DNA of 64,000 nt from Oscillospiraceae bacterium (GTDB lineage Bacteria > Bacillota > Clostridia > Saccharofermentanales > Saccharofermentanaceae), in assembly GCA_902775565.1 (NCBI GenBank), contig CACYMP010000004.1, positions 62,001-126,000 of the forward strand, read 5' to 3'. The notes under the pieces are model-generated. The model did not search any database and was not told the DNA's origin. It saw only the letters and a program-made list of their open reading frames with translations. How positions within the stretch are numbered: the first letter of the stretch is position 1; each line of letters begins with the position of its first letter. Position numbers and translations under genes: made by a program. Shown here piece after piece: positions 1 through 64,000 of this stretch.

Positions 1-77
1 AGGGTACCTGCAATTGCAAGTGCAGGATTGATATGTCCGGAGGTTCCTCCGCCGATTATCGCGAAACGGTGCTCCAT
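1..77 (-). CDS. murG: MurG N-terminus (partial, runs off the left edge)
   Basis: The first 25 codons of UDP-N-acetylglucosamine--N-acetylmuramyl-(pentapeptide) pyrophosphoryl-undecaprenol transferase, which makes lipid II from lipid I at the inner face of the membrane. The visible peptide begins MEHRFAIIGGGTSGHINPAL; the glycine-rich loop followed by GHINPAL is the N-terminal signature of MurG. ATG at 75-77, preceded by AAGGCGG at a normal distance and only 6 nt after the ftsW stop, so it is translated as part of the division operon. The rest of the gene lies outside the window. Confidence 0.88.
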   Translation of the reverse strand, partial: MEHRFAIIGGGTSGHINPALAIAGT

Positions 78-83
78 GAACGG

Positions 84-1451
84 TTACGCCGCCTTTTTCG
101 CTATACGCTTATTCTTCTTTTGCTTGGGCCTCTTGCCGTACTTGGATACGGAAAGGATAAGGCCGTACGCAACAAGGAGCATGATCTGCGCCGTACCGCC
201 GTAGCTTAAGAAAGGAAGCGTAACACCGGTGGCAGGAATGACCTGAAGCTCAACCGAGATATTCATAAGAACTTCGACGAAGATCAGCGCGGTACAGCCT
301 GTCGCAACCGTCCGCGCAAAGATGCCGTCGGCACGCAATATTACCTGGACGCACATGACGAACATGATCATATACAGGATTATCAGGATCATGCCGCCGA
401 CGAATCCGGTCTCCTCCACATAGATTGAGAATATATAGTCATTCTGCGCCTCTGCGACGTAATTGTATTTGGAACGGGAATTACCGAGACCGACGCCCCA
501 CATTCCGCCCGAACCGAGCGCGTTGTGAGCATTATCGATCTGCCTCGTGTCATCCTTTGTAAGAGTGTTATCGGGATCTTCCTCGTCATCGTCACCCTGT
601 CTGAAGATCGCGATACGCTTGAAAACGTGTGAATAGTTCTTCATGAGCTTGTCTCTGCTGTCATTGGGCATGATCGCAAAGATGATGCCGCCGAGCAAAA
701 GGGCTAATCCTAACATAAGTCCTCCGCCGACGATCCATGACTTGAACGGGATCTCTGAAACAAGAGCGCTCAGAAAGATGACGACTCCGATGATGATGAA
801 GCACGAAACGTGCGGCTGCATTATGATGACGATGTCGACAACGATTATCGCCGCAACCGGAACGATAAAATCAACTACTGCATGTGCGATCGCCTTACCG
901 CGTTCACTTTTCGGGACCGGAAGCTTTCCGTCACGCCTGAGTTTATCCGCGGCGGCTCTGTAGCTTGCGAAGGCCACGATCAGGGCTACCTTGATAACCT
1001 CTGAGCTTTGGAACTGGATAGGACCTACGTTGACCCATCTTGTTGCACCGTGCTCGGAACCAACGCCCGCGGCAAGCGTCCAGAACGCAAGTGCAAGGCT
1101 GACTCCGAAAGCGCCGACCATGACCCACTTCTGTGAGAATACCCAGATGGGGATGAACGAGATAACGATGCAGGCGACCAGTCCGATAACCGTCTGGATT
1201 ATCTGTCTTTTGAGGAAGTGCGCCGAATCATGGAACAGACCGTAAGCATCAGGACCTGAGACCGAGTAGAGGACAACAAGTCCGAACACGATCATGACAA
1301 ATACCATGAGCAGCATCGGGACGTTGACCGTATTGAGGTTCATGTCCGTATGGACCTTTGCTTCCTCAGGGATAGTAAAGGCATCACCCACCGGCTCGAT
1401 GAGCTTTTCTATATCGGTCATATGCTCTCTGTTGCGCTTTTCCTGAGCCAT
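84..1451 (-). CDS. ftsW: FtsW/RodA-family SEDS peptidoglycan polymerase
   Basis: A 455-aa polytopic membrane protein of the SEDS family, the glycosyltransferase that polymerises lipid II at the septum together with a class B PBP. About ten hydrophobic segments are visible from residue 45 on, with a cytoplasmic, charged N-terminus and a very basic C-terminal tail (KYGKRPKQKKNKR). The C-terminal part has the family signature with a conserved Pro-Phe-hydroxyl-Gly-Gly loop (PFLSYGGTAQ), and a long extracytoplasmic loop rich in D/E lies around residues 260-310. It starts 3 nt after murF and ends 6 nt before murG. Position between murF and murG identifies it as the division FtsW (rather than RodA), although FtsW, RodA and SpoVE cannot be separated by sequence alone. 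An alternative start at Met11 is possible because neither ATG has a strong SD. Confidence 0.9.
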   Translation of the reverse strand: MAQEKRNREHMTDIEKLIEPVGDAFTIPEEAKVHTDMNLNTVNVPMLLMVFVMIVFGLVVLYSVSGPDAYGLFHDSAHFLKRQIIQTVIGLVACIVISFIPIWVFSQKWVMVGAFGVSLALAFWTLAAGVGSEHGATRWVNVGPIQFQSSEVIKVALIVAFASYRAAADKLRRDGKLPVPKSERGKAIAHAVVDFIVPVAAIIVVDIVIIMQPHVSCFIIIGVVIFLSALVSEIPFKSWIVGGGLMLGLALLLGGIIFAIMPNDSRDKLMKNYSHVFKRIAIFRQGDDDEEDPDNTLTKDDTRQIDNAHNALGSGGMWGVGLGNSRSKYNYVAEAQNDYIFSIYVEETGFVGGMILIILYMIMFVMCVQVILRADGIFARTVATGCTALIFVEVLMNISVELQVIPATGVTLPFLSYGGTAQIMLLVAYGLILSVSKYGKRPKQKKNKRIAKKAA

Positions 1452-1454
1452 ATG

Positions 1455-2909
1455 TTAAGAATTGCCTTTCTCAATAAACTTTTCCGCGAGCTTCTCAAAC
1501 CCGAACGAATGCGAAGCCTTGAAGAGCACCGCATCGTCGTCCTTAAGGTATTCGGAAAGCCTTGCCGACACATCTTCGGTATCACGGCATCTTGATATCT
1601 CAAGATCCATATTTATCATGTGCGCGCCCCTGATAAAATCCTCGGCGTTCTCACCGGTGATAAGGATCTTGTCAAAGCCGTATTTTGCGCAAGCCTTTCC
1701 GGTCATCTCGTGAAGCTGGGGAGCATAATCTCCCAGTTCGAGCATACCGCCTAATGCCAGGACCTTTCTCCTGCCGTCTGCGATCTTAGAGAAATTAAGG
1801 AACGCATTCTCCATCGATTCGGGCGCCGCGTTATATGCATCATTAACGATCATATACCTTTTTGTCTCCGTGACGGCACCGCGGCCGTCCAAAGCCTCCA
1901 TGGAAGCCAGTGCCTCTTTAATACGGTTAATGGATTCCTCGGTTCCGGCAAGGCCATAGATATGGGCGCATAAGAGCGCGAAAAGCACATTCCTGATGCT
2001 TGCCGCACCGTACGTGTTGATAGACATCTTGCCGCCAAGTTCGATATCCTGGCCAAGTCTGGTTATGCGGGCGGAAAACTCGCTTCCGCTGTCAGTCTCG
2101 GATACATCATAAGCGGTGATGCACTCAGGGCACATAGCAAGAGGTTTGTCAGTTGAAGATACGGCAGCGATCAGATTGTTGATCGGAAGTATCCTTCTTG
2201 CATATTCGAAAAGCTTTGGATCATCTCCGTTAACGATAAGGATGCCGCCGTCTGTAAGACCTTCAGCTATCTCCATCTTCGCGCGCATGATATTGTCACG
2301 GCTGCCGAGCCTTCCGATATGCGAATAACCCACATTGGTTATGACTGCGATATCGGGCCTGGCGATCTTTGTAAGTGCCTCTATCTCGCCCAAGCCTCTC
2401 ATACCCATCTCAACGACAACAATCTCGGTATCACCGGGAGCTGAAAGAATGGTCTTGCTCATGCCGATCTCATTGTTGTTATTTGCCTTTGAGGAATGGA
2501 CCCTGCGTCCCGTTCTCAGCACTTCGGCAATGATCGTCCTCGTGGTCGTCTTGCCTACGGATCCGGTTACTGCGATCACCTTGGCACCGAGCTTAAACCT
2601 GTAATAACCGGCAAGAGCCATAAGCGCCTTGACAGTGTCGCTTACAACGATGCCGACCGCTCCCTCGGGAACGTATTCGGCATTATCGACTAAGACCGCG
2701 CTCGCGCCGCACTCGATCGCCTTTTCAGTATAGTTGTTGCCGTCGAAATTCGGTCCGCGGAGAGCAATGAAGATCTCGCCTTCCTTTATCGTCCTTGTAT
2801 CGGTAGATACACCGGAAACATTGACAAAAGCCGCATAGACAGGTTCCTTCGTCTTATATACCGCTTTGCCGCCGGTCTCTCTTTTTATCTCCTCAAGCGT
2901 AAACATCAT
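1455..2909 (-). CDS. murF: UDP-N-acetylmuramoyl-tripeptide--D-alanyl-D-alanine ligase (MurF)
   Basis: A 484-aa ATP-dependent Mur ligase that adds D-Ala-D-Ala to UDP-MurNAc-tripeptide in the cytoplasm, the last soluble step of precursor synthesis. The three Mur ligase domains are present in order: N-terminal substrate-binding domain (VSGVSTDTRTIKEGEIFIAL, GPNFDG), central ATPase with P-loop TGSVGKTTT near residue 115 and the SSKANNNNEIG segment typical of MurF, and a C-terminal domain with NDAYNAAPESM. The start ATG overlaps the murE stop as ATGA; a second ATG follows immediately (MMFTLEE), so the exact first residue is uncertain by one codon. GGGGTGAA precedes it. Length is normal for MurF. 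Confidence 0.94.
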   Translation of the reverse strand: MMFTLEEIKRETGGKAVYKTKEPVYAAFVNVSGVSTDTRTIKEGEIFIALRGPNFDGNNYTEKAIECGASAVLVDNAEYVPEGAVGIVVSDTVKALMALAGYYRFKLGAKVIAVTGSVGKTTTRTIIAEVLRTGRRVHSSKANNNNEIGMSKTILSAPGDTEIVVVEMGMRGLGEIEALTKIARPDIAVITNVGYSHIGRLGSRDNIMRAKMEIAEGLTDGGILIVNGDDPKLFEYARRILPINNLIAAVSSTDKPLAMCPECITAYDVSETDSGSEFSARITRLGQDIELGGKMSINTYGAASIRNVLFALLCAHIYGLAGTEESINRIKEALASMEALDGRGAVTETKRYMIVNDAYNAAPESMENAFLNFSKIADGRRKVLALGGMLELGDYAPQLHEMTGKACAKYGFDKILITGENAEDFIRGAHMINMDLEISRCRDTEDVSARLSEYLKDDDAVLFKASHSFGFEKLAEKFIEKGNS

Positions 2910-4420
2910 TTCACCCCGCCCTGTATTTCCAAAACAGCCTTATAAGCCTGCTCGACATCGTCAAAATGGATCTTTGTCTTGCCGAAGATCTGATAATCCT
3001 CGTGTCCCTTGCCGGCGATAAGAACAGTATCACCCGGCTTTGCCATAGCGATAGAAAGCTTTATGGCAGATGCCCTGTCGGGCTCGATCTCGTATTTGCC
3101 GGAAGTCTTTTTCATTCCGATCTCAATGTTGTCAATGATCGCCTTCGGATCTTCTTCTCTCGGATTATCAGAGGTGATGACCGTGTAATCCGATAGCCTT
3201 CCTGACACTTCACCCATCAGGAATCTTCTTTCCGTCGATCTGTTGCCGCCGCATCCGAAAACAGTAATCACCCTGCCTTCGGTATATTCTTTGAGCGTAT
3301 CGATGGCACTCTCGAGTGCTGCCGCATTGTGCGCATAGTCAACAAGGATATTTAGTCCCAGATTGTTTTCGACAGGCTGCATACGTCCGGGTACGCTTAT
3401 AGAGGCAAGCGCACTGATCATGCTGTCGGTGTCACATCCAGCGCAGTATGCCATGGTAATGGCGCAAAGAGCATTTGAAACATTGAATTTACCGGGAAGC
3501 GCGACAAAGAACTCACCCGAAATATAATTGCCGGTCAGCTTAAACTTGGTTCCGGTAACGTGTCCTCTTCTCTCAAGTTTGATATCACTTGCCCTGAAAT
3601 CGGCTTCTTCGCCCGTCCCGTATGTCAGCACCCTGCATCTGGGTGATGCGTAAGCTATTACATCAGCAGCCTGTGCACAGTCGAGATTTACGACGGCGGT
3701 ATCGCACCTGTCGAAGATCTTGAGCTTGCAGTTAAAATAGTCAGCCATATCAGGATGCTCGTTCTTGCCTATATGGTCCTCAAAAAGATTCGTGAAAGCG
3801 GCAGCTTTATAACTGATGCCGTAAACGCGGTCAAGCTTTAAGCCCTGCGAAGAGACCTCCATAACGAGATTGCTTATATCCTTGTCCCTTAAGGAACGCA
3901 TCATGCTGAAGATGTTCGACGATTCCGGTGTTGTATGGACTGAATTGACCTTCTCGTCTCCTATGATGTTGCATACGGTTCCGATCAGGCCGGCTTTTTT
4001 GCCTGCGGCCTCCAGGATACTGCGGAGCATGAATGATGAAGTCGTCTTGCCTTTTGTACCGGTGATACCGTAAATATCTATCTGCTTCTCGGGATGTCCG
4101 TAAAGCGAGGCAGCAGCAAGCGCAAGTGCTTTCTTTGTATCCTTCATCTCGGCCACGACGCATTTGGTTCCGGCAACCATTTCTGCCAGTTCCTCTTCTC
4201 CATAGCCTTTCCGCTCCGAATCAACTATCACACAGGATGCGCCTCGAGCTATTGCGTCACCGATATAGGAGTGCCCATCGTTGTTAAAGCCGATGATCGC
4301 TACAAATATGGAGCCCCCGGAAACGTTTTTGGAGTTGAACTCCACTGATGTAACCTCACAGGCGGTATCGCCAGTGATCACACGTGAATCAAGTTCCCTG
4401 AGAATATCAGACAGCAGCAC
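2906..4420 (-). CDS. murE: UDP-MurNAc-L-Ala-D-Glu--meso-diaminopimelate ligase (MurE)
   Basis: A roughly 504-aa Mur ligase that adds the third amino acid of the stem peptide. The P-loop TGTKGKTT, the carbamylated-Lys region and a DNPREEDP motif near residue 417 are visible. DNPR is the hallmark of the meso-diaminopimelate-specific MurE, so the organism probably has A1-gamma-type peptidoglycan. I chose the GTG at 4418-4420 (protein begins VLLSDILREL, read as Met) because AAAGGA lies 8 nt upstream; the longer frame would need a TTG at 4436-4438 with no SD. It is followed by murF with a 4-nt overlap. The 115-133 nt upstream, after the PBP stop, are A+T-rich with a TAATAT-like element near 4461 and may hold a weak internal promoter, but no convincing -35 was found. 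Confidence 0.93.
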   Translation of the reverse strand: MLLSDILRELDSRVITGDTACEVTSVEFNSKNVSGGSIFVAIIGFNNDGHSYIGDAIARGASCVIVDSERKGYGEEELAEMVAGTKCVVAEMKDTKKALALAAASLYGHPEKQIDIYGITGTKGKTTSSFMLRSILEAAGKKAGLIGTVCNIIGDEKVNSVHTTPESSNIFSMMRSLRDKDISNLVMEVSSQGLKLDRVYGISYKAAAFTNLFEDHIGKNEHPDMADYFNCKLKIFDRCDTAVVNLDCAQAADVIAYASPRCRVLTYGTGEEADFRASDIKLERRGHVTGTKFKLTGNYISGEFFVALPGKFNVSNALCAITMAYCAGCDTDSMISALASISVPGRMQPVENNLGLNILVDYAHNAAALESAIDTLKEYTEGRVITVFGCGGNRSTERRFLMGEVSGRLSDYTVITSDNPREEDPKAIIDNIEIGMKKTSGKYEIEPDRASAIKLSIAMAKPGDTVLIAGKGHEDYQIFGKTKIHFDDVEQAYKAVLEIQGGVK

Positions 4421-4553
4421 GGCAGGATTCCTTTCCAATTTCGCTTTTTCGCTTTATTTATATTAAAACAAAGAATTACAAGTTCTGTGTGGCAATTGGA
4501 AGAAATTTGAGGCTAATATGAGCTCTACTTTGTGCGTTAAACCATCACAAAGA

Positions 4554-6953
4554 TCACCCTACGCCCGAATCCCCTGTCTTCTTTTTAGGTGCCAAAGTAG
4601 GCGTCTTTCTGTTAATACCGATAAGATTTGCGCCGTTGTTGTCAAGCTGGACCGTGATCACTTCGCCCGAAAGGACCGTGGTTCCGGCACTCTGGTTCTG
4701 GCTTACGCAGATACCGGTGACATCACCCTTGATCCTGCAGTTCAGATTGACCTTGCGGCAGGCTTCGATGCACTCGACAGCGTTCATGCCGACCATGTTG
4801 GGAACACGGGAATGGAGCATCTGCTCTTCCGTAATATCCTCAGGATACATGATGACGACACCTGTCTTGTAAAGCTTCTGCGTATAGCTCGGATATGTTC
4901 TTGCGATCTTGGTCTCAGGAGTCATGTCGACCGTACCGTAAATGGTCGAAAGACCGTTGATGGCGATAGTTGATGCAGCCTTGGAAGCAGTCATGCCGTC
5001 GACCTTCATGACATAGTATTCTTTTGTGAGCTGGTCGAACTCGTCTGCAGTAAAGACTCGCTCAACACCCATATATGTAAGCGTTCCCTCAACTATCCTT
5101 GCAGCCGTCGTAGCCGCTGCGGATGATCCGACTTCCTTGTCTTCAGGCTTGTTGAGGACGAAAAGGACTGCGATCTTAGGATCGTTTGCGGGAGCATAGC
5201 AGGAGAACGAAAGAACGTGCATGCCCTTAAGTTCGCCTACGTCGACCGTTGCCGTTGAGGTCTTACCTGCGACGTTGTAGCCTGCAACCTTACCTGCAGA
5301 ACCGGTACCGTCGGAGACAACGCCTTCCATCAGGGTCCTTACTCTCTTGCAGGTGTTCTCGGAGAAAACCGTTCTGACGACCTCCGGCTCGATCTGGTCA
5401 ACAATGTTGCCGTTCTCATCAGTGATGTATTTGACGATGTGCGGGACCATGAGGTCGCCGCCGTTTATGATCGCGCAATAAGAGGTAAGCAGCTGGATAG
5501 GCGTGACCGTGGAAGACTCTCCGTATGAGAGAACCGACATATCGACAAAGCTCGGATTCTTATGGAAGATACCCTTTCCTTCCGCAGGAAGGTCAATGCC
5601 GGTCTGATCGTAGAAGCCGAGCATCCTGACGTACTTATAGTATTTCTTGATGCCGATCCTCCTGGCAAGCTCTGCAAATACGGGGTTGCAGGAATTTTCG
5701 AAGCCTTTTTTGAGAGTCTCGATGCCATGGTTGAAGTGATTTGACTTCTGCATCCAGCAGGAGATCGTATGCTGCTCTGAAAGCTTGATCGGAGCATCGT
5801 CAAACATATCGTTCTCGTTCGTGAGGTTCTCCTCAAAAGCCATGCAGGTAGTAAGCGACTTGAAAGTGGAACCAGGCTCGTAAGTATCCGATACGCATCG
5901 GTTGCGCCATGCGTTAGACATTATGTACTCGACCTGCTTGTTCTTATCCATCAGGTTGAAATCGTATTCATCCATTCCGTAAGGAGCCGCATAAGGATGG
6001 TTGAGATCATAATCGGGAAGCGAGACCATAGCCAGGATCGCGCCCGTGTAAGGGTTCATGACTATAGCAGTACAGCCGTCTAAAGGCTTATATTTGTCAT
6101 AAGCTTCCTTGCAGGCTTCCTCTACGATCCTCTGAATACTCAGATCGATGTTGGTGACGATATTTCTGCCGTTTGCAGCCTTTTGCTCTGTAGCATCTGC
6201 GTAAGGCAGAACGCCTCCCGTAATGGAGTCTGTCTCGGAATAACGGTATCCGTCGCTGCCGGACAGGGTCTTGTCGTAGTAAGCTTCAAGACCGTAAAGA
6301 CCTTTGAGTGTCTCTCCGTCGTTTCTCGCGTATCCGATGACCTGAGCCGCAAGGCTTCCGTAGTTATAGTATCTCTGGGGAACGGCTACAAAGCCGAATC
6401 CTTTGACTTTATTGTCTTTGAGGAATTTCTGGAACTCATCCTTCTTTTCGGACGGGATGTTCCTGACGATATCGCAGCCCGCTACACCGTTACGCTTGTC
6501 ATTTCTGTCAGTAGGGTCCTCAGGAATGATCGAATCGATCTTCTCATATTTGACACCGAGGATAGAAACTATGCTCTGGATTATCTGGGCACGCTTCAGG
6601 ACCGGTGAGGTAACCTGCGAAGGCGAACAGACGACGGTATAGTCGTATGTATTTGAAGCCAGCGCGTTCATGTTCGCGTCATAGATCATTCCGCGGCTTG
6701 CCGAATATGTCATGAGAGTCCATTGCTCGTTTGCCGCGGCCCTCGCATACTTTTCATAGTCTTTGACCGTGGTCTTATAGAGACTGAAGATAAGAAATAC
6801 CGCGTAGATCAGCATTGCGCCGGCAATAAGGACTGCCCAGCGTCTGGCAATAATATCCCTGCCGGCATCCTCAAGGACATCGACAGGGGGGTTCGCCTCG
6901 ACCGGCTGTTTATTGCTTGTATTTCTTATGTTAACGCCCGGGATGAGCGGCAT
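4554..6953 (-). CDS. Class B penicillin-binding protein with PASTA domain (FtsI/SpoVD/PBP2x type)
   Basis: A 799-aa septal D,D-transpeptidase that crosslinks peptidoglycan. It has an N-terminal cytoplasmic segment, one membrane anchor (about residues 38-60), a PBP dimerisation domain, and a transpeptidase domain with the active-site SxxK in EPGSTFKSL (Ser near 361), SxN as SCNPVF (near 420) and a third box that reads KTS (AGKTSTATVD, near 563) instead of the usual KTG or KSG. A single PASTA domain starts near residue 690 (RVPNMVGMNAVECIEACRK), followed by a basic tail. GAGGAG sits 5 nt before the ATG, and the gene overlaps the upstream ftsL-like gene by 23 nt. Whether it serves vegetative division (FtsI/PbpB) or spore cortex synthesis (SpoVD) cannot be told: PASTA occurs in both. 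As the only PBP in this cluster, a division role is the likelier one. Confidence 0.9.
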   Translation of the reverse strand: MPLIPGVNIRNTSNKQPVEANPPVDVLEDAGRDIIARRWAVLIAGAMLIYAVFLIFSLYKTTVKDYEKYARAAANEQWTLMTYSASRGMIYDANMNALASNTYDYTVVCSPSQVTSPVLKRAQIIQSIVSILGVKYEKIDSIIPEDPTDRNDKRNGVAGCDIVRNIPSEKKDEFQKFLKDNKVKGFGFVAVPQRYYNYGSLAAQVIGYARNDGETLKGLYGLEAYYDKTLSGSDGYRYSETDSITGGVLPYADATEQKAANGRNIVTNIDLSIQRIVEEACKEAYDKYKPLDGCTAIVMNPYTGAILAMVSLPDYDLNHPYAAPYGMDEYDFNLMDKNKQVEYIMSNAWRNRCVSDTYEPGSTFKSLTTCMAFEENLTNENDMFDDAPIKLSEQHTISCWMQKSNHFNHGIETLKKGFENSCNPVFAELARRIGIKKYYKYVRMLGFYDQTGIDLPAEGKGIFHKNPSFVDMSVLSYGESSTVTPIQLLTSYCAIINGGDLMVPHIVKYITDENGNIVDQIEPEVVRTVFSENTCKRVRTLMEGVVSDGTGSAGKVAGYNVAGKTSTATVDVGELKGMHVLSFSCYAPANDPKIAVLFVLNKPEDKEVGSSAAATTAARIVEGTLTYMGVERVFTADEFDQLTKEYYVMKVDGMTASKAASTIAINGLSTIYGTVDMTPETKIARTYPSYTQKLYKTGVVIMYPEDITEEQMLHSRVPNMVGMNAVECIEACRKVNLNCRIKGDVTGICVSQNQSAGTTVLSGEVITVQLDNNGANLIGINRKTPTLAPKKKTGDSGVG

Positions 6954-7629
6954 AATACTCCTCTAACGCGTCCTTGTTAGCCTTGAGGACGTCGTCATTA
7001 ACTCCGTAATTATCATATGGTATCACTGTTCTTAAAGAATCGTTATTAGAAATCGGGAGATTTATTACCTGATTCTGATTAGGATCCTGCATGCCAAGTT
7101 GGAGCGCCTTGGCCCTGATAACATCCATATCTGTAATTCCGTTAGCGTTTTCCTCCGCATCAAGGATCTGCCTCTTGACCGTGTTGATCTTATCCTTGAG
7201 ATTGGAGTTGTCTCTCGAGAGCTCGGAAAGTTCAGTCTGAGGGAACAGAAGCATGATCAGAAACAATCCGGAGAATACTACGATGCCGATTGCAATAAAG
7301 GTCTCAAATAATTTCTTAGAGGAAAGTTTGATGACCTGCTTCTTGTGTTCCTTCAACTCTTCAGCGTCCATATGCCTCTCGGCATAATCTATGCTTCTTT
7401 CCATTACTTTCTCATAAGAGTATGTATTTTCAGAAGGTTTAGCCTTCTTTGAAGCCTTGTGTGTGTCCTTCTCGATAACAAGAGGTTCCATTACGGGAAT
7501 AATAGAATCAGTCCTAAAGGTATAGCTGCGCTTACGCGCGTTGAGAGCATCCCTGAGATCCCTGTCCTCAACATAGATTGCAGGCTTTTTCTTCTTTTTT
7601 GAATTTTTGTTGTGCTCTCTGATTGCCAT
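6931..7629 (-). CDS. ftsL: FtsL/DivIC-like septum formation protein
   Basis: A 232-aa bitopic membrane protein: a long, charged cytoplasmic N-terminus (residues 1-105, basic patch KKKKK at 11-15), one transmembrane helix (about 109-129, FIAIGIVVFSGLFLIMLLF), then an extracytoplasmic coiled coil (LSELSRDNSNLKDKINTVKR) and the short IRAKALQLGM motif that ends the conserved part of FtsL and DivIC proteins. It normally scaffolds the FtsW-PBP complex at the septum. Sequence is weakly conserved in this family, so the call depends on topology plus position between rsmH and the PBP gene. The N-terminus is much longer than in Bacillus FtsL (about 117 aa), and about 50 residues follow the coiled coil. 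ATG follows the rsmH stop by 11 nt. Confidence 0.82.
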   Translation of the reverse strand: MAIREHNKNSKKKKKPAIYVEDRDLRDALNARKRSYTFRTDSIIPVMEPLVIEKDTHKASKKAKPSENTYSYEKVMERSIDYAERHMDAEELKEHKKQVIKLSSKKLFETFIAIGIVVFSGLFLIMLLFPQTELSELSRDNSNLKDKINTVKRQILDAEENANGITDMDVIRAKALQLGMQDPNQNQVINLPISNNDSLRTVIPYDNYGVNDDVLKANKDALEEYYAAHPGR

Positions 7630-7640
7630 AGTTTTGTCCT

Positions 7641-8612
7641 CTAGTTGTACTGTTCGTTGCCGTTCCTCTCGAAAACCCTGAGTTTTGCACTGCGAGCCCT
7701 CGGGTTCTCCTCTTTCTCCTCCTCCGAAGGTTCAATGGGTTTCTTTGTGATCACCGTACCCAACGGTTTCTTGCCGCATACGCACACGGGGAATTCTCTC
7801 GGGCACGTACAGGGACTTTCTGCTTTTCTGAATGCTTCCTTTACTATCCTGTCCTCTAACGAATGGAAAGTGATTATGCATATCCTTCCGCCCGGATTAA
7901 GATGTTTGAAGCAGTCCCTCATCAGATTCTCCAGATCGGAAAGCTCGTGATTGACCTCGATCCTTATCGCCTGGAAACACCTTTTCGCAGGATGCTGGTC
8001 TTCGTTCCTTCCGTGTCCCGGCATAAACTCCTTAATGGCTTCTGCCAGGTCCGTCGTGAGCTTGAAAGGTACTCTCTGCCTTCTCTGGACGATGCCGTCT
8101 GCGATCCTTCCCGAGTGGCGCTCCTCTCCATATTCCCTGAAGATCCTTTCCAGTTCATCTCTCGAATATCTGTTGACTACATATTCAGCAGTAAGGGTAT
8201 CGTCATTCGTATCCATTCTCATGTCGAGCGGGCCCTTCTTCATGTACGAAAAGCCTCTATCGGCTGTATCGAGCTGGTATGAAGACACGCCCAGGTCAGC
8301 CAATATGCCGTCAACCTTCTTTATCTTCATGCTGTCGAGCATGTTATCGATATCGCCGTAATCACACTTAACGGGCATCCAGTTCGTATGTGCGAAATCC
8401 TTGCTGCGCTCCATGCATGCGCGGAGTGCGTCAACGTCTCTGTCAACGGAGATCAATGTGCCTGAAGAACCGAGCCTTGAAGCTATCTCGGCACTGTGTC
8501 CGCCGCCGCCCGCCGTGCAGTCGACATAGATTCCGTTGCCCTTTACGCAAAGGCCGTCAACCGCTTCTCTGAGCAGTACTGACTTATGGTTAAAGTTAGA
8601 GTCCGTCGACAT
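7641..8612 (-). CDS. rsmH: 16S rRNA (cytosine1402-N4)-methyltransferase RsmH
   Basis: A 323-aa SAM-dependent methyltransferase (MraW) that modifies C1402 in the decoding centre of 16S rRNA. The start HKSVLLREAVDGL, the SAM-binding loop DCTAGGGGHSAEI, the ADLGVSSYQLD motif, the LDMRMD segment and the C-terminal FHSLEDRIVKEAF are all textbook RsmH signatures. The Cys-rich stretch ESPCTCPREFPVCVCGKKP near the C-terminus is normal for the family. It overlaps mraZ by 17 nt, so translation is coupled, and it is the second gene of the division operon. Length is typical (about 310-320 aa). Confidence 0.96.
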   Translation of the reverse strand: MSTDSNFNHKSVLLREAVDGLCVKGNGIYVDCTAGGGGHSAEIASRLGSSGTLISVDRDVDALRACMERSKDFAHTNWMPVKCDYGDIDNMLDSMKIKKVDGILADLGVSSYQLDTADRGFSYMKKGPLDMRMDTNDDTLTAEYVVNRYSRDELERIFREYGEERHSGRIADGIVQRRQRVPFKLTTDLAEAIKEFMPGHGRNEDQHPAKRCFQAIRIEVNHELSDLENLMRDCFKHLNPGGRICIITFHSLEDRIVKEAFRKAESPCTCPREFPVCVCGKKPLGTVITKKPIEPSEEEKEENPRARSAKLRVFERNGNEQYN

Positions 8613-9027
8613 AGTATTGAGTCTCCATTCCCATAATATTGCTCAGATCATGATCGAGGTTATCGTAGAAGCTCTTTGTGCAGATCTCGAGTTTGTCAGC
8701 GTTGTTGAATACGCAGATCTCGTCTCCCGGCTTCGCATCGATCCTCTCCCACAACTCAGAGGAAACAGCAATTCTCCCCTGTGAATCAACTGAAACGTCC
8801 TGAGCTTCCGAGATGATTATCCTGCCGAGCATACGGACGTTCTTGTCCAGCTGATTGAGTCCATTGATCTTTTCAGTAATGTGGTCAAAGCGGGCTTTTG
8901 AATAAACAGAAAGATAACCCTTGTCGAGTCCGTTCGTTACGAAAACTTCGTCTCCAAGTCTCTCTCTGACCTTCGCAGGGATGAAGAATCTCCCTTTGGC
9001 ATCGATTTTCTTGTTGTCTCTTGCCAC
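8596..9027 (-). CDS. mraZ: Transcriptional regulator MraZ
   Basis: A 143-aa DNA-binding protein with two SpoVT/AbrB-like halves, each carrying the DxxGR motif: DAKGRFFIP near residue 9 and DSQGRIAVS near 83. MraZ forms a ring that binds tandem repeats upstream of its own gene and controls the division operon. The start is a GTG at 9025-9027 preceded by an AAGAAGAG stretch; no ATG exists in frame upstream. The protein lacks the usual FMGEY-type first residues and begins almost directly at the first DxxGR motif, so its N-terminus is a few residues shorter than in most homologues. First gene of the operon that ends with murG. Confidence 0.94.
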   Translation of the reverse strand: MARDNKKIDAKGRFFIPAKVRERLGDEVFVTNGLDKGYLSVYSKARFDHITEKINGLNQLDKNVRMLGRIIISEAQDVSVDSQGRIAVSSELWERIDAKPGDEICVFNNADKLEICTKSFYDNLDHDLSNIMGMETQYYVDGL

Positions 9028-9082
9028 TTTGTCCGCTCTTCTTCGTTGATTTATGTGAAAAGCGGAGTAAAATCGGAATAAC

Positions 9083-9101
9083 TTCCACTTTCCTCCACTT
9101 A
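9083..9101 (-). promoter_or_regulatory. Probable MraZ boxes (two AAGTGG repeats, 10-bp spacing)
   Basis: On the minus strand, AAGTGGAGGA is followed directly by AAGTGGAAGT, so the AAGTGG core recurs at exactly one helical turn. Known MraZ operators are short tandem GTGG-containing repeats at 10-bp spacing just upstream of mraZ. They lie 56-74 nt before the GTG start and about 30-45 nt downstream of the proposed transcription start, where a bound MraZ ring could block elongation or initiation. Confidence 0.7.
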
Positions 9102-9137
9102 CATGGGAATTTCATCCCCAATCCACCACACAACCGT

Positions 9138-9166
9138 ATTTTATCTGTAACCAATCCTTAACGCAA
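9138..9166 (-). promoter_or_regulatory. Promoter of the division (mraZ) operon
   Basis: Minus-strand -35 TTGCGT (9161-9166) and -10 TAAAAT (9138-9143) separated by 17 bp, a good sigma-A match, about 110 nt before mraZ. It is the only convincing promoter seen ahead of the eight-gene division cluster. Confidence 0.65.
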
Positions 9167-9239
9167 GACGCTATTTGTAATTTTTTGGAAATTTATCAAA
9201 ATTCTTTACAATTTGGCGCATTGCATAAAAACCCTTTCT

Positions 9240-9348
9240 CCCATTGAGCAGATTGACATTTCAGTAGCCTTTTTCAGAGATCCCGGCCGCAGATTTGCCC
9301 AGTAATTGCCTAACCTGCCACAGCAGGCCAAAGCCGTGATCTGGGCAG
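9240..9348. other. Structured intergenic stretch between terminator and mraZ promoter
   Basis: No gene. On the plus strand TGCCCAG near 9298 can pair with CTGGGCA near 9340, and inside lies a small hairpin CCTGC-CACA-GCAGG (near 9315-9328). The stretch is G+C-rich unlike the A+T-rich promoter region next to it. I do not recognise a known RNA family. It could be a small RNA, a leader of a second mraZ promoter, or simply a secondary-structure-rich spacer. Confidence 0.3.
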
Positions 9349-9349
9349 C

Positions 9350-9383
9350 AAAAAATAACCCCTGAAGTCAAAACTCCAGGGGT
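9350..9383 (-). terminator. Rho-independent terminator of the GH3-GH94 operon
   Basis: Hairpin ACCCCTG/CAGGGGT with an inner AGT/ACT extension (9358-9383), followed on the minus strand by TTATTTTTT. It sits 25 nt after the GH94 stop and separates this operon from mraZ. Confidence 0.85.
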
Positions 9384-9407
9384 CAGTCACTTTTTTATTT
9401 AAGAATA

Positions 9408-12029
9408 TTATCCTAATTCACAGATTATCTCGGGGCAGGTTCCGTCAAACGCTTCTTCGGGGATAAAGCCGCCTTCTTCAAGCTCGAGCTTCTTTCCGCC
9501 TGCCGATACAGACACAATGCTGCAAGATCCGCAGTCAAGCTTTTTCGGATTGACGTAAGTCAGCGTAAAAGGCGCGCCTTTTCTGTAGGCGACAACAGAA
9601 GCTTTGCCCTCGCCGTCAAACTGCGATGCAAGAAGCGCGGGATCGAGCCTGATCTTTCCGTTCACGGACAAGACACCGAACATCTTCGTTAGCACGAGCA
9701 GGACTGCCCAGCTTGCCGCACCCGTCAGGTAAGGATACATTCCCCTTCCCATTCCGTTAAAGTACTCCGGGATTCCGGGATACATCTTACCGTCTTCGCT
9801 CATGCTCTGGGTAAACAGATTGTTGAATACCTTATAGCCTTCTTTCACGAAGCCTCTTGTGTAGAGGGCAAACGCATACATGACCGCCATGTGGCAGAAC
9901 ACCGCGCCGTTCTCCTTCTCGCCGTACGCAAAACCGAAAGCCCTGCCCATATTCATCTTGACTTCATTGAAGTCAGTATTGAGCCTGTAGCCTCCGAGCG
10001 CCGGAGCGTAAAGATACTTATCACATGCTTTTATAACGTCTCTGACATCATCTTCGCCGGCAGTTCCGAACATTACCGTAAAGACCTGGGATGTCAGCAT
10101 CATGCGGACGGAGCCGTTTACAATGCCTTCTACCTTTTTCGCGTCGTTATCGTAGTAGCCGTTGAACCATCTGTTGCCTTCATCGTCTTCGACCGTCTCG
10201 TTCTCGCGGATGTGTTTCTTGATCCATTCCGACATACGGTCGAGTTGGGACGCGAGCATCTCAGCGTCCATGACCATCATGGAACCGGTTATGTTGGACG
10301 CAACGCTTTCCTCGTATTCTATGAGCAGCTTTCTCTTAGCTTCCGGTTCATCATACTCGTCAGCGCAGATCAGCTCTATGAGTTCTTCAAAGACAACGAT
10401 ATCGTTTCTTCCGCAGTTCCTTATCATGTTCGAGAGCATCGAAAGAGCACCGGCATAAGCAGCAGTAAACGCTACGCTCTCGCCTTTTGCGGAAGCCATG
10501 TCGAGCGCGTCGTTCCAGTCGGCGCCTCTAAGCTTCATATTGCCGTGTTCGCCGCAGTCAAAGAACTGGGTCACGACTTCAGTCAGGAGATGTTCGAGCA
10601 CGGTACCCTGATAAACGCTGCCCGACTCGGTCAGTTCCTTGGGTTCTGAATCATGATCGAACTTGTCGTCAAAGCGCTCGCCTCTTAATATCATGCTGTC
10701 CTTGAAATAAGGCTGTTTCTCGAAAAGGAAATCGTAATCCCCCGTCTGGCTCAGATAAAGGTCCACGGTGAACACGGGCCAGAAGCCGTGATCCATCCAC
10801 ACTCTTGGTATGCCGTTGCGGTCAGCGATAAACTCGCCTTTCTTTGCTCCGATGATCGTAGCGTTCGAGCCGTCCATTCTGACGCCGGCGAAATAGCTTA
10901 CAAGGTCATCCCTTGCATCAGCGGGGTTCCTTAAGAGCAATGCCAGAGAGTCCTGCCAGAGATCACGCCATCCGCGTCCGCCCCTGCCGTAATCGTGATA
11001 AGGAAGAAACGAGCATCCGTAGAGCTTGCGCAGCGCCGGCTGGACGCTTACCCACTCCATCCATCCATCGAAAAGCTTATCGCCGGTCCTGGTGTGGATG
11101 ATCTTCTCGTTCTCCCAGTATTTCTTCACATCTTCAAAAGCCGCGCTTACATTTGCAGATTCAAGATAACGGGCGCCTTCCCCGTCAAAACCCAAAACAA
11201 CGTTATATACAGCACTCTGTCCCGCAGACAGAGTCTTCTTTGCGAATTTAAGTCCGCCAAATGCCTCCCGGCCGGTTACAACGGAACCCGGGACCATGCC
11301 TGCGCTGATCTTAGCGCCTTCAGGATTAAGCAGATTGCCGCCGTCACCGGTAAAATCCAAGACAGTGGGATTGATGCCGTCGGGCGCATTGCCTTCACCG
11401 TCTCTTGCCCTTACCGTATAAGTATCTGAATTCCTGTGGTGTCCTCTCTCGTCAAATGCCATAGTAGGCTTGACTTCTATTCCGTCTTCAAGCACTTCGA
11501 TGACATTAAGAAGTGACGTTACATGCCTGTGGTCCCTGATGTGATCCGCTCCGCGTGCGAAAACCGGGATCGCAGCCGAAGGAATAAAAGATATATCCCT
11601 GTCGCCGTCATTCGTGACGGTAACCTGCATGATCTCCGCCTTTTCATCTGATACAGGCGCGAAGATAAGAACGGAAGCTTTGAGTCCTTCGCAGATACGT
11701 CTCGTGGTCTTCTGCCAGAGGAAACCTGCTTCAAGCTCAGCTTCATCATCAGATGCAAGCTGGCCCAACGAAAAGCCGAGCGCCGACTTAAGTCCCACAC
11801 CGTCGATGCAGAGCCAGAAGTTACGTGAATACATAGACTCCTGAAGGTCTTCAACCACCACCGGCGGAAGTAAAAATCTGTCCTGGGAAAGTTTGGTGTC
11901 TCCGCCGCCTCTGGGCGTAACGCTGCCCATTACTCCGGACGGGCTGCCGACCGGCAGGCAAAGGTAGCTGGCTTTATCCGCTTCTTTTGTTCTGAAAGAG
12001 CCGTCTCTTCCGGTAAATTCAATATTCAT
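9408..12029 (-). CDS. GH94-family beta-oligosaccharide phosphorylase
   Basis: An 873-aa glycoside hydrolase family 94 enzyme. GH94 enzymes cleave beta-glucosides with inorganic phosphate, giving alpha-glucose 1-phosphate, and act inside the cell. Seen in the sequence: an N-terminal beta-sandwich domain (SYLCLPVGSPSGVMGS), an (alpha/alpha)6 barrel with RGGRGWRDLWQDSLALLLR, MDHGFWPVFTVDLYL, and GADWNDALDMA near residue 505, whose WND aspartate is the general acid of the family, then a C-terminal sheet domain. Overall length and the RGWRDLWQD motif resemble laminaribiose/1,3-beta-oligoglucan phosphorylases more than cellobiose phosphorylase (about 810 aa), but substrate cannot be fixed from sequence. 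No signal peptide. I take the ATG at 12027-12029, preceded by GGAGG at 6 nt; the longer frame runs into the upstream gene. Pairs functionally with the GH3 gene upstream. Confidence 0.85.
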   Translation of the reverse strand: MNIEFTGRDGSFRTKEADKASYLCLPVGSPSGVMGSVTPRGGGDTKLSQDRFLLPPVVVEDLQESMYSRNFWLCIDGVGLKSALGFSLGQLASDDEAELEAGFLWQKTTRRICEGLKASVLIFAPVSDEKAEIMQVTVTNDGDRDISFIPSAAIPVFARGADHIRDHRHVTSLLNVIEVLEDGIEVKPTMAFDERGHHRNSDTYTVRARDGEGNAPDGINPTVLDFTGDGGNLLNPEGAKISAGMVPGSVVTGREAFGGLKFAKKTLSAGQSAVYNVVLGFDGEGARYLESANVSAAFEDVKKYWENEKIIHTRTGDKLFDGWMEWVSVQPALRKLYGCSFLPYHDYGRGGRGWRDLWQDSLALLLRNPADARDDLVSYFAGVRMDGSNATIIGAKKGEFIADRNGIPRVWMDHGFWPVFTVDLYLSQTGDYDFLFEKQPYFKDSMILRGERFDDKFDHDSEPKELTESGSVYQGTVLEHLLTEVVTQFFDCGEHGNMKLRGADWNDALDMASAKGESVAFTAAYAGALSMLSNMIRNCGRNDIVVFEELIELICADEYDEPEAKRKLLIEYEESVASNITGSMMVMDAEMLASQLDRMSEWIKKHIRENETVEDDEGNRWFNGYYDNDAKKVEGIVNGSVRMMLTSQVFTVMFGTAGEDDVRDVIKACDKYLYAPALGGYRLNTDFNEVKMNMGRAFGFAYGEKENGAVFCHMAVMYAFALYTRGFVKEGYKVFNNLFTQSMSEDGKMYPGIPEYFNGMGRGMYPYLTGAASWAVLLVLTKMFGVLSVNGKIRLDPALLASQFDGEGKASVVAYRKGAPFTLTYVNPKKLDCGSCSIVSVSAGGKKLELEEGGFIPEEAFDGTCPEIICELG

Positions 12030-12048
12030 AAACACCTCCGCCCCGCGG

Positions 12049-13179
12049 TCATGCGGTCTTGGAATCAAATGCGCTGTTAAGGATAGCTGTAAGGGCCTTC
12101 TCGGCCTTTTCACGATCTGCGCACTTGGCATACATGCTGAAGATCAGGCTGGAATCCGATTTTGTCCAGCCGGAACTGTAACCGAGTCTTTTGCACGCTT
12201 CGGGATCAGTGATCCTGAAACCGATAATGGCCTTTGCATCGCTTGTCGCATTAAGTTCCTGTTCGTCGATCTCCGGATCGCCTCTGCCGGACCATGCGTT
12301 GTACTTCCTGATGTACTCATCAGCCTCGACCGCGGACATATAAACGCGCTCGACGTGCTTTTTCGCTTCCTCGCTGAGATTTGCGTAGATCTTTTCGTAA
12401 GATTCGGGATATACGCCGAAGCTCTGATAGTAGTATCCGTAGGTTACGCCGTCAGAGACGATGATGTCGGGGACGGTCATGAAATATGCAGACGCGGATT
12501 CATTCTCGTACTCTGTGGGCTTTTTTCCCTCCTGGTTGGGCATAACGACTACGGCGCTGGGGAAGTAAGGGACCTTGAAACCCTCATTCTTCATTACCTC
12601 TTCCATGTATGCCTCATTGTGCTCGAAAAAACCGAACGAATAGATGATGACATCGTTCTTGGATTTGTTGAAGAATCCTAAAAACAGGACAACTATTATC
12701 GCGATGGCGATAGGAAAGATCGAATACTTGAACCAGACATAAGAGAAATGATCTCTCCACTGGTTTTTAGTCTTGCCCGCAATCTTCGGGCCGTTGTCCT
12801 TCTCCTTAAGGTCAACGTCGCACAATACCTTTATCGCCGCATCGTAGTCTTCCGCAAAGAAATATCCGATAAGGCTCGAAAACTCCTTATCGATGGCAGC
12901 ACGCCTTTCGTCATCTTCAGGCAGGACAAGGATGATCCTTCCGGCGCAGCTTCTCTTTACCAGCGGGATATAGTGCTGGATCACCCACTCTTTATCGCTC
13001 TCGTTGAGAGTCATATCCGGAGCGATCTCGATGATATATGCGGCTCCTGATTTCTCCCTCAAAAGATTGCAGGAATCCTTAAGCGGATTCCTGAATTCAT
13101 TTCCTGATACTGCGGATGCTATTTTTACGACGACAACATCCGCGCCTTCTCTGTATTCAAAGCTTATGCTTTCTTCCAT
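12049..13179 (-). CDS. STAS-like domain plus membrane anchor, function unknown
   Basis: A 376-aa protein I cannot name. Residues 1-125 look like a STAS/anti-sigma-antagonist fold (ISFEYREGADVVVVKI, LLREKSGAAYIIEIAP), in which a small alpha/beta domain senses or binds a partner. One transmembrane helix follows at about 152-171 (SIFPIAIAIIVVLFLGFF), then about 200 residues that must lie on the other side of the membrane, rich in Tyr and acidic residues, without cysteine pairs or a recognised motif. With the STAS part in the cytoplasm, the C-terminal domain would be outside. It lies between the GH3 and GH94 genes with 11- and 19-nt gaps, so it is expressed with them; a role in sensing or tethering for beta-glucan use is inference only. 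Confidence 0.6.
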   Translation of the reverse strand: MEESISFEYREGADVVVVKIASAVSGNEFRNPLKDSCNLLREKSGAAYIIEIAPDMTLNESDKEWVIQHYIPLVKRSCAGRIILVLPEDDERRAAIDKEFSSLIGYFFAEDYDAAIKVLCDVDLKEKDNGPKIAGKTKNQWRDHFSYVWFKYSIFPIAIAIIVVLFLGFFNKSKNDVIIYSFGFFEHNEAYMEEVMKNEGFKVPYFPSAVVVMPNQEGKKPTEYENESASAYFMTVPDIIVSDGVTYGYYYQSFGVYPESYEKIYANLSEEAKKHVERVYMSAVEADEYIRKYNAWSGRGDPEIDEQELNATSDAKAIIGFRITDPEACKRLGYSSGWTKSDSSLIFSMYAKCADREKAEKALTAILNSAFDSKTA

Positions 13180-13190
13180 TCATTTCTCCG

Positions 13191-15761
13191 TTAAACGCAC
13201 TTTATGCAAAGTCTTATGAGATTCATTACGCACTCCTGAAGGTCAGCTCTCGAAAGCTTGTTGTTATAGACTGCGGTGATGATCTCATCAACGTTCTGCT
13301 GGCATCCCGGCATCTGAAGGTCACAGCCGGCATAGACGCAGAGTCTGGAGAATGCAGGCGGATACTTCGTATTCTTGTTGTAGCCTAAGAATGCAACATC
13401 TTCGAAAGACGAGAACCAATCAGTCATAACGATGCCTTCGAAGCCCCATTCATCACGAAGGATGTTCTGAATGAGCTCATAATTATTGCATGTGTGCAAT
13501 CCGTTTACAAGATTATAGGAAGCCATGACAGCGAAAGGCTGTGCTTCCTTAACGCAGATCTCGAAGCCCTTGAGATAAAGCTCTCTCAAAGCACGGGGCG
13601 AGATGTGCGCATTGGTGAACATACGGTTGTCTTCCTGGTTGTTCGCGCAGAAATGCTTGATCGTCGTTCCGCGTCCGTCAACCGACTGAACGCCCTTTGT
13701 ATCAGCAGCAGCGCAAAGACCCGAAAGGAGCGGATCCTCCGAGAAGTACTCAAAGTTTCTTCCGCATAAGGGGTTCCTGTGGATATTCATTCCCGGAGCG
13801 AGCCAGAGGTTGACTCCGTACTCTTCCATCTCCTCACCTACCATATGGCCGAGCTTCTCGATAAGATCCATATTCCATGTCTGTGCAAGAGCTGTCGCCG
13901 TAGGGATCATGGTGCAGTACTGATAGTAATCGATCGCATCTTCAGGTGTGTCCTCAGGGAAAGGATTATTGATGTAGCCGAAGATCTCGCCGCCGCGGAG
14001 AAGGTCTCCTTCTTTTGTTGCCTTGAAATGAGGCTGGAGTCTGAGGCCTGCAGGGCCGTCAGCCATAACGATCGGCGGGATCTTACGGGAAACAAGATAT
14101 CTGTCTATTGTCTCGGATGCGGCGCCCGGAACATTTCCGGAAGCTGAGAAAACTATACCTTCATCAAGGTCGCCCCTGTCGAAATTACCGACGCAGAGCT
14201 CTGCAAGTTCGGGAACAGAGAATTGTGCGACGAGCTGGGAGATGCCGGCATTGCGTCCGATAACGGAACCGAGCGTGATCGTGTCATCACGGCGCTCGTC
14301 TACATGAGCTTCATTAACGCCTCTGTATCTGACGATACCTCTTCTGATACGGAACGTATCGAGCGTGAGCCTTCTCGCTGTCTCAAGCTGTGCTTCGTCA
14401 AGATGCGCGCGGGCCTTCTTGCCGGTTCCGGGATTCTTGAGTTCGTCAAAAGCGTATTTTGCTTCATCGAGCATGAAGCGCTGATACTTCTCGGTGGTTA
14501 TCTGCTCGGGAATATTAATGACCGCTTCGATCTTTGTCTCGCGCGAGCTGGTACCGACTCTTATGATGTAGTCGCCCTGGTCTATAACTCTTGCGCAGAG
14601 GTCATCGTCATATGAAGAGAATCTTGACGCGTCAAACGTTATCTCGAGGAGCTGGGACTCGCCCGGCTGAAGGAGCCTTGTTTTCGCGAACGCGGCAAGT
14701 TCCTGATAAGGCTTGTCTATTCTGTCCTGAGGGGCGGAGAAATAAACCTGAACGACCTGTTTGCCTGCAAATTCGCTTCCCGTATTCGTGACATGGGCAT
14801 ATACGGTGATGACAGCCGAACTGGTCTCAACCGAAGTAACTTCAAGAGAGAATGTCGTGTAGGAACGTCCGAAGCCGAACGGATAAGCCGGTGCTACGCC
14901 GAACGAATCGAAATATCTGTATCCTACGTAGATGCCTTCCCTGTAGAATTCGTCATCCGTATCGCCGTTGTTCGAACCGAACTCCGCGGCTCCCGGATAA
15001 TCGTCATATGTCTTGGCCCATGTATCGGTAAGCTTGCCCGAAGGATTGACCTTGCCCGTGATGATATCTGCGATGATATAACCGCCCAGGTTGCTTATCT
15101 GGCCGGCGAGAAGGAGCGCGCCGAGTCTCGGATCGCTCTTGAGTTCTGAAGTGTCGATTATGCCGCCGGAATTGATGATGACTATGGAATTGGCGTAATG
15201 GCTGATAACGAAATCGATGTTGGCCTCTTCTTCTTCAGACAGGTAATAATCGCCCTTGTCTGCAACTCTGTCACGGCCTTCACCCGATTCGCGGGCAATA
15301 ACATAAATAGCGGTGTCGCAGGCCGAATCGGCAAAATCCTGTTCTGTGATCAGCGGCTCGGCAGTAAGAGGACGTGCAACCTCAAAATATGCATTGGCCA
15401 AAGCGATATTCTGTGCTTCGGAATATGCGGCTACCGTAGCTTTGTAATCAGCGAGGTTGCTGTCGTAAGACTCGTCATATCTTGAAAGCCATCCGTCGGT
15501 CGTGATCTCAAAGCCTGCATCCTTGAGACCGTCATATACGTTTATATCGAATCTCGTATTGACCTCGCCCGAACCGGAACCGCCCCTGACAGTATGTCTG
15601 GCGCCGTTGCCGTAGAGTGCTATCCTGCCGGGCTGCCTGATAGGCAGCGCACCTCTGTTCTCAAGGAGTACAGGACATTCACCTCCAAGTTCACGAACAA
15701 GGTTCATGTGAAGGATCTCAGAATCCGTCATCTCGTCAGAAAGTCTAGCGCGAAATTCCAT
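13191..15761 (-). CDS. GH3 beta-glucosidase with permuted domain order
   Basis: An 856-aa glycoside hydrolase family 3 protein, probably a beta-glucosidase or related exo-glycosidase. The domain order is reversed relative to ordinary GH3: residues about 30-260 are the alpha/beta sandwich normally found second (RIALYGNGARHTVRGGSGSG, ALLLAGQISNLGG), then a fibronectin-III-like domain (SVETSSAVITVYAHVTNTGS), then the TIM barrel (APGMNIHRNPLCGRNFEYFSEDP, GTTIKHFCANNQEDNR). The nucleophile Asp is in VMTDWFSS near residue 781. The same arrangement is known for beta-glucosidases of Ruminococcus albus and Butyrivibrio. No signal peptide, so the enzyme is intracellular and acts on imported oligosaccharides. 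ATG at 15759-15761 has AAGGAGG 9-10 nt upstream. First gene of a three-gene operon. Confidence 0.9.
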   Translation of the reverse strand: MEFRARLSDEMTDSEILHMNLVRELGGECPVLLENRGALPIRQPGRIALYGNGARHTVRGGSGSGEVNTRFDINVYDGLKDAGFEITTDGWLSRYDESYDSNLADYKATVAAYSEAQNIALANAYFEVARPLTAEPLITEQDFADSACDTAIYVIARESGEGRDRVADKGDYYLSEEEEANIDFVISHYANSIVIINSGGIIDTSELKSDPRLGALLLAGQISNLGGYIIADIITGKVNPSGKLTDTWAKTYDDYPGAAEFGSNNGDTDDEFYREGIYVGYRYFDSFGVAPAYPFGFGRSYTTFSLEVTSVETSSAVITVYAHVTNTGSEFAGKQVVQVYFSAPQDRIDKPYQELAAFAKTRLLQPGESQLLEITFDASRFSSYDDDLCARVIDQGDYIIRVGTSSRETKIEAVINIPEQITTEKYQRFMLDEAKYAFDELKNPGTGKKARAHLDEAQLETARRLTLDTFRIRRGIVRYRGVNEAHVDERRDDTITLGSVIGRNAGISQLVAQFSVPELAELCVGNFDRGDLDEGIVFSASGNVPGAASETIDRYLVSRKIPPIVMADGPAGLRLQPHFKATKEGDLLRGGEIFGYINNPFPEDTPEDAIDYYQYCTMIPTATALAQTWNMDLIEKLGHMVGEEMEEYGVNLWLAPGMNIHRNPLCGRNFEYFSEDPLLSGLCAAADTKGVQSVDGRGTTIKHFCANNQEDNRMFTNAHISPRALRELYLKGFEICVKEAQPFAVMASYNLVNGLHTCNNYELIQNILRDEWGFEGIVMTDWFSSFEDVAFLGYNKNTKYPPAFSRLCVYAGCDLQMPGCQQNVDEIITAVYNNKLSRADLQECVMNLIRLCIKCV

Positions 15762-15805
15762 ATATAGCACCCTCCTTATAAGGATCGGCATAGGTCCGAT
15801 ACTTG

Positions 15806-15833
15806 ATTATATAATAAAAGTACGGTGGTGCAA
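15806..15833 (-). promoter_or_regulatory. Promoter of the GH3 operon
   Basis: Minus-strand TTGCAC (15828-15833), 16-bp spacer, TATAAT (15806-15811), 45 nt before the GH3 start. The upstream gene ends only 30 nt away and has no terminator, so some read-through from the lipid operon is possible. Confidence 0.65.
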
Positions 15834-15865
15834 AATTACTTGTATGTGACAGAACACGTAAAATG

Positions 15866-16945
15866 TTACTTTAGCTGTTCCCCGCTGATGTCCTTTGTAA
15901 GGAGCGCGTACTCGTATTCGTTATCGAAAAACACCTTGGCATAGTGGCCTGATATCTTGCCGTCCCTGCAGAGCGCGCCGATGCTCTCTCCGCCGGTCTG
16001 CTGAAGCTGTATCATCATCGCGCCGGTAAGCGCTGCTCCTAATCCCGCATGCTCAGGAAGCGCGCCGAGATAAGGCAGAACATATGCCTCAGCCTTCTTT
16101 TTTCTCTTGAGGACTCCCAAAAGATTGATCAGGTTCTTAGTGTTATAGACCCTTGCGCCGTAATCGGGAACGCCGATAAAGAATGCGACTGCCTCGCCCT
16201 GATAATAAGCCATCTTCACATATCGCATGTCGAGGATCAGCCTGTAATCGTTAAAGATCTTTCTGAACTCCTCTTCAGTCAGGCCGCGGTATATCGGGAA
16301 GTTGCTGTAAAGCCTCGTTATCAGCACATAGATCTCACCTATGACCTTGTCGAATTCTTCAGGCAGGGGGCTTCTTATCTCGTATCCCTTCGCCCTGAAT
16401 TCATTGAGTCTTTTCACATACTTCGCATCGGGCTCGACGATCTTCGTGAAGTAGTTGGAAATGTAATGCTCGCAGACCTCGTACCCGTTATCGGTAAACT
16501 GCTTCAGATAGTAATCGAGATTGTACGGCTCGCCCGTGTAAGGAAGCCTGTCGAAAAGGTTTATCTTGAGCCTGTATTTGATCCAGAAAGAGCAGTCAAC
16601 GGGACCGGTTATCCTCTTGTATCCCATCTCCGAAGCGATCCTTGCCGCGTTATCGAAAAGGAACTTTGCGGCCTTTTCATCGTTGACGCATTCATAGAAA
16701 CCGATGTAGCAGACAGGGTCATCCTCATATCTTGTAAAGCAGAATCTTCCGCACACCTTGCCGTCATCGTAGATGAGGAATTTATCAAGCTTAAAATAGT
16801 GCGAGAGCGGATGCGTTTCCGTAAGAATGCGCGTAATATCCGATACGCTCTCGGTGTTGTTCTTACGCGTATAGAGCTTCTTTTTGAGGGCAATGAAGTC
16901 CTTAATGTATTTCTCTTCCTTGTCGAATCTGACTATCTCAAACAC
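15866..16945 (-). CDS. GNAT-like N-acyltransferase family protein, last gene of the lipid operon
   Basis: A 359-aa soluble protein that looks like a two-lobed GNAT acyltransferase: an N-terminal lobe (CGRFCFTRYEDDPVCYIGFYE) and a C-terminal lobe (YYQGEAVAFFIGVPDYG). Its middle carries the pattern GPVDCSFWIKYRLKINLFD ... P ... YNLDYYLKQFTDNGYE, which matches the GP-S-W-GLL-DGF-P-YN-YY layout of a widespread GNAT-related family. The donor and acceptor are unknown. GTG start at 16943-16945 with GGAAAGAG upstream, 4 nt after the preceding stop, so it belongs to the lipid operon. A role in N- or O-acylating a lipid head group or amine is inference from context. Confidence 0.6.
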   Translation of the reverse strand: MFEIVRFDKEEKYIKDFIALKKKLYTRKNNTESVSDITRILTETHPLSHYFKLDKFLIYDDGKVCGRFCFTRYEDDPVCYIGFYECVNDEKAAKFLFDNAARIASEMGYKRITGPVDCSFWIKYRLKINLFDRLPYTGEPYNLDYYLKQFTDNGYEVCEHYISNYFTKIVEPDAKYVKRLNEFRAKGYEIRSPLPEEFDKVIGEIYVLITRLYSNFPIYRGLTEEEFRKIFNDYRLILDMRYVKMAYYQGEAVAFFIGVPDYGARVYNTKNLINLLGVLKRKKKAEAYVLPYLGALPEHAGLGAALTGAMMIQLQQTGGESIGALCRDGKISGHYAKVFFDNEYEYALLTKDISGEQLK

Positions 16946-16949
16946 TGTC

Positions 16950-19205
16950 TTACTCTTTCCTTCTGACGATCTCGATCCTGCCGGAAGAGCCGTCCATCCT
17001 CACGATGTCTCCTGTATTTATCCTGTTCATTACGTCAGCGACGCCGACGACCGAAGGTATCCCGATCTCACGCGAGATTATTGCGGTGTGGGACAGGATC
17101 GATCCCTTCTGAGATATTACACCTTTTGCAGATGCAAGGTAGAATACCCAGCCCGGGTCAGTCATCTTTGTAACAAGGATCTTGTCTTTGCAGCCCTCGA
17201 GCATCGATATGTCTTCAACAACGAGAGCCTCGCCCTCCGAGATCCCGCCCGAGCACGGAACGCCCTGCATGACACCTTCAGAAGAACGCATCCTGTGCGA
17301 ATTCACGCTGACGTGGTGCTTGGAGAATTCCTTTTTCTCGAAAATGATCCTCGAGAACGCAGGCAGGCACTTATACATGCGGTATTCGTTCCTGCGCTGC
17401 TTTATCCTGTCTTTCGCATCAAAAGACTCTTTTGCCATGGCGAACATCTCATCATATGTCAGGTAGAAGATATCCTTTTCGCTGTCGATCAGGCCGGCGG
17501 CAAGGAAGTTCTTTCCGAGGCTTCTTACTATCTCCCTCACCATACCGTAGATGCGGCTTCTGTTAAGTCTGGATATTTCCCTGTTGGAAATGCCTGTGGT
17601 GCATCTTGCAGCGAGCTTTCTTATGCGTCTGCTCTCGCCCGACATGTCGCGGGCATCGTCCTTCATTATGCTCTTATGGATCTCTTCGAGTTTTGCCTCA
17701 TCTTCGCAGTACTCGTCTATCTTCCTGATGAGAAGCGACGGATCCGTTCTGAACGTGGGGCTCTCGAGCTTTAATTCCTCGAGATTGCGGTCACCGTAGA
17801 GCTTTATGTATTCTTCCGTGCGTTTCTCGAATTCCTCCTGTGACATATCTTTCCTGTGATACGCAAGATCTATCATGGCACGCACAGGCTTTAAGCTTTC
17901 GATATTGGTAATACCCGACAGGAACTCATTGGTCTTGTCATCGGCATCAGCATGCTTTTTCCTCAGGAAATGCTTCAGAAGTCCCGTGTAAACAAAAGTG
18001 TACAGGTCGTTTATCAGCGTGATGTCCCAGCAGGCGAGAAGTTTTTTCTCGATGACGGCGTATTGCGCGAGGAGCTCTTCGTTACTCATTCCTTCATGAT
18101 ATGACTTATAGAATTCGTCATTGATCCTGATGAATTCCCTATTGAGCTTTTCCATCTCGGAAGGCGAATTCAAGAATGCCCTGATTATGCGCCTGTTGAT
18201 CCTCATGCGCTCGGCAAAGGACACTTTCATATCCTGTTTTTCATCGTATGTCTTGTTCTTTACACCGAGCATCTCCTGCCAGACCGGGATTATCTTTTTC
18301 CTGAACGGAAGGAACTTGATAAGCGTGTACCAGTTGGAGATCTTGTAGTACATGCGGCCGTTTACATTGCCCACCATGTTCCCGAAAACGGGCTTCAACC
18401 CGTCCAAGTACTTGCCTTCGCCGATAATCCTTCTGCAGAGCCCCTCGAAAACGCCGCTGTAGACAAAGCCGACAAATCCGCATGTCAGAGGCAGGCTTAA
18501 GTTCGGATAACTCTCAACGATATTGCTGTTATCTAATATCAGGAACTTTGACGGATCGCATCCGGCGAACGTCGTGATCTTCCTGGCCTGAAGGATATAG
18601 ATCCTGCCGTCCTTGATCGAGAACTCTATATCAAGATAATCTCCCAGGAGTTCTTTTATCTTCGATGAGATACCGATCAAGTCATGGATCTGATCTGACG
18701 TGAGCATATCGTCAGCGCCCTCGTAGTAATACAGATCATCGTTCGTGTTGTAGTAGTAGCTCGTCGTATCGGTCCTGTCGGAAACGACTTTGTCGCCTGT
18801 TCCCTTACCGACCGTGATGACGCACTCGTTCATTATTCCCTGGGGATTTGCGGTGAACATGATCCCTGCAAGATCCGCATCGATCATCTTCTGGACGATA
18901 ACGCTCATCTTAATGTCTTTGCCGATCTCACGCTGCTTTAAGTATTCAGCCGCGCCCTCATTGGAGACGGATGCCATGCAAAGATCTATCTTTTCCTGAA
19001 GCTCGTTTTCCGTAACGCCAAGGAACGTATCGAACTGTCCGGCAAAGCTGTCTGACGCGCCGTCTTCGACATCGGCCGACGATCTTACTGAACTGATCTT
19101 CCAAGTAACGTCAGGTGCCTTTCCGTCCGTAACGACGACAAACTCAGGAACCGGTATTCCGTTGTCCCTCATCAGTATCAGATTGTCGGCTTTGCCTCCG
19201 TACAT
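16950..19205 (-). CDS. Rifampin-phosphotransferase-like (PPDK/PEP-synthase family) enzyme 1
   Basis: About 751 aa. N-terminal ATP-grasp of the pyruvate-phosphate-dikinase type (GGKADNLILMRDNGIPVPEF, SSVRSSADVEDGASDSFAGQ, MFTANPQG, YLDIEFSIKDGRIYILQAR), a long helical middle domain (about 250-630), and a C-terminal swivelling His domain with SHTAIISREIGIPSVVG; His at about 706. In this family the His carries the beta-phosphate of ATP to an acceptor, releasing AMP and phosphate. The order ATP-grasp, substrate domain, His domain is that of rifampin phosphotransferases rather than of PEP synthase, so the acceptor is likely an alcohol. The ATP-grasp is unusually short, lacking most of the segment between the GGK loop and RSSA motif. 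ATG at 19203-19205 shares one base with the ubiA stop (TGATG) and has AAAGGA 8 nt upstream. Confidence 0.75.
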   Translation of the reverse strand: MYGGKADNLILMRDNGIPVPEFVVVTDGKAPDVTWKISSVRSSADVEDGASDSFAGQFDTFLGVTENELQEKIDLCMASVSNEGAAEYLKQREIGKDIKMSVIVQKMIDADLAGIMFTANPQGIMNECVITVGKGTGDKVVSDRTDTTSYYYNTNDDLYYYEGADDMLTSDQIHDLIGISSKIKELLGDYLDIEFSIKDGRIYILQARKITTFAGCDPSKFLILDNSNIVESYPNLSLPLTCGFVGFVYSGVFEGLCRRIIGEGKYLDGLKPVFGNMVGNVNGRMYYKISNWYTLIKFLPFRKKIIPVWQEMLGVKNKTYDEKQDMKVSFAERMRINRRIIRAFLNSPSEMEKLNREFIRINDEFYKSYHEGMSNEELLAQYAVIEKKLLACWDITLINDLYTFVYTGLLKHFLRKKHADADDKTNEFLSGITNIESLKPVRAMIDLAYHRKDMSQEEFEKRTEEYIKLYGDRNLEELKLESPTFRTDPSLLIRKIDEYCEDEAKLEEIHKSIMKDDARDMSGESRRIRKLAARCTTGISNREISRLNRSRIYGMVREIVRSLGKNFLAAGLIDSEKDIFYLTYDEMFAMAKESFDAKDRIKQRRNEYRMYKCLPAFSRIIFEKKEFSKHHVSVNSHRMRSSEGVMQGVPCSGGISEGEALVVEDISMLEGCKDKILVTKMTDPGWVFYLASAKGVISQKGSILSHTAIISREIGIPSVVGVADVMNRINTGDIVRMDGSSGRIEIVRRKE

Positions 19206-20113
19206 CAGATGAGTCCTTTCCACTTACAGAAAATGTAACCTGCAACGGTGATGAGCATCGCGCTTTCCTGAATGTATGTGTAGCGTTCGACCTTTTCGAC
19301 GATAACAAACTTTTCCGGATCCTTGTTGAACTGCAGAAATTTGATGGTCATCCACGTGGTAAGGCCGCAGAAGAACAATACCGTGGGCTTGCTGAGATTC
19401 CATACGAGAACGATGTTTGTGAGGATGTCGACGATGGTCAGAACGAGCACGAACCAGATGGCTTTCTTGTAGCCCCAGAGCTTGGAATAAGTAACGTATT
19501 CCGTCTCGTCCTTCGGCGCTCTGATCTTTCTCGATACCTCCCAGATGAGAGCCGGGAAATAAAGCGTCCAAAGTGTCATGAGAGTCGTGATCGAGAATGG
19601 ATTAAGCTGATATTTGATAACCGTGAAAGAGATGATGTAAAGGTTGATTATCATCTGCACGGGGTTATGCGTTACGAGCGCGGCGAAAAGATTCGGCTGG
19701 ATCTTCGCCTTCTGGAAGAACCAGTTCCTCATCAGGAACCCGTACGCGTAAAGGATCGCGCAGAATATCAGATTGTTCATGAAGATGATATTCAGAGCGA
19801 TCGCGATGGCCTGGAAAAAGATGCAGGATATGATTATGTCCTTCTTATAGACGCGTCCCGATGCAAGTGGCCTGTCCGGGAAGAGCTTTTTGTCGGTCTC
19901 GTAATCCTTGAGGTCGTCAGCGACACGGAGCCACAAAAGGAATGCGAACACGGTATACGCACCCGTAACTTCCTGCATGCCGAGCCTGAACTCGAGCACA
20001 CCGTAGTTGAGAAGTATTATGAAATAAATCTCGCCGAAGACTATCATGCCGAGAAGCAGCCTGGCAAGCAGCGGATATCTTTCTTTGTAGTATATGTAAA
20101 GTCTCTTAAACAT
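19205..20113 (-). CDS. UbiA-superfamily membrane prenyltransferase
   Basis: A roughly 302-aa integral membrane protein with eight or nine hydrophobic helices. UbiA enzymes transfer a prenyl group from its diphosphate to an acceptor. The first metal-binding motif is clear (DDLKDYETD followed by PDRPLASG near residues 63-87), matching the NDxxDxxxD...RPLxSG pattern. The second is altered: the usual DxxxD region reads EVSRKIRAPKDE then YSKLWG. The family includes digeranylgeranylglyceryl-phosphate synthase of archaea and quinone enzymes; acceptor here is unknown. ATG at 20111-20113 overlaps the psd stop by 8 nt; a GTG six nt earlier is an alternative. Neighbours are phospholipid genes, not quinone genes, which favours a lipid acceptor. 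Confidence 0.8.
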   Translation of the reverse strand: MFKRLYIYYKERYPLLARLLLGMIVFGEIYFIILLNYGVLEFRLGMQEVTGAYTVFAFLLWLRVADDLKDYETDKKLFPDRPLASGRVYKKDIIISCIFFQAIAIALNIIFMNNLIFCAILYAYGFLMRNWFFQKAKIQPNLFAALVTHNPVQMIINLYIISFTVIKYQLNPFSITTLMTLWTLYFPALIWEVSRKIRAPKDETEYVTYSKLWGYKKAIWFVLVLTIVDILTNIVLVWNLSKPTVLFFCGLTTWMTIKFLQFNKDPEKFVIVEKVERYTYIQESAMLITVAGYIFCKWKGLI

Positions 20114-20972
20114 ACTCACAAACCCCTATATGTTCTCCCATTTTAACCTTTGTCTCTATCCCGTTTCCACTCATTTCAAGGATGTCATCGTCGACTTTGA
20201 TCCTATCCTTTTCGAAAAACAGGACGACAGTCGATCCGCCCTGCTCAAAATATCCTTTTTCCTGACCTTTCTCAAACTTCAAAGCGCCGTTATTCTTTAT
20301 CCTTCCTACAAGTAGCGCGCCAACCTCGATATAGATTACCTTTCCGAAATGATCGGTATCAAGAACATTTACAATGCGGTGGTTCTCTTTATAGATCTTG
20401 TACTTTGACGATATCGAGCTGACGGTGTGAAGCTTTCCTTTGATCTCGTTTGAAGATAATACCCTGCCCGAATCGATGAAGCAGTAGTGGTGATAGTCAT
20501 CCATCGAAAGCCTGAATACGAGAGCTTTGCCGCCGGCGAAAGAACTCAGGTCAGTACAGTTCCCCGTAATCTCCTCCGGTGTATACACGCTTCCTTTTAC
20601 GGTAAACTTCAGATCATCACCGATGTCATAGCATAAGACTTTGGAATCAGCAGGAGAAATGATGACGGAAGGATCTTGATCGGCAGGACGTCTGCCCGGC
20701 TTGATCCTGCGCGTGAAAAAATCGGAAAACGAAACGTATTCGCGCTCCTCAAAATCATCCATAAAGATCTTGTATTCCGCGATAAACGGAGCGATCTTTT
20801 TCGCACTCGACTTTCTTCTGTCTTTCGCAGTTGCCATAGTCGAGAATACAGGAAGAAGAATAAACTTCGAAAGCACTCTGCCGTACCATGTGTTATAAAG
20901 CCGCTCCAGCGAACTTCCGCCGTACTGGCGGTCTTCAATGAAGCTCTTATCCTGTCTTACGTATATCTTCAT
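20106..20972 (-). CDS. psd: Phosphatidylserine decarboxylase (or archaetidylserine decarboxylase-like)
   Basis: A 288-aa pyruvoyl-dependent decarboxylase converting a phosphatidylserine-type lipid to the ethanolamine form. The proenzyme cleavage site is GGST (FEQGGSTVVLFFEKD), with Ser at about 247 becoming the pyruvoyl group. LSMDDYHHYCFIDSG gives the DYHxx..DSG motif, and FFTRRIKPGRRP is the N-terminal landmark of the Clostridium-type (class II) enzyme. ATG at 20970-20972 overlaps the pssA stop as ATGA; the longer frame runs inside pssA and is rejected. Substrate chain type (acyl or isoprenoid) cannot be read from the sequence. Confidence 0.9.
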   Translation of the reverse strand: MKIYVRQDKSFIEDRQYGGSSLERLYNTWYGRVLSKFILLPVFSTMATAKDRRKSSAKKIAPFIAEYKIFMDDFEEREYVSFSDFFTRRIKPGRRPADQDPSVIISPADSKVLCYDIGDDLKFTVKGSVYTPEEITGNCTDLSSFAGGKALVFRLSMDDYHHYCFIDSGRVLSSNEIKGKLHTVSSISSKYKIYKENHRIVNVLDTDHFGKVIYIEVGALLVGRIKNNGALKFEKGQEKGYFEQGGSTVVLFFEKDRIKVDDDILEMSGNGIETKVKMGEHIGVCEYV

Positions 20973-21586
20973 CTGACGAAAATGATATATACGGCAAACA
21001 AAGCGATAGCGAGCAGCATGAGGAAGATATATCCCTTCTTCCCCGGCTTGATGAACTTGATCTTCAGTATGAACAGCAATGCCATTATCTCCATCGCGAT
21101 GCACATGAAAAGCGCAGTCACCTCAGTGTTGAAATACAGATGAAGAAGATAGACAAGAGGAAAGACAAGAGCAGCATAAGTAACAGGCATGCCCGTATAG
21201 TATTTGATCGGCGAATCCTTGTCTTCGTTTTCTTCCTGGCAGACATTGAAATATGCAAGTCTTGCAATACCGAAAACAGAATACAATACAGCTGCGACTG
21301 CCGCATACCAGGTAAGACCTGCGAGCTTGACTATCAGCACTACGGGAAGCACGATGAAGCTTACAACATCGACCAAAGAATCAAGCTGAATGCCAAAGTT
21401 CTTCTCTTCTTCAGTCCTCTTGCACATCCTTGCGATCGTGCCGTCGAAAAGGTCGCAGATACCCGCGCCCATGAAGCACATCATCGCAGATTTATAAAAA
21501 CCTGACATCAGAAGAAAGATCGAAGCAACTGCAAGGAGCATTCCGACATAAGTTGCGATAACAGACTTGTTCCACTTGCCGATCAT
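20969..21586 (-). CDS. pssA: CDP-alcohol phosphatidyltransferase, PssA (phosphatidylserine synthase) type
   Basis: A 205-aa membrane enzyme with about six helices that condenses a CDP-lipid with L-serine. The family motif is seen as DLFDGTIAR, then G near residue 64, and QLDSLVDVVSF, i.e. D-x2-DG-x2-AR-xn-G-x3-D-x3-D. There are 11 residues between AR and G rather than the common 8-9 (MCKRTEEEKNF), a small insertion. LDSLxDVVSF is typical of serine rather than glycerol or inositol transferases, and the psd gene directly downstream supports that. GGGGAG is 7 nt before the ATG, which starts 1 nt after the preceding stop. Confidence 0.88.
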   Translation of the reverse strand: MIGKWNKSVIATYVGMLLAVASIFLLMSGFYKSAMMCFMGAGICDLFDGTIARMCKRTEEEKNFGIQLDSLVDVVSFIVLPVVLIVKLAGLTWYAAVAAVLYSVFGIARLAYFNVCQEENEDKDSPIKYYTGMPVTYAALVFPLVYLLHLYFNTEVTALFMCIAMEIMALLFILKIKFIKPGKKGYIFLMLLAIALFAVYIIFVR

Positions 21587-21587
21587 G

Positions 21588-24107
21588 TTATTTCTCCCCG
21601 TTTATCGTAACGATGCCGGTGGCGCCGTCAATCGTTATTGTCTGTCCGTCCTTTATCTTCGTAAGAGCGTCATGGCAGTTGACTATCGCGGGAATACCGT
21701 ACTCGCGCGATACGATTGCAGCGTGGCAGAGAATACCGCCGTATTCGGTAACGATGCCGGAAAGGATCGCAAATTTAGGTGTCCATCCCGTATCGGTAAA
21801 TCTCGTGACAAGGATATCGTTCTGCTTGAGCCTGTCGATCTCGGAGAAATCATAGATGACCCTTGCAGTGCCCGTGACGACGCCGTTGTTTGCGCCAATT
21901 CCCCTGATCGCATCATCACCTGCTGCGGCAGAAGCTGAAGAAGGATTGCTGAAGATCTCGCCGATCTCATTCTCGCTCATGTAATTGCGGAACGAATTGT
22001 AATATCTTCTGTTCTTTCTAATGATCCCGTTCAGATCGTCAGATGTGATCTTACCGTTAAGATAATCCCAGACGTTGCCGACCTTGAGCATCCAGATGTC
22101 GTCCTCATTTTCGAGGACTTTCTCTTCTACGAGCTTCTTTGAAAGCAAGGCCGTATAAACGCGGATCAGATAATAGAACCTGGTCGATACGTCCCTGAAC
22201 TCCTCACGCCACCAGAGCATGCGGCGCATTCCGTCGACCTTTTTCCTGATCTTGCCATATTTAGACGCGCTGAGGTTCTTCTCAAGGGATGCAAAGATCA
22301 CTTCGCTCTTGAGCTTGCCCTCTTTCCTGTCCTTCTCAGGACCAAAGTCACCCGTGAGCGGCAGCATGTCCTTTACGGATGCGACGAGCGGGAGCGGATC
22401 TTCGTAGTAGCAAGGATATGTGACATCGAGTTCCTTGTCTGAGTGATAGCCGAACTTTTCAACTATATCTTTCATGCCCGGGATAAGATATTCACCGCTG
22501 TCTATATTTTTCGTAATCTCTTCAGCGGTTGTGCTGTTCCAGTATGAAAGCGCTGCGCTGTCGTTCCTGATCTTTCTTGACAGATCCCACATCGCATAGA
22601 AAGGAAGCATATGGGAAATGTTATCGATGCTTCCTAAGAGCGTTAAGTATTCGCTCTCGGAAACATACTTGAGAAGTCCGTCCTTATAGAGCGACTGGTG
22701 GATCGTGTTGATGAATATCTGCCAGAAATAAGTCGTCTCGCTGTGCAGGTAGATATCGTGAGTCAGGTTCATGAAGCGCGACTTGATATCGTCTATCGTA
22801 TGGTTGTCGTAATTCTTCCAGTATTCCTCATAGGTCTTCAGAAGATCGCTCTTTAACGTCTCGGCATTCTCATTTCTTTCCTTGAGGATCTTCTTCTGGG
22901 CAAGAGCCATGCGCGCGATATGGACAAGCGCACCGGGAGTTGCTCTCGTTACATGGCCGTCGCCTTCATATGTACGTCTGATGCCGTATTCCTGGTCGAA
23001 CTCCCTTTCCCTGTACCCGACGACCTGGCTCATGGCAAGCTTTACGACCGAAAGATTCCAATAGGGCCTGCCGTAATACATCTCGCCAAGCTTTCTTTCA
23101 AGATCCTTTTCGGTGAGGATCTTCGAATCAAGGATGAACTTCCTCAAGGAATGCTCCCAGATATATTCATAAAGGCTCCACATGTACGGAGTACATACGG
23201 TGGCTGAAACGCCGCCGTCCTTGAAGTCCGCGGTCGTCCAGATATCCTTGAGGTCTCCGTAATTTATCTTGGTGATGCTCCTTGACTGAAGGATAAAGAG
23301 TTCGCCATTTTCCACAGCGAATTCGATATCGCAGGGATAGCCGAAATTTATCTGAATGTCTGAGAACACCTTGCCCATCTTTTCGAGCATGGCGTCATCA
23401 AGGAGTCCGGCTTTGTTTGAAGCTACGGGCTTCATCTCATATCTGTCGTACTCGTACTGTTCGGGATTGACCTTGCCGCTTACGATGTTCTCGCCTAAGC
23501 CTTCGATCACCTCGATGAGCATTCTCTTATCGTTTCCGGTGACCGGGTTGACCGTAAAGCAGATACCGCTTAAGTCGGAATTGACCATCTCCTGAACGAC
23601 AACGGCCATCGCGAGATCATCAGGATCGATCTTATTTGCCGCTATGTAGCTGATGCCCGTTTTATCGAACATCGAACGGTAGCAGTCTATGACCTTTTCG
23701 GCAATAGAATCCGCGCCCTTCGTGTTAAGGAACGTCTTATACTGACCTGCAAAAGAGAACTCCGCGAGGTCCTCTTTCGTCGCGGAAGAGCGCACTGCGT
23801 AGCACTTGGAATCATCAGTCATCGAAGCGATCTTCGAGATCATTTCGTCATCTGCTTTAAGGCCTTCGAAAAGAGCTTCTATCGCTTTGCCTGTAGCCTC
23901 GGCATTCTCTGCCGAAAGCTTACTCATCAGATCGGATATCTTATCTGCGATGCCGTTTTTCTTAACAAATGAACGGTATTCTTCCGCGTCCAGGACAATT
24001 CCGTCGGGAACGTTGAAACCGGCTTTTCTCATCTCTACGAGATTGCCGGCTTTGTTGCCTGATTCATTCTTAGTCGATTCGGGTCCTGAACTAATCCTGT
24101 AGATCAT
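21588..24107 (-). CDS. Rifampin-phosphotransferase-like (PPDK/PEP-synthase family) enzyme 2
   Basis: An 839-aa paralogue of the other dikinase-like gene of this operon, more complete. ATP-grasp at about 1-285 (GNKAGNLVEMRKAGFNVPDG, AVRSSATKEDLAEFSFAGQ, CFTVNPVTGNDKRMLIEV, DIEFAVENGELFILQSRS), a helical substrate domain (about 290-720), and a C-terminal His domain with GGILCHAAIVSREYGIPA, His at about 795. The residue before the His is Cys where Ser or Thr is usual. The middle domain starts IWTTADFKDGGVSATVCTPYMW, as in RPH-like proteins whose middle domain binds an organic acceptor. No PEP-synthase-type C-terminal PEP-binding barrel is present, so central-metabolism function is unlikely. Acceptor unknown; a lipid alcohol is inferred from the neighbours. 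Confidence 0.78.
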   Translation of the reverse strand: MIYRISSGPESTKNESGNKAGNLVEMRKAGFNVPDGIVLDAEEYRSFVKKNGIADKISDLMSKLSAENAEATGKAIEALFEGLKADDEMISKIASMTDDSKCYAVRSSATKEDLAEFSFAGQYKTFLNTKGADSIAEKVIDCYRSMFDKTGISYIAANKIDPDDLAMAVVVQEMVNSDLSGICFTVNPVTGNDKRMLIEVIEGLGENIVSGKVNPEQYEYDRYEMKPVASNKAGLLDDAMLEKMGKVFSDIQINFGYPCDIEFAVENGELFILQSRSITKINYGDLKDIWTTADFKDGGVSATVCTPYMWSLYEYIWEHSLRKFILDSKILTEKDLERKLGEMYYGRPYWNLSVVKLAMSQVVGYREREFDQEYGIRRTYEGDGHVTRATPGALVHIARMALAQKKILKERNENAETLKSDLLKTYEEYWKNYDNHTIDDIKSRFMNLTHDIYLHSETTYFWQIFINTIHQSLYKDGLLKYVSESEYLTLLGSIDNISHMLPFYAMWDLSRKIRNDSAALSYWNSTTAEEITKNIDSGEYLIPGMKDIVEKFGYHSDKELDVTYPCYYEDPLPLVASVKDMLPLTGDFGPEKDRKEGKLKSEVIFASLEKNLSASKYGKIRKKVDGMRRMLWWREEFRDVSTRFYYLIRVYTALLSKKLVEEKVLENEDDIWMLKVGNVWDYLNGKITSDDLNGIIRKNRRYYNSFRNYMSENEIGEIFSNPSSASAAAGDDAIRGIGANNGVVTGTARVIYDFSEIDRLKQNDILVTRFTDTGWTPKFAILSGIVTEYGGILCHAAIVSREYGIPAIVNCHDALTKIKDGQTITIDGATGIVTINGEK

Positions 24108-24119
24108 AAAACTTTCCTT

Positions 24120-24722
24120 TTAGAACATATTCTTGCGCAGATGCGCGAAATATAAAAGCATGTTGAAGATGATGTGCGTCACCGCTCCGACGATAACATA
24201 GACGAAATAGAACCATACCGGAAGCGGATGGAATAGGCATACGACCAAAACGCACCCGAAGATCGAATCAGACTGGTCTAAAAATACGAACAGGACCTTC
24301 TGCCAACCCTTCATCGTTTTTCCGGGTTCTATTCCGAGACGCCTTTTAAGAAAGCTGTTCGGGAGCTCAAAAAGCGCATAGGCAAAGCCTACGAGAAGTC
24401 CCGTCAAGAGATTGAAGACAATAGTATTCTCATGTTCGAGATAAAAGAAATCGTGGTTCTGAAGCGCAGGAGATGCCTTGCAGATAAAGCCCCATATGAG
24501 AGTCATCAGAGTTCCTAAGATCAGGTAACCTGCAAAACCCTTCCAGGTCTTGTTGTCGCCGAAGATGCGCCTGCCGTCCGTGAAATTCTTCCCTGCATCC
24601 ATAGGCTTTTTGAGAAAACCGAGGATCGGAAGCTTGCAGAAGACCATATTGAAGATCCCTGCAAATATCACCGGCATTAGTGTAACGTACATGAATGCCA
24701 GGCTTGTCAGGACGCTTTTCAT
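24120..24722 (-). CDS. CarS-like (CDP-archaeol synthase/DUF46 family) membrane protein
   Basis: A 200-aa polytopic membrane protein. GRRIFGDNKTWKGFAGYL near residue 46 and LDQSDSIFGCVL near 150 are the two hallmark segments of the CarS/DUF46 family, whose archaeal members activate unsaturated archaetidic acid with CTP. The wider superfamily includes CdsA, dolichol kinase and phytol kinase. Bacteria do carry members, function mostly untested. Start: ATG at 24720-24722, 4 nt after the upstream stop; the longer frame intrudes into that gene. The 12-nt gap to the next gene places it second in the lipid operon. It could be a cytidylyltransferase for a non-standard phosphatidic acid or a CTP-dependent lipid kinase. 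Confidence 0.8.
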   Translation of the reverse strand: MKSVLTSLAFMYVTLMPVIFAGIFNMVFCKLPILGFLKKPMDAGKNFTDGRRIFGDNKTWKGFAGYLILGTLMTLIWGFICKASPALQNHDFFYLEHENTIVFNLLTGLLVGFAYALFELPNSFLKRRLGIEPGKTMKGWQKVLFVFLDQSDSIFGCVLVVCLFHPLPVWFYFVYVIVGAVTHIIFNMLLYFAHLRKNMF

Positions 24723-24726
24723 AGCT

Positions 24727-27588
24727 TTACCATTTCCATTCCTTAAAAAGTCTCTTGCCATCGGACGAATGACGCTTGCGCCACTCGTTGCCGGCCGCGA
24801 TGACTATCATGATGACGCCTGCGATGAGCAGGTACAGAAGCCACGCCATGGATGACCAGAACGTCGCCGACAGATAGACCGCTATGCCGATGATAGACAC
24901 AACTCCAAGTATAAACCAAAGCCTGCTCTTTTGTATAAAAGAAAATAAGAAAATACCGCCGGCTGCAACTCCGGTCACTATCAGGTCGAATGTCTCGCCT
25001 GTTATTGCCGCTGAAATGCCCTCAACCGTAAGGCACGCTGCTACGGCAGCAAACCAGGTGTATTTCATAACCTTTTCGTCTGCGGGCTTGATGAAGAACC
25101 TGAAGATAGCAACATCAAGAAGTATCACACAGAGGACAAATTCGGTCATAAATCCGTCAGGGATCTCTATTAGCTGCTGGGCGATAACGGCAGCCGCCAT
25201 CGGGACCGAAGCTATGAACGCTACTTTCCTTGCAGACACCTTCGTCCTTCCGATGAAGTTGAAGATCATTAGAGACAGCGACATGAAAACGAGTGAATAG
25301 ACGTAATCTCCGCCTTTAAGGCCAAAGAGCAGGATGACCGGGATGAACGCGAGATAATCTATGCCCTTCCCCGAGAAGACTCTCTTTCTGTAGAACAGTC
25401 TGCCTAAGGCGAACTGGCCCAGTGTAAGAGTTATGAATAAGAGGTTATGCAGACCCTTTGCGGGAATACGGACAACATCCGTAAAGAATTCAGTGGCCGC
25501 GAATTCAAATGCCGCCAGCGGCAGTATCGCGTAAAACTCGTTTCCGCAGAAATAAAGTGCAAGCAGGATAAAGGGCATTGCGAACATGTGCCATGTTGCA
25601 TCCCATTCCATAAAGCTCAGGACTGTCCAGACGCAGAGCATTCCGCTGATCATATGCGTCATGTGCTTTGCGTATGGCAGGAGCTTTTCCTTTTTGAACA
25701 GAGGTACAAAACGGAGCAATACCAAGGAGCATGCCATGACCGCAAACATCACGCAGTAAGCAATCTTATAAGCCAGATGATCAGTATTTGCGATATCAAG
25801 GATCGTCCCCGGAACAAATGCCACAAATGCGGGAGCGTTCATCGCAAGCGAAATGACGAAGAACGAAGACAAGCTGAAAGACCCCTTCTTCTTTGCATTT
25901 AGGTAATAGTTGTACGCAAGCAGCAGTGAAGCTGCGAAAAGAAGTATTCCGCTTATCCAGATCTTTATTGTCACATCTGAAAGTGAAAGATTCGTGTGCT
26001 CAACTTGCCACCTGAGTTCTTTGATACTCGGGCGGCTTATCATTCCGAAAAGGATCGTAGCCCAGTTCATCACCTCTGATGCTATCCTGATCCTGTAATC
26101 ATCTTTTACGAAATGCCTGATGAGAGTCAGTACCAGAACGGCAGCAAGTGCTAAAGGCATGAAAATGACGAAATTGAGTGTGATGTCTTCATAACCTGTG
26201 ATCTTCCACATCAGCACAACTGTCATGATGTAAAACCACATGCCTGCATGCCCCGCATTTATACCGCCGGAAGTCTTTGTTTTCGAGAATAGGGATGACA
26301 GCACGGACATAACGGCTGCAATGCCGGCGGCAACTATTACCGCTATATGTATTCCGGACAGAAGATCTGCAATCAGAAGAGTGAAGACCATTACCGAAGT
26401 GAAAAGTATATCCGACAAGAGCGTGCGGAGCTTAGTCAGGAAATATACCGCATAAAGGACCACAAAAAGTCCGGTTACGATCCATCCTGACTCAGGATAT
26501 CCGAAATCGGAGATAAGGATCGTGAAGAAAGTGGCCAAAGCTGCGAAAGGTGCCAAATACTTAACCCAGTTCCTTTTCGGTGTGAATCTCGCATGAAGGA
26601 TCAGAGCTGTATTTGCAAGAACGGTTCCCGCAAGAGTAAAGTATCCGTCGCTTCCGTCATCCACGAAAAGAAATACGGCTATTACCATCAGAAGCACTGA
26701 TGCGTAAGTGATTATCTCTGAATAGATCCTGAAATCAGGCTTAACGTCATCAGATCTGAATATCATGATGATGCGCAGGATCACCGCCAGCACCGCGATC
26801 GCAATAAAGATGCTTTCATAAGTATAAGCGTATGAAGATTCCTCTCCTATCTGGCCGGATACGAATACGATGAGCCAGGTAAATGAGAAATACGTGATAC
26901 CCGTATAGAATTTCGATTTATAGATATACTTGCCTGCTACCGCTGATACTGCCATGACAAGCGAAGCAACGGCGGCAACGATCCATCCGTTTCCGTTCGA
27001 AAAAGAGAACCACTTGCCAAGGAGCCTGAACATTCCGACTCCGACAACGACGATCGGACCCAGAAAGCTTCCGAGCGTATAGAAAGCAAAGCCTGTCTGT
27101 TTGAGCTTCAATTCTTTCCCCGACAGGAATGCCAGGAAATATACCACCGCAACGGCCGCGACAAGCGTAATTGCTCTGGCGGCATTTCCCATGAAGCCCC
27201 AGGATACCGAAAGAAATGCAGCGCCAACAATAGTGAGAAGTAATACGCCGACGCCGAAAGTGATGCTCGTGCTGCTGATGCGGGACCTCTTCTTGGCAGC
27301 AACTGTTGCTGCAGGAACAGGTGCCGGCTGGACCACGGGCGCAGGCGAAGCTGCGAGTGCAGGTGCAGGTGCGGTAACCGGAGCAGGAGCCGCAGGTACA
27401 TGAGGCGCAGCCTGATATACACGGCCTGCCGCTTGTGCACGCTCATTATACTGGTCCTGCTTTATGTTAAAGAGTTCCCTGCGCGCATTAATATACTTGC
27501 GTACAAATGTAATAAGCAGTATCTGAAGTGCGATCGCATACGGCAGAACAATAAAGATACAGAATAATCCAAAATCTTCCAGATCCAT
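24727..27588 (-). CDS. Very large polytopic membrane protein, first gene of the lipid operon
   Basis: A 953-aa protein not recognised. It has one N-terminal helix (about 8-28), a charged cytoplasmic stretch, a Pro/Ala-rich linker (about 60-95, repeated PAPAP) and then, from about residue 108 to the end, an almost unbroken series of roughly 25-28 hydrophobic helices with very short loops. The layout recalls DUF2157/DUF2339-type membrane proteins of unknown function. No catalytic motif was seen. It is separated by 4 nt from the carS-like gene and has the operon promoter upstream, so it belongs to the same unit; a flippase, transporter or lipid-modifying role is guesswork. Confidence 0.65.
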   Translation of the reverse strand: MDLEDFGLFCIFIVLPYAIALQILLITFVRKYINARRELFNIKQDQYNERAQAAGRVYQAAPHVPAAPAPVTAPAPALAASPAPVVQPAPVPAATVAAKKRSRISSTSITFGVGVLLLTIVGAAFLSVSWGFMGNAARAITLVAAVAVVYFLAFLSGKELKLKQTGFAFYTLGSFLGPIVVVGVGMFRLLGKWFSFSNGNGWIVAAVASLVMAVSAVAGKYIYKSKFYTGITYFSFTWLIVFVSGQIGEESSYAYTYESIFIAIAVLAVILRIIMIFRSDDVKPDFRIYSEIITYASVLLMVIAVFLFVDDGSDGYFTLAGTVLANTALILHARFTPKRNWVKYLAPFAALATFFTILISDFGYPESGWIVTGLFVVLYAVYFLTKLRTLLSDILFTSVMVFTLLIADLLSGIHIAVIVAAGIAAVMSVLSSLFSKTKTSGGINAGHAGMWFYIMTVVLMWKITGYEDITLNFVIFMPLALAAVLVLTLIRHFVKDDYRIRIASEVMNWATILFGMISRPSIKELRWQVEHTNLSLSDVTIKIWISGILLFAASLLLAYNYYLNAKKKGSFSLSSFFVISLAMNAPAFVAFVPGTILDIANTDHLAYKIAYCVMFAVMACSLVLLRFVPLFKKEKLLPYAKHMTHMISGMLCVWTVLSFMEWDATWHMFAMPFILLALYFCGNEFYAILPLAAFEFAATEFFTDVVRIPAKGLHNLLFITLTLGQFALGRLFYRKRVFSGKGIDYLAFIPVILLFGLKGGDYVYSLVFMSLSLMIFNFIGRTKVSARKVAFIASVPMAAAVIAQQLIEIPDGFMTEFVLCVILLDVAIFRFFIKPADEKVMKYTWFAAVAACLTVEGISAAITGETFDLIVTGVAAGGIFLFSFIQKSRLWFILGVVSIIGIAVYLSATFWSSMAWLLYLLIAGVIMIVIAAGNEWRKRHSSDGKRLFKEWKW

Positions 27589-27629
27589 AAGCCTTATCTC
27601 CCTGATGATCTATCCTTTCCGTTAGCGTG

Positions 27630-27659
27630 ATAATAGCATTATGAATTGTCAGGTGTAAA
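27630..27659 (-). promoter_or_regulatory. Promoter of the eight-gene lipid operon
   Basis: Minus-strand TTTACA (27654-27659), 18-bp spacer, TATTAT (27630-27635), about 40 nt before the ATG of the first gene. It is the only promoter-like sequence found for the operon that runs to 15866. Confidence 0.55.
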
Positions 27660-27662
27660 GTG

Positions 27663-27677
27663 CTTTGATTATCAAAG
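27663..27677. promoter_or_regulatory. Palindrome at the -35 edge of the lipid operon promoter (possible operator)
   Basis: CTTTGATTATCAAAG is a perfect 7-bp inverted repeat around a central base, ending 3 bp upstream of the -35 hexamer. Its size and place fit a dimeric regulator binding site. No known consensus was matched. Confidence 0.45.
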
Positions 27678-27717
27678 TAATCACTGCCACAAAATTACCT
27701 CACACGTTTGAGAATTC

Positions 27718-28647
27718 TTAGATCGAGAAAAAATCCCTTGCCTGGGCCTTGTTCTTTTCGACTTCAGCCTCTAACTCTTCCCTGCCGGAGAAAGTCTGCT
27801 CAGGCCTTAGGAACTTCATCAGTTCGACCTTTATCACTGCGCCGTAGATATCCTCATCGAAATCGAAGATAAACGTCTCGACAACGTCATTTACCGCATC
27901 CTCGACGGTAGGTCTTCTGCCGACGTTGGTAACTCCGAAGAGCACGCGGCTGCCAAGCGTTATGCGGGAGCAGTACACTCCGCGCCTGACGACGAACTTG
28001 TCCTCAGGCACTTCCAGGTTCACGGTCGGGAATCCCATGAGTCTTCCAGCCTGTTTGCCGTGAACGACGCGTCCGGAATATGAATAGTAACGTCCTCCGC
28101 ACATTCTTGATGCAAGCTCCACATCGCCTTCCGACAACGCTTCGCGGAGCCATGAAGTCGATATCTTGCGGTCCGTGCCTTCAAGAATGCGGTCAGGTAT
28201 CACACGCAGGCTCATCTGATTTTTCTTTGAGTAATCCTTAAGGAAAGCTATATCACCTTTTGCGTCCTTGCCGAATCTGTAGTCATTACCGGCAAACAGC
28301 GCGGCAGCGCCAGTGCGCGCATAAAGTATCTGCTGACAGTATTCTTCCGGGCTCATGTCCCTGACCTGCGGAAAATTCAGTACCAGCATCTCGTCAACGC
28401 CAAGTTCTTCGAGCATCTTAAGACGCTCTTCCATCGTGTAAAGAAGCCTGTCGCCGCCGTTCTTATCAAGGTTTCTGAATGTCTGCACACATGTCAGAAG
28501 GCCGGTGTTCTCAGCAAGCCTGACAGCCGCCTTTATAATGTCGATATGCCCCTGATGAATGCCGTCAAACATACCGAGCGCCATAACGCGACCGCCGGGT
28601 ATAAACGGAAGATCATCCAGACTGTATTTCGTGCAGACTTTAATCAT
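27718..28647 (-). CDS. ribF: Bifunctional riboflavin kinase/FAD synthetase
   Basis: A 309-aa enzyme making FMN then FAD. N-terminal adenylyltransferase domain with LGMFDGIHQGH near residue 25 and the ISTSWLREAL motif near 160; C-terminal flavokinase domain with GRLMGFPTVNLE and GVTNVGRRPTV. Length is typical. It overlaps truB by 8 nt and is the last gene of the rimP-nusA-infB operon, as in many Clostridia. No clear terminator follows before the lipid operon promoter. Confidence 0.95.
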   Translation of the reverse strand: MIKVCTKYSLDDLPFIPGGRVMALGMFDGIHQGHIDIIKAAVRLAENTGLLTCVQTFRNLDKNGGDRLLYTMEERLKMLEELGVDEMLVLNFPQVRDMSPEEYCQQILYARTGAAALFAGNDYRFGKDAKGDIAFLKDYSKKNQMSLRVIPDRILEGTDRKISTSWLREALSEGDVELASRMCGGRYYSYSGRVVHGKQAGRLMGFPTVNLEVPEDKFVVRRGVYCSRITLGSRVLFGVTNVGRRPTVEDAVNDVVETFIFDFDEDIYGAVIKVELMKFLRPEQTFSGREELEAEVEKNKAQARDFFSI

Positions 28648-29575
28648 TAGCGAAAAGCCTCTCTATCCTCATTACCGTCTTCCCGTCTTCATTCGCGGGA
28701 TAGACCACCGCGATCGTTTTTCCTTCAAAGACCGCGCGGTAATATGTTCTTTCAGAAGTAACGGGAACGCCTTCAAATGCAATCTTTCGTCCGAATCCGA
28801 GATCTCTTGCCCCACGCTCGTCCAAAGTAACTTCAGGTATGTGGGAGATCGCGGAAGAAGAGCTCTGAAGAAAAGAATAATCTTCCCTTTGGGCCATCTC
28901 GAAAAGCTGATCCGGAGTATATGCGTTCTCAATGCTGAAAGGACCGTTTTTGGTTCTTCTCAGGGTCTGGGCATAAGCACCATAGCCTAAAAGTTCACCG
29001 CAGTCGGTGCAGATGGTCCTTATATATGTCCCCTTGGAGCATGCGCACGTAAACTCAACGGCAAAGCCCTTTTCAAGCGTCTCTATCTTATCGATGACAA
29101 GGCTGTATATCTTTATCTTAGAAGGCTTAAGATCGGCTTCTATGCCTTTTCTTGCAAGGTCATAAGCCTTGACTCCGTCGATCTTTTTCGCGGAATACAA
29201 AGGGGGCTTTTGTTCCGTACGGGAAGCAATATCGGCAAACGCTTCACGAACTTTCGCAAAGTCAGTTGCGACGAGTTCTTTCATCTCCTTCTCTGAAGGA
29301 TAATTCTCAGAGATGATCTCACCGGTAAGATCGCCGGTGTCTGTCGTTGCTCCAAAGATACAGCGACACTTGTACTCCTTGTCATAGCCTTCGCAGAAAC
29401 GCAGATATTTAAGTCCTTTGCCGCAGAACACAGGCAAAAGGCCGGTAGCGAAAGGATCGAGCGTACCTAAATGACCGGCCTTTCTTGAGCCGGTCAGTTT
29501 CTTTATCGCGCCGTCTGTCTTAAAAGACGTCCAGCCTTCGGGTTTGTCTACAAGGATTACTCCGTCAAAGATCAT
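28640..29575 (-). CDS. truB: tRNA pseudouridine(55) synthase TruB
   Basis: A 311-aa enzyme that makes pseudouridine 55 in the T-loop of tRNAs. It shows DGVILVDKPEGWTSF, KAGHLGTLDPFATGLLPV with the catalytic Asp in GTLDP, YSAKKIDGVKAYDLAR, and CSKGTYIRTICTDCGELLG. The C-terminal part is a short TruB-II/PUA-like domain. Overlaps nrnA by 4 nt upstream and ribF by 8 nt downstream. Confidence 0.95.
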   Translation of the reverse strand: MIFDGVILVDKPEGWTSFKTDGAIKKLTGSRKAGHLGTLDPFATGLLPVFCGKGLKYLRFCEGYDKEYKCRCIFGATTDTGDLTGEIISENYPSEKEMKELVATDFAKVREAFADIASRTEQKPPLYSAKKIDGVKAYDLARKGIEADLKPSKIKIYSLVIDKIETLEKGFAVEFTCACSKGTYIRTICTDCGELLGYGAYAQTLRRTKNGPFSIENAYTPDQLFEMAQREDYSFLQSSSSAISHIPEVTLDERGARDLGFGRKIAFEGVPVTSERTYYRAVFEGKTIAVVYPANEDGKTVMRIERLFAND

Positions 29576-30639
29576 AGGAGTTTTTCCACACGCTCCTTGA
29601 CCTCATCGGCAAGAGCGTCTATCTTAACGTCTCTTACGGAGAACCCGGCTGCGCGTAAGTGTCCGCCGCCGCCGTAAAGGCCCGCAAAAGCTGCGGAATT
29701 GAAGCTGTCATTGGATCTGACGTTAGCCCTGATAACACCGTTCTCGAGTTCTCTTAATACGATAGCGATCTCAACTCCGTCGACGTCCCTCAATGCGGAA
29801 ACGACGTCATCGACTCCGTCAGCATCCGCGCCGTATTCCTTGAACATCGAATAAGGAACGACGCTGATGGCGAACTTGCCGCCGCAAAGGAATTCCGCTT
29901 TTGAACGTGCGGCCGCTGAAAGCCTGAATTTCGACATCTTCTTGAGATCGAAAAGGTTGTAGCAGACGGAAGATATATCGCCTCCCAAAGACATCAGCTC
30001 ACCTGCGGAGACAAGCGTCTCAGGATGCGTGTTTTTGTATGTGAATCTGCCTGTATCAGTAACTATTCCGGCTATAAGGCAACCTGCGCAGAGCTTGTCA
30101 ACAAGTGCGTTTACAGGTTTTCCGAGGAGCTTTGCGGCTGAACAGACCACATAGTAGACGAGCTCGCATGCTGACGATGCATCGGGATCGATCCACATAT
30201 TGTCAGCACGTGTGCTGACTGAAGCATGGTGATCGATGATGATCTTATTGGGACACATATCGAAGTATTCGCCACATGCGCCCATTCTCTCGGATTCAGA
30301 GATATCAACGGCAACAGCCCATGAGAACTTCTTGTCAAAGACTGTTCCGTTCTCCTTAAATGCTTTGATAGCGTCAGTATCGGCAGTAACATCGAAAAGA
30401 AGGTGATCTATGCCTAAGAACCCCATGTTCTCCGGCAATTCCTCCGGCATAGCGACATACGCTTCAACACCGATCCTGCGGAGCGCAACGCAGAGGCCGC
30501 AGGCAGAACCTACGCAGTCACCGTCAACACTTTTGTGAAGGAAGATTAGGCATACGCCGTCTTCCTTTTTCAAAGTGTCAGCCATATCTATAAGATGTTT
30601 CGCGATCCTCTCGGAATCTGCCAGATATTTATCAGTCAT
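29572..30639 (-). CDS. nrnA: DHH/DHHA1 phosphoesterase, NrnA-like (oligoribonuclease/pAp phosphatase)
   Basis: A roughly 355-aa manganese-dependent phosphoesterase that removes nucleotides from very short RNAs and dephosphorylates pAp. Motifs: HKSVDGDCVGSACGL, VAVDISES, IIIDHHASV, and at the C-terminus GGGGHLRAAGFSV of the DHHA1 domain. The conventional DxDGD reads SVDGD. Start choice is uncertain: ATG at 30637-30639 (overlapping the rbfA stop by 8 nt) fits coupling, but ATG at 30652-30654 lies right behind AAGGAG and cannot be excluded. Found in the same place in many Firmicutes nusA-infB operons. Confidence 0.9.
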   Translation of the reverse strand: MTDKYLADSERIAKHLIDMADTLKKEDGVCLIFLHKSVDGDCVGSACGLCVALRRIGVEAYVAMPEELPENMGFLGIDHLLFDVTADTDAIKAFKENGTVFDKKFSWAVAVDISESERMGACGEYFDMCPNKIIIDHHASVSTRADNMWIDPDASSACELVYYVVCSAAKLLGKPVNALVDKLCAGCLIAGIVTDTGRFTYKNTHPETLVSAGELMSLGGDISSVCYNLFDLKKMSKFRLSAAARSKAEFLCGGKFAISVVPYSMFKEYGADADGVDDVVSALRDVDGVEIAIVLRELENGVIRANVRSNDSFNSAAFAGLYGGGGHLRAAGFSVRDVKIDALADEVKERVEKLL

Positions 30640-31060
30640 TATCGTTACCGGCATCTCCTTCGTTCTTACCATCGCCTGCCTCACGCTTTTCGCGCTCGGC
30701 ACGTCTTCTCTCATCTTCGGCTATTGTCTTCTCGATAAGAGCATCCATGCGGGCAGCCTCGTCAAGAGTGTTGTCGAGCTTGAAATGCAGCTCCGGAGCC
30801 ACTCTCAGCTTGATCTCCTGCACGGCCTCATAACGGATGAATCCCTTGGCGTGCTCTAAAGCATCCATCGCATCCTTCTTCGTCTTTTCGTCTCCGTAAA
30901 CGGAGATAAAGACCGTCGCATGCGTAAGGTCAGAACTCATCTTGACGCCGGTGACCGAGGTCATGAAAGGAACCCTGGGGTCCTTGAGCCTCATGGATAT
31001 GATCGATGAGATTACTTTCTGCATCTCATCGCCGACTATTTCAGGTCTTCTTCTCTTCAT
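30632..31060 (-). CDS. rbfA: Ribosome-binding factor A
   Basis: A 142-aa 30S maturation factor with the KH-type core: MKRRRPEIVGDEMQKVISSII, LKDPRVPFMTSVTGVKMSSDL, THATVFISVYGDE, and LRVAPELHFKLDNTLDEAARMD. It helps process the 5' end of 16S rRNA and cold adaptation. A highly charged tail of about 25 residues (ERRRAEREKREAGDGKN) follows the conserved core. Starts 3 nt after infB. Confidence 0.95.
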   Translation of the reverse strand: MKRRRPEIVGDEMQKVISSIISMRLKDPRVPFMTSVTGVKMSSDLTHATVFISVYGDEKTKKDAMDALEHAKGFIRYEAVQEIKLRVAPELHFKLDNTLDEAARMDALIEKTIAEDERRRAEREKREAGDGKNEGDAGNDND

Positions 31061-31063
31061 CTC

Positions 31064-34012
31064 TTAGTCTCTTGCAACCTCGATATTGCCATACGCCTCA
31101 ATGACGTCGCCGACCTTGATATCGTTGTACTTCTCAACAGTAAGACCGCACTCGTGTCCTGCGAGAGCTTCCTTGACGGAATCCTTCTCGTGCTGGAGGG
31201 AACCGAGCTCACCGGTGTAAACGACAACGTCGTCTCTGATGACCCTGACCTTGGTGCCGCGGGTGATCTTACCGTCAGTGACATAGCATCCGCCGATGGT
31301 ACCGATTCCGCTGACCTTGAACAGCTGTCTGACTTCCGCGTGACCTGTGATGACCTCTTCGATCTTAGGCGCAAGCATACCCTTCATAGCGTTCTCGACA
31401 TCTTCGATAGCGTTGTAGATGACGCTGTAAAGTCTGATATCAACGCCGGTCTCTTTTGCCTTATCGATGATCATCTGGTTAGGACGGACATTGAATCCGA
31501 TGATGATAGCGTTGGAAACGTCAGCAAGAACGATATCGGATTCGTTGATCGCACCGACACCGCCGTGTACGACCTTGACCTTGACCTCGTCGTTCGAGAG
31601 CTTTTCGAGAGACTGCTGGACAGCCTCGACGGAACCTCTGTCGTCTGCTTTGATGATGATGTTGAGATCCTTGACATCGCCTGCTGCCATCTGTGCCGCA
31701 AGTGTCTCAAGGCTCATCTTGGACGATCTGTGGAGCTGCTCTTCACGCTGCTTGATCTTTCTCTTCTCAACGAGCTGACGTGCTGTCTTGTCGTCTGTTA
31801 CGGCATAGAGCAGTTCGCCTGCCTCAGGAACTTCAGGGAGACCTAAGATCTCGACAGGTACTGAAGGACCTGCCTTCTTGATGGGATTGCCCTTATCGTC
31901 GTACATAGCTCTGACGTTACCCATGATAGCTCCGCAGACAACGGTGTCGCCCTGCTTGAGCGTACCGCGCTGTACGAGGACTGATGCGACAGGACCTCTG
32001 TTCTTGTCGAGCTGAGCCTCGATAACGGCACCCTTTGCCTGACCTGTAGGATCAGCCTTGAGTTCCATGACGTCTGCAGTGAGCAGTACGTTTTCGAGGA
32101 GATCGTCGATACCGATGCCCTTCTTTGCGGAGATCGGGACCATGATCGTGGATCCGCCCCACTCCTCGCAGATGAGATCATAGTTTGTAAGTTCCTGCTT
32201 GACCTTATCCGGATTTGCGCCCGGCTTATCGATCTTGTTGATGGCAACGATGATCTCGGTGTTAGCAGCCTTTGCGTGGTTGATAGCCTCGATCGTCTGG
32301 GGCATGACGCCGTCGTCTGCCGCAACTACGAGGATAGCGATATCCGTGAACTGGGCACCTCTTGCTCTCATCGTCGTGAATGCTTCGTGACCGGGAGTAT
32401 CAAGGAATGTGATCTGGCGGCCCTTGAGTCTTACGGTGTAAGCACCGATCTTCTGCGTGATTCCGCCTGCCTCACCTTCGATAACGTTTGTGGAACGGAT
32501 CCTGTCGAGGAGCGATGTCTTACCATGGTCAACGTGACCCATGACAACGACGACCGGCGGCCTCGGCTGGAGGTTCTCGGGATTGCCCTCACCGTCATCG
32601 AAAAGGATATCCTCTTCGTTCTTCTCTTCAAGAAGCTCTGCATTGATACCGAAAGAATCAGCAACAAGGCATGCAGTATCGAAATCGAGTTCCTGGTTGA
32701 TCGTAGCCATAACGCCGAGCTTCATGAGTGCCATGATGATCTCGGAGCTCTTCTTGCCGATACCTTCTGCAAACTCCTTAACGGTAATGAATGCAGGGAT
32801 CTTGATCTCAGTTATTGTCTGCTGCTCCGCAATAGACTCCTCGAACTGCTTCTTCTTTTTCTTCTTGTATGAATACTCATCATAATCACCGTCCTCGCTT
32901 ACGCGGCCGTTGAACTGTGAGTTCCTGTTCTGGTGACGCTTGTCGGCGAAATTGTTCTTACCGCCGTCTCTGCGCTCGCTCTCGTTGTGCTTCTTTTCGA
33001 AAGCGCTCTTCTCGGCATAGTTGGTCCTGCTCTTCTTGACCTCATCGATAGGTGACTCGGCCTTCGGTCTTGCGGGACGTCTGAACTGGTTCTTCTGACC
33101 GGGCTCTTCATCCTTATCCTTATCGAATCCGCCGTTGCCGCCGTGACCCTGATAACCGCCGCCACGCTGAGGACCTCTTCCTCCGCCGTAGCCGCCCTGA
33201 CCGCCCTGGCCGTTCTGACCGCCGCCAAAACCGCCGCTTCTTGCAGGACTCTTCCTGTCACGGCCGGTATATGTGATGATCGTTGAACTTCTGATGGTCT
33301 CGCCTCTTGCAGGCGCATCGCCTAACGAAACGACCGCGGACGAAAGTCTCGGCCTCGGTGCGGGTCTTACGATATTTGCTTCCTCAGCAGCAGGAGCGGG
33401 AGTCTCAGTCTTGGCAGGCTCCCCCGCCTTGGGTGCCTCAGGCTTTGTCTCCTCAGCTTTGGGCTCTTCAGCCTTGGGTGCCTCAGCTGCTGCAGGCTCC
33501 TCGGGCTTTGCTTCCTCAACCGGAGCAGGCTTCTTTGCCTTAACGGGCTTTTTCGCTTCTTTTGTCTCTTCAGAAACTTCCTCAGACTTAGCAGTCTTGG
33601 ATGAAGCTTTCTTTGCAGGCTTAGCTTCTGCAGCTTCTTCCTTTGCGGGCTGATCTTCTGCAGTTTTCTTTGTGCGCTTTGCGGCAGGCTTCTTCTCTTC
33701 AGCCTCTTCTGTCTTGGCAGCCTTGGCCTTCTCTGAAGTCTTTGCCGTCTTTTTTGCGGGAGCTGAATCTTCGGTCTTCTTTGCCGCTTCCTTCTTAGCA
33801 GGCTTCTCGGCTTCAGGAGCCTTCTCCTGCTTTTCGGGCGCAGGTGCAGGTGCGGGTGCCGCAGCAGGTGCTGCTGCCGGTGCCGCTGCAGGAGCAGCAG
33901 TATCTTCCGCCTTGTCCGACTTCTTATGGACTCTACCGAGCCTCATCTTCTTGTTGCCTGAGACGCCTCCGACTGTAAGACCGTTTTTCTTGTTCTCGCT
34001 GTCTTCACTCAT
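31064..34012 (-). CDS. infB: Translation initiation factor IF-2
   Basis: A 982-aa GTPase that places initiator tRNA on the 30S subunit. The first 400 residues are low complexity: Ala-Pro and Glu/Lys-rich repeats (about 30-200), then a Gly-rich, RNA-binding-like stretch (about 255-300) and a basic-acidic linker. The conserved IF2_N segment ([23 protein letters not shown]) precedes the G domain, whose G1 is GHVDHGKTS near residue 490, with DTPGHEAF and NKIDKP. Domains II-IV complete the C-terminus. ATG at 34010-34012 forms TGATG with the ylxQ stop; the frame one codon longer starts with TTG and is less likely. Confidence 0.96.
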
Positions 34013-34359
34013 CAAATGTCATCCTCCTCATTGATGCCTTCGAGCAGATCGGATATTCCTTTCGCAAAGGCTTTATCCGTAACTGCCACGGCAGTCCTCG
34101 CGGGTTTTCCGAGCGCAATCCCCAGGTCGTCTGATGTTCCGAGCCTGAAGCACGTTACGGCTTTCCCTGTTACTTTTTCACTTTTTTCCGCGGCACTCAG
34201 GAGTTTATCCAGAGTGTTGCGCGATATGTCGCGGCTTATCAGCAGAAGCTCGGCCTTGCCGGAATTCAGCGTTGATGTAACGCCTTCCGCCCCCGATATG
34301 ACCTTGCCGGCCCTCTGGGCCATGCCGAGCATTCCTAAAACCCGCTGCTTGGCGTTCAT
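34012..34359 (-). CDS. ylxQ: L7Ae-family ribosomal protein YlxQ
   Basis: A 115-aa RNA-binding protein of the L7Ae/L30e/Gadd45 fold, found in the nusA-infB operon of many Firmicutes. Seen: [31 protein letters not shown], and the acidic C-terminus GINEEDD. L7Ae proteins bind kink-turn RNA; the target of YlxQ is unsettled. TAATG coupling with ylxR, TGATG with infB. Confidence 0.92.
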
Positions 34360-34640
34360 TAAGCTTCCGCCTTTGCAGCTGCCGCGAGCATTTCCTGCGC
34401 GAGGGCTTTTGCCTCCTCGTCGCTTATTGCCCTCCGGAGTCCTTTAGACAGTCTGCCTGCCTTCTTGAGCTCCGTCTTAATGCATTCTTCGTTCTTGCAG
34501 AGATATGAACCGCGGCCGGGTGCTTTTCCGGTCGGATCGTAAACTATGCTGCCGTCCGCAAGACAAACGACTCTCAAAAGATCGCCCTTGTCCTTCGTTG
34601 TTCTGCAGCAAACACAGCTTCTCTGCGGTTTCTTCTTCAT
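34359..34640 (-). CDS. ylxR: YlxR (DUF448) RNA-binding protein
   Basis: A 93-aa basic protein with RSCVCCRTTKDKGDLLRVV at the start and GRGSYLCKNEECI in the middle, the DUF448 signature. Family members are small nucleic-acid-binding proteins; a role as RNase P modulator (RnpM) has been reported for Bacillus. ATG at 34638-34640, 4 nt after the nusA stop; the longer frame lies inside nusA. An Ala-rich C-terminal tail ends it. Confidence 0.92.
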   Translation of the reverse strand: MKKKPQRSCVCCRTTKDKGDLLRVVCLADGSIVYDPTGKAPGRGSYLCKNEECIKTELKKAGRLSKGLRRAISDEEAKALAQEMLAAAAKAEA

Positions 34641-34644
34641 GCGA

Positions 34645-35817
34645 TCAGGCTTCTCCCTTGTCTTCCTCGTCAACGACCTGGAATCCGTCTGTGAGAACCT
34701 TTGCAGCCTCATCGCTCTCGTCAGACTCCTTGCGGATGTCGATCTTGAAGCCTGTAAGTCTTGCTGCAAGTCTTACGTTCTGGCCGCTCTTGCCGATAGC
34801 AAGAGAGAACTGCTGGTCAGGAACGATGACCTTGGCATGACGCTCAACTTCGCCGTCAGCGTTTGTGGAGATCTCGGTATCGACTCTGACTACCTTTGCA
34901 GGCTGAAGTGCCTCACTGATGAACAGAGCAGCATCTTCCTTCCAGTCAACGATGTCGATCTTCTCATCGGAAAGCTCGTTCATGATCTGCTGAACACGCT
35001 GTCCGCGCTGGCCTACGCATGCACCCTTGGCATCGATATCAGGGTCTCTTGAATATACAGCGACCTTGGATCTTGAACCGGGCTCACGTGCAACGGACTT
35101 GATGATGACATCGCCGTTCTTGATCTCGGGTACTTCAAGCTCGAAAAGCTTTGCTACGAGCATGGGTGCTGTTCTCGAAAGAACAACAGAAGGTCTGCCG
35201 TTAGCTTCCTCAACGCCTGTAACGAGGAACTTCATGATCTTGTCCTGATCGTAACGCTCGTTGCGGTTGTTGCGTACCTGGCCGTCTCTTCTGACGATAG
35301 CCTCGGCACGTCCGATGTTTACATAAACGTTGCGGGCATCCTTACGGACGATGGTTCCTGATGTGATCTCGCCGATCTTTCCGTGGAACTCGTTCTGGAT
35401 CTTTGTGCTCTCAGCGTCTCTTAACTTCTGGTTGATGGCGTTCTTTGCGGCACCAGCTGCAAGACGTCCCAGATCTTCTACGTCGATACCGATCTCGATC
35501 TCGTCGCCGATCTCAACGTCTTCATATCCGACATCCTTTGCATCCTCGATGGAGATCTCGTTAGCGTCGTCAAGAACTTCGTCTACGACCTCAACGAGCT
35601 TATAAACATAGATCTCACCGGTCTCACGGTCGATCTCGGCATTAACGGACTTGATGTCCTGCTTGTTTCCGCCGAACTCTCTCTTGTAAGCAGCAACGAT
35701 TCCGCTCTCTATCGCCTGGAAAACCTCTTCCTCATCAATCGCACGCTCCTCTGCGAGCAGCTTGACGAGGTCAACTATTGTCTCCCTAGGTTCCTCTTCG
35801 TTCTTTCTCTTAGCCAT
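34645..35817 (-). CDS. nusA: Transcription termination/antitermination factor NusA
   Basis: A 390-aa RNA polymerase-binding factor: N-terminal domain (residues 1-135, FQAIESGIVAAYKREFG), S1 domain (EITSGTIVRKDARNVYVNIG), and two KH domains (GACVGQRGQRVQQIMNEL, FSLAIGKSGQNVRLAARLTG). No C-terminal acidic repeats, as usual in Firmicutes. The tail is strongly acidic (EEDKGEA). Located 38 nt after rimP, whose leader carries a terminator-like hairpin that NusA itself could act on. Confidence 0.96.
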   Translation of the reverse strand: MAKRKNEEEPRETIVDLVKLLAEERAIDEEEVFQAIESGIVAAYKREFGGNKQDIKSVNAEIDRETGEIYVYKLVEVVDEVLDDANEISIEDAKDVGYEDVEIGDEIEIGIDVEDLGRLAAGAAKNAINQKLRDAESTKIQNEFHGKIGEITSGTIVRKDARNVYVNIGRAEAIVRRDGQVRNNRNERYDQDKIMKFLVTGVEEANGRPSVVLSRTAPMLVAKLFELEVPEIKNGDVIIKSVAREPGSRSKVAVYSRDPDIDAKGACVGQRGQRVQQIMNELSDEKIDIVDWKEDAALFISEALQPAKVVRVDTEISTNADGEVERHAKVIVPDQQFSLAIGKSGQNVRLAARLTGFKIDIRKESDESDEAAKVLTDGFQVVDEEDKGEA

Positions 35818-35855
35818 CCTGAAAGTGACCTCCTGTTAGTACTGTTGATAACTCT

Positions 35856-36320
35856 TTAAAAATCAATATGTCTTACAGCTTTGGCGATATCGCTCAAAGC
35901 AAGCTCATATTCCTTGCCGTCAGAAGCCTTAAGCTTCACCTTATCGTCTTCTGCGCTCTCGCAAACGCAGGAAAACTCCTTTATTCCGTCGACGGGCGCG
36001 TAAAGCGACACATCGAGCGTCTCCCCCATATAGCGGAGATAGTCAGCTACCGTCTCCAGGGGTCTTGTAAGTCCGGGCGATGAGACCTCGAAATAATCGT
36101 AGTCCAGGCCCAGTTCCTTTTCGAGCACGGGATCGGTAGCCTTGCTGACGCTCTCACAGTCGTCGATCCCGACTCCGCCCTTCTTGTCGACATAGAGTCT
36201 CAGGAACATTTTCCCGCCCTCTTTCGCATAAGACGCATCGACTAAGTCCAACCCCAGCTCCTTTACGAGCGGTTCAGCTATGTCAAACGCCTTCTGCGCC
36301 GTCTTGGACCTCTTGCCCAT
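35856..36320 (-). CDS. rimP: Ribosome maturation factor RimP
   Basis: A 154-aa 30S assembly factor. Landmarks: IAEPLVKELGLDLVDASYAKEGG, LRLYVDKKGGVGIDDCESVSK, DYFEVSSPGLTRPL, and the C-terminal SH3-like domain. ATG at 36318-36320 has GGAGGAAGG directly upstream. First gene of the rimP-to-ribF operon; the untranslated leader holds an attenuator-like hairpin. Confidence 0.95.
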   Translation of the reverse strand: MGKRSKTAQKAFDIAEPLVKELGLDLVDASYAKEGGKMFLRLYVDKKGGVGIDDCESVSKATDPVLEKELGLDYDYFEVSSPGLTRPLETVADYLRYMGETLDVSLYAPVDGIKEFSCVCESAEDDKVKLKASDGKEYELALSDIAKAVRHIDF

Positions 36321-36340
36321 TGCCTTCCTCCAAACTTTGC

Positions 36341-36377
36341 TCAAAAACAAAGAACGGACTTGCTGCCAAGCCCGTTC
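36341..36377 (-). terminator. Terminator-like hairpin (attenuator) in the rimP operon leader
   Basis: On the minus strand GAACGGGCTTG, loop GCAG, CAAGTCCGTTC forms an 11-bp stem with one wobble (36352-36377), followed by TTTGTTTTTG. It lies between the promoter and the rimP RBS, so it would stop transcription of the nine-gene operon unless overcome. A second copy of AAGTCCGTTCTT (36395-36406) overlaps the promoter/start region and could in part compete for the GAACGGGCTT arm. Confidence 0.7.
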
Positions 36378-36406
36378 AAAAAAATAAAATCTTTAAGAAC
36401 GGACTT

Positions 36407-36435
36407 ATATTAACACATAGCTTTTGAGCATGCAA
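36407..36435 (-). promoter_or_regulatory. Promoter of the rimP-nusA-infB operon
   Basis: Minus-strand TTGCAT (36430-36435), 17-bp spacer, TAATAT (36407-36412). The transcription start would be near 36400, leaving a leader of about 80 nt with the hairpin. Confidence 0.65.
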
Positions 36436-36553
36436 ACAGAAAAAGTTTCTATTTTTCTTAACATTTGGCTATTCATTTAATTTGGCAATTAAAGTAAAAT
36501 GAACTCATCCGGATTATTCCTATGGAAATACAATCCCCAAAGGAGAAGAAACT

Positions 36554-36961
36554 ATGATTAAAGTTATTGCAGGACCCAAGGGAACAGGCAAGACGGCTAA
36601 ACTCGTCGATGACATCAACGAAGTAGCCAGAACCGACAGCAACGTCGTATGCATCGAGCGCGGCAACCGCCTCGACCAGCTCCTGAAGCCCAACGTCCGT
36701 CTCATTAATATGAAAGAGTACCCTGTTAAGGGTTTTGACCAGGTATTGGCATTCGTCTGCGGCATCTGCTCCAAGGACTACGATCTTACTCACATCTATA
36801 TCGACGCAATCTGCAAGATCGCTGACGATTATGATTTCAACAACCTCGGTGATTTCCTCGGCAAGCTCGATGCTTTCATCGGCGACAAGACTATCACCGT
36901 TACACTTCTTCTCAGCGGCGATGTTGAGAGCGTCCCTGATTCAGTAAAGAAGTATTTCTAA
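36554..36961 (+). CDS. Small P-loop protein of unknown function
   Basis: A 135-aa protein with a perfect Walker A motif at residues 7-14 (GPKGTGKT) and a hydrophobic stretch ending in Asp (HIYIDAI, near 80-85) that could be Walker B. The rest shows alternating beta strands and helices and a short acidic C-terminus. It is a minimal P-loop NTPase without recognisable sensor, arginine-finger or DNA-binding parts. AAAGGAG precedes the ATG at good distance. It stands alone, divergent from rimP, with its own hairpin downstream. I do not know its role; small P-loop proteins of similar size occur in Clostridia as hypotheticals. Confidence 0.75.
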   Translation: MIKVIAGPKGTGKTAKLVDDINEVARTDSNVVCIERGNRLDQLLKPNVRLINMKEYPVKGFDQVLAFVCGICSKDYDLTHIYIDAICKIADDYDFNNLGDFLGKLDAFIGDKTITVTLLLSGDVESVPDSVKKYF

Positions 36962-36983
36962 TATCAATCTAATTCAGAAACCG

Positions 36984-37007
36984 ATGCCCGGCTTTATTGT
37001 CGGGCAT
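36984..37007 (+). terminator. Hairpin after the small P-loop gene
   Basis: ATGCCCG/CGGGCAT with a 10-nt loop, followed by TTTAATTAG. The T-run is short, so termination may be partial and mscL could be partly cotranscribed. Confidence 0.55.
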
Positions 37008-37038
37008 TTAATTAGATAACCACAAGGAGGGTATATTT

Positions 37039-37479
37039 ATGGGTTTTATCAAGAAATTTACAGCTGAATTCAAAGAATTCGCACTCAAGGGCAACGTTGT
37101 CGATATGGCGATCGGTGTCATCATCGGTGCTGCATTCAAGGATATCGTTACATCCTTCACCGATAACTTCATTTCACCGCTCATCAACTCATTCGGCGGC
37201 GCTGACATCGCAGGCTCCATCAGACTTCCCTGGGTAGATTACTCCGGCATGGCTCTTGAAGATGTTCAGAAGCTCTCACTCAACTATGGTGCATTCATCA
37301 GCGCCATCATCAATTTCTTGATCATGGCTCTCATCCTCTTCGCAATGCTCAAGGCTATCAACGCTCTTAAGAACCTCGGCAAGAAGAAGGAAGAAGAAGC
37401 TCCTGCTGCTCCGCCGGAACCCTCCGATGAGGTCAAGCTCCTCACCGAGATCAAGGATCTCCTCAAAGAGAAGCAGTAA
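37039..37479 (+). CDS. mscL: Large-conductance mechanosensitive channel MscL
   Basis: A 146-aa membrane protein that opens under turgor to release solutes. It has the amphipathic N-terminus (MGFIKKFTAEFKEFALKGNV), the highly conserved first helix VDMAIGVIIGAAFKDIVTS, the second helix INFLIMALILFAMLKAI, and a cytoplasmic tail with EVKLLTEIKDLLKEKQ, the C-terminal bundle. Length is normal. AAGGAGGG is the RBS. A strong terminator follows. Confidence 0.96.
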   Translation: MGFIKKFTAEFKEFALKGNVVDMAIGVIIGAAFKDIVTSFTDNFISPLINSFGGADIAGSIRLPWVDYSGMALEDVQKLSLNYGAFISAIINFLIMALILFAMLKAINALKNLGKKKEEEAPAAPPEPSDEVKLLTEIKDLLKEKQ

Positions 37480-37504
37480 CAGTCCAAGTCTCAGACTTTT
37501 ACCA

Positions 37505-37540
37505 ACGGGTCGCCGCGGCGGCCCGTTTTCATTTGCTTTT
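37505..37540 (+). terminator. Terminator of mscL
   Basis: ACGGGTCGCC/GGCGGCCCGT, a 10-bp stem with a GC loop (37505-37526), then TTTTCATTTGCTTTT. Confidence 0.85.
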
Positions 37541-37560
37541 CCGCCTCCGCCCCAGTCCCA

Positions 37561-37592
37561 TTCGGGCAAAAAAGTCCCAACTTTTGCCCGAA
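37561..37592. repeat. Perfect 11-bp inverted repeat with AGTCCCA repeats
   Basis: TTCGGGCAAAA (37561-37571) and TTTTGCCCGAA (37582-37592) around a 10-nt loop. AGTCCCA occurs three times: before, inside and after the stem. It may be a remnant of another repeat family lying beside the tandem hairpins. A second GCCCGA/TCGGGC pair (37630-37664) follows. Confidence 0.6.
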
Positions 37593-37665
37593 AGTCCCAA
37601 TGTTGCTCCAGGTGTATTGAATATCATGTGCCCGAGGCCTTAGCATATTTATATCGATTCGGGCT

Positions 37666-37930
37666 AACTACCGACAATATCTTTAAAACTCTAACTTTTG
37701 GCGGTAGTTTTAAAGGCGTTGTGGTCTCTTAAATCAGCAAACTACCGACAATATCTTTAAAACTCTAACTTTTGGCGGTAGTTTCGAAGTCATTTCGTCT
37801 TCTTGAATTCGATGAATACCGTCAAAATCGTTGTAATGCAGCTTTTTGGCGGTATTTCAAATGAACCCTCGGCCTTATGTAGCTAAAAACTACCTTCAAA
37901 ATTGCTTTCAAGACACTTTTTGGCGGTAGT
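37666..37930 (+). repeat. Four tandem covarying hairpins, 73-75-nt period
   Basis: Units at 37666-37709, 37740-37783, 37815-37856 and 37888-37930. Units 1 and 2 are identical over 44 nt (AACTACCG ... CGGTAGTT). Unit 3 reads AATACCG ... CGGTATT, a paired change that keeps the stem. Unit 4 reads AACTACC ... GGTAGT. CAAAA near the 5' arm can also pair with CTTTTTGGC at the 3' arm, making stems of 12-14 bp in units 3 and 4. The 29-31 nt between units differ. The last unit ends 22 nt before the ATG of the nuclease-like gene, so the array may be its leader RNA or its substrate. The remaining A+T-rich sequence from 37593 to 37665 shows no gene. Confidence 0.8.
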
Positions 37931-37952
37931 ACAGCTTAGAAAGGAAAAACAA

Positions 37953-38762
37953 ATGGATATACAGAATTATGAAGCAACCGTCAGCAGGCTGAAGAAGCAA
38001 CAAGCACTAATAGAAAGTGCTATAAAAAGAATCAGAAAACGTCAGAAAAGCTCACCCGAAGGATCACTCCGTGTTGAAAAGAAAGGAAACTTATACCAAT
38101 ACTATCAACGCAGGGACCCGGATAAAACAAGATTCATCTATATTGCCCGCAAGAATCAGTCACTCGCAGCAGCTTTAGCTCAAAAAAGCTATGATACAAA
38201 GCTTCTTGAAGTTCTTGAAAAACAGTTAAATGCAATAAAGAGTTTTCTGAGAAACTTTGATCCAAAAGCCGTTCAGCAGGTCTACGCCAAACTCTCCGCC
38301 CCGCGCAAAGCGCTGGTCGACAAAGGCTTTCTGACAGACGAAGAGTTTGTGGCGCAGTGGCAGGCTGTCCCCTACCAAAGGCTCGGTTTCAGGAAGGACG
38401 ACCCGGAATACTACACGCAGCGGGGAGAGCGTGTCAGGTCCAAGTCTGAGATCCTGATCGCCGATGCGCTTTACAGGCATAACATTCCGTACAGGTACGA
38501 GTATCCGCTCTATGTTGACGGCGTGCTTGTAGCGGCGCCTGATTTCAACTGTCTCAACGTCAGGCTGCGCAAAGAGCACTACTGGGAGCACCTTGGCATG
38601 ATGGGCGACAAGGATTACGTCAACCACAACGTGAAAAAGCTCGAGCGCTACAGTCTGGCGAAGGATTTCGACGAATCGGGACTGATACTGACTTTCGAGA
38701 CGGAGAGCCAGCCGATCAACACCAGAGTGATCGAAGAAAAGATAAGAAAATACCTGCTGTGA
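37953..38762 (+). CDS. PD-(D/E)XK-nuclease-like protein with helical N-terminus
   Basis: A 269-aa protein. Residues 1-105 are helical and basic, probably coiled coil (LKKQQALIESAIKRIRKRQ; LAAALAQKSYDTKLLEVLEKQ) with a short sheet (GSLRVEKKGNLYQYY). The C-terminal half resembles a PD-(D/E)XK fold: RSKSE at 162-166, YRYEYPLYVDG, APDF at 195-198, and YWEHLGMM at 210-217, where E-H replaces ExK. Catalysis is therefore plausible but unproven. ATG at 37953 has AAAGGA 8 nt upstream; the longer frame runs into the repeats. Base use changes abruptly near codon 105 (about 38265): A+T-rich before, G+C-rich after, which suggests a mosaic gene. The four hairpins directly upstream are probably linked to it. 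Confidence 0.7.
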   Translation: MDIQNYEATVSRLKKQQALIESAIKRIRKRQKSSPEGSLRVEKKGNLYQYYQRRDPDKTRFIYIARKNQSLAAALAQKSYDTKLLEVLEKQLNAIKSFLRNFDPKAVQQVYAKLSAPRKALVDKGFLTDEEFVAQWQAVPYQRLGFRKDDPEYYTQRGERVRSKSEILIADALYRHNIPYRYEYPLYVDGVLVAAPDFNCLNVRLRKEHYWEHLGMMGDKDYVNHNVKKLERYSLAKDFDESGLILTFETESQPINTRVIEEKIRKYLL

Positions 38763-38813
38763 CGGCAAAACCTCTCACATTAATAAGGAAAGTAAGTTAT
38801 ACTGCATATCTGT

Positions 38814-40295
38814 ATGGTACGTAAGTTTTTTAAGAAGTTTGGTTTCCTGATACTGGCAGTCCTTATAGCCGTTTGCGGCTATATCTATGTATGCGCGGTC
38901 GGAAATGAATATACTTACTTGTTCACAGACTACAACTCTTCCTCTGGGGTAACGGATGTCAGGATCGATGACGACTCTGTCGGCAAAGCAGAGATCACTG
39001 CCTGGGAAATCAGCGATACGGCTCTTACGGTACACTTGAAGTCCGTTGCACCCGGCAAGGTCTATTTGTCGATCGTCAGCGAAGAACGTATGGGAATCGG
39101 AATCTTCTACGTACACAATAACGGCGTGATCACCAATGGATTGTTCTTCGGAGACTGCACGGGCTGCAATGCCGTGATTATCAGTGTTGCGGTCTATCTC
39201 TTTTTAATGCTCATTCATCTCATCGTTAAGTATGTAATGCTCGAAAAAAGGAGCTTCTACAGCTACGACAACGTCCTTTATCTGGGACTTATCATTTTTG
39301 CGTTCTTCTTCATATTTGCTGTATGCAAGGGCCTCTACTATAAGAACGGGATCTACGGCGCGTTCCGTCAGGCCTTAACCTCAGCTAAAGACTTTGTTCT
39401 TTTTACATTCCCACTTGTTATAGTGACCACGGTCTGTGTTACGGTATCCAACATCAAGCTCATCAGAAAAGAGGGCCGGACATGGAAAAACATGCTCGGC
39501 ATGATACTCGGGCTCACGCTCGGGATCGGAGCCGTACTCCCTATCATCATCGGCGATATAATGCAGAATTCGACTATCATCGACGTTCACTATGAGCGCG
39601 GCATCGGCTACTTCTTTGCGCTGTTTCTTGAATCATTGATCTACTCGTTCGTGGCATATCTCGAATGCATCCTTCTGGGAACGATAATCACGGGCATCAA
39701 GACCGCCAGGCACATTCCGAAGTTCAATAAGGACTTCATCATCATCAACGGCTGCCGGATCAGAAAAGACGGCACACTTACTCCGCTCTTAAAATCGAGA
39801 GTTGACCGGGCCATCGAATTCGCGAAAATGCAGATGGACCGTGCCGGCAGACCTATCGTTTTCGTGCCGTCGGGCGGCAAGGGATCTGACGAGGTGATCT
39901 CGGAAGCCGAAGCCATGAAGCGTTATCTGCTAGAGCAGGGGATCGACGAAAAGAACATACTCGCAGAGGACAAGTCGACTACCACTGAGGAGAACTTTAA
40001 GTATTCTTATGACCTCATCAGGAAGTACCACGGTTCAGACTTCTTCAGCACAGTTTTCTGCACCACGAATTACCATGTCTTCCGCTCGGGAATGCTCGCC
40101 AACGAGCTCGGGATAAGAGCCGAAGGTATCGGCAGCAAGACCAAGAGGTATTACTGGATCAACGCTTTCGTAAGGGAATACATTGCCACGATCGCCCGGG
40201 AAAAGAAGACTCATATCCTGGTTGCGGTCACGCTTTTCCTGATCAATCTCATCGGCTCGATACTGATGTATATCTCTGAAGCCGTACTGTTCTAA
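38814..40295 (+). CDS. Membrane protein with C-terminal DUF218 (YdcF/ElyC/SanA) domain
   Basis: A 493-aa protein: N-terminal signal-anchor helix (about 9-29), an extracytoplasmic region (30-115), several membrane helices between about 120 and 300, and a C-terminal DUF218 domain (about 307-460) with FIIINGCRIRKDGTLTPLL, VPSGGKGSDE, SEAEAMKRYLLEQGI, DKSTTTEENFKYS and TTNYHVFRSGMLA. These are the conserved YdcF/SanA motifs; ElyC acts on undecaprenyl-phosphate and envelope integrity in E. coli. A last helix lies near the C-terminus. The exact reaction is unknown. A terminator hairpin follows. Confidence 0.85.
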   Translation: MVRKFFKKFGFLILAVLIAVCGYIYVCAVGNEYTYLFTDYNSSSGVTDVRIDDDSVGKAEITAWEISDTALTVHLKSVAPGKVYLSIVSEERMGIGIFYVHNNGVITNGLFFGDCTGCNAVIISVAVYLFLMLIHLIVKYVMLEKRSFYSYDNVLYLGLIIFAFFFIFAVCKGLYYKNGIYGAFRQALTSAKDFVLFTFPLVIVTTVCVTVSNIKLIRKEGRTWKNMLGMILGLTLGIGAVLPIIIGDIMQNSTIIDVHYERGIGYFFALFLESLIYSFVAYLECILLGTIITGIKTARHIPKFNKDFIIINGCRIRKDGTLTPLLKSRVDRAIEFAKMQMDRAGRPIVFVPSGGKGSDEVISEAEAMKRYLLEQGIDEKNILAEDKSTTTEENFKYSYDLIRKYHGSDFFSTVFCTTNYHVFRSGMLANELGIRAEGIGSKTKRYYWINAFVREYIATIAREKKTHILVAVTLFLINLIGSILMYISEAVLF

Positions 40296-40320
40296 CAGAT
40301 TGCTGACTTCCCGAAAACAA

Positions 40321-40347
40321 AAGAAGTGAGCTTTTGGCTCACTTCTT
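40321..40347. terminator. Bidirectional terminator between convergent genes
   Basis: AAGAAGTGAGC/GCTCACTTCTT, an 11-bp perfect stem with a 5-nt loop. Plus strand continues CTTTTTCTT, minus strand TTTTGTTTTCG, so it can stop both the DUF218 gene and the ArsR gene. The stop codon of the ArsR gene (40339-40341) is within the stem. Confidence 0.85.
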
Positions 40348-40839
40348 CTTTTTCTTATCCTTTTTGTCTTTCTTCTTCTTTTTCTTGTCCTTGTCCTTAT
40401 CCTTATCCTTCTTGTCTTTCTTGACCTTTTCGGGCTTGACTTTGACAGGCTTAACGGGCTTGTCGGACTTTTCGTTTTTCTCAGGCTTATCTGCCTTCTC
40501 TTCCTTCTTGCCCGCAGCTGCGGATGACTTCTTTGAAGCAGGCTTGGATGTGCTGCCGTTTGCTATCGAGGCCATCATATCCGCGACAAGGCTCATTGTG
40601 CCTTTGTTTACCGAGAAATAAACGCATCTGCCGTCCTTGCGTGATGTGAGAACATCATTTTCGAGAAGGACATTGAGATGGTGCGATAGCGTGGGCTGCG
40701 TGATCTCAAACTCGGGAAGCAGGTCACATGAACGGAGTTCGCCTGCACCGGATATCAGCCGGATTATGCGGATCCTCGTAGGTTCGGACATTACCGAAAG
40801 GACCTGGGATATTTCGTTATCAGATGATCTAACTGCCAT
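40339..40839 (-). CDS. ArsR-family transcriptional regulator with Lys/Asp-rich tail
   Basis: A 166-aa protein. Residues 1-85 are a winged helix-turn-helix of the ArsR type (VMSEPTRIRIIRLISGAGELRSCDLL, ITQPTLSHHLNVLLENDVLTSRKDGRCVYFSV). No cysteine metal site in the DNA-recognition helix: the residue before DLL is Cys, but the usual CxC pair is absent. The remaining 70 residues are low complexity, ending in alternating K and D (KKDKDKDKDKKKKKKD). Such a tail could bind nucleic acid or polyphosphate non-specifically; that is inference. Starts 8 nt after the YhbD-like gene, so both are one transcript. Confidence 0.88.
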   Translation of the reverse strand: MAVRSSDNEISQVLSVMSEPTRIRIIRLISGAGELRSCDLLPEFEITQPTLSHHLNVLLENDVLTSRKDGRCVYFSVNKGTMSLVADMMASIANGSTSKPASKKSSAAAGKKEEKADKPEKNEKSDKPVKPVKVKPEKVKKDKKDKDKDKDKKKKKKDKKDKKKKK

Positions 40840-40847
40840 GGCTCTGA

Positions 40848-41474
40848 TTATGCGATGAGCTGATCCTTAAGGGCTTCCTCGAACTCGCCGAGATTTGCGC
40901 AGGCAATAACTTCAGTGTTGTCTTCAAGAAGAATGCCCTCGTCGCCTCTTACGAGTACGGTCATGGGAACGCCGAGCTTACGCAGGAGCAGGAGCTGGTA
41001 ATCCTTTGTCTCTTCAGCAGAAAGGTATCTGAGAAGCAGTCTTAATACCTGCTTTGCGTCTTCAAGATAGATTCCGGACTGCTTCATGAGATTATCTACG
41101 ACATACATGCCGAAAACATCGTTGAAATCCAGAAGATCCTTCTCGGGGAATACCGCGGTAAAAGCGGTAAGTGACATCTTGCCGACCATTTCGAGTTCCT
41201 TGAAATCCTTCATCGGGATCTTGAAGCTCTCAACGTTGGCGGAGAAAAGCTCCTGCATCTGATCAACGGAAAGCTCGTTCTTGAGCTCCTTGATGCGGTC
41301 GATCCTTGCAAGGATCTTCTCCTCGGGGAAGAAAGTAGCCTGGCCGATATCCGTTGCCTTATGGATGAACCAGTTCTCGGGAATAAGTCCCTGTCTCTTC
41401 CAACGGTAAAGTGTTCCATATGAGATCTGCTCAAGATTCAAAAGGTCTTTCTTCGAAATCAGTTTTTCATCCAT
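40848..41474 (-). CDS. YhbD-like (DUF4004) regulator with MerR-type N-terminus
   Basis: A 208-aa protein. The N-terminus (ISKKDLLNLEQISYGTLYRWKRQGLIPENWF) is a MerR-like winged helix, and the phrase TFFPEEKILARIDRI is typical of the YhbD/DUF4004 family. The rest is helical and without known ligand site. In Bacillus yhbD is close to bactofilin genes; here no bactofilin is nearby, the partner being the ArsR gene 8 nt downstream. Upstream there is a -35 TTGTTA, 17 bp, TAATGT on the minus strand near 41510-41540. Confidence 0.75.
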   Translation of the reverse strand: MDEKLISKKDLLNLEQISYGTLYRWKRQGLIPENWFIHKATDIGQATFFPEEKILARIDRIKELKNELSVDQMQELFSANVESFKIPMKDFKELEMVGKMSLTAFTAVFPEKDLLDFNDVFGMYVVDNLMKQSGIYLEDAKQVLRLLLRYLSAEETKDYQLLLLRKLGVPMTVLVRGDEGILLEDNTEVIACANLGEFEEALKDQLIA

Positions 41475-41569
41475 ATACTTGTTCCCCTTCTGCCGACAAT
41501 ACGGGCAATTACATTACAAGTACAATTTTAGATTAACAATGTTACAATCACGCGACATAGGGATAAAAA

Positions 41570-41600
41570 GAAGAAAACAAAAACGGGCCCCGGAGGGCCC
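41570..41600 (-). terminator. Terminator of the coiled-coil membrane protein gene
   Basis: GGGCCC-TCCG-GGGCCC hairpin (41585-41600), followed on the minus strand by GTTTTTGTTTTCTT. Confidence 0.8.
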
Positions 41601-41623
41601 ATTGGTCAGTTCATGTAAAAAAC

Positions 41624-42370
41624 TTAAACTGCGAATCCGAGTGAACGGCAGATCTTCAGGAGAGCGTTGCCGATCTCGATCTTGTTGTCTTCAGGGATGA
41701 CCGCGCCCGCAACGAGCGTAATGATGAGGCATGCGATGAAGATGATGATGTAATATGCCAGCTTGGAACGTGCAAAGCTCTTGATGTTCCTGTTCTTAGG
41801 GATGATCGACATGAACAGCGAGATCAATACGCCGATGACAGGCAGCCAGCAGAGGATACCGAGCCAGAAGAACGTTGATGTTCCGACGGGCTTATACTGC
41901 GGCGGGCACTGGCTCTTAAGAGCCTGAAGCTTTGCTTTCTTCTCGTTGCGCTTGGCTTCCTTGGCGGCAGCGGCTTCCTGCTGTTTCTGTGCTGCAGCTG
42001 CAGCGGCGGCTGCGGCAGCCTGAGCCTTTGCGGCATCTTCTTCGGCCTTCTTGGCATCAGCAAGCTTTTTAGCTTCCTCGGCCTTCTTCTCAGCCTCTAT
42101 CTTGGCCTCTTCGGCCTTCTTATCTTCATCAGCCTTTTTCTCGGCTGCTTTCTTTGCTTCTTCTACTTTCCGGTCAGCTTCCTTCCTGGCTTCCTCAGCC
42201 TTCTCGTCAGCTTCCTTCTTAGCCTCTTCGGCCTTCTTCTTTGATTCGGCCTCTTCTTTAGCTTTCTTCGCTATTCTCTCAGCCTCTTTTCTTGCTTCCT
42301 CGGCAGCAGCTTCGGCAGCTTTGACCTTCTCCTCAGCCTTCTTTACTTCCTCATTTTCGTAATCTGCCAT
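41624..42370 (-). CDS. Coiled-coil protein with C-terminal membrane helices
   Basis: A 248-aa protein of unknown function. Residues 1-150 are a nearly continuous Glu/Lys/Ala coiled coil resembling TolA or a long helical rod (repeats of KKAEEAKKEADEKAEEA), ending in a run of nine alanines. After a Pro-containing linker (QCPPQYKPVGTS) come two hydrophobic helices (FFWLGILCWLPVIGVLISLFMSII and LAYYIIIFIACLIITLVAGAVI). No signal peptide, so the rod is probably cytoplasmic and the protein a membrane-tethered spacer or scaffold. The coding sequence is repetitive and codon choice is uneven, so length may vary between strains. Own promoter upstream, terminator downstream. Confidence 0.8.
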   Translation of the reverse strand: MADYENEEVKKAEEKVKAAEAAAEEARKEAERIAKKAKEEAESKKKAEEAKKEADEKAEEARKEADRKVEEAKKAAEKKADEDKKAEEAKIEAEKKAEEAKKLADAKKAEEDAAKAQAAAAAAAAAAQKQQEAAAAKEAKRNEKKAKLQALKSQCPPQYKPVGTSTFFWLGILCWLPVIGVLISLFMSIIPKNRNIKSFARSKLAYYIIIFIACLIITLVAGAVIPEDNKIEIGNALLKICRSLGFAV

Positions 42371-42402
42371 AGTAAGCCCCCTCCTATTTGAGATTTGAAT
42401 TA

Positions 42403-42408
42403 ATTATA
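42403..42408 (-). promoter_or_regulatory. Extended -10 promoter of the coiled-coil gene
   Basis: TATAAT on the minus strand preceded by TGA, i.e. TGnTATAAT; no clear -35. It is about 33 nt upstream of the ATG at 42370, whose SD is GGAGGGGG. Confidence 0.5.
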
Positions 42409-42422
42409 TCACAAGGCCGCAT

Positions 42423-44081
42423 TCATTTGGCTTTTGCACTGGTCTTGTTTTTCTTGTGAAAAGACAGCGCAGCTCTTGAGACTCCTTCAATGACCGCAAG
42501 CGTTCCGACAAACAGGATGTAGAATTTGAGAGTGTTTTCGGGAGCGAAAAGAATGAACAGACCGCAGTGCGCCCACACGGCCGCCATTACTATCAGGAAG
42601 ATCTTTCTGAACTTCCAGTTGTCCTTCTTGGCTCTGTTAAGGCAGTTATATGCTTCGGCGAGCAGCGCGGTGCCGAAGATCGCGCTCGCCATGACGAACA
42701 GCGCGCCCTCTTTGATAAAGGTTATCAGCGATACCGCAATGAGGAGTATCGACAAGACCGCGTATGCGAAGTGCTTGTTGAGGTTCCATTTGTCTTTTAC
42801 GAGCCTTCTGATCGTCGCGGACACGAAGAACGTTGTGATTATCACGAGCGCGGCGCCGACGACATAGAAGATAAAGCCTTCGGGGATCAGGAACATCAGA
42901 AGTCCGATAAGTATAGTCATGAGGCCCTTGGCGAGCTCGGACGACATGTACTGCTTGAAGATCTTCCATCTGAACAGCCTGCTCGTGATCTTTTTGCCCT
43001 CGCCCTGGAAAAGCATCTGGTCAGGCAGTGCGGCGACGATCTCCCTTATTGTCGCGTCGTCCTTGATAACGCTCCTGAATACTCTTTCCCAGCCGATCAG
43101 GCCAAGGTCTGAGAACTGCTGCAGCGTTCTGGTTCCGTCCGCGCTCATGGAATCGAAAAGCGCATCGATGAATTTCTTTCTGTCTTCGAGAGGGATGGAC
43201 TTAAGCCACCTCTCGATGCCGTCATCGATCAGCTTGGCGATCGGGTCCTTAGCCCCGGCGTCAGACAGCTCGCCGTGGTCGATCTGCCACGAACAGAGCT
43301 CATGCTGCTCGAGCATCAGTTTGTCGCTCTTTACGACATGGCAGTCTGTGATATGCGGCTCGAACTGGCATCCTACTATCGAGAACTGCGGGATTATCCT
43401 TGTGGTTATCGGGTCTATCTTGTCGATCATGCCCTGCGAAAGGATGTCCTCGCAAAAGCCCGGACCGTCGTTCGTGTAAACGTGGACGAGCTTATCGAAC
43501 CTGTCAGGATCAAGTGTCGCGGCAGCGTAGATCGCCAGATGTCCGCCCTTTGAGTGGCCTCCTGTTATGACACGTCCGCAGCGGTCGATCTCCGCGCCCA
43601 GATGAACGGCAGCAAGCGACTGCGCTCCTGTAAGCGTGGTGGAAAACATGAAGTCTTCCTTCCAGCCTGCAATGGTGCTGTCAGTGCCCCTGAAAGCCAC
43701 GTATGCCGTACCTTCCGTATCTACGGGCGAAAAGGTCGTCGCACAGAACTGGATGGTCGAATCGTCGCTGTACATATCGGTAAAGCGAGTGATCTTGAGT
43801 GAACCGAATCTCTTTGAAGATGCGCAGGCGCGGACGAGCTTTTCAAAACGGACGCTGTCGTCGGGTGCCTGCTTTTCGATCGGGATGCCAGACTGGCCGA
43901 ACTTGGCTATGCATTCGGTAAACGTCATGGAATCTTCGCCGCCAACGTAGTAATCGCCTAAGACCGCCTTGAAATCAATGTATGACAGCTGGCTTAAAAC
44001 AATGTTATCAACGTCGTTAAACGGTTTGGTGTCAAACCCGGCATCCTTGTACCAGCGGACGTAATCGGTAATGTTAGGCAT
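42423..44081 (-). CDS. DUF2974 lipase-fold protein with membrane domain
   Basis: A 552-aa protein. Residues 1-380 resemble the DUF2974 (Mbeg1-like) alpha/beta-hydrolase family: NITDYVRWYKDAGF at the start, TAYVAFRGTDSTIAGWKEDF, and the nucleophile elbow GGHSKGGHLA with Ser near residue 170. The C-terminal part has about six membrane helices in pairs (FIFYVVGAALVIITTFFV ... ILFVGTLAVIEGVSRA). No signal peptide. ATG at 44079-44081 overlaps the upstream small gene by 8 nt; the longer frame is a shadow. Activity unknown. It is the last gene of a four-gene operon that also has a lipase and a PARG-like protein. Confidence 0.82.
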   Translation of the reverse strand: MPNITDYVRWYKDAGFDTKPFNDVDNIVLSQLSYIDFKAVLGDYYVGGEDSMTFTECIAKFGQSGIPIEKQAPDDSVRFEKLVRACASSKRFGSLKITRFTDMYSDDSTIQFCATTFSPVDTEGTAYVAFRGTDSTIAGWKEDFMFSTTLTGAQSLAAVHLGAEIDRCGRVITGGHSKGGHLAIYAAATLDPDRFDKLVHVYTNDGPGFCEDILSQGMIDKIDPITTRIIPQFSIVGCQFEPHITDCHVVKSDKLMLEQHELCSWQIDHGELSDAGAKDPIAKLIDDGIERWLKSIPLEDRKKFIDALFDSMSADGTRTLQQFSDLGLIGWERVFRSVIKDDATIREIVAALPDQMLFQGEGKKITSRLFRWKIFKQYMSSELAKGLMTILIGLLMFLIPEGFIFYVVGAALVIITTFFVSATIRRLVKDKWNLNKHFAYAVLSILLIAVSLITFIKEGALFVMASAIFGTALLAEAYNCLNRAKKDNWKFRKIFLIVMAAVWAHCGLFILFAPENTLKFYILFVGTLAVIEGVSRAALSFHKKNKTSAKAK

Positions 44082-44310
44082 GATTGCACCCGCTTTTTGA
44101 CGGACCATCGTCGCCTGATTCGTAACGTGCTTTGAACTCCATGTTGATCTCGCGGATCTCCTTCTTGCCGTCAATGTAATCCTGGTACATTTCGGCAAGA
44201 CCTGCCATGCAGCCGTCACACGAACCGCCAATATAACCGATGGACTCGGCTACGATCTTTTCGCGTTCTTCTTTTGTTGTGTCTTTTATAAGTATGCTCA
44301 AGTGCTTCAA
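44074..44310 (-). CDS. Small SCDGC-containing protein, unknown
   Basis: A 78-aa protein with a helical middle and the motif GGSCDGCMAGLAEMYQDYIDG, which could be a redox or metal pair. The start is TTG at 44308-44310, overlapping the lipase stop as TTGA and preceded by AGGGGG. It overlaps the next gene by 8 nt. Coupling on both sides argues that it is real. It is not a known antitoxin or immunity family by eye, though a small partner between two lipase-fold genes would suit such a role. Confidence 0.65.
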   Translation of the reverse strand: MKHLSILIKDTTKEEREKIVAESIGYIGGSCDGCMAGLAEMYQDYIDGKKEIREINMEFKARYESGDDGPSKSGCNHA

Positions 44311-45677
44311 AGCCCCCTGTTCTTCAGATCTGACACGAGTTCAACGAAAAACTCGCGCACATCAAAACCCGGTACGTTCTCACGGTTGAGATCGATTATG
44401 TCGCCATGTGACACGCCCCTGTTGTTATGAGTATCAATGAATGTGTATTTCTCTCCCCACTGGAAAGAGTTCTCGCCGACAAGACCATCGTTCCTGCCGT
44501 CAAAATGCTTGACCAGAGAGTAGCTCATATTGAGCGGGAATCTGCCTCCGACGGCGCGCACAAGCACAGAGCCGATGCTCTGCGTAAATATGCCGTGCGC
44601 TTTCATGTCGAACCCGCTCATTTCCTGATTGAGTTCGCTGCATCTGGATGCGGTGAGGTCCGTGACCGCGGAGACGAAATCCGGATGGAGATCGCCGACC
44701 TTGCGCAGTGCCGCGTTATAGCCGGCCGCGACGCTGTCCCTGAGCTTCTGAGGTGCCTTGCCAAGAAGATAATCCGCGAATTCGCACCCCCTGTGGGGAG
44801 TGTTTACGGTAGTTATGGAAGCGACGTAGGGCGCGATGCCGAGCATGCTGACCGCGTATCTCGTATCGAGTCCGCCCTTCGAATGCGCGATGATGTTGAC
44901 CTTTCCGCAGTTGGTCTCCCTGATGATCTCCATTACTTTATTGGCGATCTGCCTTGCGCTCTCGGGCACGGGGCTTGCGGATTCATGTTCGCCGTAGAAA
45001 AGCTTCGCGCCGTTTCTTTCAAGCTCTTTCGGGGTTCTTCCCCAGTAATTGAAATGATCGAAATCCCTGAAGAACACACCGTGCACCATGAGGATCGGAT
45101 AGCGCGTCCTGCAGACTTGATCCTTTTCTCTTGCGATATCGAGCTTGTTTTTCGCATATTCGAGTTTGATCTCCCTGTCGACCTTTCTGATTATCAGTCC
45201 GAGCGCGAAAAGATGCGCTATGGGGATCATGCCGCAAAAGATGCCTATCAGCCTGTACTTCAGGCCGAGCTGCTTCGAATTGATATAGACGAAGATAATG
45301 CCGGTCCAGAAATATATGAGTTCACATGTGTACGGGATAACGAGCGCAGGCCACCAGGAAAAGAACCCTTCCTTCCCGATGTACACCATAGTCACCGTAA
45401 AAACGATCACGGAGACGACCGTTGATACAAGGAACATCAAAAGCATCTTCATGCCGTAATAACTGCCCTTTAAGAGTTTTCCGGGGAAACCTCCGGCGCA
45501 GAAAACAGGAAGCACAAAAGCGAGGACAAAACACAGGACCGCGGGGATCCAGAATCTTTTGTCAAACCTGATGAGCATATATGAATTTGCGGCGAAAGCA
45601 CCGGCAAGATAATGGAGGATCACTAAAGGGATCCTCTCTTTAAGCTTGTATCTGCTGTCTTTTTCTGCGTTTTGCAT
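44307..45677 (-). CDS. Membrane-anchored triacylglycerol-lipase-like alpha/beta hydrolase
   Basis: A 456-aa protein with five or so N-terminal helices (about residues 17-175) and a C-terminal lipase domain. The domain shows YPILMVHGVFFRDFDHFNYWG (oxyanion loop), VNIIAHSKGGLDTRY with the nucleophile Ser near 275, TTVNTPHRGCEFAD, FDGRNDGLVG (Asp) and GVSHGDIIDL (His), so the triad is complete. This lipase type is common in Clostridia and acts on fatty-acyl esters; the membrane part is unusual. It starts 8 nt after the PARG-like gene. Confidence 0.83.
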   Translation of the reverse strand: MQNAEKDSRYKLKERIPLVILHYLAGAFAANSYMLIRFDKRFWIPAVLCFVLAFVLPVFCAGGFPGKLLKGSYYGMKMLLMFLVSTVVSVIVFTVTMVYIGKEGFFSWWPALVIPYTCELIYFWTGIIFVYINSKQLGLKYRLIGIFCGMIPIAHLFALGLIIRKVDREIKLEYAKNKLDIAREKDQVCRTRYPILMVHGVFFRDFDHFNYWGRTPKELERNGAKLFYGEHESASPVPESARQIANKVMEIIRETNCGKVNIIAHSKGGLDTRYAVSMLGIAPYVASITTVNTPHRGCEFADYLLGKAPQKLRDSVAAGYNAALRKVGDLHPDFVSAVTDLTASRCSELNQEMSGFDMKAHGIFTQSIGSVLVRAVGGRFPLNMSYSLVKHFDGRNDGLVGENSFQWGEKYTFIDTHNNRGVSHGDIIDLNRENVPGFDVREFFVELVSDLKNRGL

Positions 45678-45685
45678 CTGTGTCC

Positions 45686-46510
45686 CTATCCTTTGAAGTT
45701 CCTCGCGAACTCATTGTAATTAACAGGGTTGTAATCGTTCCTGATGATCGCGAATTCCACGGTCTCGAACAACCCGTCAGTCTCTTTAGCAGCCTTCTTG
45801 AAAAGATCCGACATGGTCTTTGCGTCGTTACGGAACGCACCGCATCCCCATGCACCCAGCACGAGATTGCTGTATCCTCTGCTTGCGGCGACCAGGAACA
45901 TTCTCATTATCCTGTTATATACGAGCGCTTCATACTCTTCCTGAGTCATATCCGCGATACCGTCAGCGATATTAGGCGCGGCACACGTCATCACCGCAAC
46001 AACGACGCTCTCTTCAAGGAGCTCATTATCATCATCTCTGATTATCTCGACGCGCGGCGTAATGATAACACCGTCAGTGCCGAAATTGGTCATCTGTTTC
46101 CAGTTGTAGTTATAGTATCTTCTTGCCTGCATGCTCTCTAACGAGAAGAGCAGCGAGCTCTTTCTGCAAAGGTCCTCTTCCTGCGCATTTGCGCCGTTCC
46201 TGACACCGCCGCCCGGATGGAAAGCGTTTGCAAAGTTTAATACGAGGATGCACTCCTTGCCTTCTTCCGCGAGTTTTCTGGCAGCTCCGTAAGAGTCGCC
46301 GTATTCACATCTGTAAGAGGTAGTGAAAGTTCTTGCGAACTGATCTATCGAAGGGATCTCGTCTTCGGGGAGGATTACTTCCGACTGGGGCATCTGGAGT
46401 TTGGAAAGCTTGCACTCGGCACGTTTTCCGTCTACTCCGTAGTATCCCCTGCTGCAGATTGCGAGGGTTTCTTCAAGTATCTGAATATTCTTTTTTCTGT
46501 CATTCATCAT
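45686..46510 (-). CDS. PARG-like macrodomain protein (DUF2263/TIGR02452)
   Basis: A 274-aa protein of the bacterial poly(ADP-ribose) glycohydrolase class. The signature is clear: VLNFANAFHPGGGVRNGANAQEEDLCR near residues 90-120, that is GGG then QEE, whose second Glu is catalytic in PARG. LVLGAWGCGAFRND is the distal phosphate loop of the macrodomain. Such proteins remove ADP-ribose or ADP-ribose chains. Two ATGs start the frame; GGGAGG is 6 nt before the first. First gene of the operon with lipase, small protein and DUF2974; why a PARG is with lipases is not known. Confidence 0.88.
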   Translation of the reverse strand: MMNDRKKNIQILEETLAICSRGYYGVDGKRAECKLSKLQMPQSEVILPEDEIPSIDQFARTFTTSYRCEYGDSYGAARKLAEEGKECILVLNFANAFHPGGGVRNGANAQEEDLCRKSSLLFSLESMQARRYYNYNWKQMTNFGTDGVIITPRVEIIRDDDNELLEESVVVAVMTCAAPNIADGIADMTQEEYEALVYNRIMRMFLVAASRGYSNLVLGAWGCGAFRNDAKTMSDLFKKAAKETDGLFETVEFAIIRNDYNPVNYNEFARNFKG

Positions 46511-46592
46511 TCAAATCCTCCCTCAAATTATCAATGTAATTTTATCACACGCGTCAATACAAATTGGGGAGTTTTTTAGGCATCAAAAGGCG

Positions 46593-48536
46593 TTATTTAT
46601 CCATTTTCGCGATCAGATGCATGACGATATGGAAAGCCCTCGAGAACCCTCCCGAATAGTCCGCTTTCTCAAGCGCCGCGGAGATCAGCATCGGGTCGTC
46701 CGTGCCTATTACGTCAACGCCGCAGCTTACGAGATACTGCACCGTATCATCCTTGTCGACCGTCCAGCAGAATACCTTCACACCCTTAGCGTGCATATTG
46801 CGCACGAGTTCCGGAGTTACGTAAGTCTCTTCGATGGTTATGTTGTCCGTGTAAGGAATATCGTTGAGATCACCGACTGCGATCGCCATGCAGTATCCCT
46901 TGGTTATGGTCGGATCGAGCTCCATTACACGCTGAAGCCTTCTTGCGTCCTGCGCGATGACCATGACGTTATCGTGCATTCCCGTATCGTTGATAACCTT
47001 GAGGACATTCTCTTCAAAGTTCTTGTCGAGCGGGTGTCCCTTAAGCTCGACCTGGACATTCATATCATTCTCTTTGGCGAGCTTAAGCGCTTCCTCAAGC
47101 TTGGGAACAGATACATCCGTATAATCCCCGGGCATCCACGAACCGAATTTGCATGCGGAGAGCTCGGCGAATGTGTGGTCGTGAATTGAGTAATTGATAC
47201 CGGTCACTCTCTTTATCGTCGAATCGTGATTGCATATGATGACGCCGTCTTTGGTCTGGTGGACGTCAAGCTCTATCCACTTGAGGTTCTCGCTCGCGGC
47301 TAGTTCAAATGCCGGCATCGTGTTCTCGGGCGCATTAACGTTGTCGCCTCTGTGCGCGCAGACGAGCGGTCTGCCGACTTCTTCAAACAGATAAGAATAC
47401 CTGTAAGCGAAGATCCCGAGCACGCCGAGAGATACTGCGATAATGGCTGCAACTGTAATAGCCGAGCGTCTGAAAGAATATTCCTTGACCTTGATAAAAT
47501 CAGAGGACAATGTGTACAGTTCGCTCTTTTCACGCACGTATCTGTAGAACAGAACGGTGAGCGCCGCGTTGTTGATCGCGGGCGAGATAAAGCTCTTTAA
47601 GATCTGTCTCAGAACGTAAGTATAAGTTCCTACGGATTCGGTCTTGTCGATAAAGCTCGTGTTGCCTTTGAGCCAGCTGACAACCTCTTTGAAGTTTACG
47701 ACCACGATCGAAGCTACCGAATTGATGGTGAAATTGAGCATTATGGTCAGCAGCAGCATTGAGAAAAGCGTCTCAAAGAAGTGCCCCTTTTCGAGCTTTC
47801 TCGATCTCTTGCAGCTCCTGAAAAGCGACTCCCTCTGGAGCACGAAGCTGTTGATGGAGAAGATATAGACCGTCAGGAAGATGATAAGGATAAAGTAGAT
47901 GATGTTATACAAAAGATTCAGTCCGCTCGTGTAATCGATCGTCTGGTTGATAAATCCCGGCAGAATGAGCTTGAACGTCGAAGATGACAGCGGCAGGAGC
48001 TTGGTAAGCGGGAACAGGATCAGGATGAAGAGTATCAGGAGCCAGTTCTTCGGGTGAAGAGCTTTTCTGCAGGCCCTGAAACCCGCTCTGAACATGCATG
48101 TCAGGTTGGTCTCGCGTCCCGTTCTTCCTACGGAGAAAGTGTGAAGAAGTCCTGCAATCTGGAACAGTGACATCAACGTCACTATGACCGCGAAAAGGAT
48201 CATCATAATCATCGACAGAGGATTTAACAGAACCTGTCTTAAGTTGCTCGGAGCGATGTAAGTTACGCCGTTGACCCTCATCATACCCCAGATAACTGCT
48301 TTCTTAAGGACAGATGTGGATACCGCGGTAAAGATCGTGCAGAACAAAATAAACAGCGTTCCTTCGATATAGTCGCGCTTGAAAAGGCTCAGCACTTCCC
48401 TTATGAACTGGCCAAACCCCTGGAAGAACCTGATAAACTTGCTCTTTCCTATCGATCCGTAATGCGCGAGCGTGGGTATCCTGGAAAGGAACCCCGTGTA
48501 CTGCTTCTCTTCTGTTTTATTCTCCGAATCACCCAT
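46593..48536 (-). CDS. Membrane glycerophosphodiester phosphodiesterase
   Basis: A 647-aa protein whose first 385 residues form a polytopic domain of about eight helices (GDPD-associated membrane domain) and whose C-terminal 250 residues are a GDPD barrel. Catalytic elements: CAHRGDNVNAPENTMPAF (His and Glu), IELDVHQTKDG, CNHDST, NVQVELKGH, VFCWTVDKDD. The enzyme releases glycerol 3-phosphate from glycerophosphodiesters or from lipoteichoic-acid-like substrates. It starts 18 nt after the feoAB gene and is probably cotranscribed. Confidence 0.9.
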   Translation of the reverse strand: MGDSENKTEEKQYTGFLSRIPTLAHYGSIGKSKFIRFFQGFGQFIREVLSLFKRDYIEGTLFILFCTIFTAVSTSVLKKAVIWGMMRVNGVTYIAPSNLRQVLLNPLSMIMMILFAVIVTLMSLFQIAGLLHTFSVGRTGRETNLTCMFRAGFRACRKALHPKNWLLILFILILFPLTKLLPLSSSTFKLILPGFINQTIDYTSGLNLLYNIIYFILIIFLTVYIFSINSFVLQRESLFRSCKRSRKLEKGHFFETLFSMLLLTIMLNFTINSVASIVVVNFKEVVSWLKGNTSFIDKTESVGTYTYVLRQILKSFISPAINNAALTVLFYRYVREKSELYTLSSDFIKVKEYSFRRSAITVAAIIAVSLGVLGIFAYRYSYLFEEVGRPLVCAHRGDNVNAPENTMPAFELAASENLKWIELDVHQTKDGVIICNHDSTIKRVTGINYSIHDHTFAELSACKFGSWMPGDYTDVSVPKLEEALKLAKENDMNVQVELKGHPLDKNFEENVLKVINDTGMHDNVMVIAQDARRLQRVMELDPTITKGYCMAIAVGDLNDIPYTDNITIEETYVTPELVRNMHAKGVKVFCWTVDKDDTVQYLVSCGVDVIGTDDPMLISAALEKADYSGGFSRAFHIVMHLIAKMDK

Positions 48537-48554
48537 AAATACCGTCCCTGCAGG

Positions 48555-50921
48555 CTATATAAACAACATTCCGATAAGATGCACGATAAATGCGAAGATC
48601 CATGCGACAACACACTGGAACACCACCGTTATGAGCGCAAATTTCCATCCGCGTTCACGCTTGACTGCGGCAACCGCGGCAACGCACGGAGTATACAGCA
48701 GGCAGAACACCAGCAGAGCCAGCGCGTCCACAATACTGAGCGCCGCATTAAGAGAACCTACGCTTCCGTAAAGGACCGAAAGCATTGATACAATGCTCTC
48801 TTTCGCGAGGAATCCCGCGATAAGCGACGTTACTATCCTCCAGTCGCCGAGTCCCAAAGGCGCGAAGACCGGAGCAACCAAGCCCGCGATCGTGGCAAGT
48901 ATGCTGTGATCGGTATCGGCGACCATGTTGAATCTGAAATCGAAAGTCTTTAGGAACCACACGACTATCGTTCCGATGAAGATGACCGTGAAAGCCCTGG
49001 ACAAAAAGTCTTTTGCCTTATCCCACATCAGCCTTGCAACGTTCTTGATGCCGGGCATCCTGTAGTTCGGGAGCTCCATTACGAAAGGAACGGCCTCTCC
49101 CTTGAAAACAGTGTTTTTCGACAGGAACGCCACCAATATCGCTATAAGCACTCCGAGGAAATAAAGTCCCGTCATTATAAATCCCGCATACTTCGGGAAG
49201 AACGCAGCGCATATGAATGCGTAGATAGGCGTTTTCGCAGAGCAGCTCATAAACGGAATAAGGAGCGTGGTCATGCGGCGGTCCCTCGTAGAAGGAAGCG
49301 TCCTCGTGGACATCGCGGCGGGGACAGAACAGCCGAATCCGATAAGGAGCGGAACAATGCTGCGTCCCGAAAGTCCTATCTTACGCAGGAGCTTATCCAT
49401 CACGAAAGCCACGCGCGCCATGTATCCGCTGTCTTCCAGTATCGAAAGGAAGAAGAACATGACTACGATTATCGGCACAAACGACACGACCGTTCCGACG
49501 CCGTTGAAAATAGCATCTATCACAAGGGAATGAATGGGCGCCGCGACATTTGCCGCAGTGAGCGCACCGTCGACCTTTTCGGTAACGAACCCGATCCCCT
49601 GCTCAAGGAGATCCTGCAGGAACGAACCTATAACATTAAACGTCAGCAGGAATACAGCTCCCATTATCACTATGAAAAGCGGTATCGCCGTAAACTTGCC
49701 GGTAAGTATCTTATCTATCTTTCTCGAGCGCTCGTGCTCCTTGCTCTCATGAGGCTTGATCACGGTCTCGGCGCAAAATCTCTTTATGAAGCCGAAACGC
49801 ATATCCGCGATAGCAGCGGCACGGTCTAAGCCTCTTTCCTTCTCCATCTGGCCAACGATATGACCGAGCATATCAAGCTCGTTATCGTCCAGATCGAGCG
49901 CCTTTTCGACGAGCGGGTCGCCTTCGATCAGCTTGCTCGCGGCAAACCTTACGGGGATCTTCGCTCTGTGGCAGTGATCCTCTATCAGGTGCATGACGCC
50001 GTGGATAGCTCTGTGGACCGCGCCTCCGTCGGCCGTGCCGTCGCAGAAATCCACCCTCTGTGGCTTCTCGTCATAAGCAGCAACGTGAATGGCGTGTGTT
50101 ATAAGTTCTTCGATACCTTCGTTTTTCGCTGCCGAGATCGGAACGACAGGGATCTGAAGGAGTTCCTCCATCTCGTTGATCCTGACTGAACCGCCGTTGC
50201 CGCGGAGCTCGTCCATCATGTTGACCGCAAGGACCATCGGGATCCCAAGCCCCATCAGCTGCAGCGTCAGATAAAGGTTACGCTCGATATTCGTCGCATC
50301 GATAATGTTGATGATCGCCGTCGGCTTCTCATCAAGAATGAACTGTCTCGAGACTATCTCTTCGCTCGTGTAAGGCGACAGCGAATAGATTCCGGGCAGG
50401 TCAACGACTTCGGTCTCGGGATGCTTCCTGATCGAGCCGCTCTTTCTGTCAACCGTGACGCCCGGGAAATTGCCGACATGCTGGTTTGCGCCTGTCAGCT
50501 GATTGAACAGCGTTGTCTTTCCGCAGTTCTGGTTACCGACGAGCGCGAAAACAAGTTTCCCGGTATTAACGGGTCCTTTTGCATGTTCTTCTGCATAATC
50601 GTGACCGGAATAAACCTCACCGATCCTCGGGTGCTGGTGTTCCTTAGGCTTGGCGGCTTTCTTTGTCTCAGCAGCCGCCGGACCCGCCTCTTTGCTGTGC
50701 GCATCCGAGATCTCGATCTTCTCGGCATCCGCGAGCCTTAAAGTCAGCTCATATCCATGTATCATCAGCTCCATCGGGTCGCCCATCGGAGCAAACTTGG
50801 TAAGTGTTATCTCTGCGCCCGGAATAACGCCCATGTCAAGGAAATGCTGCCTTAACGCGCCTTCCCCTCCGACTTTTTCGATTACGGCAGACATGCCCGG
50901 TGTCAAATCTTTAAGTGTCAT
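48555..50921 (-). CDS. feoB: Fused FeoA-FeoB ferrous iron transporter
   Basis: A 788-aa protein with a FeoA-type SH3 domain at residues 1-75 (MTLKDLTPGMSAVIEKVGGEG, HFLDMGVIPGAEITL), a Lys/Ala-rich linker to about 120, and a full FeoB: G1 GNQNCGKTT at 129-137, VGNFPGVTVDRK, G3 DLPGIYSLSPYTSEE, G4 NMMDE, then two Gate domains and about ten helices. FeoA and FeoB are normally separate; the fusion places the regulatory SH3 domain in one chain. RSIVPLLIGFGCSVPA is the Gate motif with the Cys proposed to bind Fe(II). No feoC follows; the GDPD gene comes next. Confidence 0.95.
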   Translation of the reverse strand: MTLKDLTPGMSAVIEKVGGEGALRQHFLDMGVIPGAEITLTKFAPMGDPMELMIHGYELTLRLADAEKIEISDAHSKEAGPAAAETKKAAKPKEHQHPRIGEVYSGHDYAEEHAKGPVNTGKLVFALVGNQNCGKTTLFNQLTGANQHVGNFPGVTVDRKSGSIRKHPETEVVDLPGIYSLSPYTSEEIVSRQFILDEKPTAIINIIDATNIERNLYLTLQLMGLGIPMVLAVNMMDELRGNGGSVRINEMEELLQIPVVPISAAKNEGIEELITHAIHVAAYDEKPQRVDFCDGTADGGAVHRAIHGVMHLIEDHCHRAKIPVRFAASKLIEGDPLVEKALDLDDNELDMLGHIVGQMEKERGLDRAAAIADMRFGFIKRFCAETVIKPHESKEHERSRKIDKILTGKFTAIPLFIVIMGAVFLLTFNVIGSFLQDLLEQGIGFVTEKVDGALTAANVAAPIHSLVIDAIFNGVGTVVSFVPIIVVMFFFLSILEDSGYMARVAFVMDKLLRKIGLSGRSIVPLLIGFGCSVPAAMSTRTLPSTRDRRMTTLLIPFMSCSAKTPIYAFICAAFFPKYAGFIMTGLYFLGVLIAILVAFLSKNTVFKGEAVPFVMELPNYRMPGIKNVARLMWDKAKDFLSRAFTVIFIGTIVVWFLKTFDFRFNMVADTDHSILATIAGLVAPVFAPLGLGDWRIVTSLIAGFLAKESIVSMLSVLYGSVGSLNAALSIVDALALLVFCLLYTPCVAAVAAVKRERGWKFALITVVFQCVVAWIFAFIVHLIGMLFI

Positions 50922-50949
50922 AATTGCCCTCTTTTATTATGCCAACAGA

Positions 50950-50955
50950 ATTATA
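50950..50955 (-). promoter_or_regulatory. -10 element of the feoAB promoter
   Basis: TATAAT on the minus strand, 29 nt before the ATG; the -35 region is T-rich without a good hexamer. No clear Fur or IdeR box was recognised. Confidence 0.5.
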
Positions 50956-51000
50956 ACAAAATAATAAAAAACATACACACAGGCGGTTTAAAAACGCATC

Positions 51001-51124
51001 AGTCCGTATACTTGTCTGTGTTTCGCATAAAACACAGACATAAACACGGACTAGAGGCTCAAAACACGCGTCAGTCCGTAAACTTGTCCGTGTTCCGGAC
51101 AAAACACAGACATAAACACGGACT
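51001..51124. repeat. Dispersed paired palindrome, copy A (two 52-nt units, 72-nt period)
   Basis: Units 51001-51052 and 51073-51124. Each folds as AGTCCGT ... ACGGACT outside and TGTCTGTGTT/AACACAGACA inside, with an A+T internal loop (AAACT/TAAAC). In the second unit CCGTG is opposite CACAG. The 20-nt linker (AGAGGCTCAAAACACGCGTC) is partly repeated before the first unit. The same element, inverted, lies at 60194-60317. The stretch 50922-51247 has no gene; apparent ORFs in it are translations of the repeat. Confidence 0.85.
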
Positions 51125-51198
51125 GACACCGGGCAGGCATCAGATCGGCATCAGATTGACGCTCAGCACTCACCGCACGCCTGCCTGCGCAAAAAGCC

Positions 51199-51229
51199 AA
51201 CAAAAAAGGGGCCGCGGTCAGGCGGCCCC
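51199..51229 (-). terminator. Terminator of hpf
   Basis: GGGGCCGCC/GGCGGCCCC-type hairpin (51208-51229), then CCTTTTTTGTT on the minus strand. Confidence 0.85.
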
Positions 51230-51247
51230 CAAACAGTCAGTTAATAA

Positions 51248-51790
51248 TCAGTACTCAGGCTCAAGCAATCCGTAGCCGCCGTCGTTTCTCTTATAGATGA
51301 TGCATACCGAGTTGGTATCGCTGTCAAGATATACATAGAAATCGTGACCGAGCATCTCGAGCTGCAGAATAGCATCCTCTGTTGTCATCGGGCGCAGAGC
51401 GAACTGCTTGCGCTTCGTGATCTTGTCCTGGGGCTCATCTTCAAAGTCGAAGTCAGCGCCGCCGTCGTCCTCAAGGAAGTTGACGATTCCGGGATAGTCC
51501 TTCTTTTTCTTAAGGAACTTCGTCTTCTGCCTTCTGATCTGGGATTCGAGCTTGTCGACAGTCTTGTCGACGCCAGTCAGGATGTCTTCATCGCGTGCCT
51601 CGGCTCTGTAGATCTTTCCGTCGAGCTTCATGGTAATCTCGATTACCATCTTTGCGCCTTCGGGTCTGATGCGTACATTAAGGGTTCCTTCGTCACCGAA
51701 ATACTTGTCGAACTTGGACATCTTTGAAGCGATCTTGTCCTCAAGCCTTGGTCCGATCTTGATTCCGTTGCCCTGTGTTGTGATCTTCAT
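51248..51790 (-). CDS. hpf: Ribosome hibernation promoting factor, long form
   Basis: A 180-aa protein that dimerises 70S ribosomes to inactive 100S particles in stationary phase. N-terminal S30AE domain (KITTQGNGIKIGPRLEDKIASKMSKFDKYF) and C-terminal domain with KRKQFALRPMTTEDAILQLEMLGHDFYVYLDSDTNSVCIIYKRNDGGYGLLEPEY, the long-HPF dimerisation part; these are separated by a linker rich in D/E. ATG at 51788-51790 has GGGAG upstream; the longer frame goes through the promoter. Confidence 0.95.
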   Translation of the reverse strand: MKITTQGNGIKIGPRLEDKIASKMSKFDKYFGDEGTLNVRIRPEGAKMVIEITMKLDGKIYRAEARDEDILTGVDKTVDKLESQIRRQKTKFLKKKKDYPGIVNFLEDDGGADFDFEDEPQDKITKRKQFALRPMTTEDAILQLEMLGHDFYVYLDSDTNSVCIIYKRNDGGYGLLEPEY

Positions 51791-51842
51791 AGAATCACTC
51801 CCTTCCGTTTTGAAGATTGCAAAAGGCTTTGACCTTTTAATC

Positions 51843-51848
51843 ATTATA
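51843..51848 (-). promoter_or_regulatory. -10 element of hpf
   Basis: TATAAT on the minus strand 52 nt before the ATG; no good -35 hexamer (TATTAA at 17 bp), so it may need an activator or another sigma factor. Confidence 0.5.
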
Positions 51849-51912
51849 GAACACTAACCGCCCGATTAATATTAAATAACGGTTAATCTTTCAAAACTGC
51901 CGAAAAGAGCGG

Positions 51913-52767
51913 TCAGACTGCGCCCTCTTCTTTCGCCTTTCCAGACTTGCCGGAAGTGTGCTTCTTTGTAAGCTTGGAGATAATAAGAAGTATTACGGGG
52001 ATAATGACCGCTACTGCAGTAACGACTCCGATCAGCTTCCAGTTGACGCTTGCAAAACCGGTAGCATCGAACTCGCCGCTCTCGGCATTCTGCAGGTGCA
52101 TGAAGATGTTTACCGCATCGAAAACGATAGCGACAACAACGATCAGTCCGGACACCCAGTTAAGAACAGGAATACCTGCCCTGTCTTCCTTCTTGAGATT
52201 CGTGATGCTGTCACCCCTGAAATCAAGAACGCTTCCGATATAGTACGCGGCAGCGGCGGTAACGATCGTCTCGGGGATCATGTAAGTTGCGTTGTATCCG
52301 ATGGAATAGATGAGCGCTGCGTTCGTAGGGATAGACAGACCTGCCCAGACAGTCGCGCCTGAGATCACATGGCAGACAAATCTCAAAAAGCAGACGAGGA
52401 ATGTTCCGAGCAAAAGTCCGTATGCCTGTGAAGATACTTTTCGGAAAGCACCGCCTAAGCCGATGACGGTAAACGCTACAATGTAGTCCAAAAGGATAAC
52501 GGCGACAACAGACTGCCAAGTCGTAACGTAAGACAGAGTCTTAAGTCCGATAAGCTGCTGGATGACGCCGAAAACAAAAGCTACCAAAAGGCCGTATCTT
52601 ACGCCGTGTCTGTACGCGATGATGATGACCGGGAGCATGCATGCCACGGTAACTGAACCGCCGTAAGGAAGTTCAAGGATCTTGACGATCGAAAGCACGG
52701 TCGCGAGTGCGAGCATTATCGCCGCTTCCGTGAGCATTCTCGTTTTCGAAATGTTCTTTGCTGTCAT
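51913..52767 (-). CDS. thiT: Thiamine ECF transporter substrate-binding component ThiT
   Basis: A 284-aa membrane protein, the S-component that binds thiamine and works with the shared EcfA/EcfT module. Core residues about 8-200 show six helices with LTEAAIMLALATVLSIVKI, LPYGGSVTVACMLPVIIIAYRHG, GVIQQLIG and the WAGLS segment. A C-terminal addition of about 85 residues with two further helices (VLNWVSGLIVVVAIVFDAVNI, WKLIGVVTAVAVIIPVILLIIS) is unusual for ThiT, which is about 190 aa. The TPP riboswitch upstream confirms the thiamine link. Weak stem CTGxCCG overlaps the stop, then TTTTG. Confidence 0.9.
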   Translation of the reverse strand: MTAKNISKTRMLTEAAIMLALATVLSIVKILELPYGGSVTVACMLPVIIIAYRHGVRYGLLVAFVFGVIQQLIGLKTLSYVTTWQSVVAVILLDYIVAFTVIGLGGAFRKVSSQAYGLLLGTFLVCFLRFVCHVISGATVWAGLSIPTNAALIYSIGYNATYMIPETIVTAAAAYYIGSVLDFRGDSITNLKKEDRAGIPVLNWVSGLIVVVAIVFDAVNIFMHLQNAESGEFDATGFASVNWKLIGVVTAVAVIIPVILLIISKLTKKHTSGKSGKAKEEGAV

Positions 52768-52810
52768 AAAAATACCTCCGCTTCGGAAACCGACCTGCGT
52801 CTAATCTCCA

Positions 52811-52934
52811 TCGGAGGAAATCCATGTTAATAGATATTATTCCCTACGCCGGCATTATCCGTCAGGTTCAGCGGGTCGGCGATTACTGCCCTCTCAGCCT
52901 GATACACGGTATGTCGCCGCGCCCAAGCTCCCCG
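52811..52934 (-). promoter_or_regulatory. TPP riboswitch controlling thiT
   Basis: The aptamer (about 52839-52934) shows CAGGCTGAGAGGG, ACCCGCTGAACCTGA and GGATAATGCCGGCGTAGGGA, the canonical THI box. Downstream, CCTCCG at 52811-52816 can pair with the SD CGGAGG at 52775-52780 before the ATG, so control probably acts on translation: ligand-bound aptamer would leave the anti-SD free. No terminator hairpin with a T-run is seen. Confidence 0.95.
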
Positions 52935-52955
52935 TTATTTCCGTTTTCGCGAGCA

Positions 52956-52984
52956 AATATACTACAGGCGTCCGAGTTTTACAA
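52956..52984 (-). promoter_or_regulatory. Promoter of the TPP riboswitch-thiT unit
   Basis: TTGTAA (52979-52984), 17 bp, TATATT (52956-52961) on the minus strand. It overlaps the last codons of the hydrolase gene, and transcription would start a few nt before the aptamer. Confidence 0.7.
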
Positions 52985-53990
52985 GCCTTATGAGACAAGA
53001 TTCGATAAACTTCTGAACTTCCCTCTCATAAAGCGCCTGCGAGTTCTCGTAGCACATCAGGTGGCGCGCATCGTTGATAACAACCATACGCTTGCGGCAC
53101 CTCAGGTTATCGTAAATATCGTTGATGCCGCGCGGAAGCGTCTCATCGTCTTCACCACCGGCGAAAATCAGGACAGGCACCCTTATCCTTCCTGCATGCA
53201 CGGCGCAGTCGCAGACATTCATATCAAAGCCGAACCTGTTCTTTGTAAGCATCCTGAGCCTGTAGATCGCAGCATCGGTGTTGATGAACTTGTCGCGCGA
53301 AATAACGTTTTTCAGGAAGTTCGGCAGAGTATCGACAGGCGAATCCGCAATAATGCCGCACACCTCGGGGCAGAAGCCTTTCTGCTGTGCCGCCAGGAGC
53401 GCTGCCGTTGCGCCGACTCCACGTCCGAAAATATAGATCCTGCAGTAAGGTCCCAGTCTCCTCTTGGTAAACTCGAACCAGCAGTCGAGATCGACGCTCT
53501 CTCTTAATCCCCAGGTAAAGCTCTTACCGCCGCTCATGCCGTGACCTCTCATATGCGTTATGAGAACATGGCACTGAATCTTTTTCATGAGGAGTTTTGC
53601 ATATGCCGCGACTTCTGTAGGTTCTTCGTCATATGCGTGGACAAGTATTACCATGTTGCGGCATCCGGGTTCCGTGGAAGGCCTGTAATACGCGGAGAGC
53701 CAGGTTCCGTCGAACGCGCCCATCCTTACGTTTATCCACTCTCTCCTGAAGGAATAAAACCAGTTGCGTCCCCTGCCGGTTATGGTCGTACGGTCGAGCT
53801 GCGTAGGTGCCCTGTCGACCTGTGGCTGCGGCTTAGGGCGCGAATAGATGCGCTTATAAAGCCTTTCGCAATAGATGAGGAAATACGCAAAAGCGCCCGC
53901 GGCAACCAGAACCATGACGAGCACGGCTAAAAGGACGACTAATGCGCCTGTGTTCATCTCAAGATTTACGGTTGCAGGCAGTGTCTGCAA
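52962..53990 (-). CDS. Membrane-anchored alpha/beta hydrolase without the nucleophile Ser
   Basis: A roughly 342-aa protein with a signal anchor near the N-terminus (ALVVLLAVLVMVLVAAGAFAYFLIY) and an alpha/beta-hydrolase domain of the type LVHAYDEEPTEVAAYAK, HMRGHGMSGG, then IYIFGRGVGATAALLAA where GxSxG would stand: the Ser is Gly. Distal parts look normal: VPVLIFAGGEDDETLP and NDARHLM with the catalytic His. It is either a non-catalytic homologue or uses another residue. Start: TTG at 53988-53990 behind GGAGGG (5 nt) is preferred; ATG at 53955-53957 has no good SD. Overlaps pepP by 32 nt or less. Confidence 0.72.
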   Translation of the reverse strand: MQTLPATVNLEMNTGALVVLLAVLVMVLVAAGAFAYFLIYCERLYKRIYSRPKPQPQVDRAPTQLDRTTITGRGRNWFYSFRREWINVRMGAFDGTWLSAYYRPSTEPGCRNMVILVHAYDEEPTEVAAYAKLLMKKIQCHVLITHMRGHGMSGGKSFTWGLRESVDLDCWFEFTKRRLGPYCRIYIFGRGVGATAALLAAQQKGFCPEVCGIIADSPVDTLPNFLKNVISRDKFINTDAAIYRLRMLTKNRFGFDMNVCDCAVHAGRIRVPVLIFAGGEDDETLPRGINDIYDNLRCRKRMVVINDARHLMCYENSQALYEREVQKFIESCLIRLVKLGRL

Positions 53991-55224
53991 TAATTCCCTC
54001 CAGGTCATCGGCGCCGGAGCTCAAAAGACGGCAGCCGTCAGTAGTCAGGACGACGTCGTCTTCTATCCTGAAACCGACTCCCCATTCGGGTATATAAACG
54101 CCGGGCTCAACAGCAAGGCAGTTTCCGGGTGCGAAAGCGAGGTCGCGTGAACCGACGTCATGAACGTCCAGTCCCAGAAAATGTGAAGTGTTGTGCCAGT
54201 AGTAAGCAAGTACATCGTCCTTGCTGAAATTATCTTTTATTAGACCCTGCTCCGCAAGCCATTTGCCTGCGATGTCATACATTTGTGAATTAAGGCCGGC
54301 AAAAGTCTTGCCCGGAGCGATAAATCCGAACGCCGCTGCGCGGAGTTCCCTGATAAGACCAAGGAGCTTGACTCTCTTATCGTCATCGGATTCGGGGCGT
54401 CCGACAAAATAAACTCTCGAAATATCCGCGCAGTATCCGTTAACCCTTGCGCCAACATCGACCTGTATGAAGGATCCTTCCTGAGCGATGCCGTCACCGT
54501 CTCTCTCGGGATCGCCGTGATGCAGATAGAATGCATTTTTACCGCAGCATACGATCGTCTGGAACGCGAAAAGCATGTTGCTTCTCTTTGTCATCTCATA
54601 TTCGAGCTTTGCATAAAGTTCGTATTCGGAGATGCCGGGACGGATCATCTTTTTCATCTCAGCGAGAGCTTCTTCGGTCACGCGCGCGGCTTCCTCGATC
54701 GAAGCAGTCTCGGCTTCGCTTTTCACGAGGCGCATTTCAACAAGGATTCCCGAGATATCCAAAGGCTCTCTTCCCTGCTTGCGGCTTCTTTCCGCGAATT
54801 CCCTCGTTACCTGCATTACCGAACCGCCGTCGACTCCGAAACGCAGAGTATTGTCAGACGCAAGCTTAAAGACCTCGTCAGCAAAGGTCTCCCTGTCTTT
54901 TATCATGTCTTCGGAAATACCCGATATGCGGGCAATCTCGGAGAAATCCATGCGTTTGCCCGTCCACCGCTCTTTGAGCTTGTCATGCTCGGGCGCGAAA
55001 ATGCGCTCACTGACCGCGCCGTCCTTCTTAACGATGACCAGCATGAAGTCCGGTCTTTCGAGTCCTGTGAGATAGAAGAAATTACGGTCGGGAAGGAATC
55101 TGTACTCCGTATCGGCGCACATCTTTTTCTCTTCGCCCGAAAAAACGAAAGCCGCCGTGTTATCGGGCAGCTTTTCCGCGAAGACTCTTCTGTTGCTGCG
55201 GAAGAATTCCGGTCCGGTTACCAT
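53959..55224 (-). CDS. pepP: Xaa-Pro aminopeptidase (aminopeptidase P, M24B)
   Basis: A 421-aa metallopeptidase that removes N-terminal residues before proline. The N-terminal AMP_N domain (FFRSNRRVFAEKL, NFFYLTGLERPDFMLVI) and the pita-bread catalytic domain are complete; metal ligands are seen as VDVGA and CADISR (Asp), SHFLGLDVHD (His), AVEPGVYIP (Glu) and GFRIEDDVV (Glu). The length is close to typical. It starts inside the acyltransferase gene (7-nt overlap). Confidence 0.93.
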   Translation of the reverse strand: MVTGPEFFRSNRRVFAEKLPDNTAAFVFSGEEKKMCADTEYRFLPDRNFFYLTGLERPDFMLVIVKKDGAVSERIFAPEHDKLKERWTGKRMDFSEIARISGISEDMIKDRETFADEVFKLASDNTLRFGVDGGSVMQVTREFAERSRKQGREPLDISGILVEMRLVKSEAETASIEEAARVTEEALAEMKKMIRPGISEYELYAKLEYEMTKRSNMLFAFQTIVCCGKNAFYLHHGDPERDGDGIAQEGSFIQVDVGARVNGYCADISRVYFVGRPESDDDKRVKLLGLIRELRAAAFGFIAPGKTFAGLNSQMYDIAGKWLAEQGLIKDNFSKDDVLAYYWHNTSHFLGLDVHDVGSRDLAFAPGNCLAVEPGVYIPEWGVGFRIEDDVVLTTDGCRLLSSGADDLEGIIADTACNRKS

Positions 55225-55874
55225 TGTCTGACACCATCCGAACGAACATTATACTCGTCGAACAGTATCGTATTGTTGATGTAATTGAGCGTTGCGCCGG
55301 GCGAACGTCTGATAAGGCCCGGATTGCCGATTACTATCGAACCGTCGGGTACGTCGAAGTTAACATAGGCACCGGGCGCGATGAGCACGTTGTTGCCTAT
55401 ATTGATATTACCGACTATGACTGCGTTGGCGCCGATCCAGACGTAATTTCCGATGTGCGGAGAACCCTTCCTCTTGCCTCTGAACTGCGTACCGATGACA
55501 ACACCCGTCGAAACGTTTACGTTGTGACCGATAACACTCTTCGGATGGATGATGACACGTCCGAAATGCGCAAGATAGAAGCCCTTGCCGATATTCGTAT
55601 CGTAAGGGATCTGGAAATGATATTTGCGGCTCAGTCTGTCGAGTCTCATATTTGTGATATGAAATTTTATCTCTGCGATCTTCCTTCTGATACCGTCGTA
55701 TTTCTGGATCTGATCGTAGTAATAGCGGGTACGGCGCATGACGCTGATATAGCTGAACTCAGGGGAAGACCGTCTCTCCTGGAGATAGCAGGCGTAGATA
55801 TTCTTATAACGTCTGGCATTTCCGGTGTACCTAAACAGGTCGGAATATATGATGTCTTTGAGTTCATCAGTCAT
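55218..55874 (-). CDS. Serine-acetyltransferase-like hexapeptide acyltransferase
   Basis: A 218-aa left-handed beta-helix protein. An N-terminal helical part (about 1-85) is followed by hexapeptide repeats: NIGKGFYLAHFGRVIIHPKSVIGHNVNVSTGVVIG, NYVWIGANAVIVGNINIGNNVLIAPGAYV, and GSIVIGNPGLIRR. It resembles the family around serine O-acetyltransferase and WcaB; the acceptor could be serine or a sugar. There is no cysK next to it, so cysteine synthesis is not supported, and no other polysaccharide gene is adjacent either. Promoter upstream at 55905-55933. Confidence 0.75.
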   Translation of the reverse strand: MTDELKDIIYSDLFRYTGNARRYKNIYACYLQERRSSPEFSYISVMRRTRYYYDQIQKYDGIRRKIAEIKFHITNMRLDRLSRKYHFQIPYDTNIGKGFYLAHFGRVIIHPKSVIGHNVNVSTGVVIGTQFRGKRKGSPHIGNYVWIGANAVIVGNINIGNNVLIAPGAYVNFDVPDGSIVIGNPGLIRRSPGATLNYINNTILFDEYNVRSDGVRQW

Positions 55875-55904
55875 GCAGGATAATTCCCCTCTTTTTCTAT
55901 GAAA

Positions 55905-55933
55905 ATTCTATATCTTTTTGCCCGATAACTCAA
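55905..55933 (-). promoter_or_regulatory. Promoter of the acyltransferase-pepP-hydrolase operon
   Basis: TTGAGT (55928-55933), 17 bp, TAGAAT (55905-55910) on the minus strand, 31 nt before the ATG. Confidence 0.6.
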
Positions 55934-55973
55934 TAAGGTGAGAAGCCGATTTTTTTGTACACAGTGGCTTATC

Positions 55974-56002
55974 TTTACATGTTAGCTTAAAAAATATATA
56001 GT
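55974..56002 (+). promoter_or_regulatory. Promoter of the AraC-family gene
   Basis: TTTACA (55974-55979), 17 bp, TATAGT (55997-56002). The divergent arrangement with the acyltransferase promoter leaves about 40 nt between the -35 hexamers, room for shared regulation. Confidence 0.6.
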
Positions 56003-56061
56003 CTAAATGGATAGTCAAAAATACGTGATATAAGACCGCCACATGCGGCGAAAGGGTCCTA

Positions 56062-56829
56062 ATGTTAAATATAGAAAAAGAGCTTGCCAGAAGGCTGATG
56101 GACGAAAGAAATGCAGAAGGTCGTCTCGAAGGCTATAACCGCGAGATCAACTTCTACGAGACAGTCGCAAGCGGCAATACAAGGGCACTTGAAGAACGTC
56201 TTAAGGGATTCGGCGCGGGTCAGGTCCTTGGAAAGCTCAGCAACAGCGCGCTTCAGAACCGCAAGTATCACGCGGTAATACTGGCTGCGCTCGTTAGCCG
56301 TTTCTGCATCGAACAGGGAATGGAGATATCCGTCGCCTATACATTGAGTGACATCTATATCGAGCTCATAGACAATTCAACATCCGGCGAGGAAGTAAGG
56401 CAGCTCCAGATGGACCTGCTCCGCAACTACTGCCGCAAGATGAACGAGCTGACAAAGAGCAAAGTAGTTTCGCGCCACATCGTCATCGCGATCGACTATA
56501 TCCGCTCGCATATCCAGGATAACCTTACTGTCGAATCGATCGCTGATTCGCTGTCGCTCAACTCTTCTTACCTTTCCAAGCTTTTCAAGCAGGAGATGGG
56601 CATCACGTTAAGCCGCTATATAAGAGACCAGAAGATAAATGTCGCATGCAATATGCTGCGTCATCTCGATGAGTCATCGCTGACAGTCGCGAATTATCTC
56701 GGTTTCTCGTCGCAGTCACATTTCATCCAGGTATTCAAGAAGACGACCGGCATGACGCCTGAAGAATACAGACGTAAGAATTACCATCAGAGCTGGATGA
56801 ACGGCGAACCGGAAGACACCGGAAAATAA
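56062..56829 (+). CDS. AraC-family transcriptional regulator
   Basis: A 255-aa regulator with a C-terminal AraC/XylS double HTH (about 145-245): AIDYIRSHIQDNLTVESIADSLSLNSSYLSKLFKQEMGITLSRYI, CNMLRHLDESSLTVANYLGFSSQSHFIQVFKKTTGMTPEEYRR. Its N-terminal 140 residues are helical without a cupin barrel, thus an effector domain of another kind, similar to helical regions of two-component AraC proteins. AAAGGG lies 6 nt before the ATG. Target unknown; the divergent acyltransferase operon is the obvious candidate. Confidence 0.88.
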   Translation: MLNIEKELARRLMDERNAEGRLEGYNREINFYETVASGNTRALEERLKGFGAGQVLGKLSNSALQNRKYHAVILAALVSRFCIEQGMEISVAYTLSDIYIELIDNSTSGEEVRQLQMDLLRNYCRKMNELTKSKVVSRHIVIAIDYIRSHIQDNLTVESIADSLSLNSSYLSKLFKQEMGITLSRYIRDQKINVACNMLRHLDESSLTVANYLGFSSQSHFIQVFKKTTGMTPEEYRRKNYHQSWMNGEPEDTGK

Positions 56830-56856
56830 GCCTTACGGCAATATAGCTTCACATCA

Positions 56857-56892
56857 AATGCACACGTAGTTCATCTGAATTCCGTGTGCATT
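56857..56892 (+). terminator. Hairpin between convergent AraC and transglutaminase genes
   Basis: AATGCACACG/CGTGTGCATT, a 10-bp stem with a 16-nt loop, followed by GGTTTTG. It lies across the stop codon of the convergent transglutaminase gene. T-run is short, so weak terminator at best. Confidence 0.45.
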
Positions 56893-58391
56893 GGTTTTGT
56901 CTGGTATTTTGCGTCGTACCCCTTATATTTCGAAGGCAGGCTGATATAAAGCCTCGGACAGTCATCGAAAGCCCAGCTGCCAAGCCTTTTGACGGAATCA
57001 GGGATCCTGACATATGCAAGTTCGTCGCATACGTCGAACGCCTCCTGACCGATACGCTCAAGCCCCTCGGGGAAATAAATATACTCCAGGTCCTCGCAGC
57101 TGTTGAATGCCTCCTGACCTATCTCTTTTACCGTGTCCGGCAGTATCACTTCAGTGATAAGGTCGCAGTCGAAGAAACACTTCTTTCCGATGCACGTGAT
57201 ATTGGAATCAGGCGCGAAAACGATCTTCGAAAAACCGTTAACACCGTAAGGCATCTGTATCGTGCCGCTTCCGTATATCGTGAGCGTTCCGTCGCGCGAG
57301 ATGGTAAAAGTCGCATCCTTGCCGCACGAACCGGATCTCTCGTATCCGTGCACCGTATCGGCATCGCAGATCTTATGTCTGTACGAGAATGTCTCCAAAG
57401 GCTGCAGATAGTAATTGTATGAAGCCTCTCCCTCAACGATCTTGCCTTTGTCCCAGGACTTGCCCTCATATGCTCTTCCCGAGTCGTAGGAAGGATCGAC
57501 AAAACGCCATTTGCCTCCGACGTAACAGGCAGCCCAGGCGTGATCAGGGGTCTCGTCTTCCGTAAGGTTTTCGGCCATCATCTCATCGTAGCTTCCGAGT
57601 CCTACGCCGAACTCGACCGTCGCAGGTATTCCCTGCGCCCTGCAAAGCGCGGTAAAAACATTTCCGAAGCCTTCGCACACGGCGATTCCGCGTCTCATCA
57701 GACAGATAGCTCCGTCCTGATAGACCATCTTGTTTTCCTTGTCGGCCTGAGTATTGTCGTAGGCCATATTCGAAATGATGTAAGTGTAGATGTGATAGAC
57801 CTTCTCCCAGTCATTCTCCGCATCCGCACAGATCTGTCTGGAATACTCGATTATCAAAGGATCATCGGACTCAATGTCATTCTGCGGCTGAAGGAGCTCT
57901 TTAAGGGATTGTTCGTCGTCCCTCAGCTCCGTGCACCGCTCGACATTGAAATCGTATGTCGGTGACTTGTAGAAATGGATCTGCCCGTCATCGCCCAGGA
58001 AAATGTAGTTGTCATCCTGCGTAACGACGGCGGACCCGATCTGGTAGCTGACCATGACATAATACAGCCTGCCCCTGTTCAGATATCCGTCAAAATCGAT
58101 GGAGAACCTGCCGCTCTGCCTTTTGAAACGCCTTACGATGTTGTTATCGTCAGCCGTGCACAACGTGATCTCGAAAATGCTCGCCGCCTCTGTATCGACA
58201 ACGAAGCTCGTCCCGTCAACGCCCAGCTTTATCGTGCCGCCGTCAAAGGTAACAAGCTCATACGACGTGTAAGACGCCGCTTCGGGAGCAAACTTTTTCT
58301 TAGCCGCAAGGACCTGCGGGCATGGGCCCAGACTCACTGCCATGACAGCGGTCATCAGTGCCGCACATAAACGCAGGCCAAAAGGAATCAT
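56871..58391 (-). CDS. Secreted transglutaminase-like protein with LRR_5 repeats
   Basis: A 506-aa exported protein. Signal peptide about 1-29 (LCAALMTAVMAVSLGPCPQVLAA). The middle is a transglutaminase-like/papain-fold domain: GIAVCEGFGNVFTALCRAQGI (Cys near 239), DHAWAACYVGGKWRFVDPSYD (His near 284, Asp near 299). The C-terminus carries BspA-type leucine-rich repeats (CFFDCDLITEVILPDTVKEIGQEAF; AFNSCEDLEYIYFPEGLERIGQEAF). Such combinations occur in gut Clostridia surface proteins. It may act as a peptidase or a binding protein at the cell wall. The start overlaps the proS stop as TGATG. Confidence 0.86.
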   Translation of the reverse strand: MIPFGLRLCAALMTAVMAVSLGPCPQVLAAKKKFAPEAASYTSYELVTFDGGTIKLGVDGTSFVVDTEAASIFEITLCTADDNNIVRRFKRQSGRFSIDFDGYLNRGRLYYVMVSYQIGSAVVTQDDNYIFLGDDGQIHFYKSPTYDFNVERCTELRDDEQSLKELLQPQNDIESDDPLIIEYSRQICADAENDWEKVYHIYTYIISNMAYDNTQADKENKMVYQDGAICLMRRGIAVCEGFGNVFTALCRAQGIPATVEFGVGLGSYDEMMAENLTEDETPDHAWAACYVGGKWRFVDPSYDSGRAYEGKSWDKGKIVEGEASYNYYLQPLETFSYRHKICDADTVHGYERSGSCGKDATFTISRDGTLTIYGSGTIQMPYGVNGFSKIVFAPDSNITCIGKKCFFDCDLITEVILPDTVKEIGQEAFNSCEDLEYIYFPEGLERIGQEAFDVCDELAYVRIPDSVKRLGSWAFDDCPRLYISLPSKYKGYDAKYQTKPMHTEFR

Positions 58392-60085
58392 CAGATCTTA
58401 AGCGCCTCTGTAACCGCCTCAAACGAAGTCATTTCCTTAGCTTCGGCGCCGCCTCTTGCCTTGACCTCAACGATGCCCTCAGCGGCTCTTCTTCCGACCG
58501 TAATGCGGAGCGGGATTCCGATAAGATCGCAATCCTTGAACTTAACGCCGGGCCTCTCATTCCTGTCGTCGATAAGGACGTCGCAGCCCTGAGCCGAAAG
58601 CTCGTTGTATATCTTTTCGGCAAGGCCCATAATAGCCTCGTCATTTGTCTTTGTGGGGATGACCATTACCTTGTAAGGTGCAACGATCGAAGGCCAGATG
58701 ATTCCGTCGTCATCATGAGACTGCTCGATGATGGCCGCAAGAACTCTGGATACGCCGATTCCGTAGCATCCCATTACCATGTAATGCTCCTTGCCGTCCT
58801 TGTCGAGGTAGATGCAGTTCAAAGCCTTGGAATACTTTGTTCCGAGCTTGAAGATATGTCCGACCTCAACACCTCTTGCCATGCCGAGCTTGCCCTTGCC
58901 GCACTTCGGGCAGATATCGCCCTCTCTTGCATTCGTGATATCTGCGACCTGGTCAGCCTCGAAATCCCTTCCGATGTTGACGTTCTTGAAGTGATAATCT
59001 GTCTCGCATGCGCCGACAACAAAGTTCTTCATTCCGGCAACTTCGGGATCCACTACGATATCGATCTCCTGCTTGAGGCCTACGGGGCCTGCAAATCCGA
59101 CCTTTGCGCCTGTGATGGCTTCTACGTCTGCGAAAGCGGCGAGTTCCATCTCGGTAGCATCGTAAAGGTTGCCGAGCTTTGTCTCATTGATATCCCTGTC
59201 GCCTCTGCACATAGCAGCAACGAACTTGCCGTCAATGTTGTAAAGGATAGTCTTAACGAAAGCCTCAGGTCCGCAGTTAAGGTAACCGCAGAGCTCTTCG
59301 ATAGTCTTAACGTCAGGTGTGTGGATCTTTTCGATTTCGAGCATCTCAGCTGTTTCGGGCTCACCCCTCGTCCAGCCTGCCTTCTCCTCGTTTGCAGCAT
59401 ATCCGCACTCGTCGCAGAAGCAGATTGCGTCCTCTCCGACTTCGCTCTTGACCATGAACTCCTGTGAACCTGAACCGCCCATAGCGCCGGAATCAGCGTC
59501 AACTATCGTGTAATCAAGACCGAACCTGTCGAAGATTCTTCTGTATGCGACATACATCTTCTGGTAAGAGACATCGAGACCGGCCTCGTCAACGTCAAAG
59601 GAATAAGCATCCTTCATGACGAACTCTCTGGCTCTGATAACTCCGAACCTCGGGCGCTTCTCGTCCCTGTACTTGTGCTGGATCTGATAGAGCGTAACAG
59701 GAAGCTGCTTATAAGACCTTATGGTATCTCTTACAGCCTCAGTAAAAGGTTCCTCGTGCGTAGGACCAAGGCAGAAAGATCTTCCGCCTCTGTCAGTAAG
59801 TCTGAACATCTCGGGTCCGAATTTCTCCCATCTTCCCGAGCCCTGATAAGCTTCAGCCGGCAAAAGCGCAGGCATAATGAGCTCCTGTGCGCCCGCCCTG
59901 TCCATCTCTTCGCGGATTACAGCCTCGACCTTTCTGTAGGCACGGTATCCGAGAGGCATGAATGAATAGATTCCCGAAGCAGCCTTGCGGATAAGGCCTG
60001 CTCTGAGCATCAGCTGATGCGAAGGTATCTCGGCATCTGCCGGGATCTCACGCTGGGTTGCCATGAACATTTCTGAAACTTTCAT
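58391..60085 (-). CDS. proS: Prolyl-tRNA synthetase (bacterial type)
   Basis: A 564-aa class II synthetase with motif 1 ([25 protein letters not shown]), motif 2 ([21 protein letters not shown]), the INS editing insertion between motifs 2 and 3 (about 225-400, [25 protein letters not shown]), motif 3 ([17 protein letters not shown]) and an anticodon-binding domain. The INS domain marks the bacterial type. AGGAG is 9 nt before ATG. The leader is about 30 nt and has no T-box. Confidence 0.95.
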
Positions 60086-60122
60086 CTTGGAAAACTCCTA
60101 AATAATAAATATTTCGGGAGTA

Positions 60123-60151
60123 AGTATATACGTTTGCCGTCTTTTTTGCAA
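60123..60151 (-). promoter_or_regulatory. Promoter of proS
   Basis: TTGCAA (60146-60151), 17 bp, TATACT (60123-60128) on the minus strand. Confidence 0.7.
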
Positions 60152-60193
60152 TTTCCGCAGCATCTTTTCGGATCAGATATGCCCGCAGCTCTC

Positions 60194-60317
60194 AGTCGGC
60201 ATTTATGTCTGTGTTTTGCCCGGAACACAGACAACTTTACGGACCGGCGCCTGTTTTGAGCTTCCAGTCTGTGTTTATGTCTGTGTTTTGCCCGAAACAC
60301 AGACAACTTTACGGACC
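60194..60317. repeat. Dispersed paired palindrome, copy B (inverted relative to copy A)
   Basis: Units 60194-60245 and 60266-60317, again 52 nt with a 72-nt period. The reverse complement of the second unit begins GGTCCGTAAAGTTGTCTGTG, close to the second unit of copy A. The linker, GGCGCCTGTTTTGAGCTTCC, also corresponds to the copy A linker when inverted. The stretch 60152-60344 has no gene. Confidence 0.85.
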
Positions 60318-60344
60318 GGCGCCTGTTCAGGCCCGCTCAGACTG

Positions 60345-60376
60345 CGAAAACAAAAAGCGGGAGCTTTCGCCCCCGC
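60345..60376 (-). terminator. Terminator of the 54-aa membrane peptide gene
   Basis: GCGGG-GGCGAAAGCT-CCCGC on the minus strand (60357-60376) with an inner GC/GC pair, then TTTTTGTTTT. Confidence 0.8.
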
Positions 60377-60404
60377 CCCAAAAGCCGTCACAGCTTGAAA
60401 ATAA

Positions 60405-60569
60405 TCAAAGTCCGAGTATTCCGACGATAAAGAGGACGTCAAGGACACCGCATACCACAAGGATCAGTGCGCAGATGATGTAAATGCGCGCTCTGCGCTT
60501 TTCGACATCCTGTTCGGTTGTTCCGTATTCGGCTCTGCGAACCGGTTGTCTGACCCTGCCAAGTGACAT
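60405..60569 (-). CDS. Small single-span membrane protein (54 aa)
   Basis: A short gene with ATG at 60567-60569 and stop at 60405-60407. The protein has a basic N-terminus (MSLGRVRQPVRRAEYG), a charged turn (TTEQDVEKRRARI) and one hydrophobic helix reaching the C-terminus (YIICALILVVCGVLDVLFIV). GGAGGG lies 13 nt and AAGG 5 nt before the ATG. It has its own -10 upstream and a good terminator downstream, so it is a separate transcription unit. No function assigned. Confidence 0.7.
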   Translation of the reverse strand: MSLGRVRQPVRRAEYGTTEQDVEKRRARIYIICALILVVCGVLDVLFIVGILGL

Positions 60570-60606
60570 GCCTTCGATCGCCCTCCTTCCTGTCTGGTGT
60601 GATTAG

Positions 60607-60612
60607 ATTATA
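60607..60612 (-). promoter_or_regulatory. -10 of the 54-aa gene
   Basis: TATAAT on the minus strand 38 nt before the ATG. Upstream, ATGTGTCA and ATGTGACA recur on the plus strand (about 60625-60652), a possible direct-repeat operator. Confidence 0.5.
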
Positions 60613-60788
60613 GCGACTGCAAATGTGTCATGCTTTGCATAGATGTGACAATCCATTGACAAAATCGTGGAAATGCTTTACTAAAAATCGATTTTGAGTT
60701 AGAGACCGCATTATACCGCTCTCGAAAAGCCTTAAAATCAAGGCTTTCGCATGTGAAAATGCCCCAAAAATACAACAAAATAAGGTTG

Positions 60789-60797
60789 TGGTATAAT
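60789..60797 (+). promoter_or_regulatory. Extended -10 promoter of the SH3-3D/RNase J unit
   Basis: TGGTATAAT (TGn extended -10), 62 nt before the TTG start. A stem AGCCTT/AAGGCT (about 60727-60748) precedes it and could be regulatory. The remaining region 60613-60788 has no gene. Confidence 0.55.
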
Positions 60798-60858
60798 AAT
60801 GTTGGTATTATGCTTATGCAAACCGGGCTGAAGAGCAGTCTGGCAATGGAGGAAAAGG

Positions 60859-61926
60859 TTGAAAATACTTGGTATCAAAACAGCATACCGCCTGACAAAG
60901 GAGAAGGTAGTAACCACATGCTGCGTCACTGCAGTCATGGGTTTATGCTGTGTTGCAGCCATTGCGGTCAACACTCTTCTTAACTATTCTGACGTTCAGG
61001 CATTGAGAGTCGATCCGGGCGATGTCATCGAATACGATGTCATTCCGGAGGAATATGCTCCCGACCGTGAGAACAACGGCATTAAGACTCCGTCCATCAC
61101 TTCAGACACCAAGGCCGGTCAGAAGCTGAACGCTGCTGACACTACTGCGACCGAACCCGAGGAGACCGAGCCCGAGACTTCTGCAGAGACTGAAGAACCG
61201 ACAGATACAAGCGAGACTTCAACTGAGACAGAAGAAACAGAGACGGAGACAGAAACAACTACAGAAGAGACTGAAGAGACTTCCGCAAAGCCCACTTCCA
61301 AGCCGGTTTCGAAGAAGCCTTCCGAGACAGCTTTCAAGAAGACCGTTTATACAAGGGCAGTCGTTAATATCAGAACAGGTCCCGCAACAAGCTACAAGGT
61401 CGTAAGGAAAGTCAATGCTTGGACGGCGATCAACGTTGTTGCCAAGACATCCAACGGCTGGTACAAGACCGCTGACGGCAACTACATCAAGCAGTCCCTG
61501 ACAACACTGGCTGCAAAGAAGCCTACGGCAACACCTAAGCCTACGCCTAAGAAGACGACCAAGAAGACAACAAAGCCTACAGCCAAATCTACAACGACCA
61601 CCAAGAAGACCACTGTCACTAAAGTTAACGGCAAAAAGTGCAAGATCACCTTCTATGGTCCGGTCCTTTATAAGAGAAAAGACGGAAGCACATTCTACAG
61701 CACGACTACCGCTACCGGCACGAAGTGCAAGCAGGGCCGCACATGCGCTGCCGACTGGTCCGTCTTCCCTAAGAACTCATGGGTATATGTTGAGAACGAT
61801 CCGTTGGGTGGCGACGGTCTCTACAAAGTTGAAGACAGAGGAAATTTCAAGGGTAACTGGATAGATATATATGTTGACTCGGCAAAAGGCCACAGCACAT
61901 GCACTCGCTATGTTTACCAGCAATAA
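60859..61926 (+). CDS. Exported SH3b plus 3D-domain protein with Thr/Glu-rich linker
   Basis: A 355-aa envelope protein. N-terminal membrane or signal segment (about 17-42, VVTTCCVTAVMGLCCVAAIAVNTLL); residues about 90-150 are a Thr/Glu/Pro-rich linker; a bacterial SH3 domain follows (about 160-215, VVNIRTGPATSYKVVRKV); then a Lys/Thr-rich linker; and the C-terminal 3D (double-psi barrel) domain with TATGTKCKQGRTCAAD, NSWVYVEN and KVEDRGNFKGNWIDIYV, supplying the three Asp. 3D domains occur in lytic enzymes such as Rpf-like and MltA-related proteins, so cell-wall remodelling is likely. TTG start with GGAGG 6 nt upstream. Ends 10 nt before the RNase J ATG. Confidence 0.85.
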   Translation: MKILGIKTAYRLTKEKVVTTCCVTAVMGLCCVAAIAVNTLLNYSDVQALRVDPGDVIEYDVIPEEYAPDRENNGIKTPSITSDTKAGQKLNAADTTATEPEETEPETSAETEEPTDTSETSTETEETETETETTTEETEETSAKPTSKPVSKKPSETAFKKTVYTRAVVNIRTGPATSYKVVRKVNAWTAINVVAKTSNGWYKTADGNYIKQSLTTLAAKKPTATPKPTPKKTTKKTTKPTAKSTTTTKKTTVTKVNGKKCKITFYGPVLYKRKDGSTFYSTTTATGTKCKQGRTCAADWSVFPKNSWVYVENDPLGGDGLYKVEDRGNFKGNWIDIYVDSAKGHSTCTRYVYQQ

Positions 61927-61936
61927 GAGGGGAAAA

Positions 61937-63802
61937 ATGCAATCCGACAATAATGGTAATGATAATCGAAAAAAGAAAGTAACCAACACACGCAGATTCA
62001 AGATAGATCCGAAAAAGAAAGTCCGCTTAGACCAAAGCAAGATCACTGCCGGGAAGAATAAATCTCCCAAGCAGAAGAATCATCAGGACTTTACTCCGGT
62101 CAAAGACTTAAAGATAATCCCTCTTGGCGGCCTCGGCGAGGTCGGCAAGAACATGACCGCCTTCGAGTACGGCAACGACATGATCATCGTTGATGTGGGA
62201 ATGAGCTTCCCCGACGAGAACATGCCGGGCATCGACTGCGTAATACCTGATTTCACATATGTCAGACGCAATCAGGAAAAGCTCAGAGGCATCGTTCTCA
62301 CACACGGACACGAGGACCATATCGGCTCCCTGCCCTATTTTCTGAGGGAATTCCAGTGCCCCGTTTACGGCGGCACCATGACGATCGAGCTTGTCCGCTT
62401 AAAGCTTCAGGATAAGGGCGTTCCGCTTGACGGCATCACGCTCCAGACCTGCAGGAACGGAGACAGAATCAGGCTCGGCATGAATTTCGACATCGAGTTC
62501 ATCAGGGTCAATCACAGTATCGCCGACTCCTACTGCCTCGCTATAAGGACGCCGGTCGGACTGATCCTGCATTCAGGCGACTTCAAGATCGACTTCACTC
62601 CGATCAACGGCAAGACCATTAATCTCCAGCGTTTGGGAGAACTCGGTAAGGAAGGCGTTCTGCTCTTCATGTGCGAATCCACGAACGTGGAGATCGAAGG
62701 CTTCTCCCCTTCCGAGAAACACGTGGGCGAAGCTTTTTCGAGATACTTCCGCAAAGCTGAAGGCCGAATTATCGTTGCCACGTTCTCTTCTCACGTTCAC
62801 AGGATGCAGCAGATAATATCGGCGGCCGAGAAATACGGCAGGCACGTATGCCTGTGCGGACGCAGCATGGTCCAGGTCTTCGGCATCGCGAACTCACTTG
62901 GATATATCGACATGAAGCCCGATACTCTGATCAACATCGAGGCTATAGACAACTACCCGGATGACCAGATAGTCGTTCTTACGACAGGAAGCCAGGCCGA
63001 GCCTATGAGTGCCCTGACTAGAATGGCTTTTGACTCGCACCGCTCGGTCGATATCCAGAAGGGCGATACGATAATCATCTCGGCTGACCCTATCCCGGGC
63101 AACGAAAAGCCGATCTACCGCGTCATCAACGAGCTCTACAAAAAGGGCGCGCATGTAATCTACCAGTCGCTCGCAGACGTTCACGTATCGGGCCACGCAT
63201 ACAGGGACGAGCTTATGATGCTCCACACGCTCATCAAGCCGAAGCTGTTCATCCCGATCCACGGCGAATACCGCATGCTCTGCCTGCACAAGGAAATGGC
63301 GATGAATCTCGGCATGGACGAGGACGATATCTTTATTCTTTCCAACGGCGATGTTTTTACTCTGGGCAGAAACGGCGCGAAGATCACCGATCACGTTCCC
63401 GCCTCCCCCGTCCTCATAGACGGCTCTCTCCCGATGGATTACAACGACAAAGTGCTTAACGACAGGATCCATCTGAGTGAAGACGGCGTTGTTGCCATTG
63501 CGCTCACAGTTGATTCAGTCAGCGGCGATCTTATCTGCAAGCCGGTAGTCAATTCGATCGGATGCCTGGACAGCGCGGATAACAAAGACGCGATCCACAG
63601 CGCGATCGCAGACAAATGCGAGCTTCTGCTCACATCATCCGGACGCCGCGAAGGTTCTTTGGAGGCATTTACGGAAAAGCGCGCATTCAGGGAACACCTT
63701 AAGAATTTCGTTGCTTCGAAGGTAGGACGCCGTCCCATGATCCTCTGCAATATCACAAGGATCGATACCGACTACTACGACCGTTACTACGGAGATACCT
63801 GA
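61937..63802 (+). CDS. rnj: Ribonuclease J
   Basis: A 621-aa metallo-beta-lactamase/beta-CASP RNase with endonuclease and 5'-3' exonuclease activity in mRNA decay. A basic N-terminal extension of about 55 residues (RKKKVTNTRRFKIDPKKKVRL) precedes the core KIIPLGGLGEVGKNM. Zinc ligands lie in THGHEDHIG (near 122), and HSGDFKID; the beta-CASP part has CESTNVEIEGFSPSE, TFSSHVHRMQQI and VSGHAYRDEL, and the C-terminal domain follows. ATG at 61937 has GAGGGG upstream. The longer frame would overlap the SH3-3D gene. Confidence 0.95.
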   Translation: MQSDNNGNDNRKKKVTNTRRFKIDPKKKVRLDQSKITAGKNKSPKQKNHQDFTPVKDLKIIPLGGLGEVGKNMTAFEYGNDMIIVDVGMSFPDENMPGIDCVIPDFTYVRRNQEKLRGIVLTHGHEDHIGSLPYFLREFQCPVYGGTMTIELVRLKLQDKGVPLDGITLQTCRNGDRIRLGMNFDIEFIRVNHSIADSYCLAIRTPVGLILHSGDFKIDFTPINGKTINLQRLGELGKEGVLLFMCESTNVEIEGFSPSEKHVGEAFSRYFRKAEGRIIVATFSSHVHRMQQIISAAEKYGRHVCLCGRSMVQVFGIANSLGYIDMKPDTLINIEAIDNYPDDQIVVLTTGSQAEPMSALTRMAFDSHRSVDIQKGDTIIISADPIPGNEKPIYRVINELYKKGAHVIYQSLADVHVSGHAYRDELMMLHTLIKPKLFIPIHGEYRMLCLHKEMAMNLGMDEDDIFILSNGDVFTLGRNGAKITDHVPASPVLIDGSLPMDYNDKVLNDRIHLSEDGVVAIALTVDSVSGDLICKPVVNSIGCLDSADNKDAIHSAIADKCELLLTSSGRREGSLEAFTEKRAFREHLKNFVASKVGRRPMILCNITRIDTDYYDRYYGDT

Positions 63803-63804
63803 TA

Positions 63805-64000
63805 TCAGTTTCTGATGACTTCCGTTACGTCCCTGACCGTCTCGATCCTTGAGATGGTCCTGTCGAGCTGTTCCTTGCCCGAAATATTGACCGTAACGTA
63901 GATCTTTGCGTCGGTTCCGTCAACAACAGTATTGAGTTTAACAATGTTAATCTTCTCTTCGTTGATCTTGTCGAGCACGTCAAGAAGCAGTCTGTTGCGG
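63805..64000 (-). CDS. RelA/SpoT-like (p)ppGpp synthetase, C-terminal ACT domain (partial)
   Basis: The last 64 residues of a gene that enters from the right edge. Visible peptide: RNRLLLDVLDKINEEKINIVKLN, then KIYVTVNISGKEQLDRTISR and IETVRDVTEVIRN with stop TGA. This is the regulatory ACT domain at the C-terminus of long RelA/SpoT homologues, which senses starvation. Without the synthetase domain in view another ACT protein is possible. Convergent with RNase J, stops 2 nt apart, no terminator between. Confidence 0.72.
   Translation of the reverse strand, partial: RNRLLLDVLDKINEEKINIVKLNTVVDGTDAKIYVTVNISGKEQLDRTISRIETVRDVTEVIRN

Follow-up and report, generated by a model that had tools for sequence, protein, structure and literature searches.

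A conserved seven-gene set in rumen and gut bacteria that may specify an accessory lipid pathway

A tightly conserved gene set occurs in about 250 bacteria of the rumen and gut; at its core is a unit of seven genes in the order CarS-RPH2-PssA-Psd-UbiA-RPH1-GNAT. The best explanation, to which we assign a probability of roughly 0.58, is a dedicated accessory lipid pathway that runs beside normal phospholipid synthesis and leads to an ethanolamine-phosphate lipid on a non-standard core. A literature search, with most subscription journals outside it, found no paper describing this gene combination.

The genes lie in a 64,000-nt stretch, here called the window, from an Oscillospiraceae bacterium (assembly GCA_902775565.1, contig CACYMP010000004.1, 62,001-126,000); positions are given in forward-strand numbering of the window. 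Eight same-strand genes with tight gaps or overlaps had been proposed there by a sequence-only reading, and re-examination of reading frames and starts bears this out: all eight are present and intact on the minus strand, at the place and in the order proposed. The first encodes a large multi-span membrane protein (BigTM, 24727-27588) and overlaps by 35 nt the gene for a CarS-like CTP:lipid-phosphate cytidylyltransferase (24120-24761), gene 1 of the conserved unit. After a 12-nt gap comes RPH2, a dikinase of the RPH/PEP-synthase type (21588-24107, gene 2), and 1 nt further on a PssA-type CDP-alcohol:serine phosphatidyltransferase (20969-21586, gene 3). The start of the Psd-type phosphatidylserine decarboxylase (20106-20972, gene 4) was re-assigned from a longer GTG frame at 21104 to the ATG at 20972, which gives a 4-nt ATGA overlap with PssA. 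Psd overlaps by 8 nt a UbiA-superfamily membrane protein gene of the PRK13592 kind (19205-20113 from its ATG start, gene 5), which overlaps by 19 nt RPH1, a second dikinase-type phosphotransferase (16950-19223, gene 6); a 4-nt gap separates this from the gene for a tandem GNAT-fold acyltransferase (15866-16945, gene 7). Is the set read from a single promoter, as had also been proposed? The best promoter-like sites of the region do flank it, one just 5' of BigTM at 27659-27630 (minus strand, TTTACA-18-TATTAT with an extended -10 TG, 10/12 consensus matches) and one at 15834-15806, between GNAT and the next gene, but a consensus scan of the region found 15 sites against 16.1 expected in shuffled sequence, hence no excess. 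The positions of these candidates fit one transcript, and a single promoter is plausible.

Among 59 loci of the Lachnospiraceae/Saccharofermentans type with enough flanking sequence, 44 have all seven genes in order, with a median gap of 0 nt, and every gene is under purifying selection (dN 0.02-0.19 vs dS 0.54-1.6). Conserved order and purifying selection place the arrangement far beyond chance. The neighbourhood is kept far beyond close relatives, the main point on which the proposal of a conserved lipid operon had been staked, and that proposal stands. UbiA and CarS also occur together: across 85 genomes of the window's genus, 39 have both, 44 have neither and one has each without the other (Fisher 6e-22, a value that counts genomes and not independent events); the CarS-only case ends at a contig edge. 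Carriers in culture include Butyrivibrio sp. INlla14 and XPD2006, Lachnospiraceae P6A3 and AC2028, and Ruminococcaceae YRB3002.

The gene list of the sequence-only reading needs amending at both ends. BigTM, which it counted as an operon member, is transcriptionally linked within the window yet lies outside the conserved unit; its homologues were seen in just a few close relatives (loci L046/L079 and L068/L084), and it matches no family above cut-off (a weak SCO7613 C-terminal match has 17.7 bits, cut-off 45). Absent from the list is an AMP-forming acyl ligase gene, which most relatives have 3' of GNAT and the window's clade lacks. The seven other genes hold their place in the unit, although RPH2 is dispensable, being missing from the whole genomes of three operon carriers (L127, L144 and L151). 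As RPH2 and the acyl ligase are each missing from some carriers, not every step is obligatory. A UbiA-RPH1 fusion in two loci (L067/L138) was considered as Rosetta-stone evidence and rejected; the junction has cost UbiA its end and RPH1 its ATP-binding N-terminus, and the fusion is a deletion or assembly fault.

CarS belongs to PF01864 (74.7 bits, cut-off 22), its profile matches the solved ApCarS structure 5guf (E 5e-8), and the motifs PxDxGxxxxDGxRxxGDxKT, SFxKRR and DQxDS are conserved; it falls below the equivalog model PRK04032 (85.7 bits vs cut-off 148). Elsewhere the host genome encodes a normal CdsA and also a PgsA-type enzyme, which leaves CarS in excess of what ordinary phospholipid synthesis requires. 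With this second cytidylyltransferase beside CdsA, a separate CDP-lipid is likely made via CarS. Weak CarS matches (20-38 bits) in operon-free genomes were set aside; they sit in frames of the 290-aa class, and in the window's own genome such a match is at the CdsA locus. PssA (PF01066, 49.3 bits, cut-off 22) has the DxxDGxxAR...GxxxDxxxD motif and scores 83.8 bits against the equivalog TIGR00473 (cut-off 107); Psd (PF02666, 170 bits, cut-off 22) has the GGST self-cleavage site.

Could the operon simply make ordinary phosphatidylethanolamine (PE), with CarS acting as an additional CDP-diacylglycerol synthase, PssA and Psd in their normal roles, and UbiA, the RPH proteins and GNAT serving a different modification encoded on the same transcript? 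The window's genome has no PssA or Psd but those of the operon, which there might in principle serve ordinary PE synthesis as well. Promiscuity is a feature of Psd enzymes (PMC9385802), and genome G079 has an operon without Psd and a standard Psd elsewhere, a sign that one Psd type may stand in for the other. Against this, other members of the genus possess a standard locus (flippase-like, PssA, Psd) as a second one, at least eight genomes carry an additional Psd beside the operon, and the operon and standard PssA and Psd of the genus form separate clades. With the host's CdsA, the second standard PssA-Psd locus of some relatives argues that the operon is probably not for ordinary PE. CarS and UbiA are, moreover, present or absent together across the genus, and in none of the loci seen do RPH1, UbiA and GNAT stand apart from the head-group genes. 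Archaeal CarS selects against phosphatidic acid (PMC9385802), and the operon CarS may do the same. The ordinary-PE explanation is on balance unlikely. The bacterial CdsA-PssA-Psd route has the PssA and Psd chemistry in common with the operon, which differs in having its own cytidylyltransferase and attached core-building genes, and in lying, in some genomes, alongside the standard locus.

Databases mostly label RPH-type dikinases 'phosphoenolpyruvate synthase'. Both RPH-like proteins of the operon consist of PPDK_N (ATP-grasp) and PEP-utilizers domains with a C-terminal His domain (679-748 of 757 and 761-831 of 839), and neither has the PEP/pyruvate-binding TIM barrel that follows the His domain in PEP synthases. 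The RPH2 profile matches the rifampin phosphotransferase structures 5hv2/5fbs (E 1e-102) and its catalytic His, in GGILCHAAI, is invariant; RPH1 comes close to NF004882 (823 bits, cut-off 850) and has its catalytic His in GSILSHTAI. The ATP-grasp and swivelling phospho-His domains with the catalytic His are shared with rifampin phosphotransferase and the HpeHI/PpsAB dikinases, but the operon proteins fall far below the rifampin-enzyme equivalog NF041857 (201 and 303 bits, cut-off 999) and have a lipid-synthesis context. Enzymes of this type phosphorylate hydroxyls of small molecules, releasing AMP (PMC4844700, PMC12167813). RPH1 always adjoins UbiA in operon loci, and the RPH proteins that neighbour UbiA in Roseinatronobacter and Streptomyces clavuligerus belong to its subfamily; RPH1-like enzymes can also work without UbiA, as a Streptomyces durmitorensis relative has no UbiA annotated alongside. 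GNAT matches no family above cut-off, and a PDB sequence search with it gave spurious matches only. Its AlphaFold model (pLDDT 89) best matches the tandem GNAT structures 2wpw and 5kf1, and the acyl-CoA-loop motif HxGLGxAL and GPVDxSFWIKYR are conserved.

Apart from PEP synthase, the nearest characterized dikinases have phenols or rifampin as substrates (PMC12167813, PMC4844700), aromatics are the usual prenyl acceptors of UbiA enzymes, and most carriers are species of the rumen and gut. Might RPH1 then phosphorylate a phenol or prenol from the environment, plant-derived in the rumen, which UbiA couples to a lipid and CarS, PssA and Psd provide with a head? There is no transport or catabolic gene within the unit, the UbiA-RPH1 pair is also found in an alkaline-spring alphaproteobacterium and in Streptomyces, and the habitat pattern is biased by the sampling of rumen metagenome-assembled genomes. 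Such salvage seems very doubtful.

The operon has the same series of enzyme kinds as the archaeal phospholipid pathway (DGGGP synthase, CarS, archaetidylserine synthase, decarboxylase) and likewise uses CarS rather than CdsA. The archaeal-style steps seen by the sequence-only reading hold for the order of chemistry and for the fold of UbiA, whose AlphaFold model (pLDDT 84) is closest to archaeal DGGGP synthase (7bpu, TM 0.67/0.72; Foldseek matches 7bpu/6m31, TM 0.66-0.72). They fail at motif 3 of this protein. By sequence, UbiA scores 29.8 bits with Pfam (cut-off 34.2) and 388 bits with NCBIfam PRK13592 (NF010118, cut-off 443). Motif 1 is kept, DDLKDYETD aligning with NDIFDIEID of 6m31 with D for the first N of NDxxDxxxD. 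Motif 3, its columns matched by eye from flanking sequence, reads RKIRAPKDE against the archaeal KDFEDMEGD, with K196, A199 and E203 instead of three Asp residues; the altered motif is conserved in three phyla, and the equivalents in MjDGGGPS, Asp 180, 183 and 187, are each needed for activity (PMC9385802). Weak UbiA matches elsewhere in the phylum (G490, G494, G537 and others) have no RPH or other operon gene adjoining, and no UbiA of this kind was found in viral contigs.

No archaeal equivalog model reaches its cut-off on the operon proteins, the DGGGP synthase model PRK12883 giving 21 bits with UbiA (cut-off 353). A look for araM/egsA and pcrB elsewhere in the genome, suggested with the archaeal comparison, did not favour it: GGGP synthase (PcrB) was not found in the host genome (93.6% complete), the sub-threshold PcrB-like match there being tryptophan synthase alpha (TrpA), and the G1P dehydrogenase homologue (PRK00843, 220 bits) reaches about half its cut-off of 413. 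The homologue occurs in 8/12 genomes irrespective of the operon; carriers G115 and G071 lack it, and non-carriers G058 and G114 have it. Each of the 12 genomes, with or without the operon, has one prenyl synthase gene (PF00348), none dedicated to the operon, and it is the modelled fold and motif 1 of UbiA alone that suggest a prenyl donor. The operon further differs from the archaeal pathway in its extra RPH, GNAT and acyl-ligase genes. A true archaeal-type ether lipid, G1P-based and twice prenylated before CarS, archaetidylserine synthase and decarboxylase act, is highly improbable despite a precedent of archaeal-lipid genes in FCB bacteria (PMC7852524), and the evidence gives no support to a genuine archaeal pathway.

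How, then, might the accessory pathway work? From conservation, co-occurrence, families, folds and the changed motif, we infer its order, substrates and product. UbiA, RPH1 and the tandem GNAT, with the AMP-forming acyl ligase in most relatives, would build a non-standard hydrophobic core. RPH1, as a dikinase (ATP to AMP and Pi, with a phospho-His carrier), would place a single phosphate on a hydroxyl of the core precursor, and the UbiA-fold enzyme, with Lys/Arg perhaps replacing the second Mg2+ site, would couple a prenyl or other chain to this phosphorylated precursor in the membrane. CarS would convert the phosphorylated core to a CDP-lipid, PssA would exchange CMP for serine, and decarboxylation by Psd would yield an ethanolamine-phosphate lipid other than ordinary diacyl PE. 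RPH2 might be an optional second kinase, e.g. for salvage or re-phosphorylation of the core. The sequence-only reading had the RPH-like enzymes phosphorylate an alcohol ahead of CTP activation; as three operon-bearing genomes are without RPH2, it is not an obligatory source of that phosphate everywhere.

Two plasmid loci outside the Clostridia bear on the core-building genes. On plasmid unnamed3 of Roseinatronobacter sp. S2, UbiA and RPH1 of the same subfamilies are adjacent, with a GNAT relative and an AMP-forming ligase, but DUF3419 (BtaA-like) takes the place of CarS-PssA-Psd; the GNAT is shorter, the ligase only distantly similar, and there is a 439-aa membrane protein. DUF3419 is a betaine-lipid synthase family (PMC10685587), which suggests that the core module was kept and the head-group module exchanged, an exchange seen in this one alphaproteobacterial locus. 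In the Streptomyces clavuligerus plasmid cluster, RPH and UbiA relatives are adjacent and UbiA has the same motif, DExKDxExD ... ExxRK, but AfsA-type, ICMT-type and reductase genes stand where the operon has head-group genes. A broader proposal is possible, if tentative: an undescribed lipid class in which an exchangeable module (RK-motif UbiA, RPH1, GNAT and acyl ligase) would make an ether- or prenyl-linked core from a mono-phosphorylated precursor, with differing head groups, phosphoethanolamine by way of CarS-PssA-Psd in gut Clostridia and a betaine type in one alphaproteobacterium.

Little is known of the membrane lipids of Clostridia from rumen and gut. Were a CDP-lipid pathway to run on a cytidylyltransferase of its own next to CdsA, the cells would have a second pool of phospholipid, synthesized separately. 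An ether bond made by the UbiA-like enzyme would bear on the lipid divide, via an enzyme other than the archaeal one. If the reading is true, it would also give RPH-type dikinases their first biosynthetic role in lipid assembly. As cultured carriers exist, the pathway is directly testable.

The eight open reading frames proposed in the sequence-only reading are present on the minus strand (window 27588-15866), and their spacing is as tight as was claimed: every junction is an overlap or a gap of 12 nt or less, given a Psd start at ATG 20972. Domain searches of these frames support the identities of CarS, PssA, Psd and a UbiA-superfamily protein, and show an ATP-grasp and a C-terminal phospho-His domain in each of the two rifampin-phosphotransferase-like dikinases, RPH1 and RPH2. 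Structure modelling (pLDDT 89) makes the last product a tandem GNAT, with 2wpw and 5kf1 as its best PDB matches. One promoter-like site precedes the first gene and a second follows GNAT, ahead of the next gene; such sites occur no more often than expected by chance.

How widely is the neighbourhood conserved? A single scan across 84,980 species genomes yielded 249 UbiA-encoding stretches; the best 80 of these are nearly all from rumen and gut Lachnospiraceae or Saccharofermentans-type Clostridia, and near-identical operons are found in rumen MAGs labelled Saccharofermentans or Clostridiales. The order CarS-RPH2-PssA-Psd-UbiA-RPH1-GNAT is kept across these Clostridia, with all seven genes in 19 of the 20 loci examined first and in 44 of 59 with enough flank (missing in place: PssA in 10, Psd in 3, RPH2 in 3). 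The median intergenic gap is 0 nt, and comparison of the window with three close relatives shows purifying selection on each of the seven genes. This is a real, conserved and undescribed accessory lipid operon. The large membrane protein counted as its first gene (24727-27588; 953 aa, a Pro/Ala-rich N-terminal stretch, weak SCO7613 C-terminal similarity) falls outside the conserved unit, being found in the closest relatives only.

Some records are irregular. A few of the best 80 bear Saccharibacteria or Fibrobacter labels and are most likely wrongly named MAGs; the operon carriers L149, L132, L143 and L150, labelled Fibrobacter succinogenes or Candidatus Saccharibacteria, are probably mislabelled or mixed. 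UbiA and RPH1 share one frame in L067 (9441-12479; the same record as L138), where the UbiA end and the RPH1 ATP-binding N-terminus are gone, which points to a deletion or assembly fault. Locus L036/L131 (10060-10902) has a small lipoprotein-like frame (184 aa, MKKYRLTATVLICALALTACG) between UbiA and RPH1; Psd is not in its place there, and a standard Psd lies elsewhere in that genome.

An AMP-binding acyl ligase follows GNAT in 73 of 99 loci by flanking-ORF clustering, some records counted twice, at a median distance of -4 nt. It is missing at that place in the window's clade, and no close relative of it is encoded elsewhere in the window's source genome, where the best match scores 103 bits (true members, about 800). 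A GH3 family glycoside hydrolase (13191-15791), with Glyco_hydro_3_C preceding Glyco_hydro_3, stands there instead, directly downstream of the operon. In Butyrivibrio sp. INlla14 (L096, 6767-8581) RPH2 is apparently truncated, at just 604 aa, and the locus lacks a following acyl ligase.

Catalytic His and ATP-site residues are kept in RPH1 and RPH2. In relatives of known function the beta-phosphate of ATP goes to a rifampin or phenol hydroxyl group, and AMP and Pi are released (PMC4844700, PMC12167813). RPH1 and RPH2 score far under the rifampin and PEP-synthase cut-offs. RPH2 is not obligatory, since three whole operon-bearing genomes lack it (two of them small assemblies of 1.3 Mb).

Is the product an archaeal-type lipid? 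The order of steps is similar to the archaeal route, as had been proposed, but the likeness does not extend to a complete homologous pathway. The source genome has no GGGP synthase, its weak PcrB match being TrpA. A G1P dehydrogenase homologue is encoded there, but 8 of 12 genomes have one irrespective of the operon. It adjoins a HAD phosphatase gene (L171, 6984-8732, contig C5 of the source genome; likewise L045, 1498-3237). In G132, G063 and G118, but not elsewhere, the dehydrogenase gene is separated from the operon by about 15 kb or less. Polyprenyl synthase is found once per genome in 12 of 12.

The UbiA model (pLDDT 84) is closest in fold to archaeal DGGGP synthase (TM 0.67/0.72), followed by a mycobacterial membrane phosphoribosyltransferase (0.52). 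Motif 1 is retained; the counterpart of KDFEDMEGD (D180, D183, D187), the third Asp motif in DGGGP synthase, reads RKIRAPKDE in the window's protein. Mutation of any of these three Asp strongly reduces MjDGGGPS activity (PMC9385802), so UbiA, judged by sequence, is not a DGGGP synthase. A chain-transfer role may nonetheless remain; with a basic residue where the metal ligand would be, the site could suit a one-phosphate substrate, such as a dikinase product.

Could the operon make ordinary PE? In the source genome the operon is the sole PssA/Psd source; CdsA is also present, with a second CDP-alcohol phosphotransferase predicted, from match strength, to be of the PgsA type. In the window's genus, 39 of 85 genomes carry UbiA together with a strong CarS, 44 carry neither and 2 are discordant (Fisher 6e-22, related genomes not being independent); in one discordant genome, G060, CarS and RPH2 sit at a contig end. 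Psd is absent from 35 of the 85, and eleven have Psd without UbiA. Of four fully read Psd loci outside the operon, three carry flippase-like, PssA and Psd genes (L174, L175, L178), and the fourth, L176, shows PssA and Psd. At least eight genomes have the operon plus a second, non-operon-type Psd, and operon-type and standard Psd and PssA form separate clades (support 100/99 and 95/93). CarS is thus surplus to the needs of normal phospholipid synthesis, and the product is probably something other than ordinary PE, even though the source genome has no further source of PssA and Psd.

Outside Clostridia, the one full-length UbiA relative from a protein search of annotated plasmids belongs to Roseinatronobacter sp. 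S2 (25.7% identity, E 8e-6); it stands in the row UbiA, RPH, DUF3419, membrane protein, GNAT-like, AMP ligase. Clostridial operon profiles match its UbiA (E 7e-16) and GNAT (E 8e-11), and its ligase weakly; its RPH scores 397 bits with the RPH1 profile versus 209 with RPH2. The membrane protein (L160, 4932-6251; 439 aa) contains KRKLVHVGTGIY, a stretch reminiscent of CTP-dependent phytol/dolichol kinases, a likeness that no Pfam match backs. The UbiA-RPH1 pair is common to this cluster and the clostridial operon, whereas the head-group gene here is DUF3419, to which betaine lipid synthases belong (PMC10685587). RPH and UbiA relatives are adjacent in Streptomyces clavuligerus too, with AfsA-type and ICMT-type neighbours. 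On a Streptomyces durmitorensis plasmid (L161, 4669-14991) an RPH1-like gene occurs with AfsA, ICMT-type, P450 and two KAS III genes, and no UbiA is annotated near it. The motif ExxRKxxA...YSxxxG is common to UbiA of three phyla, in which UbiA and RPH1 are paired and the adjoining head-group genes differ. Mainly because of this recurrence, UbiA, RPH1 and GNAT can be read as a core-building module and CarS, PssA and Psd as a head-group module, a reading with few loci behind it. The chemistry of the head-group half is fairly secure, and the best reading of the operon is that its product would be a dedicated lipid with an ethanolamine-phosphate head and a non-standard core.
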